A DNA stretch of 35,488 nt, taken from Chloroflexota bacterium (GTDB taxonomy: Bacteria > Chloroflexota > Dormibacteria > CF-121). The notes beneath the pieces were generated by a model. It made no database searches and had not been told where the DNA came from. It was given only the letters and a program-made list of their open reading frames with translations. Position numbers and translations under genes: made by a program. Location: positions 1 to 35,488 of the forward strand of contig VBDZ01000161.1 in NCBI GenBank assembly GCA_005881215.1, given 5' to 3'. This document shows positions 1 to 35,488 of this stretch, piece after piece. How positions within the stretch are numbered: the stretch's first letter is position 1; each line of letters starts with the position of its first letter.

Positions 1-225
1 GTCGCCCTGATCTGCGTCGGTGGCGATCCCTATGTGATGAACGCCTCCGAGGCGGCCGGCGTCGTCAAGAAGATCCGTCCCCAGCTGGCGGTGCCGAATC
101 ACTACGGGTTCGTGGTGGGCGTCGCGTCGGACGGAGAGACGTTTGCCAAAGAGGCAGCCCCGGTCAAAGTCCAGATCATGAAACCGGTTAACGCGTTCGA
201 ACGGACAGGAGCAGCAGCCCACTAA
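1..225 (+). CDS. MBL-fold metal-dependent hydrolase, C-terminal end (5' end outside window)
   Basis: The frame is open from base 1 and ends at TAA 223-225, giving the last 74 residues of a longer protein. The segment SEAAGVVKKIRPQLAVPNHYG, split here as SEAAGVVKKIRP and LAVPNHYG, resembles the end of UPF0173/UlaG-like metallo-beta-lactamase-fold hydrolases. In that family a helix carrying EA(A) precedes 'I.P....P.HYG', whose histidine is a metal ligand. The metal-binding HxHxDH motif would lie upstream, outside the window. The substrate cannot be inferred. A C-rich, non-coding gap of about 220 bases follows. Confidence 0.7.
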   Translation, partial: VALICVGGDPYVMNASEAAGVVKKIRPQLAVPNHYGFVVGVASDGETFAKEAAPVKVQIMKPVNAFERTGAAAH

Positions 226-254
226 CCCATCGCGGGCGCTGACGCGGGACTCCG

Positions 255-273
255 GGCCGGTTACTCGCCGGCC
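255..273. terminator. possible terminator hairpin
   Basis: GGCCGG (255-260) and CCGGCC (268-273) form a perfect 6-bp stem with a 7-base loop, 30 bases past the stop of the hydrolase gene. There is no T-run, so factor-independent termination is doubtful. The rest of 226-449 is GC-rich and I see no gene in it. Confidence 0.3.
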
Positions 274-449
274 ACGATCTCAGGATTACGCGGCTCGGCT
301 CGCAACCGCACCTCCGCCCCGCGCCCGCGCCCGCGGTTCGGCAGGCGACCGCGTCTCCGCCCCCGTGCCAGCGCCCGGTATTGACCGGGGAACTTTCCTG
401 CGTCCTCAGCGTCAGAGAGTTGACGTCTGCGACGGAATAGGAGGTTCTC

Positions 450-1532
450 ATGGTGAACAAACTTGCTCCGGCGGCGGCGGCGACGCTCGCGTTGTTCTTG
501 ACCCAGGCACTCCCGGCAGCCGCCTGCGGCGGGCTGATTGCGCCCAACGGGGCCATCCGGCTGGACCGTGCCACCACCCTGGTCGAATGGCACAACGGGG
601 TGGAGCACTACTTCACCAGCTTCAGCTACCACGGGGAGGCCTCCAGCTTCGGCTGGATCGTGCCGCTCCCGGCAGTGCCGGTCAAGGTCGAAGAGGGTGG
701 AGGCTGGACGCTCCAGCGGCTCTTCCGCGAGACGCACCCTCAGCCATTCATCCAATCGCTCGACTTCGCCGCGGGCAGGGCTGCGGTCCCGGCCCCTGCA
801 GAAATCCTTCAGCAGGTGCAGGTGCAGGCGCTTGACATCACGGTGCTGCGCGGGAGCGGTCAGGGCGTGCTCGACTGGGCGAGCCAGAACGGCTTCAGCA
901 TCGACGCAGAGACGCACGCTCACGTGCTCCAGTACGCCAAGGGCAGCCCCGTCTTCATGGCGGCGAAATACAACGCCGGGCGGGCCTCAAAGCAACGTCT
1001 CCTCTTCGGCGATGGCGCTCCGGTCCTGGTCACGCTCAAGGTGCCGCACCCCTGGATCCCATTTGAGGTGCTGGCCGCCGGCCAGCAGGTGCAGGCCGAC
1101 CTCTACCTGCTCTCGGACAAACCCGTCAACACCAGCAGCTGGCGCGCGATGTTCGGTGTCTCCGGAGTCGGCACCAACGTCGCCGGCGCCGAGGGCTTCA
1201 CGCTGAAGTTCCAGGAAAAGATGACGGACGCGCTCTACCGCGACCTCTCGACGGACAAGAACATGTCCTGGGTGCGTCGGGACAGCTGGCTGAGCTATCT
1301 GAGCCTCGACGCGCCGGACAGCAAGGTCACCTACGACATGAGTGTCACGCCCATGGGCGTGGTGAAAGTCGCGCCGTTCGGCACCAGGCCGATGGCGATC
1401 GTCGACGGCACCGCCCCGAGCGAGCGCGCGGCCGACGTCCCGACCGCCCCGATGGGCACGGCGACCACGCTGCTGGTGATCGCGGTCATCGTGGGCGCGG
1501 CCCTCTGGGTCCTGAAACCGCGCGACGCCTAG
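450..1532 (+). CDS. DUF2330 family membrane-anchored extracellular protein
   Basis: A 360-residue protein with a signal peptide (about residues 1-25, ending near PAAA|CGG). It carries the DUF2330 hallmark region: CGGLIAPNGAIRL, RATTLVEWHNG, and FGWIVPLPAVPVKVE. The C-terminus has a single membrane segment (TTLLVIAVIVGAALWVL, about 337-354) followed by a short basic tail, so most of the protein should be outside the cell. The ATG at 450 is preceded by a good ribosome site, AGGAGG, at about 440-445. The molecular role of DUF2330 is unknown. It faces the ABC ATPase gene across a bidirectional hairpin and is probably monocistronic. The family call is from recall of sequence patterns. Confidence 0.8.
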   Translation: MVNKLAPAAAATLALFLTQALPAAACGGLIAPNGAIRLDRATTLVEWHNGVEHYFTSFSYHGEASSFGWIVPLPAVPVKVEEGGGWTLQRLFRETHPQPFIQSLDFAAGRAAVPAPAEILQQVQVQALDITVLRGSGQGVLDWASQNGFSIDAETHAHVLQYAKGSPVFMAAKYNAGRASKQRLLFGDGAPVLVTLKVPHPWIPFEVLAAGQQVQADLYLLSDKPVNTSSWRAMFGVSGVGTNVAGAEGFTLKFQEKMTDALYRDLSTDKNMSWVRRDSWLSYLSLDAPDSKVTYDMSVTPMGVVKVAPFGTRPMAIVDGTAPSERAADVPTAPMGTATTLLVIAVIVGAALWVLKPRDA

Positions 1533-1546
1533 CTCCGTAAGACCGT

Positions 1547-1572
1547 GGCCGGCGGCTTTAGCACCGCCGGCC
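1547..1572. terminator. bidirectional terminator hairpin between converging genes
   Basis: GGCCGGCGG (1547-1555) pairs perfectly with CCGCCGGCC (1564-1572) around an 8-base loop. It sits in the 46-base gap between the DUF2330 stop and the ABC ATPase stop. On the plus strand it is followed by a weak T-rich stretch (TGTTGTCT). Confidence 0.6.
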
Positions 1573-1578
1573 TGTTGT

Positions 1579-2751
<1,173 letters not shown>

Positions 2752-2985
2752 CTCAACTCGAAGTGTAGGCGTGAGCTTGAGGCCGGTCAAGACCGGGCTT
2801 CATCGAGGGGGCGTTTCCCCGGAGCCGAACGGGTGTTTGGATGGGCGAGGTCGGGCCCGGATTTCGAGGGAAACGGTAGACGGCGGCGTTATACGACTGT
2901 CATTATTTGATTGGGAAGGGTCGATTCCTCGACAGCGCAGCTCTCCGGTGAGCGCGCCCAGCCTGCCCAGGGATGTTGATCACAC

Positions 2986-3702
2986 GTGGCAACCGACTCA
3001 GACTCTCTACTTCGACCCGTGACGCCGAGCCCCAATAGTTACCACCGCGGCCTGGTGTTCGACTTCGACGGTACCCTCGTTGACAGCTATCCGCTGATCG
3101 AACAGGCCTTTGCCCACGTGATGCGGACGCATCGCCTCGACGATTCGGCGCGAGAACTTTTCCGGCGAAGCCGGGGGTTGCCGCTGCCCGAGCAGATGAA
3201 GCTTGTGGCTCCGGAGATGTGGGAAGAGCTGGTCGCCACCTATCGGTCGGTGGATGCCACGCTCGGCCATGCCCGCGTCTTTCGTGGGATCCCCACCCTG
3301 GTACGTAAGCTGGAGCGTGCCGGTGTGCCGCTGGGCGTGGTCTCGTGCAAGCGTCGGGCGCTGATCGAGGCCGAGCTGGAGGCGATCGGCTTGCGCTCGT
3401 ACTTCAATGTGGTGATCGGGTACGAGGACGTGACCCCACCGAAGCCGGCGCCCGATCCGCTGCTGGCCGCGATCGCGAACCTGGGCCTGGCGCGCTCGAG
3501 CGCGATTTACGTCGGCGACAGCATGGTCGACCTCCAGACCGGAAGGGCCGCTCGGGTCCGAACGGTTCTGGCGGCCTGGGGACTCACGCCCGAGCTGCGA
3601 GCCGCGTTCGGTCGCCATCGCCTGTGGGCGACCCGCCCCTCCGAAATGCTGGCGCTGGTGCTGACCCCGCCGAACGGCAACGGCCACAAGCGCGCCGCGT
3701 AG
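2986..3702 (+). CDS. HAD-superfamily hydrolase, phosphoglycolate phosphatase/PpaX-like
   Basis: A 238-residue HAD phosphatase with all four motifs: DFDGT (26-30, nucleophile and acid/base Asp), Ser120 in GVVSCKRR, Lys153 in PPKPAPDP, and GDSMVD (177-182). A helical cap of the Gph/PpaX type lies between motifs I and II. It likely hydrolyses a small phosphomonoester in the cytoplasm; the exact substrate is not readable. It starts at GTG 2986, and an in-frame GTG at 3019 is also possible because the family homology begins near residue 20. The divergent gap to the ABC ATPase (2752-2985) is moderately AT-richer around 2888-2912 and probably holds promoters, but I cannot place them. Confidence 0.85.
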   Translation: MATDSDSLLRPVTPSPNSYHRGLVFDFDGTLVDSYPLIEQAFAHVMRTHRLDDSARELFRRSRGLPLPEQMKLVAPEMWEELVATYRSVDATLGHARVFRGIPTLVRKLERAGVPLGVVSCKRRALIEAELEAIGLRSYFNVVIGYEDVTPPKPAPDPLLAAIANLGLARSSAIYVGDSMVDLQTGRAARVRTVLAAWGLTPELRAAFGRHRLWATRPSEMLALVLTPPNGNGHKRAA

Positions 3703-3718
3703 CCACCGCCCCCGGCGG

Positions 3719-4069
3719 TTGCTGGTTGCGGCCGCCTTCCTCGCCCTGGGCCTCGTGTTCGGCTTCGTCTCGCTGGCGCTGGGACCGCTTGGCCTGCTCG
3801 AGGCGCTGATCGTGCTCGGGCTGGTCCTGGTGCAGGTGCGACGGTTCCCCGAGCGAGCCGGCGCGTACCTGATCGGGATGAGCATCGTGCCGCTGATCGT
3901 CCTGGTTTCGATCGTGACCCGGATGCCTCCGTGTCCGGCGGGCCAGGCCTCGAGCGCGGGCCCTCCGTGCTATGCGTCCATCACGCTGGCGGCCATCGCC
4001 GGCTACGTGCTGGCAGGACTCGCCGGGGCGGTGGTGACCGGGATCGGCCTCCGCCGGTTGGTAGCATGA
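3719..4069 (+). CDS. small four-helix membrane protein, unknown function
   Basis: About 116 residues, almost all hydrophobic, with about four predicted membrane segments (around 1-22, 24-40, 48-66, 86-113). A loop near 72-85 carries two cysteines (PPCPAG and GPPCYAS), which could form an extracytoplasmic disulfide. It follows the HAD gene by 16 bases and precedes adenosine deaminase by 12, so the three are probably co-transcribed. The only usual start is TTG at 3719, without an obvious ribosome site, so translation may depend on coupling. I do not recognise a family. Confidence 0.6.
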   Translation: MLVAAAFLALGLVFGFVSLALGPLGLLEALIVLGLVLVQVRRFPERAGAYLIGMSIVPLIVLVSIVTRMPPCPAGQASSAGPPCYASITLAAIAGYVLAGLAGAVVTGIGLRRLVA

Positions 4070-4081
4070 CGCGAACCGTCG

Positions 4082-5125
4082 ATGGATGAGGCTGCCTATC
4101 TCCAGGCGATCCCCAAGGCCGAGTTGCATCTTCACCTCGACGGATCGGTCCGGCCGCGGACGGTTCTCGAGCTCGCGAAACAGAATGGCGTTCTGCTTCC
4201 GAGCGATGACCTCGCTAAGCTCCGTGACTTTCTCGAGGCCAACGACAATACCGCCTCCCTGGTCGAGTACATCACCTTTTTCGAATTGCCGATTGCCGTG
4301 CTCCAAACCGTCCCCGCGCTCGAGCGCGCGACGTATGAGCTCTGTGAAGACCTGGCGAAAGACAACGTGCGCTATGCCGAGATTCGATACGGTCCGTGGC
4401 TGCACGTGCAGCACGGTCTCTCGCTGACGGACGTGATTCGCGGCGTGCTGAGCGGCTGGTCACAAGGGCGAAAGGCATTTGGCCTCGAAGGCGGCATCAT
4501 CGTTACGGCTTTACGGGACATGCCGCCGGCACAGAATCTGGCCCTGGCTCAGGTCGCCGGCCGCTTCGTTAATGACGGAGTGCTCGGCTTCGATCTCGCC
4601 GGTGACGAGGCCGGCCATCCGCCGATCCTGCACGAAGACGCCTTCCGGGTGGCCCGCTCGCTCGGCATGAACATCACGATCCACGCGGGTGAGGCCGCCG
4701 GGCCGGAAAGCGTCAGGCAAGCGATCGCTATGGGCGCTGTCCGGCTCGGTCATGGGGTCCGCGCCCAGGAAGACCACGAAGTCATCGCCATGATCAAGGA
4801 GGACGGCATCCAGCTCGACATGGCTCCGACCAGCAACGCGCAAACGAAGGCGATCCGGCGGTTGCAGGACCATCCGTTGAAGCGCTTCTACGAGCGGGGC
4901 ATAAAGGTCACGATCAGCACCGACTCGCGGACGGTCTCTGACATCACGCTGACCCGCGAGCTCGAAAACGCCATCCGAGTGATCGGCTGCACGCCGGCGC
5001 AGGTTTGGGCGATGAACCTGCAGGCGCTCGACGGCGGCTTCGGCGACAAAGCAACCCGGGGACGGCTTCGGCGCGAGTTCGTCGAGACCGAGGCGCGGCT
5101 TCGACAGGCGACCGCGCGCGGCTAG
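4082..5125 (+). CDS. add: adenosine deaminase
   Basis: A 347-residue zinc hydrolase that converts (deoxy)adenosine to (deoxy)inosine and ammonia. The zinc and catalytic residues are in place: His16 and His18 in ELHLHLDGS, His201 and Glu204 in IHAGEA, His224 in GHGVRA, and Asp281 in STDSRT. The 'TD(S/N)RT' form of the last motif is common in the actinobacterial/Bacillus-type enzymes, where other families have TDDP. The ATG at 4082 matches the family start. It is the last gene of the HAD-membrane protein-add group. Together with the nucleoside importer and phosphorylases on the opposite strand downstream, it completes a purine and pyrimidine nucleoside salvage neighbourhood. Confidence 0.93.
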   Translation: MDEAAYLQAIPKAELHLHLDGSVRPRTVLELAKQNGVLLPSDDLAKLRDFLEANDNTASLVEYITFFELPIAVLQTVPALERATYELCEDLAKDNVRYAEIRYGPWLHVQHGLSLTDVIRGVLSGWSQGRKAFGLEGGIIVTALRDMPPAQNLALAQVAGRFVNDGVLGFDLAGDEAGHPPILHEDAFRVARSLGMNITIHAGEAAGPESVRQAIAMGAVRLGHGVRAQEDHEVIAMIKEDGIQLDMAPTSNAQTKAIRRLQDHPLKRFYERGIKVTISTDSRTVSDITLTRELENAIRVIGCTPAQVWAMNLQALDGGFGDKATRGRLRREFVETEARLRQATARG

Positions 5126-5324
5126 GGCAGTTCGCATCGACGCTGGCGATGCCCAGCATGTCCGGGAAGCGCTCAAAGGCCAGCTGTCGCGTCCGGCTGC
5201 TGTGCGGACGCTCGAAGGCTGCCGCGTCGCCGGCGCGAGCCCGCGCTACGAGCTCTTCGTCCACGCCCGCCAACCTAATACAGTTCCGACCAGCCCGAAA
5301 TAGTTTGGGCGGCCGGCAGGCGGC

Positions 5325-6299
5325 TCAGGTGCCGGGCGGCACCGCTTCCGGGGGCGTGATGGTACCGTTTCGGATCTTAGCCCGGATCTCCAGCACCTGG
5401 TCGATCAGGTCTTGGGGGACCACGCTGCTTGGCGTGCTGAAGCCGGTAGCGTCGTCCTGGAAGGAAAAAACCTGCTGGCCGGCTTTGAACTGGCCGGACT
5501 GGAGGCGCTGAACCGCGAGGGCGACCGCCCGGTCCACTCGCTTGATGGCGGAGCTGATCACGGCCGGGCTGACGTAGGCCTGATCGTTGTCCGAGCCGAT
5601 CGCGTACGCCGACGCATCGTAGGCGGCATCGATGTACCCGGTGGCGCAGCGGCCGGTGACTTCGAACAGAATATCCGCGCCACCGGAGATTTGCGTGATG
5701 CCGAGCTGCTTGCAGAACGCCGTGTCCTGTGAATCGGAATACGTGATCTTGAAGATCGCACCAGGATCGACCGACCGGGCACCGGCGACGTATCCCGCGA
5801 TGTAGGGATCGACCGCCGGGCCGTGATTCGAACCGAGGACGCCCAGCACGTTGTGCGTCGCGCTACCAACCTTGTTCTTTTCGAGGAGCCCGGCCAACGC
5901 CCCCACGAGGTAGGCGGGCTCCTGCGACTTGAAGAACAGGTCCGTCACGTTGTCCAGGTCGACCGCCTGACCATTGTCGTCGACCGGCGCCGCATCGACC
6001 AGGGCAAATTTCTGGCTGGTGTGAAGCTGGGCCGCCCGCCAGACCGCGGTGGCCATATCCGGCGATACGGCGATCACCAGCTTTGGATGGGTGGCGACGC
6101 AGCGTTGCAGGTTGCCGAGATAGTCCGAGGTCGCGTGCGATGCCATGACCTGAACGTGGGCCCCCACGCTACGGGCACCGTCGGCAGCGAGCTGGTTGAA
6201 CGTATGCGGGGTCAGCCCGTCGGCGTCCGTCGCCAGGCAGACACGGAAGCCGCTGATATCCTGCGAGGCGCCCGGTTCACCGCAGGCGGTCACGACCAT
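5325..6299 (-). CDS. BMP-family nucleoside-binding lipoprotein (copy 1)
   Basis: A substrate-binding protein of the BMP/Med family (PnrA/BmpA-like), which delivers nucleosides to an ABC importer. The first ATG (6299) starts only six residues before a lipobox cysteine (VVTAC), too short for a signal peptide. The frame stays open upstream through RRLLVALLAMVVTAC, a convincing lipoprotein signal, back past the stop of the permease gene. No ATG, GTG or TTG exists there, although GGAGGAG occurs at about 6341-6347. The true start is therefore probably non-canonical, or there is a sequence error. It lacks the usual strongly conserved N-terminal 'D.GG..D.sFN' block (it has ATDADGLTPHTFNQ). It is the last gene of the importer operon, about 50 bases after the permease stop. 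Confidence 0.8.
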   Translation of the reverse strand: MVVTACGEPGASQDISGFRVCLATDADGLTPHTFNQLAADGARSVGAHVQVMASHATSDYLGNLQRCVATHPKLVIAVSPDMATAVWRAAQLHTSQKFALVDAAPVDDNGQAVDLDNVTDLFFKSQEPAYLVGALAGLLEKNKVGSATHNVLGVLGSNHGPAVDPYIAGYVAGARSVDPGAIFKITYSDSQDTAFCKQLGITQISGGADILFEVTGRCATGYIDAAYDASAYAIGSDNDQAYVSPAVISSAIKRVDRAVALAVQRLQSGQFKAGQQVFSFQDDATGFSTPSSVVPQDLIDQVLEIRAKIRNGTITPPEAVPPGT

Positions 6300-6348
6300 T
6301 GCCAGAAGGGCAACGAGCAGTCGCCGGCCTACGCGACGCTCCTCCGCG

Positions 6349-7278
6349 TCAACTCTTCCTGTACGGCTTGCCGACGGCGGCGGGAGCGATCGCCCTCCCC
6401 ATCGCGCCAGCCAGGACGATGATCGTAACTAGATACGGAAGCATGCCAAGGAACTGAATAGGAAGTTTTACGCCCGCGATCTGCAGGCGGCTGCCAACGG
6501 CGTCCGAAAAGGCGAACAATTGCGAAGCGCCGAAGGCACCGAAGGGATTCCATTTTCCGAAGATCATCGCGGCGAGCGCGATGAAACCACGGCCGCCGGT
6601 CATGTTTGGCAAGAAATTGCCGATCTGCTGCAGGCTAAAATACGAGCCGCCCAGGCCGGCCAGGGCGCCGCTCGCGATCACGTTCACATAACGCATGCGA
6701 TAGACGTTGATGCCCGCCGTCTCTGCGGCGGCCGGATGCTCGCCGCACGCGCGGGTACGAAGCCCCCACCTCGTCTTGAAGACCAGGAACCAGACGCCCA
6801 CGACCGCAAGCAGCATGGCGTAGGTCACGAACTGGTTCTGAAAAAAGATCCGTCCAAGCGCCGGGATGGCCGAAAGGATGGGGATGTCCCAGTGGGGAAG
6901 GGTGCCCGGGCCGATGGTCGTCGAGTTCTCGATGTACGTGCGGTAAAAGACGCCGGTGATCCCGACGGCCAGGATATTGATAACCATGCCGGAGACAATC
7001 TGATCGACCAGCAAGCTGATCGATAGCGCGGCGTGCAAGCTCGCAATCAGCATCCCCGCAACGATGGCGGCGAGCAGGCCGAGCCAGAGGTTGTGCGTCG
7101 CCAGCGCAACGGCAAAGCCGATGAAGGCGCCCGTGAGCATGATGCCCTCGAGCGCGATGTTGACGACGCCCGAGCGCTCGCAGAGGATCCCGCCCAGGGC
7201 GGCGAGGGTCAGCGGTGTCGCCGTGACCAGCGTCTGGGCCAGAAGACCGACCATGTCCTGGCGCTGAAGGAAATCCAT
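6349..7278 (-). CDS. nucleoside ABC transporter permease (NupQ-like)
   Basis: A 309-residue integral membrane protein of the branched-chain-type permease family, with eight or more hydrophobic segments. Typical blocks of nucleoside permeases are visible: GGILCERSGVVNIALEG near the N-terminus, and ACGEHPAAAETAGINVYRMRY, here shortened to GEHPAAAETAGI, in the cytoplasmic coupling region near residue 195. LGGSYFSL and GRGFIALAAMIFGKW follow. Its ATG overlaps the stop of the previous permease (TGATG), showing tight translational coupling. With its partner it forms the pore for nucleoside import. A GTG one codon earlier is possible but less likely. Confidence 0.92.
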   Translation of the reverse strand: MDFLQRQDMVGLLAQTLVTATPLTLAALGGILCERSGVVNIALEGIMLTGAFIGFAVALATHNLWLGLLAAIVAGMLIASLHAALSISLLVDQIVSGMVINILAVGITGVFYRTYIENSTTIGPGTLPHWDIPILSAIPALGRIFFQNQFVTYAMLLAVVGVWFLVFKTRWGLRTRACGEHPAAAETAGINVYRMRYVNVIASGALAGLGGSYFSLQQIGNFLPNMTGGRGFIALAAMIFGKWNPFGAFGASQLFAFSDAVGSRLQIAGVKLPIQFLGMLPYLVTIIVLAGAMGRAIAPAAVGKPYRKS

Positions 7279-8372
7279 CACACGATGGCCTCGTCGCGGT
7301 CGGCGATCTGCAACTCCTGGAGCGGTTCCTCGCGCAGGCGGAAGAGCCAGCGCACGATCACGGGCGCTGCCACAAAGATGATGACCATCGCCTGGACCAC
7401 GGAAACCAGGTCAGCGGAGACCTGGGTTTCGAGCTGCATGAAGCTGGCCCCGTTGCGTAGCGCGCCAAACAGGAAGGCGGCGGGCAGCACGGCCAACGGA
7501 TTGCTGCGGGCCAGCAGGGCGACGGCGATGGCGTCGAAGCCGTAGCCAGCCGCCACAGTATCCGTCATGTGATGCGCCAGCCCGAGAATCTGGACGATGC
7601 CAGCGAGTCCAGCGAGTGACCCCGAGATTCCCATGCTGAGCGCCAGCATTCGGCCCACGGACATGCCGTTGGCCCGGGCGGCCATGGCATTGAAGCCGAC
7701 GGATCGAAGCTGGAAACCCAGGGTGGTCCGCTCGATCAGGAACCACACGACCGGGACGGCGATCAGCGCGAGAATCAGGCCGAAGTGCAACCTGGTGTTG
7801 GGAATCAGAATTGGCAAGCGCGCGTTCGGATCGATATCCGGAGTCCTCGGCGTCGACACATTCTTCGCGAGCATCAGGCCGCCATCGATCAGGTAATTCG
7901 CCAAGAGAAATGCAACGTAGTTCAGCATGATGGTCGTGATCACTTCGTGGGCGCCAAAACGAGCCTTGAGCGCGCCGGCGATACCGGACCAGATGAAGCC
8001 GCCCAGCATGCCGGCAACGAGCGCAAGCAGAATTTCGATCGGTCCGGGGAGGCCGCGAACGCTATAGGCGACGAAAACGCCGGTCAGGCCCCCGACATAA
8101 AACTGTCCCTCGGCGCCAATGTTGAACAGCCCGGCCTTGAAGCCGAGCGCGAGGGCAAGCCCAAGAAAGACATACGGTGTTGTCGCCACCAGCGTTTCGG
8201 CGAACGCATCATGGTTTGTGAACGCGCCCTGGAAGAGCGCCGTCAGCGCCTGGATCGGGTCAGAACCGGTGACGAAAACAGCGATGCCAGCCACGACGAA
8301 GCCGCAGATGACCGACGCCAGTGGGACAACCACGGCGCTGACGAACCATGAGGGCAGCCGGCGGGTGATCAT
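7278..8372 (-). CDS. nucleoside ABC transporter permease (NupP-like)
   Basis: A 364-residue membrane protein, the second permease of the BMP-type nucleoside importer. It has an N-terminal membrane helix, the family block LALALGFKAGLFNIGAEGQ (about 93-111), HEVITTIMLNYVA, and a C-terminal YGFDAIAVALLAR segment that precedes the last helices. The start ATG lies inside the ATPase gene end (ATGA, 8369-8372), and the stop overlaps the next permease start. The order ATPase, permease, permease is the usual order for this importer class (compare Bacillus nupNOPQ and Borrelia/Streptococcus bmp loci). Confidence 0.92.
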   Translation of the reverse strand: MITRRLPSWFVSAVVVPLASVICGFVVAGIAVFVTGSDPIQALTALFQGAFTNHDAFAETLVATTPYVFLGLALALGFKAGLFNIGAEGQFYVGGLTGVFVAYSVRGLPGPIEILLALVAGMLGGFIWSGIAGALKARFGAHEVITTIMLNYVAFLLANYLIDGGLMLAKNVSTPRTPDIDPNARLPILIPNTRLHFGLILALIAVPVVWFLIERTTLGFQLRSVGFNAMAARANGMSVGRMLALSMGISGSLAGLAGIVQILGLAHHMTDTVAAGYGFDAIAVALLARSNPLAVLPAAFLFGALRNGASFMQLETQVSADLVSVVQAMVIIFVAAPVIVRWLFRLREEPLQELQIADRDEAIV

Positions 8373-9808
8373 CCGGCCCCAGCCATCAGCAAGCCAATCT
8401 TGTCGCGATCGATCCCCGCGCCTTCGAGCTCGGCCACGATCTTTCCCCGATACATGACGGCGACTCGATCTGCCAGGGACAGGACTTCGTCGAGTTCCGA
8501 CGACACCAGCAGGATGGCGAGGCCCTTGTCGCGCTGACTGACCAGGCGACTGTGCACGAACTCGATCGAGCCAACGTCCAAACCACGCGTTGGCTGGCTG
8601 GCGATGAGGAGTTTGGGCTGGGCGCTCAGCTCGCGGGCCAGGACGACTTTTTGTTGATTTCCACCGGAGAGCGATCCGGCCGGCTGCTCCGGTGACTGGG
8701 CGCGGATGTCGAAGGCTTTCATCAACTCGAGCGCATGGTCCCGGATGACACGCAGCAGGCGAACCAGGCCGTTGGCGTAGGGCGGCCGATCGAACTCACT
8801 GAGGACGAGATTGTCCGCGATGGAGAACTCAAGGATCAGTCCCATCCGATGACGGTCAGCGGGCACGTTGCTCAGCCAGCGCAGACGCGATCGGGTCGAG
8901 CGCCGGGTGATGTCGCGGCGGCCGACGGCCACTCGTCCCGCCCGGACGGGGCGCGTACCGAGCAACGACTCGACCAGTTCGTTCTGGCCGTTGCCCTCAA
9001 CGCCGGCAATACCGACGATTTCCCCAGATCGGACGGTAAGGTTGACGCCTTCGACGACTGCGTGGTGACGATCGTCCTGCACGACCAGGTCGTGGATTTG
9101 CAGCACCGCATCCGCCGGGTGGGCCGGGCCCTTGTCAACTCGAAGCAGCACGGACCGGCCGACCATCATCTGGGCCAGCTGCGCCTGCGTGGTGGCGTTG
9201 GGCGCGGTCGTCCCGACGACTTTCCCGCGACGCATGACCGTGATCCGGTCGGCGACGACCATGACTTCGGCCAGCTTGTGCGTGATGAAAATCACGGCGG
9301 CGCCTTCCTGCACGAGCGACCTGACGATCTGGAAGAGGCCTTCGGTTTCCTGCGGCGTGAGCGCGGCGGTGGGTTCGTCCAGGATCAGCAAGCGCGCACC
9401 GCGGTACAGCGCCTTGACGATCTCGACGCGTTGTTGAAGTCCCACGGTCAGGTCGCCAACCTGCGCCCGAGGATCGACTTCGAGACCGTAACGAGCAGAG
9501 AGCTCACTGACCGTCCGCGCGGCTCTGTCGATGTCGATGACGCCTGCGCCTCGCACGATCTCGCGGCCGAGCATGATGTTCTCAACGACAGAAAGCCGTG
9601 GGATCAGCATGAAGTGCTGGTGCACCATACCGATGCCCAGCTTGATGGCGTCCTGTGGCCCGTCGATCTGGGCGGGCCGGCCGTCGAAGCTAATCTCTCC
9701 GGCGTCGCGCGTGACCATGCCGTAGACCACGTTCATCAACGTGGACTTGCCGGCGCCGTTTTCGCCGAGCAGAGCGTGGACCCGGCCCCAATCAACGACC
9801 AGGTCCAC
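8369..9808 (-). CDS. nucleoside ABC transporter ATP-binding protein with two NBDs (NupO/RbsA-like)
   Basis: A double-cassette ATPase. The first half has Walker A GENGAGKST, a degenerate signature region (VGLQQRVEI) and Walker B LLILDEP. The second half has a degenerate P-loop (GVEGNGQNEL), signature LSGGNQQK and the Walker B position LLIASQPTRGLD. The first usual start is GTG 9808, but the family N-terminus (LELRGIRKSFGRLRAVDS) is clearly encoded upstream to about 9862 in the same frame. That stretch contains no ATG, GTG or TTG before an in-frame stop inside the bmp gene. The functional start is thus probably around 9862-9870 at a non-canonical codon. Walker B of the second half reads ASQP in place of the usual DEP, so that site may be inactive; this is common in the family. 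Confidence 0.9.
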   Translation of the reverse strand: MDLVVDWGRVHALLGENGAGKSTLMNVVYGMVTRDAGEISFDGRPAQIDGPQDAIKLGIGMVHQHFMLIPRLSVVENIMLGREIVRGAGVIDIDRAARTVSELSARYGLEVDPRAQVGDLTVGLQQRVEIVKALYRGARLLILDEPTAALTPQETEGLFQIVRSLVQEGAAVIFITHKLAEVMVVADRITVMRRGKVVGTTAPNATTQAQLAQMMVGRSVLLRVDKGPAHPADAVLQIHDLVVQDDRHHAVVEGVNLTVRSGEIVGIAGVEGNGQNELVESLLGTRPVRAGRVAVGRRDITRRSTRSRLRWLSNVPADRHRMGLILEFSIADNLVLSEFDRPPYANGLVRLLRVIRDHALELMKAFDIRAQSPEQPAGSLSGGNQQKVVLARELSAQPKLLIASQPTRGLDVGSIEFVHSRLVSQRDKGLAILLVSSELDEVLSLADRVAVMYRGKIVAELEGAGIDRDKIGLLMAGAG

Positions 9809-9875
9809 GCTATCGACCGCCCTTAAGCGTCCGAAGGACTTACGGATCCCTCGGAGCTCGAGTGCGGGTGCTTCG

Positions 9876-10931
9876 CTAGGACGTGACGCCGGTTGTGATG
9901 CTGCCGTTCTTCAAGCCGCTCTCAGCCTGCGTGACTTTCGCCTTGACATCCGACGAAATCTGCGAATCAAATTGATGGTACGGCGCGAGGCCGATGCCAT
10001 CGTTCTTGATGTCGAACGTCTTAACGCCCGGCGTGAATGAGCCGTGGACCACGTCGGCGATTGCCGCCTTGACCGCCACGTCGAGGTGCTTCTCAGCGCT
10101 CGTGATCAGGCAGCTGTCGACCTCGGGGTACGAGATGTACTGATCGACGTCGACACCGATGCACTTCTTACCCTGTTCCTTTGCGGCAACCAGGGCGCCG
10201 TTGCCGGTATTGCCGCCGACGCCGAAGACGATGTCAGCCCCCTGCCCGAAAAAGGTCAGCGCCTGCTGCTTGCCCCAGTCGGGATCGTTGAAGTCCTTGG
10301 CGCCACTTTCAGGCTGATAGATCGTCAGGACCTTGACGGCAGAGTTGACGCTCTTGGCCCCGTTCTTGAAGCCTTCGACGTAGTGCACGACCGGCGGCAC
10401 GCTTTGCAGGCCGGCGACGACGCCGAGTGTGTTCGTTTTGGTCAGCTGGCCGGCGAGCACCCCCGCCAGGTAGCCCGGCTGGTCCTCTTTGAAGAGCAGG
10501 CCCAGCAGGTTGGAGGGCGGCGTCTTGTCCGTGAAGTCGGCGTTGTCGACCATGATGAACTTGATGCCGGGATTCGCCTTGGCGGCCGCGATCGTGGCAT
10601 CACCAAGCTTGAAGCCGACGGTCACGATGACGTCGTACTTCTGATCGACGAAGAGGCCGATGTTCTTCGGGTAGTCGTCCTCACTACTGGACTCGATGGC
10701 CCTCCCCTGGACGCAAAGGCTGGAATCCTGCTGGGCTTTCACGACGCCCTGGTAGGAGTCGAAGTTGAAGGACTTGTCGCTCAACTTGCCGACGTCCGTG
10801 ACGAGACCCACCTTCCAGGTTTTGGAACAACTCGACGCGGCCGGTCCCGAAGTCCCGCCGCAGGCCGCCACCACCGTGGCCAGAAACAGGATGGCACCGA
10901 GGCTAAGCAAACGAGCGGCTGGTTTCGTCAT
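9876..10931 (-). CDS. BMP-family nucleoside-binding lipoprotein (copy 2, main binding protein)
   Basis: A 351-residue extracytoplasmic binding protein of the BMP/PnrA type. It has a clear lipoprotein signal (basic N-terminus, hydrophobic core, lipobox VVAAC at about 20-24). The mature protein has the family N-terminal block VGLVTDVGKLSDKSFNFDSY, shown here in part as TDVGKLSDKSFN, then GQGADIVFGVGGNTGNGAL and KCIGVDVDQ. These are typical of ligand-contacting regions of nucleoside-binding BMP proteins. The ATG at 10931 follows a strong ribosome site (AGGGGAGG). It is the first gene after an apparent promoter at about 10977 and heads bmp-ATPase-permease-permease-bmp1. Confidence 0.93.
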   Translation of the reverse strand: MTKPAARLLSLGAILFLATVVAACGGTSGPAASSCSKTWKVGLVTDVGKLSDKSFNFDSYQGVVKAQQDSSLCVQGRAIESSSEDDYPKNIGLFVDQKYDVIVTVGFKLGDATIAAAKANPGIKFIMVDNADFTDKTPPSNLLGLLFKEDQPGYLAGVLAGQLTKTNTLGVVAGLQSVPPVVHYVEGFKNGAKSVNSAVKVLTIYQPESGAKDFNDPDWGKQQALTFFGQGADIVFGVGGNTGNGALVAAKEQGKKCIGVDVDQYISYPEVDSCLITSAEKHLDVAVKAAIADVVHGSFTPGVKTFDIKNDGIGLAPYHQFDSQISSDVKAKVTQAESGLKNGSITTGVTS

Positions 10932-10976
10932 ACGTCCTCCCCTAAACAGAGCAAATTGGCCCCTCGATTCCGGGCG

Positions 10977-10985
10977 ATTGTAGCA
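10977..10985 (-). promoter_or_regulatory. extended -10 promoter for the nucleoside importer operon
   Basis: On the minus strand the bases read TGCTACAAT, an extended -10 element (TGnTACAAT), 46 bases upstream of the bmp copy 2 start codon. The surrounding 11030-10975 stretch is the AT-richest in this block. No good -35 hexamer is visible, as is usual for extended -10 promoters. Confidence 0.5.
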
Positions 10986-10992
10986 CTTAAAT

Positions 10993-11016
10993 ATTCGAAA
11001 TCATTCGAGAATTCGC
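10993..11016. promoter_or_regulatory. ATTCGA direct repeats over the -35 region of the importer promoter
   Basis: Three near-identical hexamers, ATTCGA at 10993-10998, ATTCGA at 11003-11008 and ATTCGC at 11011-11016, occur at 8-10 base spacing. They lie just upstream of the extended -10 element on the minus strand. Their position and phasing suggest a regulator binding site, but the regulator is unknown. Confidence 0.35.
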
Positions 11017-11034
11017 CCGCCTGTCCGAGATCGG

Positions 11035-12015
11035 TCAGAGGCCGGTCGTCAGGGGGCCGGTGACGAGCAGGTCCGAGATCGTCTGCAGACGCTGGCGAAT
11101 TGCGGCCGTGAGCCGCGGGTCGGTGAGCCGGCGCAGGCCCACCGCATGCTCGGCCAGGCCGACGGCGTGCACTCCGCCGAACCAGCGGCCGGCCGCAGCG
11201 TCGCCGACGGCGAGCTGGACGCCCCGGTCGATGAATTTCACCGAGCTCGTCAAGAGGCAGGGCGGCGGGTTGAGACCGTCCGTGGTCCCGGCGCCGATGC
11301 AGAGCCGGCCGGCCTCGGCCGCCGCCTCGAGCGCTCCGATCCCCGTGCTGCCCCCGGCGCCGAAGATCAGGTCCGCGCCCTGACCGATGAAGGTCCGCGC
11401 CTGGGCCCCGCCCCAGCCCGGGTTGGCATACGGCGCACCCTCCGACGCCGGCTGGTAGGCACCCAGCAACCGGATGTCGGGCCGTACGTAGCGGGCGCCG
11501 TGCTCGAAGGCCAGCCGATTTGAACGGTCCTCGGCACCCTCCGGGCCGTAGACGCCGGCGACGATGCCCGTCCTGGTCACCATGCCGGCCAGCGCCCCGG
11601 CCAGAAAGGCGGCCTGATCCTGGCGAAAGCTGAGCACCAGCAAGTTCGGCTGGTCGTCCGGGACCACGATCGGGTCCACCAGCAGGAAGTGCGTCGCCCG
11701 GTTGGCGCGGGCTGCATCGGCGACGGCGTCGGTCAGCAGGAAGCTGCCGGCGATCACGAGATCGTCGTGGTGGTCGGTGGCGGCTTGCAGGTTGTGCCGA
11801 TAGTCAGACGGCCGCCTCGAGATAATCCGTTCGGCGTGGGCGCAGGGATGGTCGCGCAGCGCCGCGCTGACGCCACGCCAGCCGTCGACATCGACAACTG
11901 ATTGCGACCCGCTGACGTCCGTGACGAAGCCGACCCGAAAATTCGTCGGGCAGGAGGCCGTCGCAGCCGGCGTCGGCGTGGCGGCCGGACGCATGCCGGT
12001 CGCTCCCGCCTGCAC
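11035..12015 (-). CDS. BMP-family substrate-binding protein, membrane-anchored variant (copy 3)
   Basis: A BMP/PnrA-like domain (VGFVTDVSGSQSVVDVDG, then GQGADLIFGAGGSTGIGALEAA and LCIGAGTTDG) related to copy 2. The usual N-terminal block is altered: where copy 2 has KLSDKSFN, this has SQSVVD. Upstream, the same frame encodes a membrane helix (LTAGVLVFVVCLLLLVQAGA) that begins at the stop codon of upp. The first usual start in the frame after upp is GTG 12015, inside that helix. The only earlier one is GTG 12210, deep inside upp. The coordinates given are the conservative ones; the real protein very probably starts near 12060. The signal has no lipobox, so it may be an uncleaved anchor. It is the last gene of the pdp-udp-upp side. 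Confidence 0.75.
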   Translation of the reverse strand: MQAGATGMRPAATPTPAATASCPTNFRVGFVTDVSGSQSVVDVDGWRGVSAALRDHPCAHAERIISRRPSDYRHNLQAATDHHDDLVIAGSFLLTDAVADAARANRATHFLLVDPIVVPDDQPNLLVLSFRQDQAAFLAGALAGMVTRTGIVAGVYGPEGAEDRSNRLAFEHGARYVRPDIRLLGAYQPASEGAPYANPGWGGAQARTFIGQGADLIFGAGGSTGIGALEAAAEAGRLCIGAGTTDGLNPPPCLLTSSVKFIDRGVQLAVGDAAAGRWFGGVHAVGLAEHAVGLRRLTDPRLTAAIRQRLQTISDLLVTGPLTTGL

Positions 12016-12056
12016 CAGCAGCAGCAGGCAGACGACGAAGACGAGAACGCCGGCGG

Positions 12057-12677
12057 TTAGGTACCGAAGAGGCGATCGCCGTAGTCGCCCAGGCCGGGCA
12101 GGATGTATTTCTGGGCGTTCAGCTGGCGATCCCTCGCCGCGGCGAAGATCTGGACGTCCGGGTGGGCCGCCTCCAGCGCCTCGATCCCCTCGGGAGCCGC
12201 CACGACGCACACTAGGCGAACGCTTGCCGGCTTGTATTCCTTCATGATCTCGACCGCCTTGCGGGCGGTCCCGCCGGTGGCGAGCATGGGATCGAGGATC
12301 ATCACCACCTTGCCGTCGATATCGGGCGGGAGCTTGACGTAGTAACGGGAAGCGACGGCCGTCCGCTCGTCACGCTCGAGGCCGATATAACCGACCGTCA
12401 CGTGGGGCAGCAGCTGGAGAACCGGGCCGACCAGCCCCAGGCCGGCGCGCAGGATGGGGACCGCGACCACCCGGTCGGCGATGGCATGGCCGTCAGTCGT
12501 CTCCAGCGGCGTCTGCGTCTTGAGGACGCGGCTCCGGAGGTCGTGGGTCGCCTCGTAGAGCAGCAGCGTGATGATCTTGTCCGACGCTTCACGGAACTCG
12601 TCCGGTGTCGTCTCGCGGTCGCGTAGCCGGGTCAGGTAGTGCGCGACGAGCGGGTGGTCGACGACGTGGAGGCTCAT
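12057..12677 (-). CDS. upp: uracil phosphoribosyltransferase
   Basis: A 206-residue type I phosphoribosyltransferase that makes UMP from uracil and PRPP. Length and pattern match the family: RDRETTPDEFREASDKI near the N-terminus, VPILRAGLGLV, the PRPP-binding loop MILDPMLATGGT, and a C-terminal uracil-contact region ending YILPGLGDYGDRLFGT. The ATG at 12675-12677 overlaps the stop of the upstream truncated ydeI-like gene (ATGA). It acts directly downstream of uridine phosphorylase in the same operon, so uracil released from uridine can be converted to UMP. Confidence 0.95.
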   Translation of the reverse strand: MSLHVVDHPLVAHYLTRLRDRETTPDEFREASDKIITLLLYEATHDLRSRVLKTQTPLETTDGHAIADRVVAVPILRAGLGLVGPVLQLLPHVTVGYIGLERDERTAVASRYYVKLPPDIDGKVVMILDPMLATGGTARKAVEIMKEYKPASVRLVCVVAAPEGIEALEAAHPDVQIFAAARDRQLNAQKYILPGLGDYGDRLFGT

Positions 12678-13009
12678 GCCCCCTCCCTGACCCTCCCCCG
12701 CGAGCGGGGGAGGGAATTTGCCGCGCCTGCCCCCCGCGAGCGGGGGAGGGAATTCTCGGACCAGTTGCTCTTCGGCTTGCGCGGCGTGAAGCGGCACGCG
12801 TAGCTCGCCTCGTCGATGCGCTTCGTCAGGCCGTCGATCCAACCGTAGGCGAGCGCTTCTTCCACCGACTCGTCGTAAGAGATCCCCGACTTGCCGGACG
12901 CCTTCTTGTAGTAGACAACCCAGATTTCTTTCTTGTCGTTATGGTGTTTCACCAGCCAGCGCCGCCACTCGGCCGGCGTCCGCACCGTCAGCGTCTCGCC
13001 AAGGTCCAT
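12674..13009 (-). CDS. YdeI/OmpD-associated family protein, C-terminally truncated by repeats
   Basis: Residues 1-85 match the N-terminal half of YdeI/OmpD-associated (bacteriocin-protection) proteins: EWRRWLVKHH, EIWVVYYKK, SYDESVEEALAYGWIDG, KRIDEASYACRFTPRKPKSNW, cited here in part as RFTPRKPKSNW. Family members usually continue for about another 100 residues. Here residues 86-111 are encoded entirely by two copies of the GC-rich palindromic repeat (NSLPRSRG twice). The stop falls at the upp start (ATGA overlap). The ATG at 13009 abuts the uridine phosphorylase stop with no gap. The protein has probably lost function. An alternative is that it survives as a short form kept for translational coupling to upp. 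Confidence 0.75.
   Translation of the reverse strand: MDLGETLTVRTPAEWRRWLVKHHNDKKEIWVVYYKKASGKSGISYDESVEEALAYGWIDGLTKRIDEASYACRFTPRKPKSNWSENSLPRSRGAGAANSLPRSRGRVREGA
12679..12754. repeat. palindromic GC-rich repeat (REP-like), two copies
   Basis: Copy 1 contains a perfect 11-bp palindrome, CCCTCCCCCGC-GA-GCGGGGGAGGG (12691-12714), with flanking CCCTGA and AATT. Copy 2 (about 12729-12754) repeats the right part. The same element occurs at 13814, 22715, 23980 and 34742. Here it is translated as the C-terminus of the YdeI-like protein on the minus strand. Confidence 0.85.
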
Positions 13010-13765
13010 CTAGGCCTTGACCGGCGTCAGTTGCTGGATCGCCGCCAGGGCAACCCGAAACATCGGGGTCAGGTCGAGGGCGGCGACCCGACTGGGCTCG
13101 ATGTCCGCCTCTCCGGGTTCGTTGACGACGGTCAACACCGACCCGCCGCGCAGTTTGCGAAGGGCGCAGATGACAAAGATCGTCGACGATTCCATGTCGT
13201 TGCAGAGCACCTGCGCCCGATGCCAGACCTGGAGCGCCTGCTCGAGCTCTTCGCGGCGGGGCATCGTGCTGGCGTGCAGATCGGTGTAGAGCGAATCGTG
13301 GCTGCGGACGATACCGGCGTGCGTCCGATGGTTCAGGTTGCGGCCGGCGGCGAGCATCGACTGGGCGAGCTCGAAATCGGCGACCGCCGGATAGCCGAGG
13401 GGGACGTACCCCGGGGTGGTCCCCTCGTCCCGGACCGCCGCGGTGGCGACCACCAGGTCGCCAAAGCCGACGCCTTTTTGGATCGAGCCGGTGGTCCCCA
13501 CCCGGACGAAGGTCTTGGCGCCGATGGCCATCAACTCCTCGACGGCGATCGCGGTCGAAGGTGAGCCGATGCCGGTCGAGCAGATCGATACCTGCCTGCC
13601 ATCGAGCTCGCCGGTGAAGGTGGTGAACTCGCGGTTGCGGGCAATCAGTCGCGGGCGATCGAGCAGCTTCGCAATCGATTCCACACGACCGGGGTCGCCG
13701 GGGAGGAGCACCGCGTCGCCGACGTCGCCAGGTTTACAACGGATGTGGTACTGGAGCTCCCCCAT
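13010..13765 (-). CDS. uridine/purine nucleoside phosphorylase (Udp/DeoD family)
   Basis: A 251-residue NP-I family phosphorylase, most like uridine phosphorylase. Visible motifs are LLPGDPGRV near the N-terminus (phosphate loop), CSTGIGSPSTAIAVEEL, FVRVGTTGSI (phosphate and ribose contact), and CNDMESSTIF, where Met-Glu-Ser contacts the ribose. The enzyme splits nucleosides with phosphate to ribose-1-phosphate and free base. The ATG at 13765 fits the family N-terminus (GELQYHIRCKPGDVGD). Its neighbours upp and pyrimidine-nucleoside phosphorylase favour uridine as substrate. Confidence 0.9.
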   Translation of the reverse strand: MGELQYHIRCKPGDVGDAVLLPGDPGRVESIAKLLDRPRLIARNREFTTFTGELDGRQVSICSTGIGSPSTAIAVEELMAIGAKTFVRVGTTGSIQKGVGFGDLVVATAAVRDEGTTPGYVPLGYPAVADFELAQSMLAAGRNLNHRTHAGIVRSHDSLYTDLHASTMPRREELEQALQVWHRAQVLCNDMESSTIFVICALRKLRGGSVLTVVNEPGEADIEPSRVAALDLTPMFRVALAAIQQLTPVKA

Positions 13766-13813
13766 GCCGACACGGAGTTTAACGTGAACGCATCGACGGC
13801 GCATCGGCGCGAA

Positions 13814-13852
13814 CCCCCCACCCTGCCCTCCCCCACAAGGGGGGAGGAGATT
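13814..13852. repeat. palindromic GC-rich repeat (REP-like)
   Basis: One element: a CCCCCCACCCTG lead, then CCTCCCCC-ACAA-GGGGGGAGG. It occupies the gap between the lone TadE-like gene and the uridine phosphorylase gene. Its orientation on the plus strand is the same as in the other copies. Confidence 0.75.
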
Positions 13853-13856
13853 ACTG

Positions 13857-14306
13857 CTACTGGCTCCAGGAGCTGGCTTCGCTACGCGCCGTGAAGGTGT
13901 CGCCCATGAAGATCCGAAGCAGGGGAGAGTCGATCGGCTGGCGGTAGGTGATCGTCACGTGAATCGCCGAGTTCTTGGTTCGCTCGAGAAGCGTCGGTGA
14001 GACCGAGACGCCTACGTGATCGGGATTCAGGTCGCCGAGGTTTTCCAGCACCGTCTGGCAGACGGCGGCATCAGCGTAGCCCTGCGGATGTGACAAACCA
14101 CCGATCACCGCCCAGCAGGGCGTCCGGCTGTCGGCGGCCTCGAGGCTGCTGCCGGCGACGTAGGCGGCTTCCTGCGCCGCGTGGCTGACCTTGGCCGCCG
14201 TTAGCGCGACGCCCAGGAACTGCACGCCCATCACGCCCAGCGCGAAGAGGAAGGCGATCACCAGGGCGAACTCGGCCCCCGCCTGCCCGCGCGAGGCACG
14301 TTGCAC
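13857..14306 (-). CDS. TadE-like pilus protein, lone copy in the nucleoside operon
   Basis: A 149-residue protein with the TadE/TadG N-terminus: a short basic start, RGQAGAEFALVIAFLF (Glu at +5 after the Gly-Ala type cleavage region), then a hydrophobic helix to about residue 35 and HAAQEAAYVAG. The C-terminal part is a small extracytoplasmic domain with two cysteines (TPCWAV and AAVCQT) that could pair. It is related to the minor pilins at 17861-18843. It lies between pyrimidine-nucleoside phosphorylase and uridine phosphorylase, all on the minus strand, which is an odd place for a pilus gene. Confidence 0.8.
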   Translation of the reverse strand: MQRASRGQAGAEFALVIAFLFALGVMGVQFLGVALTAAKVSHAAQEAAYVAGSSLEAADSRTPCWAVIGGLSHPQGYADAAVCQTVLENLGDLNPDHVGVSVSPTLLERTKNSAIHVTITYRQPIDSPLLRIFMGDTFTARSEASSWSQ

Positions 14307-14341
14307 GACTCCAGCATCCGCCAGCCGGGTTGCCGGTTGCG

Positions 14342-15652
<1,311 letters not shown>

Positions 15653-15675
15653 GCACGAAGTGTAATTTGGGGCGC

Positions 15676-16233
15676 GTGTGGCTGAAGCTGATCGGGTTGA
15701 TCGTCCCGCTCGGGCTCGACACATTTGCGGTCGCCGCCGCACTCGGGATCGCCGGATTGAGTCGAAGGGATCGCGCCCGGGTCACCGTCCTCTTCACGGC
15801 CTTCGAGATGGGCATGCCACTGGTCGGCTTCGTTGGCGGGACGCTCGTCGGTGGCACGCTCGGCCATGCTGCCGACTACCTGGCCATCGCGATCCTGATC
15901 GCGCTCGGCGCCTACATGCTGTGGCCGCGCCCTGAGGAGCGCGAAGATCAGCGCCTTAGCCTGCTGGCTCGAACGCGCGGCCTGGCCGCGCTCGGACTGG
16001 GCGTCAGCATCAGCCTCGATGAGCTGGCGATCGGCTTCACGCTCGGCCTGCTGCGACTCAATGTCCTGCTCATCATCGTGCTCATCGGCGCTCAGACATT
16101 TCTCGTGACGCAGCTTGGCCTGCGCCTCGGCCGTCAGGTTGGTGAGCGCGTTCGCGAGGGTGCCGAGCGGGTCGCGGGTGTCGCGCTCGCCTTGCTCGGG
16201 CTCGTGCTGCTGGCCGAGCAGCTATTTCACTAG
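15676..16233 (+). CDS. MntP-like manganese efflux membrane protein
   Basis: About 185 residues with six hydrophobic segments arranged as two similar halves. Each half carries an acidic motif in a membrane helix: LGLDTFAVAAALG near the start and SISLDELAIGFTLG in the middle, which fit the Asp-containing repeats of MntP/UPF0059. MntP exports Mn(II). In E. coli-type proteins the second motif is usually closer to 'SIDALAVG'; here it is LDELAIG, so the cation could differ. GTG 15676 is preferred over TTG 15667. The stop overlaps the end of the convergent TadG-like gene by 12 bases. Confidence 0.75.
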   Translation: MWLKLIGLIVPLGLDTFAVAAALGIAGLSRRDRARVTVLFTAFEMGMPLVGFVGGTLVGGTLGHAADYLAIAILIALGAYMLWPRPEEREDQRLSLLARTRGLAALGLGVSISLDELAIGFTLGLLRLNVLLIIVLIGAQTFLVTQLGLRLGRQVGERVREGAERVAGVALALLGLVLLAEQLFH

Positions 16234-17859
16234 GTACGAGTTCACCCCCGGGGCGGGGGCAAACTTGGTGTTGAATTGCACGAGCAGCGAAGGATGGCCG
16301 GGGGTGTAAGTGCCGCACCCGGTCGTGCCGGGACTGTTGCCCAGCACGTTGCCACCATTCAAATTCAGGTAGGCGCCGATGAACTCGCCGTTGATGGCGT
16401 ACTGCGCGCTGGAGTTGCTGTCAGACGGCGACGTATTCCGCGGGCCCAGCTCGACGCCGGTCACGGTCATCGAGCCCGAGGGGTCGGCGTCGAACACCGT
16501 TCCCCAGACCTGGAAGCGAGGCACGTTCGAGGCGGCAGCGTTGAACGTCTCGCTCCAGACGGTCCCGTTGTTGCCGTTCGTCGGCGCGATGAAGAAGGCG
16601 ATATTCGTGCTGCCTGTGGGGACAAAATGCGGGGCCACGAAGAAGACGCTGCCGTCGTTGGGTAGCAGCGAGTTGTCCGCGGAAAATACGCCGCCCTGGT
16701 CGAAGATGAACTCGACGCCGTTGGTGCCGTCGGCGGCGGGGGGCAGATCGGTCGTCCCGATGGGCGGCGAACCCGCGTAATGTGCCAGGCCGGTAGACGT
16801 GTTGGAGACATATCCACCCTGGATCGTGAGGTTCGCTCCAGAGGTGAAGTAATAGATGCCATTCAAAAAGATATACACACTGTTATTTCCGTTATCGCCG
16901 CTGCCAGGGATGGTCTGCGACGTCGTGTACTGGCCTGGCGTGTAGACGTATACCCATTTCGAGCTGCTCGAGTTGGTAATCGTCACGCCATTGATGACTT
17001 TGGATGTTCCGGGGGTAATGTGTTGCTTGGTCGGGTTGGTCCCGCCGGATAACTGCGACATGTCGGGCATGTGGTAGTCCGGCTCCGCATCCAATCCGGT
17101 TCCAAAATTGACCGGATTACTCCAGAAGGTAAACAGGCTGTGGTTGTCGCTCGCCGAGTTGACCGTCAGGTCGCCATTGACGTTAAGGAATGCCTGGTTG
17201 GGATTGGGCACATGGAACTTGGCGTTGCTCACGGTCAGGCCCATGATGCTGGCGTTGCAGACGTCGGTGCCGTCCTGGCCGTCGTCGATCTGCGTGTAGC
17301 CACCCTGGTCGTTCCAGATGGTGTTGCCGCTGCCACCGCTGGTGTAGGCGAAAAGGGCATACGTCTTGGCGTTGGTGCCGGCCTCGGCCGTCGCGGTGGC
17401 CAGGATGGCGACCTGGCTAAACCCCAGAATCTGGACGAACGTCGCCACGGCGTTATAGGTCACCGTGACCACAACCTGTTTGTTGTCATAGCCGGTAGGC
17501 GCGACGGCCGTAATGGTATAGCCGCCCTGGGTGTCAGTGACCGTGTGATTGATCGGCGCGGTGTAATAGGAGGAGTTCGGATCGTTGTTGGCGGGGTTCT
17601 GGTTGAAGACCGCAAACGTGTCGTCCAGCGCGTAATAGAGGGCATAGTTCGGCTGGCCGTTCGGGTTCGCGACCGTGCCAACCAGGCTTTGGGCGCCGGC
17701 GAGCGCCCCGGAGTCGACGGCATCCTGCATCAACCGGCGCTGGAAATAAAGACGGCCGGCGTCGATCGCCAGCGCCAGCATGCCGCAGATGGCGACCATC
17801 GCCAGGGCCATGATCACGATGGCCTGCCCGGAACGGCTTCGCCGTATTCTGATCAGCAT
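16222..17859 (-). CDS. TadG-like pilus-assembly protein with large surface domain
   Basis: A 545-residue protein. Residues 1-60 are the TadE/TadG-like N-terminus: RSGQAIVIMALAMVAICGMLALAIDAGRLYFQRRLMQDAVDSGALAGA, cited in part as GQAIVIMALAMV and QRRLMQDAVDSGALAG. The remaining roughly 480 residues are Asn/Ser/Thr/Gly-rich and beta-predicted, with repeated NGxYYF and GNNG-type turns, and should be extracellular. No von Willebrand MIDAS motif (DxSxS) is visible, unlike many TadG proteins. It is the last gene after two TadE-like genes, 1 base downstream of the second. It probably sits at the cell surface with the Tad/Flp pilus. No tadA, tadB or tadC is in the window. Confidence 0.8.
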   Translation of the reverse strand: MLIRIRRSRSGQAIVIMALAMVAICGMLALAIDAGRLYFQRRLMQDAVDSGALAGAQSLVGTVANPNGQPNYALYYALDDTFAVFNQNPANNDPNSSYYTAPINHTVTDTQGGYTITAVAPTGYDNKQVVVTVTYNAVATFVQILGFSQVAILATATAEAGTNAKTYALFAYTSGGSGNTIWNDQGGYTQIDDGQDGTDVCNASIMGLTVSNAKFHVPNPNQAFLNVNGDLTVNSASDNHSLFTFWSNPVNFGTGLDAEPDYHMPDMSQLSGGTNPTKQHITPGTSKVINGVTITNSSSSKWVYVYTPGQYTTSQTIPGSGDNGNNSVYIFLNGIYYFTSGANLTIQGGYVSNTSTGLAHYAGSPPIGTTDLPPAADGTNGVEFIFDQGGVFSADNSLLPNDGSVFFVAPHFVPTGSTNIAFFIAPTNGNNGTVWSETFNAAASNVPRFQVWGTVFDADPSGSMTVTGVELGPRNTSPSDSNSSAQYAINGEFIGAYLNLNGGNVLGNSPGTTGCGTYTPGHPSLLVQFNTKFAPAPGVNSYLVK

Positions 17860-17860
17860 C

Positions 17861-18325
17861 TCAGTACTCGGCCCTCATGGATGAGCCCGCCGACATCACG
17901 AACTGGGCGCCAGTCAGGTTTGAGATCATCCCGGTCATCGGCGCGAACAGGTAGGTGACGCGCACGGTCACCTCGTTGTTTCCGGTGGTTCGGTTCGGGC
18001 TCACCCAGATGAAGCCGGTGTTCGGCGTGTGGGGGAGGGAAGGCGAAGTGCACCCCCACTGCAAGCATGGGTCCTCCGTCAGCACCATTCCCCCGCCTCC
18101 GATCTTGGCCAGGGTGGCATTGATGATCACGGTGTCTGGATAGGTGCTGGCATAGTTGCTGCGCAACACCAGCTGGCGGGCGCCTTCGTGGGCAGCCTCG
18201 GCGATATTGATGTAAACAGCGATCGCACGCCCGAAGTCGAAAATACCCATCACCAGGAGAAAGAGCAGACCAGCGAGAAGCGAAAACTCCACCATCGCCT
18301 GACCGCGGGATTTGTGCCGCTTCAT
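17861..18325 (-). CDS. TadE-like pilus-assembly protein
   Basis: A 154-residue minor-pilin-like protein with the TadE N-terminus (MKRHKSRGQAMVEFSLLAG, Gly-Gln-Ala-Met-Val-Glu-Phe), one membrane helix to about residue 32, and IAEAAHEGARQLV. The C-terminal domain is exported and has one cysteine pair (EDPCLQWGC). The ATG at 18325 overlaps the TGA of the preceding TadE gene (TGATG). A longer upstream frame exists but is antisense-like noise inside the previous gene. It acts with its two neighbours as minor components of a Tad/Flp pilus. Confidence 0.88.
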   Translation of the reverse strand: MKRHKSRGQAMVEFSLLAGLLFLLVMGIFDFGRAIAVYINIAEAAHEGARQLVLRSNYASTYPDTVIINATLAKIGGGGMVLTEDPCLQWGCTSPSLPHTPNTGFIWVSPNRTTGNNEVTVRVTYLFAPMTGMISNLTGAQFVMSAGSSMRAEY

Positions 18326-18843
18326 CAGTAGTTCGTCCGCATTTGCACAGAGACGCTCATGTGGATGGGGTTCCCCACCAGCTGCTGCATGAGTGGCGTG
18401 TAGAGCTGAAAGTCGTATTTCACGTTGACGGTCACGTAGTAGTTGGTTGTTGAGCCGCCGAGCCAATCGCTTACGCGGTTGCTTCCATCCGGGCATCCGA
18501 ATGTGGACTGGGATGAATCGTGGGGTGGGCAGATGGTGACGGACTTCGGCGAGATGCCACTGTAGGTCAGCTCGGCAATCACCGCGTTGCTGATGTTCGT
18601 GTCGTTCTGCACCGGGCATGTTAGATAACTGGGTCCTGTGCAGGCGGGCGTGTCGGGACCCGTATAGATGTTGAGGATCGCGGCGCGAGCCCCTTCCCGG
18701 GCAGCGTTGGTCACCGCCACCTGGAAGTAGTAGGCGCGGCCGAAGTCGACCAGGCCAAACGTCAGGAAGGCGAGGACCGGCAGCACCATGGCCATTTCGA
18801 CCAGCGACTGCCCGGCGCGGCCACGCCAGCGGTTGGTTTTCAT
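18325..18843 (-). CDS. TadE-like pilus-assembly protein
   Basis: A 172-residue protein with a TadE signature (GRAGQSLVEMAMVLPVLAF, with the conserved Glu near +5 of the hydrophobic helix), then FGRAYYFQVAVTNAAREGAR. The exported part has four cysteines (PACTGP, LTCPV, ICPPH, FGCPD) that could form two disulfides, unlike its neighbour. It is first in a three-gene minus-strand unit. Its upstream region (18844-19030) is about 190 bases long and contains several potential hairpins. The dyad at 19015-19028 could serve this gene as well as the RNA gene on the other strand. Confidence 0.88.
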   Translation of the reverse strand: MKTNRWRGRAGQSLVEMAMVLPVLAFLTFGLVDFGRAYYFQVAVTNAAREGARAAILNIYTGPDTPACTGPSYLTCPVQNDTNISNAVIAELTYSGISPKSVTICPPHDSSQSTFGCPDGSNRVSDWLGGSTTNYYVTVNVKYDFQLYTPLMQQLVGNPIHMSVSVQMRTNY

Positions 18844-19008
18844 GGATTCGTTACCCGGCGCCGGGGACCGACCAAAGGACCCAGACGCCTACTGCAGATA
18901 ACGCAAACGGTAAGGGTCCGCAACTCGATTCCCGATCACGGCTCCTTACAGGTCCCGTTACGACTCGGGTCTCAACGGGTCGCGCGCAAATGAAGAAAAA
19001 CGAGCACG

Positions 19009-19058
19009 CGTTCGGGAACGAATGTTCCGTATTGCGGCAATTAGGACCGGCCTATAAA
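19009..19058 (+). promoter_or_regulatory. promoter and dyad operator of structured RNA copy 1
   Basis: CGTTCGGGAAC (19009-19019), then GAAC-GAAT-GTTC (19016-19027), four bases, then TTGCGG (19032-19037, -35 candidate) and TATAAA (19053-19058, -10 candidate). The predicted start is at about 19065, just before the first helix of the RNA. The block GAAC-N4-GTTY-N4-TTGCGG recurs at exactly the same spacing upstream of copy 2. The dyad resembles the Bacillus/actinobacterial LexA box (CGAACRNRYGTTYC) at all positions but the first. Confidence 0.55.
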
Positions 19059-19065
19059 GTCACCC

Positions 19066-19325
19066 CTGCGACCTGTCAGAAAGCCAGTTAGAGAAGGAAA
19101 CGACTCTAGTCGGTCGCTGACGAGGGGACCGCAAGGTTCCCACTCTCGGATCGTGAGGTCCGAGGGCCCGGCCCGCAAGGGCTGGGGAGTCGGTTGTCGC
19201 AAGACGACCGGTTCTGTCAGTGACGAAGGTCTAGCTCGCAAGGGCCGGACTGGGCGGCGGGATGAAGGCTCGCTGGGTAACACCGGTGAGTTGTAAACCG
19301 TAACGACGGGTCGCATTCTTTTTTC
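19066..19325 (+). ncRNA. unrecognised structured RNA, copy 1 (long form)
   Basis: Closed by a 10-bp helix, GCGACCTGTC (19068-19077) with GACGGGTCGC (19305-19314), one G-U. Inside are: a hairpin TTAGAG/CTCTAG with loop AAGGAAACGA (19088-19109); a 9-bp helix GTCGCTGAC/GTCAGTGAC (19113-19121 and 19216-19224) enclosing four hairpins of 7-8 bp, each with a GNRA loop (19124-19141, 19145-19164, 19167-19186, 19191-19210); a 10-bp hairpin with one mismatch and loop GCAA (19228-19251); and CTCGCTGG/CCGGTGAG with loop GTAACA (19269-19290). A T-run (19319-19324) follows. It does not match RNase P, tmRNA, SRP, 6S or common riboswitches as I know them. It could be a leader of the lipoprotein gene, but copy 2 argues against that. 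Confidence 0.8.
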
Positions 19326-19349
19326 GGGCCGGCGCCGTTGCATCAAGGA

Positions 19350-20474
19350 ATGCGCCAGCGAGCCTTGCTTCTGTGGATCCTGGCTGCCTGGGCACTAGCC
19401 GGTTGTCAGGGCAACCCGACGTATGCCGGCTACCCGCCGATTCCCGGGCCGGCACCGGACACGGAGGTGGTCGCCGTCTCGCCAGAGATTGCGGCGGCCG
19501 ACCATCCGGTCTTCTATTACCGGGATGCGCAAAATCCCAACCGGCTGCTCGCCTATGACTGGAGCGGCACCCTGCGCGGATCCCTAGCGGTCTCGGCCTC
19601 CGAGTTCAGCGCCACGCCGTCCGCCGATGGCAGGTTTCTTCTGCTGATGGGCGCGCACCTGGTGAGCGGGGGGCAGGTGCTCGGCCGAGTGTCGCCGGGA
19701 ACCTGGGCGGGGGATGGGGTGCACCTGTGCACGTTCCTGAACCACCTTGGTGGGCCTGGCCAGCCCCGGACGAGGCAGCTCTCCGCCAATTCGTTCGAGG
19801 GTATCGATACTCCCGCAACCCTGTTTTATGAGTCGGTCGCCGGCGAAAGGCGCAGGCTGCTCGACTATGGCGAATTCGGGCCGCACGGCGGCCCCGCGGT
19901 GCTGGCGTGCAACGCGGCGAAAGACCGGGCCGTGATCGGCGGCAGCTTCGTCGGAAGTATCTCCGGGCTCGCGATGATTCGACTATCCGATGGCCACGCG
20001 ATCTCCCAACAACTGGGTGCGTCGCACCGCGGGCCGGAGGGGACCCTGGTGTCGCCCGACGCATCACTCCTTGCGCTAGGGAGCACGGGTGGGGTATCGA
20101 TGCCAGGTGGCGATGCGTTCACCGTCTTTCGAATACCGAGCAACGAAGTCGTTGCGCAGATTGCCGGCTCGGGAGCCGACGCGTTTTCGGCCGACGATAC
20201 GAAAGTGCTGACCGTCGAGGACGTCGGCGGGAGCAACGAACACCAGCAGTACCAGGTCATCGATCTGGCGACCGGGCGGTCGATCTGGAACGCCGTGCTG
20301 TCGCCGGGAACCGTGCTGACCCGGCCCGGGACCGGCGAGTTCCTGGTGGCGTCCCGCACACATGAGTTGAGCCGAACGCGAGTGAACAGCACCGATACCT
20401 TCGAAGACGTCTGGCTGGTGTCAGCGGATGGCTCGGCCCGGCTCCTGCTCAAGCACGCCGCGCCACTTCAATAA
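19350..20474 (+). CDS. lipoprotein with beta-propeller-like repeats, unknown function
   Basis: About 374 residues. The N-terminus is a lipoprotein signal (RQRALLLWILAAWALAGC, lipobox LAGC) followed by a Pro/Gly-rich linker (YPPIPGPAPD). The mature part has repeated beta-strand units with DGRFLLLMG, SPDASLLALG and FSADDTKVLTVED, as in WD40/YVTN-like propellers that report stored or displayed values. No catalytic motif is visible. Starts at ATG 19350 or TTG 19338 are both possible; neither has a well-spaced ribosome site. The gene begins 25 bases after the T-run of structured RNA copy 1, so transcription could read through from it. Confidence 0.75.
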   Translation: MRQRALLLWILAAWALAGCQGNPTYAGYPPIPGPAPDTEVVAVSPEIAAADHPVFYYRDAQNPNRLLAYDWSGTLRGSLAVSASEFSATPSADGRFLLLMGAHLVSGGQVLGRVSPGTWAGDGVHLCTFLNHLGGPGQPRTRQLSANSFEGIDTPATLFYESVAGERRRLLDYGEFGPHGGPAVLACNAAKDRAVIGGSFVGSISGLAMIRLSDGHAISQQLGASHRGPEGTLVSPDASLLALGSTGGVSMPGGDAFTVFRIPSNEVVAQIAGSGADAFSADDTKVLTVEDVGGSNEHQQYQVIDLATGRSIWNAVLSPGTVLTRPGTGEFLVASRTHELSRTRVNSTDTFEDVWLVSADGSARLLLKHAAPLQ

Positions 20475-20483
20475 GACCAGCCG

Positions 20484-20500
20484 ACTCGTCCCCGACGAGT
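20484..20500. terminator. hairpin between converging gene ends
   Basis: ACTCGTC (20484-20490) and GACGAGT (20494-20500) form a perfect 7-bp stem with loop CCC in the 25-base gap between the lipoprotein stop and the stop of the convergent gene. There is no long T-run. Confidence 0.45.
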
Positions 20501-20901
20501 TAGCGGCGATTCGGGTACGAGTACTGGCTGGCAATCCAGACGCCGCTGCCGTAGTCGATGGCCACCCACTCGGTCGTTCGGTCGCAGGCACCGCTGCAGA
20601 GCAACTGCCAGGTGCCATTGAAGGTCACGATCCAGGCCCAGTGGTGCACCGGCAGGTCGAATCCGGTATTGAAGTCCTCTCGGACCTCGGCTGAGGTGAC
20701 GCCCAGGGCGCCGGGGTCCACGTGTTCCCAGGCCGCTTGAATCGCCTGGGTCCGGGTCAGGCCGCCGCGAGGCGGCCCCGCCGCCTGCGTCTTTCCCCAG
20801 AGGAGGATGCCCAGCGACGCCAGCGACAGGATGCCGACCACGGAACAGATCAGGTAGAGGCGTTTGGTCGAGATCCGCCAGGCCGGAACCAGAAGCATCA
20901 T
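20500..20901 (-). CDS. small membrane-anchored protein, unknown function
   Basis: About 133 residues. It has a short basic N-terminus and one membrane helix (YLICSVVGILSLASLGILLWG, about 16-36, cited in part as YLICSVVGILSLAS). An exported domain of about 95 residues follows. TRTQAIQAAWEHV recalls the start of PepSY-like domains, and the rest has a cysteine pair (LLCSGACD) and ends EWVAIDYGSGVWIASQYSY. The PepSY link is tentative. Two ATG codons in a row (20901 and 20898) can serve as start. It is followed on the same strand direction by nothing obvious and preceded by the alpha/beta-hydrolase gene 44 bases away. Confidence 0.65.
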   Translation of the reverse strand: MMLLVPAWRISTKRLYLICSVVGILSLASLGILLWGKTQAAGPPRGGLTRTQAIQAAWEHVDPGALGVTSAEVREDFNTGFDLPVHHWAWIVTFNGTWQLLCSGACDRTTEWVAIDYGSGVWIASQYSYPNRR

Positions 20902-20945
20902 CGTTGCAACGCGCCCGGCCGGTCGGGCTTGTCAGGCGGCTGAAC

Positions 20946-21770
20946 TTACGACAGGAATTCGAGCAGCAGCCGGTTCAGGCGATCGGGTTGGTCGAGCGGT
21001 ACCCAGTGGGAGCCCTCGAAACGCTCATAGCGCCATTGACCTTCGATAGCCTGCGCTGATCGCGTCATCGCTTCTTCCGTCAGGTACAGATCGCCGGTGC
21101 TCCAGATCCCGAGCGTGTTGGCCTTGACCGCCGGCAGCCGCGGTCCGCCGGTCCGGCCGAGGATTGCCTGAACCGGGAGATTCGCCCGGTACCAGTTGAG
21201 CGCCGGAGTGAGTGCGCCCGGTTCGGAAAGAGTCTTGACGTACGCATCGGTGTCCTTCGCACCGGCGAGAAACAGCCGAAACAGGTACCAATCGTCCCGC
21301 TGGATCAACTCCTCGGCGGTGCCCTCGAACAAAAACAGCAGGCGGTACCAGCCTTTCTGGAGTTCCTCGAGCGACGGCTTCGCGCCGGTTCCAGGAGCCC
21401 CGACGGAGATGGCAACGAGGCGATCGACGCGCTCGGGAACTAACGCCGCCAGCAGCCAGGCCACGCCGGCGCTCCAGTCGTGCCCGACGACGTGCGCCCG
21501 CTCGATTCGCAGCGCGTCGAGAATGCCAGTTACGTCTCGGACGATGGTGGAGAGGCGGTAGTCTGCGACGTTCGGTGGCTTGCTGCTTATTCCACGTCCA
21601 CGCATGTCCGGCACGATCGTGCGAAAGCCGTTCTTTACGAGCGCGGGCACCTGGTTGCGCCAGAGATCACCCGTATCGGGAAAGCCGTGCAGCAGGATGA
21701 CCGGCGTGCCCGACCCCTCATCCCGAACGTGGAACTGAAGCCCGTTGGCCTCGACCAACTCGAGCTCCAT
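20946..21770 (-). CDS. alpha/beta hydrolase, epoxide hydrolase-like
   Basis: A 274-residue alpha/beta-hydrolase. Counting from MELELVEANG, it has the oxyanion motif HGFPD (28-32) and the nucleophile elbow GHDWSAG with Asp98. HGFP plus an aspartate nucleophile is the pattern of epoxide hydrolases and haloalkane dehalogenases. The catalytic histidine is in EGSHWVPLDQPDRL near the C-terminus. A lid domain lies between about 120 and 205. The ATG at 21770 is chosen because the upstream frame has no family match. It is divergent from paaA with only 16 bases between the two start codons. A role in clearing epoxides linked to the phenylacetyl-CoA epoxidase is plausible but unproven. Confidence 0.85.
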   Translation of the reverse strand: MELELVEANGLQFHVRDEGSGTPVILLHGFPDTGDLWRNQVPALVKNGFRTIVPDMRGRGISSKPPNVADYRLSTIVRDVTGILDALRIERAHVVGHDWSAGVAWLLAALVPERVDRLVAISVGAPGTGAKPSLEELQKGWYRLLFLFEGTAEELIQRDDWYLFRLFLAGAKDTDAYVKTLSEPGALTPALNWYRANLPVQAILGRTGGPRLPAVKANTLGIWSTGDLYLTEEAMTRSAQAIEGQWRYERFEGSHWVPLDQPDRLNRLLLEFLS

Positions 21771-21786
21771 CTTAGAATCAAACCGG

Positions 21787-22713
21787 ATGGAGCCCACCAA
21801 CTCCGGGACGTTCGAGACCCTGCTCAAGCGCGGGGAGCTGATCGAGTCGACCTCCGAGATGACCCCGGATTACCTGCGCGAGCTGAAGCACACGTTGATC
21901 GTCTCGGGCGACACGGAACTGATCTCGGCCCCCGCCTATTACCTGGCCGCCAAAAAGGCGCCCAGCGTCAATGCGTTCATGACCGGCATCGCCATCATCC
22001 AGGACGAGCTGGCCCACGCCCACATCGCCTTCCACATCCTCGAAGAGCTGGGCGAGAGCCAGGAGGCGCTGATCTTCAAGCGCGACCCCAAGGCGTTTCG
22101 CTATCCATACGCCTTCGACGTCCCGCTGGAAAGCTGGACCGAGCTGGTTGTAGCCAACGCGATGTACGACCAGGCTGGCTTCTGCCTGCTGGGTGACATC
22201 CACGAGCAGTGCTCCTACGGGCCCTGGAAACGGGGACTCGTGAAAGTCATGGCCGAGGAGAACTTTCACCTGCGCAACGGCCGCAACTGGTCGAAACGCA
22301 TCAGCCAGGCCGGCGGCGCCGCCAAAGAGGAACTGCAGCGCGCCATCGACTGGATGTTTCCCCTGACGGTCGAGTGGTTCGGCCTCCCGGACAACCTCAA
22401 GCAGCACAGTGCCCAGCTGGACTATCGGTTGAAAGGCCTGACCAACGACCAGTTGCGGCAGCAGTGGCTCTCGACCGTGGTGCCGTTCATGGAATCGATC
22501 GGCATCCGGGTGCCGGCCCACCAGGAAAACAGCCATTTCGTCCTGGACTATCCATTCCCGTGCACCTTCGACGCGGACGCGAAGCGGTGGGACTTCAAGG
22601 ATCCCTGCACCTGGGATGATGTGCTGGCTCGCTGGCGCGCCCGCGGCCCGCGGAACGCCGAGATGGTGGCCCTGTTCCAGGAGAGCTTCGCCAAGTTCCA
22701 GGTGCAGGTATGA
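21787..22713 (+). CDS. paaA: phenylacetyl-CoA epoxidase catalytic subunit PaaA
   Basis: A 308-residue ferritin-like di-iron protein. PaaA with PaaC oxidises the CoA-activated aromatic ring to a 1,2-epoxide. Iron-ligand motifs are visible: DELAHAHIAFHILEE (Glu74-x-x-His77) and MAEENFHLRNGRNW (Glu157/158, His161), with earlier Glu44 in SGDTELISAP. The C-terminal PTVEWFG-like region reads PLTVEWFGLPDN. The ATG at 21787 fits the family start. No ribosome site is obvious in the 16-base divergent gap. Its stop overlaps the next start (ATGA), starting a chain of overlapping genes paaA-paaD(N)-paaB-paaC-paaD(C). No reductase gene paaE is in the window. Confidence 0.92.
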   Translation: MEPTNSGTFETLLKRGELIESTSEMTPDYLRELKHTLIVSGDTELISAPAYYLAAKKAPSVNAFMTGIAIIQDELAHAHIAFHILEELGESQEALIFKRDPKAFRYPYAFDVPLESWTELVVANAMYDQAGFCLLGDIHEQCSYGPWKRGLVKVMAEENFHLRNGRNWSKRISQAGGAAKEELQRAIDWMFPLTVEWFGLPDNLKQHSAQLDYRLKGLTNDQLRQQWLSTVVPFMESIGIRVPAHQENSHFVLDYPFPCTFDADAKRWDFKDPCTWDDVLARWRARGPRNAEMVALFQESFAKFQVQV

Positions 22714-23063
22714 GCCCCCATCCTACCCTCCCCCGCAAGCGGGGGAGGGAAATTTCGCTCCAGGCCCGGGTCTGGTCGGCGCTGGCCGAGATCAACGACC
22801 CCGAGATGCCGGTCAGCCTGGTCGACCTCGGCATCGTCTACGGCATCGACGTGGCGGAGGGGATCGTGCGGATCCGGTTGACGTTCACCGCCATGGGCTG
22901 CCCGGCGAGCGACCTGCTCGTGGGGGATATCCGTGAGCGGATGCTCAGAGAACCCGGCGTCGATGACGTCGTCATCGAGGTGGTCTGGGATCCGCCCTGG
23001 TCGTCGGACCGGCTGACGCCGGAGGGTCGGGAGGCGTTGCGGTCCTGGGGTCTTTCGGTCTGA
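22710..23063 (+). CDS. paaD: PaaD N-terminal half: MIP18/DUF59 domain protein
   Basis: A 117-residue protein. Residues 1-14 (MSPHPTLPRKRGRE) are encoded by the palindromic repeat. Residues from about 17 on are a MIP18/DUF59 domain with EINDPEMPVSLVDLGIVYGI, cited in part as NDPEMPVSLVDLG, and MGCPASDLL, whose cysteine is the conserved Fe-S-related residue. It ends with WDPPWSSDRLTPEGREAL, which is specific to PaaD. PaaD is an Fe-S maturation factor needed for the epoxidase. In usual PaaD (about 160 residues) a zinc-ribbon follows this domain; here the protein stops, and the ribbon is a separate gene at 23976. The ATG overlaps the paaA stop. Confidence 0.9.
   Translation: MSPHPTLPRKRGREISLQARVWSALAEINDPEMPVSLVDLGIVYGIDVAEGIVRIRLTFTAMGCPASDLLVGDIRERMLREPGVDDVVIEVVWDPPWSSDRLTPEGREALRSWGLSV
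22715..22752. repeat. palindromic GC-rich repeat (REP-like) inside paaD(N)
   Basis: A perfect palindrome, CCCTCCCCCGC-AA-GCGGGGGAGGG (22726-22749), preceded by CCCCATCCTA and followed by AAAT. It lies immediately inside the start of paaD(N) and is translated as PHPTLPRKRGRE. Confidence 0.9.
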
Positions 23064-23287
23064 TGGGGTACAGCCGGGTTCACGCGAACGTTCGCGAGTA
23101 CGACGTCTTTGCCCGCAAGGCGAGGGTCGAGCCGCTGCGCCAGGTCGGCAGCGTGGTCGCGCCGGACGACGACCTGGCGATGGCCTACGCCCGCGCCACC
23201 TACGACGAGGAGCGTTGGGTGGAGATGATGATCGTGCCCCGCGATGCGGTGATCCGGCTGTGGGCTCCGGGAGAGTCGGAGAGCTGA
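23063..23287 (+). CDS. paaB: phenylacetyl-CoA epoxidase subunit PaaB
   Basis: A 74-residue small subunit. The PaaB pattern is clear: REYDVFARKARVEPLRQVGSVVAPDDDLAMAYARATYDEE, cited in part as YDVFARK, RQVGSVVAPDDDLAMAYAR and WVEMMIVPRDAVIRLW. In the family the same places hold 'W.VF.r...G..h.hvGS.hA.D.e.Al..ARD.y.RR.e...iWVV....I'. PaaB is essential for the epoxidase complex but is not catalytic. It is shorter than the usual 90-95 residues, mainly at the ends. The ATG overlaps the paaD(N) stop (TGATG), and the next gene starts inside it. Confidence 0.85.
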   Translation: MGYSRVHANVREYDVFARKARVEPLRQVGSVVAPDDDLAMAYARATYDEERWVEMMIVPRDAVIRLWAPGESES

Positions 23288-23979
23288 GTCTCTACTCGCT
23301 CGTCAAGAGCCTCGCCGACAACAAGCAGCTGCTCGGGATGCGCTACGCGGAGTGGTGCATCGCCGCGCCCAGCCTGGAGGCGGACATCGCCGCGGCGGCC
23401 ATGGGCCTCGACGACATCGGGCACAGTCGCGTGCTGTACGGATCGCTTCGCGAGCTCGGGACGCCCGATGGGATCGACGAGAGCAGTTATGCGAACGTCC
23501 CCTATCTCGACAAACCGTGGACCGATTGGGCCCAGTTCGTGGCCGCGAATGCGGTGCTGGACAGCGCCTTCACGCTGATGATCGAGGCGCTGGCGAACGG
23601 CAACGTCGAGGTGTTGCGCAGCCGCCTCAAGAAGATGTTGCAGGAAGAGCGCTACCACTTCCTGCATGGCCGAAGCTGGATGCGGGAGGCGAAGGCCCCG
23701 CCGGCGATCGACCGGGCGTGGCGCGAGTCGCTGGAATGGATCGGTCCCGAGGGTGCGGATGTCGACGAGCTGCATCGGGACGGCCGCCTCGCCTTCGATG
23801 TCCGCGAGCTGCGCCGGCTGCTGGCCGAGCGCGTCGAGAGCACAGCGCCGCCGGCCGAGATCGATTGGGCGAAATGGGACCGGATTCGGCGGCGCACCGA
23901 GCCGGGAGGCATCGACCAGGCGACGCTCGAGATGCTGCAGGGCCTGGCGGAGAAGCGGTACATGCCGGTGAGTTCATGA
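23260..23979 (+). CDS. paaC: phenylacetyl-CoA epoxidase subunit PaaC
   Basis: A 239-residue ferritin-like subunit that pairs with PaaA. Recognisable blocks are SLADNKQLLGMRYAEWC, APSLEADIAAAAMGLDDIGHSR (cited in part as LEADIAAAAMGLDDIGH), SLRELGTP, WAQFVAANAVLDSAF, and LQEERYHFLHGRSW (Glu-x-x-x-His). Family PaaC is structural and lacks a full iron site in E. coli; here several ligand-like residues (Glu40, Asp52, His55, Glu and His in EERYHF) remain, so the iron status is open. The start is GTG 23260, overlapping paaB by 28 bases; the family homology begins at about residue 9. The stop overlaps the next gene (ATGA). Confidence 0.88.
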   Translation: MGSGRVGELSLYSLVKSLADNKQLLGMRYAEWCIAAPSLEADIAAAAMGLDDIGHSRVLYGSLRELGTPDGIDESSYANVPYLDKPWTDWAQFVAANAVLDSAFTLMIEALANGNVEVLRSRLKKMLQEERYHFLHGRSWMREAKAPPAIDRAWRESLEWIGPEGADVDELHRDGRLAFDVRELRRLLAERVESTAPPAEIDWAKWDRIRRRTEPGGIDQATLEMLQGLAEKRYMPVSS

Positions 23980-24152
23980 CCCCCCACCCTGACCCTCTCC
24001 CGCAGGGGGGAAGGGAAGATCTCGGCAAGCCGCGCTGTCCGTTCTGCCAGGCGACGAACACCGAGGTGATCTCGCTCTTCGGCAGCCAGGTGATGACGAT
24101 GCAATGCCGGTGCCGGGCGTGCGGCAGTTTCTTCGAGGCCAGTAAATACTGA
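23976..24152 (+). CDS. PaaD C-terminal zinc-ribbon as a separate 58-residue protein
   Basis: Read by eye from ATG 23976, which overlaps the paaC TGA. Residues 1-15 (MTPHPDPLPQGGRED) are encoded by the palindromic repeat. Residues 20-58 hold CPFCQATNTEVISLFGSQV, then CRCRACGSFFEASKY. This matches the C-terminal ribbon of PaaD ('CP.CgS......S.FGST.Ck....C..C.epF..fK') with the four cysteines present. It is thus the missing half of the PaaD encoded at 22710. Both halves probably act together as the maturation factor. No further gene overlaps it; a new ribosome site precedes the methyltransferase. Confidence 0.85.
   Translation: MTPHPDPLPQGGREDLGKPRCPFCQATNTEVISLFGSQVMTMQCRCRACGSFFEASKY
23980..24018. 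repeat. palindromic GC-rich repeat (REP-like), diverged, inside the ribbon gene
   Basis: CCCCCCACCCTGACCCTC followed by TCCCGCAGGGGGGAAGGGAAG. It is the same element as at 22715 but with an imperfect right arm. It begins four bases after the ATG of the ribbon gene and is translated as PHPDPLPQGGRE. Confidence 0.75.
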
Positions 24153-24177
24153 GCTGAGCGCATGGGAGGAGGGGACG

Positions 24178-25002
24178 ATGGCTGAGGGGACCGTCTTTGG
24201 GTGTTTTTCCATCGGGAGCGTGGCCGCGACCTATGACGAGATTTACGTGCCGCGGATCTTCATCCCCTGGGCGCGGCTCTTACTGGAACGGGCGGACCTA
24301 TCGCCGGGCGAATCCCTGCTCGACGTCGCGACCGGACCCGGCACCGTCGCCCGGCTGGCAGCCGAGCAGGTGGGTCCGCGGGGTCGCGTGCTCGGTACCG
24401 ATATCAGCGCCGCCATGATCGGGATCGCCCAGAAGAAGGCCATCGCCGGTGAGGCGGCGGCCATCGAGTACCTGGTCGCCCCGGCCGCCCCGCTCCCGGT
24501 GGCGGATGGGAGTTTTGACGTGGTCACCTGCCAGCAAGGGCTGCAATTCTTTCCCGATCGCCCGGCGGCGTTGAAGGAGATGCATCGCGCCCTGCGACAG
24601 GGTGGACTACTGGTCGCGGCCGTTTGGCGCGAAATCGCGCTGCAGCCGAGCTTTGCGGCCATCGATGGCGCGCTCCGGGAACGCCTCGGTCCGGACGCTG
24701 CCGAGCCCTATGGAGCGCCGTTCCGCGGACCGGGAAAGGCGCAGCTGCGCCAGGCGCTGGTTGACGCGGGCTTCAAAAATATCGCCGTCGACGAATACCG
24801 GCTGCCGCTCATCTACGAAGCCGGAATCGCGCAGGCGCTGGCGACGCTGGCCGCCTCGCCGGTGGCGACGACGGTGGCGGGGCTGACCGACGACGAGCGG
24901 GCTCGGCTGTGGGAGGCCGGCCGGCGGCGGCTCGAACCGCTGCTGGTAGACGGCGCGGTCAGCACCGAAATGGTGTCGCACCTGGCGGTAGCGACGACTT
25001 AA
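24178..25002 (+). CDS. class I SAM-dependent methyltransferase, UbiE-like
   Basis: A 274-residue methyltransferase. Motif I is LLDVATGPGTVARLA (about 48-62), motif II acidic LGTDISAAMI, and motif post-II/III is DGSFDVVTCQQGLQFFPD, cited in part as FDVVTCQQGLQFF. HRALRQGGLLVAAVW fills motif IV. This order is typical of the UbiE/COQ5-like small-molecule or ubiquinone-type group. The substrate is unknown. ATG 24178 has a very strong ribosome site (GGAGGAGGGG, about 24165-24174), so it may be translated independently of the paa genes 25 bases upstream. It ends just before structured RNA copy 2. Confidence 0.88.
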   Translation: MAEGTVFGCFSIGSVAATYDEIYVPRIFIPWARLLLERADLSPGESLLDVATGPGTVARLAAEQVGPRGRVLGTDISAAMIGIAQKKAIAGEAAAIEYLVAPAAPLPVADGSFDVVTCQQGLQFFPDRPAALKEMHRALRQGGLLVAAVWREIALQPSFAAIDGALRERLGPDAAEPYGAPFRGPGKAQLRQALVDAGFKNIAVDEYRLPLIYEAGIAQALATLAASPVATTVAGLTDDERARLWEAGRRRLEPLLVDGAVSTEMVSHLAVATT

Positions 25003-25013
25003 TAGCGATCATC

Positions 25014-25066
25014 CGTTTGCGAACCGCAGTTTGGAGTTGCGGCCCGATTAGCTTGGCCCTTACGCT
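25014..25066 (+). promoter_or_regulatory. promoter and dyad operator of structured RNA copy 2
   Basis: CGTTTGCGAAC (25014-25024), GAAC-CGCA-GTTT (25021-25032), four bases, then TTGCGG (25037-25042). These align base for base, without gaps, with 19009-19037 upstream of copy 1. ATTAG follows in both. A weak -10 candidate TACGCT (25061-25066) would give a start at about 25073, at the first base pair of the RNA. Confidence 0.5.
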
Positions 25067-25071
25067 TACGC

Positions 25072-25260
25072 CCGCGACCTGTCAGAAAGCCAGCCGATGA
25101 AGGAAACGACATCGGTAGGCCCCCGAACCCCGGGCCCGCAAGGACTCGGTTAGTACGGAGCGAAGGTCCTCTCGGAAACGGGTGGACTGGGCGGCGGTAA
25201 GGACTCGTTGGGTCACACCGGCGGGTTATCAACCGTAACGACGGGTCGCTTCAACTTTCT
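25072..25260 (+). ncRNA. unrecognised structured RNA, copy 2 (short form)
   Basis: Closing helix GCGACCTGTC (25074-25083) with GACGGGTCGC (25240-25249), identical to copy 1. Hairpin CCGATG/CATCGG (25094-25115) carries the same ten-base loop AAGGAAACGA, although every stem base but the inner pair region differs from copy 1. CCGGGCCC-GCAA-GGACTCGG (25130-25149) matches one GNRA hairpin of copy 1. GGTCCTCTCG-GAAA-CGGGTGGACT (25165-25188) matches the 10-bp hairpin, with the mismatch in the same place. CTCGTTGG-GTCACA-CCGGCGGG (25204-25225) matches the last. The three extra hairpins of copy 1 are absent. It fills the gap between two converging gene ends. Confidence 0.8.
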
Positions 25261-25309
25261 GCAGGTTCTGCCGGCTTTGCCTTCCCAAGCTCGGCAGACC
25301 TGTGCGTCG

Positions 25310-26221
25310 CTAGTTCTTGAGCTCGGTGGGGATGATCGTGCGCCTGAGCAGCTCGGTGCCGCGGAGCAGCTGGGCTTCGGCGGGAATACCGACCGGCCAG
25401 TCGGTGAGGAAGTGCTGGAGATCGTCCACGCCCTTCATCGGGTGACTGGCAAGACTGAACACGACATCCTCTTTCTGCAGTCCGGCGTGCTGAGCTGGCC
25501 CGTTGGGGTCGACATGGACGACCCGGACGCCGCTTTCCTGGTCCAGATGGTAGTAACGAGTGATGCGGCGGTGGATCGGCCACGACTCGCCGGTGATGCC
25601 CAGGTAGGAGCGGATCACCCGGCCGTCGCGGATCAGCAGGGATACCACGCGTTGGGCGGTGTTACTCGGGACGGCGAAACAGATACCCTGCGCCATGGCG
25701 ATGATGGCGGTGTTGATGCCGACCACCTGGCCCCGGGTGTCCACCAGCGGCCCACCCGAGTTGCCGGGGTTGAGCGCGGCGTCGGTCTGAATGATGTTCT
25801 CGATGGTCCGGCCGCTCTGGGCCCGCATGGTCCGGCCCAGGGCGCTTACGACGCCGGTCGTCACCGTCGACTGAAACCCAAACGGATGGCCGATCGCGAC
25901 CACCAGCTGGCCGACGCGAAGCTGCCCGGAATCGCCAAGCCGGGCATGGGGAAGGCCGGTGCCGGTCGCCCGCAAGACCGCCAGGTCCGTATGCGGATCC
26001 TTGCCGACCAGGTCCGCCTTCAGCGTCGTACCATCGCGGAGGGTGAGCTCGTACGCCTTGACCGCGCTAGCCACATGGCTGTTGGTGAGGGCGTAGCCGT
26101 CCGGCGTGATCAGCATGCCGGTGCCGACGCCGCTGACGCCGACGACCGCCGGCCCCACGGTGTCGACCACCGAAATCACCGCCCGCGAGTAGGCGTCAAG
26201 CAGCTCGAGGTCAGAGACCAT
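25310..26221 (-). CDS. HtrA/DegP-like trypsin-fold serine protease with PDZ domain
   Basis: About 303 residues. The catalytic triad is complete: His49 in LTNSHV, Asp79 in PHTDLAVL, and Ser155 in PGNSGGPLV. A single PDZ-like domain follows (YLGITGE, then GVRVVHVDPNGPAQHAGLQKEDVV, cited in part as DPNGPAQHAGLQKED). No signal peptide or membrane anchor is visible before the protease domain, which is unusual for HtrA proteins and suggests a cytoplasmic or non-classically located enzyme. I prefer ATG 26221 (VSDLELLDAYS); a TTG at 26263 would add 14 polar residues and still no anchor. It is divergent from the small gene at 26281. Confidence 0.87.
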   Translation of the reverse strand: MVSDLELLDAYSRAVISVVDTVGPAVVGVSGVGTGMLITPDGYALTNSHVASAVKAYELTLRDGTTLKADLVGKDPHTDLAVLRATGTGLPHARLGDSGQLRVGQLVVAIGHPFGFQSTVTTGVVSALGRTMRAQSGRTIENIIQTDAALNPGNSGGPLVDTRGQVVGINTAIIAMAQGICFAVPSNTAQRVVSLLIRDGRVIRSYLGITGESWPIHRRITRYYHLDQESGVRVVHVDPNGPAQHAGLQKEDVVFSLASHPMKGVDDLQHFLTDWPVGIPAEAQLLRGTELLRRTIIPTELKN

Positions 26222-26280
26222 TTGCCGGGGGTGGTACCCATTCCAGGAGTACCTAAACAACAACCTATGATTGGTTGCTG

Positions 26281-26568
26281 ATGGAGCCGCCCGACTTCAC
26301 GAATCGGATTCTGGACTTCGGCCGGATGATGGACGGGGAGAATCGCGACAGCAAGGATCCCCAGGACATTGCGCACTGGCGCGCGGTCTACACGGAAATG
26401 GTGCGCTTCAAAGAAGGACTCCTCGCCCAGGCGCAGGCGGAGATCGAGAAGGTCCCCGCGATGAAACCGGAGCTCGCCGGCAACGACATCCCGTTTATCG
26501 AGGCGGAGTTGCAGAGGCTCCGCCGCGGGCTGGCGTTCTGGGAGGCGCGCCAGACCAAGGGCGGTTAG
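26281..26568 (+). CDS. small helical soluble protein, unknown function
   Basis: About 95 residues, charged and predicted mostly helical: RVLDF-like start (NRILDFGRMMDGEN), then AVYTEMVRFKEGLLAQAQAEI, cited in part as YTEMVRFKEGLLAQ, and FIEAELQRLRRGLAFWEAR, which could form a two-helix hairpin. There are no cysteines and no catalytic motif. It is divergent from the HtrA-like gene, and 131 bases of apparently empty sequence separate it from the HD-GYP gene. ATG 26281 is chosen; an upstream TTG (26275) is also in frame. The codon pattern looks genuine for this genome, but no family is recognised. Confidence 0.6.
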   Translation: MEPPDFTNRILDFGRMMDGENRDSKDPQDIAHWRAVYTEMVRFKEGLLAQAQAEIEKVPAMKPELAGNDIPFIEAELQRLRRGLAFWEARQTKGG

Positions 26569-26699
26569 CCCGGCCAACCGGCCCAGCCCGGCATCGGCCG
26601 GTCAGCCACGGCGATGGTCCGATCGGCCCAATGCCCGGCCCGTGAGGCATTTGCAACGGTTCTTGCAAGCCAGCACCGAGATCATCGGGTGCAGGTGCC

Positions 26700-28385
26700 A
26701 TGCCGCTGCCTATTCGGTACAAGATCATTCTGCCCTTTGCGGTGCTGCTGGTCCTGGTCGGGGTCATCGGCAACGGTGTCGCGACCGCGCAGCTGACGAA
26801 CGCCGCGGTCGTGCCGTTCGACGCCAACCTGCTGCACAGCAGCCTGGTCGCCAACCAGCTCCTCGTGCAGGTCGATGCGGCGCGGCTCGCCGATCTGCGC
26901 TTGGCGACCGATACCGTGGGCGTTCCGGAGGCGCTCAGCGGCGGCGATATCGCGGCGCTGACCCGGCTCCTGATGCCGGTCGCGGGCAACGTGACGGTTG
27001 CCAGCATCGATCTGCGCGTCATCGACGGGCATAGTCGCCAGATCCTTCGTATCCAGGGAAGCCGCGCCGGCCCAACCGCCGTGGCCGTCAATGATCCGAA
27101 GGAGTTCAGCGCGGAACCGGCGGTGACCAGAGTGCTGGGTGGGAACACGCCCGACCGGCAGGCCTTTCTCTTCGTTCAACCAACGGAACCGGTGCTCTAT
27201 TGGGCCGGGCCGGTGCGCGCCGCGAACGGGCAGATCGTCGGCGAGGTGCTGGCCGGCGAATCGCTGAGCGAGGTGCTGGCGAGCATCCAGGGTTCCGCCC
27301 TCTACGACACGTCCGGGGTTCAACTGGTGAGCAGCGTATCCAACCCACCGGTCCTGACCGACGCGGTCCGTACCAACGTGAAAGCTGACAACACGGTGCG
27401 GGCAGACGACGTGCTGGCCGGCCACGCCTACCGCACGCTGTTCAGTACCTGGACCGTGCGCGGCACGCAGCTCGGTTTTCTCGCGGTGGAGGCCCATGCC
27501 GACTCGCTGGTCAGCTCGGTGAACCAGCTGCGCCTCATTCTCACCTTGCTCTTCACCGCGGCCGCCCTTCTCACACTCCTGGTAGGCATGGCGACCGCGT
27601 CGCTACTGACCCGCCCGGTCGACCTCCTCGTCCGGTCGATGCGGATTGTTTCCCAGGGCGACCTCCAGCACCGCGCCCACGTGGCGTCGCAGGATGAGAT
27701 CGGCTACCTGGCCCGCACCTTCAATGAGATGACGGCCAGCCTGGAGCAGAAAACCGCGGCGCTGGAGGAAACCGCCTTCGCCAGCATGGAAGCCCTGGCC
27801 CGAACCATCGATGCGCGCGATCCATCAACTTTCGGTCACTCCGCCCGCGTCGCCGCCCTGAGCCTCGACATCGCGGACGCGATGCAGCTCCCGGAGAAGG
27901 ATCGCGAGGCACTCCGGCGGGCCGCCCTCCTCCACGACATCGGCAAGATCGGGGTCGAAGACAAAGTGCTGCGCAAGCCCGGTCCGCTCAATGCGGCCGA
28001 GGCCGACGATATGCGCGAGCACCCGCGCATCGGCTACGACATGCTCAAGGGGCTGCCCTTTCTCAAGCCGAGCCTGCCCGGCATTCTCTATCACCACGAG
28101 CGCTGGGATGGTGCCGGCTATCCAACCGGACTGCGCGGCAACGCGATCCCGCTGCCGGTTCGCATCCTCGCGGTCGCCGACGTCTTCGACGCCCTCACCT
28201 CGGATCGGCCTTATCGCGAGGGACTGAGCTTCGAAGCCGCGACCGCAGCGATTCGGATCGAGGCGGGGCTGCAATTCGACCCGGACGTGGTGACGGCCTT
28301 TTTGAGCTGTCGCCCCGTGCTCGAGGCGACGCTGAGAAAAATGGGAAAACCCGGGGCGATCGTGGCCACACCGGAGGCCGCATGA
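26700..28385 (+). CDS. membrane receptor with HAMP and HD-GYP domains (c-di-GMP phosphodiesterase)
   Basis: 561 residues: N-terminal membrane helix (YKIILPFAVLLVLVGVIGNG, about 7-26, cited in part as ILPFAVLLVLVG); an extracytoplasmic sensor domain of about 250 residues; a second helix (LILTLLFTAAALLTLLVG, about 278-300); HAMP (SLLTRPVDLLVRSMRIVSQGDL region); then HD-GYP. The HD-GYP motifs are FGHSARVA, LLHDIGKIG, YHHERWDGAGYP and ADVFDALTSDRPYR. HD-GYP enzymes hydrolyse c-di-GMP to pGpG or GMP. No GGDEF domain is present. The stop overlaps the start of the next gene (ATGA), so both are made together. The minus-strand gene at 29276 is a paralogue with the same layout. Confidence 0.92.
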   Translation: MPLPIRYKIILPFAVLLVLVGVIGNGVATAQLTNAAVVPFDANLLHSSLVANQLLVQVDAARLADLRLATDTVGVPEALSGGDIAALTRLLMPVAGNVTVASIDLRVIDGHSRQILRIQGSRAGPTAVAVNDPKEFSAEPAVTRVLGGNTPDRQAFLFVQPTEPVLYWAGPVRAANGQIVGEVLAGESLSEVLASIQGSALYDTSGVQLVSSVSNPPVLTDAVRTNVKADNTVRADDVLAGHAYRTLFSTWTVRGTQLGFLAVEAHADSLVSSVNQLRLILTLLFTAAALLTLLVGMATASLLTRPVDLLVRSMRIVSQGDLQHRAHVASQDEIGYLARTFNEMTASLEQKTAALEETAFASMEALARTIDARDPSTFGHSARVAALSLDIADAMQLPEKDREALRRAALLHDIGKIGVEDKVLRKPGPLNAAEADDMREHPRIGYDMLKGLPFLKPSLPGILYHHERWDGAGYPTGLRGNAIPLPVRILAVADVFDALTSDRPYREGLSFEAATAAIRIEAGLQFDPDVVTAFLSCRPVLEATLRKMGKPGAIVATPEAA

Positions 28386-29266
28386 CCAGGCGCCGCTGGC
28401 TGAAGAGCCTCGCCATCCTGGCCTTGCTGCCGATGTTCGGGCTGATTTTCTGGATGTCGGCGAGCGTCGCATCGGGCATTCCGAACGTGCTCGTGATGGC
28501 GGTCAATGTCCATGGTTTGAACGTGACGAGTTTTGCCGGCGACTCGACCCAGCGGCATGCGCCACTCTCGCTGCAAGTTCTGACCGACGCTCAACAGGAC
28601 TCGACCAAGCCTGGCGGATCCAGTTCGACCCCGGGGGCGACGCCGCCGCCGGCCGCCACACCCGGACGTGGCAGTGGATCCCGGCCGACACCGACCCCAT
28701 CGACCACGCCACTCCCGCTTCCGGTACCCACGCCGCCGAACATCATTCCGACGCCGACAGCGACGCCGGCGCCGGCGACCATTAGTGGCCAGGTGACGGA
28801 CAGCCAGACCAGGCTGGCGATCGTCGGGGCGACGGTCAGCCTGAGTCCCGGTGGGGCGTCAGCCCTGACCGATGCGAACGGAAACGTCAGTTTCGGAGTA
28901 AGCGCCGGAAGCTACACGGTGACGGCAAGCGCCCCCACCTACAGCAGCGCCAGTCAGAGTGTGACGGTCGGTAACGGGCAGAAGGCGTCGGTCGTGTTCA
29001 AGCTGGTGAGCATCACCGCGTACGGAAGCCTGAATGGAACCGTGACCGACAGCGCGACCAAGGCGCCAATCCTGGGGGCCACCGTCACCCTCTCCGATGG
29101 GATGGTTCGGGCCACGGACGTGAACGGCAACTTTTCCTACGCGATCGTCCTCAACGGGACTTACACCCTGACCGTATCGGCGGTCGGCTACCTAACCCAG
29201 AGCCAGGTGGTTACGATCAAGCCCGGGCATACGGCGAACGCTCAGGTCGCCCTCGTCCACGGCTGA
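28382..29266 (+). CDS. membrane-anchored protein with Pro/Thr linker and two beta-sandwich repeats
   Basis: 294 residues. A signal anchor (about 8-32), a short domain to about 75, a Pro/Thr/Ser linker (about 78-133, many TPTP, TPLPLPVPTPP units), then two carboxypeptidase-regulatory-like repeats of about 70 residues. The repeats are ISGQVTDSQTRLAIVGATVS... and LNGTVTDSATKAPILGATVT..., each with a TDxNGN(V/F)S turn and Y(T/L)TVSA ending. Such domains occur as surface stalk or binding modules. The protein is exposed outside the membrane and translationally coupled to the HD-GYP receptor gene, so it may be its partner. It has no catalytic motif. Confidence 0.8.
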   Translation: MTRRRWLKSLAILALLPMFGLIFWMSASVASGIPNVLVMAVNVHGLNVTSFAGDSTQRHAPLSLQVLTDAQQDSTKPGGSSSTPGATPPPAATPGRGSGSRPTPTPSTTPLPLPVPTPPNIIPTPTATPAPATISGQVTDSQTRLAIVGATVSLSPGGASALTDANGNVSFGVSAGSYTVTASAPTYSSASQSVTVGNGQKASVVFKLVSITAYGSLNGTVTDSATKAPILGATVTLSDGMVRATDVNGNFSYAIVLNGTYTLTVSAVGYLTQSQVVTIKPGHTANAQVALVHG

Positions 29267-29275
29267 GCCATCTGC

Positions 29276-31030
29276 CTAGCGGCCGATGACGTGAAGCCGC
29301 CAGCCGCCGAGATCGTCGGCATCCGGGTGATGATGGGTCTCGTCCGCGGCGGACCGCTGCAACAGGTCCTCGATCTCCCGCTGGCTCTTGATGAAGCTCG
29401 TGACGACTTCGGGATCGAAGTGGGTCGCCGAGCCTTTGAGGATCTCGGTTTTGGCGTAGTCGAACGTCCGCGCCGCCCGATACGACCGGTCGGACGTCAT
29501 GGCGTCGAGCGCGTCCGCGACGGCCAGGATGCGAGCCCCTAAGGGAATCTCGTCGGCACGAAGCTGGTCGGGATAGCCATTGCCGTCCCAGCGCTCGTGA
29601 TGGTGGCGGATCAGCGGCAGCACCGGGTCCAGGAAGTCGATCCCCTTGAGCATGTCCACCCCGATGGTTGGATGCTTCTGCATCCGGATCTCCTCCTCGG
29701 GCTCGAGACGGCCTTGCTTGCGCAGGATAAAGTCCTCGATGCCGATCTTGCCGATGTCGTGCAGCACGCTGGCACGCCGGAGCGCACTGATCTCCGACTC
29801 GTCGCAACCGAGCGCCTTGGCCATGATGATGGCGTACTCCTCGACCCGCTGCGTATGGCCGTGGGTGTAGGGGTCGCGAGCTTCAACCGCAGCCGCGAGC
29901 GCCTCGATCGTCATCAGGTAGGTGTCCTGCAGCTGACTCATGGTCGCCTTCAGCGAGGCGCTCTTTTCTTTCAGCGACCGGGTCATCAGGTTGAAAGAGT
30001 CGGTCAGCTCGCCGATCTCATCGTGGGTGGTCACCACTGCCCGGTGATCGAGGTCACCCGCGCTGACCAGCCGGGTTGCCTCGACCAGATGGTGCACCGG
30101 CCGGGTGATGCGGCGCGCCAACCAGATGCCGATCGCGAGGGTAAAGAGGACCCCGGCCAGGAACAGGGCGACGAGGATGATGCGCAGCTGGTTGGTGTCG
30201 GCCAGCAGGCCGGCGGTCGAAACCGTCGTGCCCACGTAGCCGAGATTCGCGGAGCGTACCGTCCAGGGTGAGACCAGCTCGGTGGCCGGACCGCCGGCCG
30301 TTCGTGAGAGCTCGACAACGCTGGTGCCGTTGATGCGGCCGCGGGTGTTCGCGTCGATAGCGAGGCTGGGCCAGTCGCCTGGTGCCGCACCGAGGGACGT
30401 GCTGAGTACCTGTCCATTGATGTCGTAGTAGGTGATGTCGTCGTGCAGCGAGGCTTTCATCGCCGCCGCCCGATCGTCGAGGTAGTCGCCGACCAGGACG
30501 GCACCGATCAAGCCGCCACTCGCGTTGCGAACGGGCTGGCCTGAAAACACCGCGGGCCGAGGGGCAGGCGCCACCATGTCCACCGTGGAGCTGCCACCGG
30601 CCAGCATGTAGGCGAGGCCGGGCCATCCACTCAGGTCCCGGTTCTGGGTCACCGTGTCGGCCATCGCACCGTGACCGACGACGCCGACGATCTCGCGGCC
30701 GTAGGGATCGACGGTCTCGACCACGACATTTGGATGAATCGCCAGCGCCCGCTCCAGCCAGGCCTGCAGGGCCGGTGATTTGGCCCAGTTCTGGCTGAGG
30801 CCGGGACCGGCGGTCAACAGGCGAATGATCGCCCGCCGGTCGGCATCCGACGCCTGCACCATCGACTGGGCGACGAAGCCATCGTGGATCAGCTGGTTGT
30901 CGAAGGCCTCCTGGCTGCGGGCGCTCAGCTGGCCGGTGGCGGTCAGCGTCCCCACCGCGCCAATCGCCAGCGTCAGGGCGGCGAACGGAAGCACGATCTT
31001 CAGCGCGAGGGGATGGCGGAAGCCGGGCAT
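29276..31030 (-). CDS. membrane receptor with sensor, HAMP and HD-GYP domains (c-di-GMP phosphodiesterase)
   Basis: 584 residues: membrane helix (KIVLPFAALTLAIGAVGTL, about 11-29), extracytoplasmic sensor domain (about 35-270, dCache/PAS-like strands, e.g. VVVETVDPYGREIVGVVGHG, cited in part as VETVDPYGREIVG), second helix (IILVALFLAGVLFTLAIGIW, about 288-307), HAMP, then HD-GYP. HD-GYP motifs: THGHTQRVEEYA, VLHDIGKIG, RHHHERWDGNGYP, ADALDAMTSDRSYR; all metal-ligand positions seem intact. The C-terminal tail has DETHHHPDAD, a possible extra metal site. It ends 9 bases from the end of the beta-sandwich gene, with converging transcription. It is a paralogue of the protein at 26700. Confidence 0.92.
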   Translation of the reverse strand: MPGFRHPLALKIVLPFAALTLAIGAVGTLTATGQLSARSQEAFDNQLIHDGFVAQSMVQASDADRRAIIRLLTAGPGLSQNWAKSPALQAWLERALAIHPNVVVETVDPYGREIVGVVGHGAMADTVTQNRDLSGWPGLAYMLAGGSSTVDMVAPAPRPAVFSGQPVRNASGGLIGAVLVGDYLDDRAAAMKASLHDDITYYDINGQVLSTSLGAAPGDWPSLAIDANTRGRINGTSVVELSRTAGGPATELVSPWTVRSANLGYVGTTVSTAGLLADTNQLRIILVALFLAGVLFTLAIGIWLARRITRPVHHLVEATRLVSAGDLDHRAVVTTHDEIGELTDSFNLMTRSLKEKSASLKATMSQLQDTYLMTIEALAAAVEARDPYTHGHTQRVEEYAIIMAKALGCDESEISALRRASVLHDIGKIGIEDFILRKQGRLEPEEEIRMQKHPTIGVDMLKGIDFLDPVLPLIRHHHERWDGNGYPDQLRADEIPLGARILAVADALDAMTSDRSYRAARTFDYAKTEILKGSATHFDPEVVTSFIKSQREIEDLLQRSAADETHHHPDADDLGGWRLHVIGR

Positions 31031-31075
31031 ATGACGGGGATGTAACGTGCGCGACGGCGAAGAGCTTGTGCCGGC

Positions 31076-31369
31076 CTAAACGGCCGGTTGCTCGCCGAAA
31101 AAGCCCTCCGGGCTGGGGTCGAGCCGGAACTCGTGGCCCGGGAAGTCTTCCGACAGCCGCCGGCCGTCAGCCGGGAAGATGTAGTCGAGCTTGACGAAGT
31201 GGCCCGCCTGCTGGGCGCGGGAGAGAAAGGTCGTGGCCAATACCATGCTGCTGAACACGGGCGTTAGCCGCCCGCCGTCATCGGGACGACCCAGCAATGG
31301 CATGCGCTCCGGGTCGCGTTCACCCTGCGACTCGACCACGATCACGAAGACGCGATCCGGAAGTGCCAT
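31076..31369 (-). CDS. small protein, possibly SseB-like
   Basis: About 97 residues from ATG 31369 (MALPDRVFVIVVESQGE). A beta-rich first half, then TPVFSSMVLATTFLSRAQQAGH and a polar C-terminus (LDPSPEGFFGEQ). PVFSS with a following helix recalls the 'PVFTS' site of SseB N-terminal domains. This link is weak, and the protein is shorter than usual SseB. It is divergent from the SirB1-like gene (31403) with a 33-base gap and lies 45 bases before the HD-GYP start on the same strand. No signal peptide. Confidence 0.55.
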   Translation of the reverse strand: MALPDRVFVIVVESQGERDPERMPLLGRPDDGGRLTPVFSSMVLATTFLSRAQQAGHFVKLDYIFPADGRRLSEDFPGHEFRLDPSPEGFFGEQPAV

Positions 31370-31402
31370 CCCCAAAGCATATGGTCACTAGACTATGTGG
31401 GC

Positions 31403-32230
31403 ATGACGCCGGCCGAGGCACGCGACGCGTTCACGCGCTTGCTGCAAACGCCGGAGCCGGAACTGGACCTCGCCGAGGCAGCGCTGCTGATCGCCGCGGA
31501 AGAGTATCCGGATCTGCGTCCGGCGGTCTATCTCAACCAGATCGCCCGCATGAGCAGCGAGCTGAAACAGCGGATCCGCGTCGAGGTGGAGCCGCAGCGC
31601 GTGGTCGACCGAGCCAACGCGTATTTCTTCGAGGAGCTGCACTTCAAGGGGAATCGCGAGGAATACTACGATCCGCGCAATAGCTTTCTCAACGAAGTAA
31701 TCGATCGCCGAGTGGGAATCCCGATCACGCTGGCGGTCCTCTACGTGGCGGTGGGGGAGCGGGCTGGGTTGCCGGTCCGCGGGGTCGGCATGCCGGGACA
31801 CTTCCTCGTCAAGTACGCGCCCGCCTCGACGGGAGAGGTCTTTATCGACGCGTTCAACGGCCACACGCTGACCCGCGAGGAATGCGCGAAGATGCTCGAG
31901 GAAATGTACGGTGGGACGGTGCCGATGCGGCCGGCGTTGCTCGAGCCCTCGACCAAGCGGCAGATCCTCGCCCGGATCCTCAACAATCTCAAGAGCCTGT
32001 ACCTGTCCCGGGGTGACCTGGGGCGGGCGCTCGCCGCCAGTGATCGAATCATGCTGACCGACCCTCACCTGACGTCGGAGTGGCGGGACCGCGGCATGAT
32101 CCACTTTCAGATGCACCACGACAGCGAGGCGTTGAGGGATTTCACCCGGTACCTGGCCGTTCGGCCCGAACCCGAGGATGCGCCGCGGGTGAAGCAGTTG
32201 CGAGGCCAGTTGATCAGCCGGGTCAATTAG
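31403..32230 (+). CDS. SirB1-type transglutaminase-like protein with TPR end
   Basis: About 275 residues. The core matches SirB1/YchA: YFFEELHFKGNREEYYDPRNSFLNEVIDRRVGIPITLAVLY (cited in part as DPRNSFLNEVIDRRVGIPITLAVLY), then VGMPGHFLVKY and DAFNGHTLTREEC. In the family the Cys of a transglutaminase-like triad is often lost; here the position after 'PITLA' also lacks Cys, so the protein is probably non-enzymatic. The C-terminal 90 residues form TPR-like helices (RILNNLKSLYLSRGDLGRAL, WRDRGMIHF). Start ATG 31403; GTG 31397 is an alternative. The next gene starts at its stop codon. Confidence 0.85.
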   Translation: MTPAEARDAFTRLLQTPEPELDLAEAALLIAAEEYPDLRPAVYLNQIARMSSELKQRIRVEVEPQRVVDRANAYFFEELHFKGNREEYYDPRNSFLNEVIDRRVGIPITLAVLYVAVGERAGLPVRGVGMPGHFLVKYAPASTGEVFIDAFNGHTLTREECAKMLEEMYGGTVPMRPALLEPSTKRQILARILNNLKSLYLSRGDLGRALAASDRIMLTDPHLTSEWRDRGMIHFQMHHDSEALRDFTRYLAVRPEPEDAPRVKQLRGQLISRVN

Positions 32231-32706
32231 TGGCACGCCTGGGGCTCGTCTTTCGCGAAGGGGTGCTGTTCGGGCTGATCGCGGGCGTCTTTGCCCTGGT
32301 GGTTCGGCTGGTGGCCGCGCTGGCGACGAACGACGTGTCGCCGACCGTCTTTTCCGATTTCGTGACTTCGGCGCTCGGCTTGCTGATCGTCGGCGGCGCC
32401 GCTCGCAAGCTGGCCGAGAGCACCGGGGAGACCACCCCCGGCCTGCAGATGGGCGCGATCGCCGGTGGCGTGAGCGAGCTGCTGCGCACCGTGGTCGGCG
32501 CCATCATCCTTTCGTATCTGCCGGTGGGCGAGGCCGCCTTCAACCGGCTGAGCCCGGCGGCGCGGCGGACGGCCTCCGACACCCAGACGCTGATCGTGAA
32601 TTTGAGCCTGGACCTGGCCCTGGCGATCATCTTCGGCGCGCTGATCGGCTGGCTGGGTGCCTGGTCGCTGTTGCGTTTCCGGCCGCCCCGCGAACCCAAA
32701 GCCTGA
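32230..32706 (+). CDS. membrane protein, unknown function
   Basis: About 158 residues with four predicted membrane helices (about 8-30, 41-57, 72-95, 124-147) and a basic C-terminus (RFRPPREPKA). The start is GTG 32230, which shares its G with the TAG of the SirB1-like gene, so the two are translationally coupled. A Gly-rich amphipathic stretch (GLQMGAIAGGVSELLRTVVGA) sits in the third helix. A longer upstream frame exists but is antisense-like sequence inside the SirB1 gene. I do not recognise a family. It ends 35 bases before the likely SRP RNA promoter. Confidence 0.7.
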   Translation: MARLGLVFREGVLFGLIAGVFALVVRLVAALATNDVSPTVFSDFVTSALGLLIVGGAARKLAESTGETTPGLQMGAIAGGVSELLRTVVGAIILSYLPVGEAAFNRLSPAARRTASDTQTLIVNLSLDLALAIIFGALIGWLGAWSLLRFRPPREPKA

Positions 32707-32741
32707 AACTCTTCCGGCGATCGGTCGAGCCACACCGCGGG

Positions 32742-32747
32742 TAGAAT
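32742..32747 (+). promoter_or_regulatory. -10 element of the SRP RNA gene
   Basis: TAGAAT at 32742-32747 is one mismatch from TATAAT and lies 7 bases before the predicted first base of the SRP RNA. No good -35 hexamer is seen at 16-18 bases upstream. Confidence 0.5.
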
Positions 32748-32753
32748 GACGTC

Positions 32754-33021
32754 GATCGCGCTAGACGGGGAGTTAGCGGTGCCCTGTACCCGCAATCCGC
32801 TACAGCGGGGTCGAATTCCCCTTTGAGGGGTGCGCTGTCCGGAGTGGCGTTTCGTGTGACTGCGTTGATGGCCTGGTCCTGCGCGACCTGGTTCCGTGAA
32901 CCCCGTCAGGTCCGGAAGGAAGCAGCGGTAAGCGGGGTGCCGGGGGCGCCGCAGCCCACCGGGCCTGAGTGGTCCGCGTTGTGTCCCCGGGCGGCGCCAC
33001 AACGAGGAGGGGTGCGCGGTC
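32754..33021 (+). ncRNA. ffs: signal recognition particle RNA, large bacterial type with Alu domain
   Basis: About 268 nt. The 5' part carries the Alu-domain block AGCGGTGCCCTGTACCCGCA (20 bases shown, about 32774-32793), as in the Bacillus large SRP RNA. The apical domain IV hairpin has GTCAGGTCCGGAAGGAAGCA (about 32904-32923), which includes the symmetric Ffh-binding loop with GGAAGCAGC and GTCAGGTCCGG. The ends pair: GATCGCGC (32754-32761) with GCGCGGTC (33014-33021), with one G-U pair, which sets the limits. The RNA scaffolds Ffh for co-translational membrane targeting. The large form suits the predicted Gram-positive or Chloroflexota-like host. Confidence 0.95.
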
Positions 33022-33084
33022 AAACTCCAGAAATCTAAGGGCGGACTTCCAGGTCCAACCGTTGCGGTCGGCCAGACATGCTGT

Positions 33085-33114
33085 TGACGTTAGCCGGTTT
33101 CGGGTCTAACGTCA
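33085..33114. promoter_or_regulatory. inverted repeat overlapping a promoter before the FmdB gene
   Basis: TGACGTTAG (33085-33093) and CTAACGTCA (33106-33114) form a perfect 9-base inverted repeat with a 12-base spacer. TTGACG (33084-33089) and TAACGT (33107-33112) lie inside the two arms at 17-base spacing and could be -35 and -10 boxes. It may be an operator, or an RNA hairpin ending SRP transcription. Confidence 0.45.
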
Positions 33115-33156
33115 GAGGTAGCCGACGGATCGGTCAGATTCAGGAGGATACTCGCC

Positions 33157-33318
33157 ATGCCGGTTTACGAGTTCGACTGCTCCAAGTGCGGCGAGCGATT
33201 CGAGGTGATGGGCAGTTACGCGGAGCGTGAAAAAGAGCACGCCTGTCCGAAGTGCGGGAGTTCAGAGGTGAAGCAGGCCATCTCGCTCTTCTCCGCGGCG
33301 CCGCCTAAATCGTTCTAA
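33157..33318 (+). CDS. FmdB-family zinc-ribbon protein
   Basis: A 53-residue protein, too short for many gene finders. It starts at ATG 33157 after a good ribosome site (AGGAGG, 33142-33147). The sequence MPVYEFDCSKCGERFEV, then ACPKCGSSEVKQAISLFS, is the classic FmdB/CxxC ribbon: CSKC and CPKC bind one zinc. Family members are putative regulatory or scaffold proteins of unknown role, once linked to formamidase expression. It is followed, with frames overlapping at the stop, by a membrane protein. The promoter region carries a strong inverted repeat. Confidence 0.92.
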   Translation: MPVYEFDCSKCGERFEVMGSYAEREKEHACPKCGSSEVKQAISLFSAAPPKSF

Positions 33319-33386
33319 CCAAGGCCCGGTCGGCGAAGGGCGCGCTGCTGGCCCTGGTAGCCGTTTCGGTCGCGGGGACCGCTGAC

Positions 33387-33698
33387 GTGGCGGAGTTTCT
33401 CTCAACCCGGACCTCGATGTTCACCGACGCTCCGGGACGTGCGGTCGGTACGGTGGTCGGACTGGGTCTTTGGTTGGCTCTACTTGGGATAGCCACGACG
33501 CGATACGTTCGTGGCGAGCGACCAGGACAGGGCTCGGCGACACTAGGATTGGCAGGATTAGTCGCTGCCGGCAATATCGGTCTCGCGGCCATTCATCTAA
33601 AGGTTGGCGTCGGAGGAGTCCGACCATTTGTCGGTGGAGCTCTCGGAATCCTCGCCTTCATCCTCGCGGTCGCGAGTCGCGAAAGGGTGAGTGATTAG
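33387..33698 (+). CDS. small membrane protein, unknown function
   Basis: From GTG 33387 the protein has 103 residues and two or three membrane helices (GTVVGLGLWLALLGIAT, LAGLVAAGNIGLAAIHL, FVGGALGILAFILAVA). The same frame is open from just inside the FmdB stop (33309) and encodes another hydrophobic stretch, SAKGALLALVAVSVAGTADV (20 residues), which looks like a natural first helix. That stretch has no ATG, GTG or TTG before it. The real start may thus be non-canonical and coupled to FmdB. The stop overlaps the end of the convergent gene by 4 bases. Confidence 0.6.
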   Translation: MAEFLSTRTSMFTDAPGRAVGTVVGLGLWLALLGIATTRYVRGERPGQGSATLGLAGLVAAGNIGLAAIHLKVGVGGVRPFVGGALGILAFILAVASRERVSD

Positions 33699-34705
33699 GC
33701 GGCCCGGCGTGAGGCGGTCGCGTGCAGCGCAGACTTGAAAGCGGACGCGGCGCTGACCGTGGGAATTCGGTATGGCGTCCACCGATTGATGCGCTGCGGA
33801 TTCAGGGTGGTGGTGAAGAGCAGGTAGGCGCCTTTCCCTGAGGCGAGCCTGGCGAAGTCCGTCGACGGCACAAACCAGCTCCACGGATACCACTCGGCGT
33901 GCTGGCGGTCGTAATGCTGGACCAGGATGAAGTGACGCGGGTGAGGACAGAAAGTCGCCGCATGGATGTTGGCCTGGATCAACTGCGTAGAGTTGGTGAC
34001 CGCCGATCCATGGATGGCAATCGACGCCCAGCGTCCGGTTGTTTTGGAGAAGGCGACCCGGTGGCGGCCGAAGTTGTCCGGAGCCGCGGCCATCAAGACC
34101 TCGTCCCCCGACGCCGCCTCGAGAAAGCCAGCGTCGAAGTGCCGCTCGAAGAAGGCGCCGGTCTCAATCGGGTTGGTGGAGACGCCAGGTAAGGGGGATT
34201 TGCGTGGTGGAAGGATCGACCAGCCCCGAGCCGCGGCCAGCTCACGGACCGCAACCTGGTACTTCGCCGCGCGGTCGCGCGCCAGGCCGGACGGATTCGC
34301 GACGAACAGCCAGCGGTCGGTGCGCCCGCCGGAACGATCCTGGGTGCAGACCTCGGCGAGTCTTGTGCTGGAAAACAGCCACGCTGGGTCGACCAGGTCG
34401 CGGATCTTCAGGTCGAATCGAACCACGGTGAAATCCAGATGGCGCCTGGGGTGCAGGGCCGGCGTGTTGAATCCCAATTCGACAATGTTTGCCTGGTGAG
34501 TGCTGGCGGTGCCCTTGATCTGGTCCAGCCTGAAGTCGTAGGAGCCGAGCGGCGCCCGGGCACGATCGTAGCCGCCGGTGTCATGGAGTGGCACATAGGT
34601 TTCGAGCTGGCCGGGCCACGAGAGGACGTAGGCTTCATCGATCCGGTTTTCGATGATCCATCCCAACTGGGCGCCGTCGGGGCGCCAACTTCCGGCTTGC
34701 CGCAC
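33695..34705 (-). CDS. unknown protein with PD-(D/E)XK-like N-terminal region
   Basis: About 336 residues from GTG 34705. The first 60 residues resemble the nuclease-fold pattern of PD-(D/E)XK proteins: QLGWIIENRIDEAYVLSWPG (helix with Glu), LHDTGGYDRA (Asp), and YDFRLDQIKGTAS (Q-x-K in the place of E-x-K). The substitution of Glu by Gln occurs in several families of this fold. The rest (DFTVVRFDLKIRDLVDPAWLF, WLFVANPSGLARD, FFERHFDAGFLEAASGDEVL, each cited separately) has no clear match. The upstream frame runs through two palindromic repeats and is not taken as coding. It converges on the small membrane protein with a 4-base overlap. Confidence 0.6.
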   Translation of the reverse strand: MRQAGSWRPDGAQLGWIIENRIDEAYVLSWPGQLETYVPLHDTGGYDRARAPLGSYDFRLDQIKGTASTHQANIVELGFNTPALHPRRHLDFTVVRFDLKIRDLVDPAWLFSSTRLAEVCTQDRSGGRTDRWLFVANPSGLARDRAAKYQVAVRELAAARGWSILPPRKSPLPGVSTNPIETGAFFERHFDAGFLEAASGDEVLMAAAPDNFGRHRVAFSKTTGRWASIAIHGSAVTNSTQLIQANIHAATFCPHPRHFILVQHYDRQHAEWYPWSWFVPSTDFARLASGKGAYLLFTTTLNPQRINRWTPYRIPTVSAASAFKSALHATASRRAA

Positions 34706-34741
34706 ATGAGTAGATCGCAAAAATGGGGTCGCTCGTGCGAT

Positions 34742-34810
34742 ACCCCCTCCCCGACCCTCCCCACAAGGGGGAGGGAGAGGCCCCGCCTTCCCCACAAGGG
34801 GGGAGGGATT
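34742..34810. repeat. palindromic GC-rich repeat (REP-like), two copies
   Basis: CCCTCCCC-ACAA-GGGGGAGGG at about 34755-34776 and CTTCCCC-ACAA-GGGGGGAGGG at about 34787-34808, each with a CCCC-rich lead. They fill the gap between the flavoprotein stop (34810) and the start region of the PD-(D/E)XK-like gene. Confidence 0.8.
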
Positions 34811-35488
34811 TAGCGCCGCAATGACCAGAGGTCGACCCGGTCGTCGGCCAGCGCGGCATCAGAAACCGGAACCTGGGCGCGAATCAGGCCCTGGCAAGCC
34901 CGCAGGTCGCTGTCGGCATCGATCTCAGGATCCCCGCCGCGGTTCAGACCAAAGGCGGCCTTCATGATGCCGTTCGACAGATAGAAGGCCAGGAATTGCA
35001 GCGTCGCCTGGCTGCCTCGGATCACGATCCGATCCCAGGTCCTGGCGTACCCCACGTACTCGATCTTGTGCTCGTATTCGTCCGACCAGAAGCTATGGAT
35101 ATCGTCGTAGGGTCGAGGGTCGCCGAGCATCGCCCGAGCCGCGGCCCGAGCTTGCTTTTCCGCGTTGTTGTAGTGCTCGACGCGCAGCCGGCCGAACACG
35201 GGATGGAGGTGATTCGCGACATCGCCGGCGGCGTAGACATCCGGCACATTCGTCCGGCAGGATTCATCGACCAGGATCCCGTTGTCCAGGGTGATCGGGC
35301 TGGAGCGGACGGCGTCGACGACCGGCTCGATCCCGATCCCCAGCACCGCAAAGTCACAGTCGATCCGCGCGCCCTTGGCGGTGATCGCGCGCGTCACCTG
35401 CACCGAACCCTCGAACCCAACCACCTGGTCCTCGGTCAGCAGCTGTACGCCGTGGTCTCGGTGAATGCCGGCCATTACCTCGCCGATC
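34810..35488 (-). CDS. FAD-dependent ferredoxin reductase-type oxidoreductase, C-terminal part (5' end outside window)
   Basis: The frame runs off the window end; 226 residues are visible. Features of the rhodocoxin/putidaredoxin reductase group are present: HRDHGVQLLTEDQVVGFEG, DFAVLGIGIEPVVDAV (end of the NAD domain), GILVDESCRTNVPDVYAAGDV (FAD-binding 'T..p.iyA.GD', cited in part as NVPDVYAAGDV), HYNNAEKQARAAARAML, and FWSDEYEHKIEYVGYA (start of the reductase C-terminal domain). Such enzymes pass electrons from NAD(P)H to ferredoxin partners of oxygenases. It stops at a repeat element. A link to the epoxidase genes 11 kb away is possible (paaE is missing) but unsupported. Confidence 0.88.
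   Translation of the reverse strand, partial: IGEVMAGIHRDHGVQLLTEDQVVGFEGSVQVTRAITAKGARIDCDFAVLGIGIEPVVDAVRSSPITLDNGILVDESCRTNVPDVYAAGDVANHLHPVFGRLRVEHYNNAEKQARAAARAMLGDPRPYDDIHSFWSDEYEHKIEYVGYARTWDRIVIRGSQATLQFLAFYLSNGIMKAAFGLNRGGDPEIDADSDLRACQGLIRAQVPVSDAALADDRVDLWSLRR

Follow-up and report, generated by a model that had tools for sequence, protein, structure and literature searches.

Two homologous structured RNAs in a family of soil Chloroflexi that look like a new family of bacterial non-coding RNA

The window analyzed here is a stretch of DNA of 35,488 nucleotides from a Chloroflexota bacterium, and its intergenic DNA holds two structured RNAs that are homologous to each other, both on the + strand. 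The long form (19068–19314, 247 nt) lies between a tadE gene on the − strand (18325–18843) and a hypothetical ORF starting at 19338 on the + strand. The short form (25074–25249, 176 nt) follows a methyltransferase gene (24178–25002, + strand) and is convergent with an htrA-like gene (25310–26263, − strand). A paaA-paaD-paaC operon (21745–24180) lies between the two RNAs. Both RNAs are defined by their minimum free energy (MFE) fold, by covariation, and by matches to a covariance model at 168 bits for the long form and 204 bits for the short form. Family-wide, the loci run tad cluster, long RNA, paaA-paaD-paaC, short RNA, htrA. The genes inserted on the 3′ side of each RNA vary, over 24 bp to about 10 kb, and one genome (G016) has the long RNA inverted.

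Both copies are closed by the 10-bp helix P1, GCGACCUGUC/GACGGGUCGC (19068–19077/19305–19314 in the long form, 25074–25083/25240–25249 in the short form). The sequence AGAAA lies between P1 and P2 (GCC/GGC; 19083–19085/19253–19255 and 25089–25091/25190–25192), and P2 closes a junction of the P2a hairpin, the P3 arm and P4. The stem of P2a (19088–19109 and 25093–25116) varies freely, and its loop is AAGGAAACGA, within which GGAAACGA is invariant. P4 (19228–19251 and 25165–25188) is a hairpin with a GNRA loop and a central mismatch. P6 (19267–19292 and 25202–25227) has the loop GUMACA and is enclosed by P5 (19257–19260/19298–19301 and 25194–25197/25233–25236), and the sequence CCGUAAC never varies. 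P3 of the short form (25119–25125/25156–25161) has one bulged C and carries one GNRA hairpin (25130–25149), whereas that of the long form (19113–19122/19215–19224) branches into four hairpins (19124–19141, 19143–19166, 19167–19186 and 19187–19214), all four with GNRA loops. The invariant blocks sit in the loops and junctions that the two forms have in common. Compared with dinucleotide shuffles, the MFE z-score is −8.7 for the long form and −4.1 for the short form. RNAalifold proposed pairing GCC of P2 with GGY before P3. We dropped this and prefer the GCC/GGC closure of the junction because the short P3 helix, with covarying GC and UA pairs, needs the GGY bases. A hammerhead-like CUGACGA in the long form was also set aside; it is not conserved, and by inspection the rest of the core is missing.

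The original prediction had described a structured RNA of unknown type in two copies with compensatory base changes, and its reading of the individual elements agrees with ours. Both copies with their common closing helix are present as it described. The loop AAGGAAACGA stays the same as its stem changes from UUAGAG/CUCUAG to CCGAUG/CAUCGG; the central mismatch of the 10-bp hairpin, now P4, is A-C in one copy and U-U in the other; the pairing exchange in the stem that we label P6 and the interchange of the GNRA loops GCAA and GAAA are correctly given. Its variable arm with three extra GNRA hairpins is P3, with four hairpins against one. The same prediction took the covariation as strong evidence of selection on RNA structure. 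With two sequences that was overstated, but the family alignments, together with shuffled, slid and tree-aware controls, justify it, and the covariance-model homologues add to the support. The upstream element, the U-rich tract behind the long form, the kept gene order and the confinement to one bacterial family, all described below, go beyond that prediction.

Beyond the window copies we used full-length sequences, 17 short and 12 long. The long form has 92 pairs, with standard pairs in 99.4% of cells and 20 compensatory pairs; the short form has 59 pairs, with standard pairs in 94.7% of cells and eight compensatory pairs. There are 17 compensatory pairs in the combined alignment of the two forms. 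When the pairing partners were slid as a control, pairing fell to 29–46% and compensatory pairs to ≤7. For a tree-aware null we reconstructed changes by the Fitch method on a FastTree tree and re-placed the same substitutions on each branch in 1000 runs. In the long form we counted 22 compensatory double changes on the same branch, compared with a null mean of 1.0 and a maximum of 5, and seven pair-breaking changes, compared with a null mean of 42 and a minimum of 30; none of the 1000 runs reached either value. There are five same-branch doubles in the short form (null 0.6, reached in 1/1000 runs) and 20 in both forms together (null 1.4, 0/1000 runs). The covariation thus exceeds the shuffled, slid and tree-aware nulls, which supports selection on the proposed structure. 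Tested singly, at most three column pairs pass E < 0.05, and none outside the proposed structure. The narrow distribution of the RNAs, within one bacterial family, keeps both divergence and the power of single-pair tests low, so that support comes from the pairs collectively and not from individual ones. Since P2 and P5 do not vary, covariation says nothing about them, and we draw both as putative helices.

The RNAs are 83–97% identical between genomes, compared with 74–86% for the neighboring paaC; paaA, at 82–90%, is mostly below the RNA. Several invariant G-U pairs would become A-C mismatches on the other strand, and the RNA strand is therefore +. The RNAs are non-coding. The long form has no open frame on its + strand, its antisense frames are no more than partly open, and the variable columns show no 3-base periodicity (25/24/24).

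One or both forms are present in all 18 genomes of the family that we examined, which span four genera of uncultivated soil Chloroflexi. BLASTN with the short form found related copies in 17/17 relatives of the same family and in none of 83 other relatives. A covariance model built from 27 sequences (alignment A2) scores intact copies at 150–204 bits and detects the RNA in 18/18 family genomes, so the homologues that the original prediction suggested seeking in related genomes do exist, in both forms across the family. Among the remaining 92 genomes of this class the same model had no match at a credible score, nor did it have one in 400 genomes sampled from the phylum beyond the family. With an improved structure and more permissive filters, a second model gave only chance-level matches in 40 sister genomes. 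Two weak matches in sister-family members were taken as chance; one (G055) appears within coding DNA, and the other (G036) retains only 66 nt. A pattern scan of 84,980 GTDB species found true members only among soil MAGs named 'Chloroflexi bacterium' (CF_xx; scaffolds 14_1009_.. and others), and pattern matches from outside the Chloroflexi were rejected as they had no covariance-model match. Two new class-level Chloroflexi lineages were reported from the Angelo grassland MAG set (Diamond et al. 2019, PMC6784897). Our member MAGs have contig names resembling those of that set and probably belong to it. Copies that are missing within the family were traced mostly to contig ends; in G012 the upstream element of the long form lies right at a contig end. 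Assembly breaks in or at these genes are frequent (G006:C203, G011:C90, G012:C63, G015:C215), as they are at other highly conserved loci.

This distribution bears on whether the RNAs could be self-splicing or self-cleaving ribozymes, or RNAs of a mobile element. They have a compact fold with many GNRA loops, there are two copies in one neighborhood, and variable genes have been inserted 3′ of them, all of which would be in keeping with such an origin. Yet both forms are kept vertically at the same two loci in four genera, the neighboring genes scanned in the window include no reverse transcriptase, transposase or endonuclease family, and neither RNA matches an Rfam ribozyme. Collections of viral contigs, phages and plasmids gave nothing credible. 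Matches in IMG/VR to ACCGTAACGACGGGTC and CAGAAAGCCAGN{5,11}GGAAACGA were judged to be chance on inspection of the sequences and by the covariance model. We therefore regard a ribozyme or mobile-element RNA as very improbable.

Each RNA is preceded by a shared upstream element that was identified by pattern scan and by its recurrence in the family, GTTCGGGAACGAATGTTCCG for the long form (19010–19029, + strand) and GTTTGCGAACCGCAGTTTGG for the short form (25015–25034, + strand). The pattern GTTN4AACN4GTTYNG, scanned in both orientations with a reversed-pattern control, has exactly two matches in the 2.79-Mb genome to which the window belongs, and both are upstream of the RNAs. The 18 family genomes contain 41 matches, of which about 30 are at RNA loci; the reversed control gives 11, and matches away from RNA loci are about as many as this. 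The element of the short form is partly degenerate in the more distant genera. Downstream of the element, the aligned upstream regions have a TTGC-type −35-like hexamer, 17–18 nt, and then a TA-containing −10-like hexamer (TANNNT), at near-constant spacing. In the window the putative promoter of the long form (19032–19060, + strand), of sigma-70 type, has TTGCGG (19032–19037), a 17-nt spacer and TAAAGT (19055–19060), and that of the short form (25037–25066, + strand) has TTGCGG (25037–25042), an 18-nt spacer and TACGCT (25061–25066). In both RNAs the hexamers are weak matches to consensus. The predicted starts are at about 19067–19068 and about 25073–25074, i.e. at P1, and we infer that each RNA would be transcribed from its own putative promoter.

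The two forms differ at the 3′ side. In the long form P1 is directly followed by a U-rich tract, ATTCTTTTTTC (19315–19325, + strand), which is a probable 3′ end or terminator and is found in every long copy read. Short forms continue with TTCAATTTT-like sequence and then a hairpin with a GCCTTCCC-type loop. In the window this is GCAGGTTCTGCCGGC-loop-GGCAGACCTGTGC with the pyrimidine-rich loop GCCTTCCC (25261–25305, + strand). The hairpin is present in 16/17 copies, with a conserved loop, and its stem covaries in two other genera. It is probably the 3′ end, perhaps as a terminator variant, or an extra 3′ domain, but it may also be a separate element. Generic scans at both loci found no promoter and no classical stem-loop terminator, so the promoters and 3′ ends are proposed from their conservation.

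The conserved loops might suggest a base-pairing sRNA, acting on mRNAs or on the ribosomal anti-SD through the P2a loop AAGGAAACGA or the 3′-hairpin loop GCCUUCCC. The former is nearly invariant on a freely varying stem, and the latter is invariant, pyrimidine-rich and SD-complementary in character. However, the conserved blocks mostly build a compact multi-junction fold and not a single-stranded seed, the loop of P2a may itself close into a GAAA tetraloop, and neither the long form nor one of the short copies has the 3′ hairpin. We consider a base-pairing role to be rather unlikely.

The upstream element raises the question of LexA. In this genome two CGAACN4GTTCG boxes lie upstream of lexA, and imuA-imuB, an HRQ1-like helicase gene and an HNH/DUF222 gene are preceded by this box too. 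The long-form element has a match to a LexA-type box in its middle, GAACGAATGTTC (19016–19027, + strand), which corresponds to the GAACN4GTTC box of the LexA regulon. But several RNA copies have AAAC for GAAC or GTTT for GTTC, and the RNA element has a third half-site. Its center is also about 10 nt before the −35, unlike the boxes of imuA and HNH/DUF222, which lie between −35 and −10. LexA/SOS control of the RNAs is possible; a dedicated regulator other than LexA is no less likely. The SOS regulon with the LexA box CGAACATATGTTCG or a close relative was seen at C52 (L052), C17 (L053), C204 (L054) and C238 (L055); its members are lexA with its two boxes, imuA-imuB, the HRQ1-like DEAD/DEAH helicase and the HNH/DUF222 protein.

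Given their positions, the RNAs might be cis-regulatory leaders, riboswitch- or attenuator-like, of a downstream gene. In most other family genomes the short form is indeed followed by a same-strand gene, usually for a secreted protein of about 600 aa, and a leader reading could draw on the putative promoter of the short form and the hairpin 3′ of it. That gene, however, apparently carries a promoter-like motif of its own, CTTGTTTTCCGAACC..GGCTATGGTC, and in the window it is absent: the short form faces the convergent htrA-like gene and is still fully conserved. The RNAs stay in place although the genes 3′ of them change in kind, distance and strand. Those 3′ of the long form are often on the opposite strand, so that no constant downstream gene and orientation is associated with it; the U-rich tract also separates it from the next sequence. 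We exclude a leader role for the long form and consider it unlikely for the short one, and as an account of the two RNAs it has a low probability.

Neither RNA matches a known family. With Rfam 15 at gathering level the window contains only Bacteria_large_SRP, which lies elsewhere, and a search of the two loci at E up to 10 gave nothing relevant; the suggestion in the original prediction that no known family fits is borne out. The models of raiA, OLE, ROOL and GOLLD have no match at either locus. The RNAs could in principle be a very divergent member of the 6S, RNase P, SRP, tmRNA or raiA class. Their size is within the raiA/6S range, and 6S RNA is undetectable by RF00013 in the whole bacterial family. 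Yet RF00013 is also weak or undetectable in many sister-family genomes, and 6S RNA, while a free-standing transcript of about 180 nt, as the present RNAs may also be, is a rod with a large central bubble; the present RNAs have branched junctions and GNRA hairpins. There is no match to RF00010 at either locus, and the RNase P RNA itself is on a different contig of the same genome (280 bits). The large SRP RNA too exists separately. Together with the absence of any relevant match at E = 10, this leaves only a very slight chance that we are looking at a disguised known class.

The two RNAs look like a new RNA family, absent from Rfam 15 and of the orphan structured bacterial ncRNA kind, because they have no known-family match, are kept in 18/18 genomes and have a near-private promoter element. 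The raiA-motif RNA (ModT) is a free-standing, highly structured bacterial ncRNA of about 205 nt, with no evident part in coding or base pairing (PMC12286853, PMC11706538). The present RNAs are likewise highly structured and probably free-standing. However, raiA has another architecture and occurs in >2,500 species of other phyla rather than in one Chloroflexi family, and the present RNAs have two apparently co-regulated length forms and no cmscan match to raiA. OLE, ROOL and GOLLD share with them many branched helices, conserved unpaired blocks and a function that is not obvious from sequence, but they are about 600–800 nt, whereas our RNAs are 176–247 nt, are not phage-linked and have no match to those models.

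The structure, covariation and absence of an ORF fit a free-standing ncRNA gene. We favor, with a probability of roughly 0.55, a reading in which the two are paralogous, free-standing, trans-acting non-coding RNAs with their own promoters and a shared regulator, probably serving as RNP scaffolds or protein-sequestering RNAs. The two genes would give compact RNAs of about 250 and 180 nt, both transcribed under one dedicated regulator. In the proposed fold P1 holds the P2-closed junction (P2a with the AAGGAAACGA loop, P3 and P4) next to the P5/P6 domain, and P3 is the arm that is exchanged, a single GNRA hairpin in the short RNA being replaced by four in the long one. Since the loops and junctions common to both forms are invariant, we infer that AGAAA, GGAAACGA, the P6 loop with ACC, and CCGUAAC may be contact sites for a partner of both RNAs, which would most likely be a protein, and the P3 arm would tell the two versions apart. 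More speculatively, and with little probability, the two could be partner subunits of one new RNA-based particle, RNP or RNA-only and possibly catalytic, co-induced by a dedicated, perhaps DNA-damage-linked, regulator of only these genes.

These RNAs would add a well-supported, previously unlisted family in Chloroflexi known only through soil metagenomes, and lineage-restricted structured RNAs may be absent from Rfam where only MAGs exist. Two apparently co-regulated forms with a common core and one different arm are a natural experiment. The near-private promoter element offers a direct way to look for the regulator and, through it, for the condition in which the RNAs act.

Some further observations concern individual loci. 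The bacterial large SRP RNA of the window is at 32756–33019, with a score of 166.5 bits. Family-wide, the two RNAs flank the paaA-paaD-paaC operon, which has a zinc-ribbon PaaD tail. In the sister family f3 the paa genes occur but the RNAs do not, and a search beside paaC there gave nothing credible. In the relative G006 (L077, G006:C201) a long copy is without the entire P3 and P4 arm, between AGGTC direct repeats. This may be either a real deletion or an assembly collapse; the promoter and U-run of this copy are intact.

Follow-up and report, generated by a model that had tools for sequence, protein, structure and literature searches.

Does an RNA that stands alone between two converging genes belong to one of its neighbours, or is it a gene in its own right? 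The question is raised by copy 2 of a repeated RNA in the window, by which we mean the whole stretch of 35,488 nt of Chloroflexota DNA analysed here (contig C27 of genome G000). Copy 2 lies in a 307-nt gap (25003-25309) bounded by the ends of a methyltransferase ORF and of an HtrA-like ORF on the opposite strand (Table 1), and no plausible gene start lies inside this gap. The original prediction, made from the letters of the window, noted that no gene starts downstream of the RNA on either strand; it had argued from this placement that a leader role was unlikely for copy 2 and that the RNA should be trans-acting or structural.

Table 1. Features of the window, with positions counted along its whole length.
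Feature	Position	Strand	Remarks
Copy 1: LexA-like box A, CGAGCACGCGTTCG	19001..19014	+	
Copy 1: LexA-like box B, GGAACGAATGTTCC	19015..19028	+	
Copy 1: -35 TTGCGG	19032..19037	+	
Copy 1: -10 TAAAGT	19055..19060	+	spacing 17
Copy 1 (type 1) RNA core, 247 nt	19068..19314	+	covariance model 170.1 bits; covarying fold
Extended P4 domain of type 1, four GNRA-capped hairpins	19113..19224	+	
Terminator-like U-run immediately following P1 in copy 1	19315..19324	+	U-rich in 12/12 full type-1 copies
Lipoprotein-like ORF after copy 1	19350..20474	+	beside type 1 solely in the window's genome among surveyed loci
Methyltransferase gene	24178..25002	+	upstream of copy 2; Pfam Ubie_methyltran/Methyltransf_11
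Copy 2: LexA-like box A	25006..25019	+	
Copy 2: LexA-like box B, CGAACCGCAGTTTG	25020..25033	+	
Copy 2: -35 TTGCGG	25037..25042	+	3 nt after box B
Copy 2: -10 TACGCT	25061..25066	+	spacing 18; 7 nt before core
Copy 2 (type 2) RNA core, 176 nt	25074..25249	+	covariance model 199.8 bits; 55-pair structure with covariation
U-rich tail after P1 of copy 2	25250..25259	+	TTCA invariant in 17/17 type-2 copies
3' hairpin, conserved, C-rich loop GCCUUCCC	25262..25302	+	94.3% of cells paired; 16/17 type-2 loci
HtrA-like protease gene	25310..26263	-	convergent with copy 2; Pfam Trypsin_2 and PDZ
G/C-rich repeat copies	12674-12715, 13809-13850, 22709-22750, 23975-24016, 34737-34778		

Two paralogous RNAs in one Chloroflexi family

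Copy 2 is, as originally proposed, a real second copy of the RNA at copy 1: the ends of the two pair at 77% and 87% identity in a repeat search, and a single covariance model detects both. The limits first given to copy 2 (25072-25260) come close to the conserved core plus its U-rich tail, with the hairpin reaching to about 25302. Folded alone, copy 2 gives z = -3.1 and copy 1 z = -7.8. We conclude that copies 1 and 2 are most likely paralogous genes for a structured non-coding RNA whose family Rfam 15 does not contain, and refer to their respective homologues as type 1 and type 2.

DNA and covariance-model searches found the family in 18 of 61 relatives, 18 of 110 genomes of the class and 9 of 400 genomes of the phylum. 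Within the reach of the covariance model, beyond which more distant homologues may exist, every match falls in one Chloroflexi family (four genera), and all 18 listed genomes of that family have a match. There were 33 matches in total, two in each of 15 genomes and one in each of the other three, with at most one of each type per genome; complete copies measure 175-180 nt (type 2) or 247-248 nt (type 1). G004, G009 and G012 gave no type-1 match, and the last of these retains the type-1 promoter only, at a contig end. Among the named stretches bearing an exact 20-mer of the RNA, 24 of 25 are soil MAGs of Chloroflexi; the exact match in L052 (Caccousia) was dismissed as chance, being an orphan that scores 12.3 bits (E 0.88) with the covariance model. 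The 20-mer had no match in viral contigs, nor did the copy-2 core in plasmid and phage collections.

Neither window copy matches any of the 4227 families of Rfam 15 at gathering or permissive thresholds, the few hits obtained being off both cores on their strand or far under the gathering score, and six loci with divergent homologues gave no Rfam match either. The ornate RNAs raiA, OLE, ROOL and GOLLD are included in Rfam 15, and none of their models matched. Identity with RNase P RNA (RF00010) was rejected: its model has no match at the RNA loci, a normal RNase P RNA is present elsewhere (G000:C1), and 17 of the 18 family genomes have a normal one. Identity with 6S RNA (RF00013) was likewise rejected, since no covariance-model match was obtained and the fold is branched, not a rod. 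A search of the 18 family genomes for 6S RNA at E<=0.1 returned no match. Weak 6S-like matches below the Rfam cut-off were seen in G020, G023, G026, G030, G031 and G034 (six other genomes of the class; 41 genomes searched), none of them within the RNA's own family. The part of the literature covered on non-coding and structured RNAs of Chloroflexi, on LexA motifs and LexA-linked sRNAs, on the ornate RNAs and on C-rich sRNAs contained nothing recognisable as the window RNA.

A conserved fold with GNRA-capped hairpins

The structure was derived from an alignment of 29 full-length copies (17 type 2, 12 type 1) of the 33 matches. Left out were both copies of G006 (a 117-nt type 1 that misses an internal part and a type-2 fragment at a contig edge) and the type-1 copies of G011 and G015, both cut by contig ends. 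In the model P1 closes the molecule and a short P2 encloses P3, P4 and P5, P2 to P5 making up a three-way domain that is followed by a P6/P7 arm. Of the 1595 base-pair cells, 98.8% pair across the 29 homologues, compared with 26-46% in slid controls. Both-sided changes occur in 16 pairs, against a shuffle mean of 9.8, and in 128 cells, against 47 in shuffles; none of 500 shuffles reached either value. Covariation between the two types is strong in P3 and P4; P2 and P6 are invariant, so neither helix can yield a covariation signal. On comparative grounds the predicted fold is well supported.

All hairpins except P7 carry a GNRA cap: the loops of P3, P4a and P5 are of this kind in 29/29 copies, as are all four hairpin loops in the P4 arm of type 1 in 12/12. 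These caps suggest tertiary docking or protein binding. One type-1 copy, L185:3272-3388 (G006:C201), is just 117 nt long and lacks the P4 arm and most of P5, with promoter and tail intact; it reflects either a genuine loss of internal sequence or a collapse during assembly.

The hairpin that follows the U-rich tail is probably the end of the type-2 RNA. It is conserved, with weak covariation (one both-sided change only), and has no U-run. Its loop CCUUCCC is invariant in the 16 aligned loci of 17, L019 being left out because it has no alignable hairpin. Shine-Dalgarno sequences of the form GGGAGGG were seen before BNR genes (described below), and by complementarity the loop GCCUUCCC could pair with them.

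A shared promoter and putative double-box operator

Both RNAs share one operator and promoter arrangement, which the original argument on copy 2 had not seen. In 29/29 copies a TTGC -35 is followed after 17-18 nt by a TAnnnT -10 and after a further 6-7 nt by the core. Two abutting 14-nt dyads lie upstream of the -35 in 29/29, at about -67 to -54 (box A) and -53 to -40 (box B), with a constant 3 nt separating box B from the -35 in all 29 promoters. Both dyads are GAAC-N4-GTTC-like and resemble CGAAC-N4-GTTYG; in type 1 the outer bases of box B differ, reading GTTCC, not GTTCG. The wider -35 element GTTCCGTATTGCGG, searched with 2 mismatches, was mostly scattered (10 sites versus 5 in controls in G000, 21 versus 11 in G003).

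Downstream genes: companions or leaders' targets?

The homologues allow the placement argument to be examined with gene calls that are GC3-based predictions. The neighbour survey was made without G006, and that of downstream genes also without the two cut type-1 copies, which gives 17 type-2 and 12 type-1 loci. In all but one of the 17 type-2 loci (16) a PaaC gene is found upstream in the same orientation, sometimes with other genes between; the exception, L156, begins at the edge of a contig. A secreted BNR-type gene, homologous between loci, comes next on the same strand in 13 of the 17 (11 of subfamily A and 2 of subfamily B, a relative at about 30%); the Pfam BNR matches of these genes are below curated cut-offs. 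Elsewhere type 2 is followed by a non-homologous BNR-like gene (L149), by a gene for a 168-aa protein and then a BNR gene (L152), or by a LysE-like gene, identified by reading of the sequence (L147). In the window there is no BNR gene after copy 2 and the convergent HtrA gene takes its place; copy 2 thus faces HtrA because the BNR-type gene is missing.

The original prediction had stated that it would be refuted if homologues regularly preceded the same kind of gene, and, taken literally, this is what type 2 presents. Between the RNA and the BNR gene lies a promoter-like element, CTTGTTTTCCRAAmCTTAATcGGCTAtgGTC, found in 10 of 13 loci by motif and in three, divergent, by eye. At L152, where gene and RNA are apart, the element precedes the BNR gene and is some 600 nt away from the RNA. 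Both the element and the gene are missing from the window and L147, where the RNA is intact (199.8 and 199.9 bits), and the RNA-to-BNR gap varies from 87 to 259 nt and is unconserved apart from the element. As a conserved promoter-like element thus belongs to the BNR gene and accompanies it at L152, the RNA is still to be regarded as its own unit, and the data favour separate transcription units for the type-2 RNA and the BNR gene.

The surroundings of type 1 are different in kind. The downstream gene is on the same strand in 7 of 12 loci and on the opposite strand in 5, and is not constant; in none of the 12 does a BNR gene follow, despite the same core. Copy 1 does precede a lipoprotein-like ORF on the same strand, as had been noticed, and among the surveyed type-1 loci this is true of the window only. 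Type 1 is beside TadE1 in 13 of 14 loci, and at L150:14560-14806 (G016:C27), the sole such genome, it is inverted relative to its TadE neighbour, which is further evidence that type 1 is independent of its neighbours. A cis-leader or riboswitch would be expected to precede one constant gene family within a single transcript; type 1 has no constant downstream gene, and the BNR gene after type 2 has a promoter-like element of its own.

The original conclusion is thus supported by the BNR gene's own promoter-like element and the varied neighbours of type 1, but the argument by which it was reached proves weaker than it had seemed. Most likely copy 2 is an independent gene and not the leader of a neighbour, and judging from promoters, fold and synteny together we consider it highly probable that the RNA is an independent transcription unit. 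All known copies come from a single bacterial family, so that the evidence from synteny and that from conservation partly overlap.

Resemblance of the operator to LexA boxes

A GAAC-N4-GTTC sequence is described as the LexA motif of Gram-positive bacteria (PMC3323433). We found lexA in 10 of 13 family genomes searched, with two to three CGAAC-N4-GTTYG boxes upstream in 10/10, and built a matrix from boxes of lexA promoters only (8 distinct boxes). Scanned over 264 kb (20 loci of relatives, including the cut type-1 loci L160 and L162 and excluding the window), this matrix placed its top 29 tandem sites in the 29 RNA promoters present there, with scores of 18.6-26.3 against 12.8 for the next-best site. 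Because these promoters are alike by descent they are not independent, and the two diverged paralogues in the window provide a fairer test. Their promoters took tandem ranks 1 and 2, and 4 of the window's best 8 single sites (35,475 positions) fell inside them. With column-permuted matrices, 0 of 1000 reached four of the top eight and 2 of 1000 put both promoters in the tandem top two. The RNA promoters therefore contain LexA-type boxes by matrix scan and permutation. The window's highest-scoring single LexA-like site, CGAACGGGTGTTTG (2826-2839), is flanked by genes for a MalK-type ABC ATPase (-) and a HAD hydrolase (+).

Other boxes in the window's own genome precede imuA-imuB and an HRQ1-type helicase. 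In the clearest own-genome promoters (L057, L058, L072) the box is between -35 and -10, whereas in the RNA promoters it is upstream of the -35, a difference that makes an activator or a LexA-like regulator possible. Across the 18 genomes the exact frame GTTYGNRAAC-N5-TTY-N4-TTG occurs only in RNA promoters, including the type-1 promoter of G012 cut off by a contig end, and in G000:C63, G001:C233 and G003:C9; it was not found before lexA or imuA. Taking box sequence and position together, we give about even weight to LexA-type control of both RNA genes.

A third non-coding stretch and other features

The three additional sites with the same operator-promoter frame are L173:518 (G000:C63), L182:1864 (G001:C233) and L183:1658 (G003:C9). 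They precede another conserved non-coding stretch, the third with this frame, which is some 230 nt long; G000 and G001 are 53-88% identical over 40-column windows of it, and in G003 it is much shorter. It folds (z -4.1 and -3.0), has no Rfam match, and in G000 and G001 ends with a GGGTTGC...GCARCCC hairpin followed by ATCCCTCTA. It is just upstream of a ligD-type gene in G000 and faces opposite-strand ORFs in G001 and G003. The covariance model of the RNA family does not find it: the highest score at the three loci is 13.4 bits (E 0.03), and that on the opposite strand.

The window also contains a large bacterial SRP RNA (RF01854) at 32756-33019 (+), with 166.5 bits, and five scattered copies of a short G/C-rich repeat, CCCTCCCC..GGGGGAGGG.

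Discussion

The explanation we favour, with roughly even confidence, is a pair of trans-acting structured RNAs, each with its own promoter and both under a LexA-type (DNA-damage) operator. Each gene would produce a compact fold that P1 closes. The two abutting boxes just upstream of the -35 would be bound by LexA or a similar regulator, and the levels of both RNAs would change with DNA damage. The RNA would act in trans as a folded scaffold or RNP, to which type 1 would add its four-hairpin arm and type 2 may add the C-rich loop able to pair with Shine-Dalgarno sequences. More tentatively, and at somewhat less than even confidence, the LexA double operator may drive a small non-coding SOS regulon, made up of the compact, GNRA-rich RNA pair and the third non-coding transcript, throughout this one Chloroflexi family, and so bring a structured RNA machine into play when DNA is damaged.

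The same independent, structured, trans-acting RNAs might instead be controlled by a different regulator, such as an activator in contact with the -35, and have no relation to DNA damage, a reading we take seriously without thinking it probable. The fixed 3-nt distance of box B from the -35 would suit an activator, the clearest own-genome LexA boxes occupy a different position, and the exact frame is restricted to the RNAs and the three third-transcript sites; yet it was a matrix made from lexA boxes alone that singled out the RNA promoters. We regard it as improbable that type 2 acts in cis on the BNR-type gene downstream, as its leader or attenuator, and has been orphaned in the window genome. 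The BNR gene is its usual same-strand successor, and the hairpin after P1 could be a switch, but the gene keeps a promoter-like element of its own even when displaced, the gap is variable, type 1 with the same core never precedes such a gene, and the RNA is intact where the BNR gene is not adjacent (the window and G003).

That type 1 leads a neighbouring Paa-like or lipoprotein gene is very improbable: in 4 of 12 loci it is followed on the same strand, 27-489 nt away, by a PaaA-like ORF, and in the window by a lipoprotein gene, but an opposite-strand gene comes next in almost half the loci, the downstream genes are of several unrelated kinds, and a U-run follows P1. That one of the known families (6S, RNase P, raiA or another ornate RNA) includes this RNA as a divergent branch is extremely unlikely. 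Its size and complexity would fit, and the lack of a 6S match in the family's genomes makes a 6S-like role formally possible; Rfam models fail even at permissive thresholds, nearly every family genome has a normal RNase P RNA, and the branched fold is not the 6S rod.

The window contains two paralogues of a structured RNA family that Rfam 15 lacks, and most genomes of a family of soil Chloroflexi have such a pair with one kind of control region. If the operator is LexA's, a compact structured RNA would be tied to the DNA-damage response, and an inducer together with a lexA mutant would offer a direct handle on the role of such RNAs. The locus also teaches that a neighbour gene missing from one genome can make evidence from placement seem stronger than it is.

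Among known RNAs, 6S RNA is of similar length and occurs as two paralogues in some bacteria, but it is a bulged rod, in contrast to the multibranched window RNA, which its covariance model does not match. The type-2 hairpin resembles C-rich-loop sRNAs, such as the UCCC-motif sRNAs of S. aureus and Listeria, in that it exposes a loop complementary to G-rich Shine-Dalgarno sequences; here the loop accompanies a large structured core, is absent from type 1 and from L019, and its pairing is predicted. The operators share the GAAC-N4-GTTC type of box with LexA/SOS promoters (PMC3323433), and score with a matrix from these genomes' own lexA promoters, but differ in having two abutting boxes with a 14-nt period upstream of the -35 and an RNA as product. 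Finally, raiA, OLE, ROOL and GOLLD are described as highly structured bacterial RNAs of poorly understood function (PMC12286853), and the window RNAs resemble them in being highly structured and stand-alone; they differ in being 176-247 nt long and a chromosomal pair of one Chloroflexi family with a LexA-like operator.
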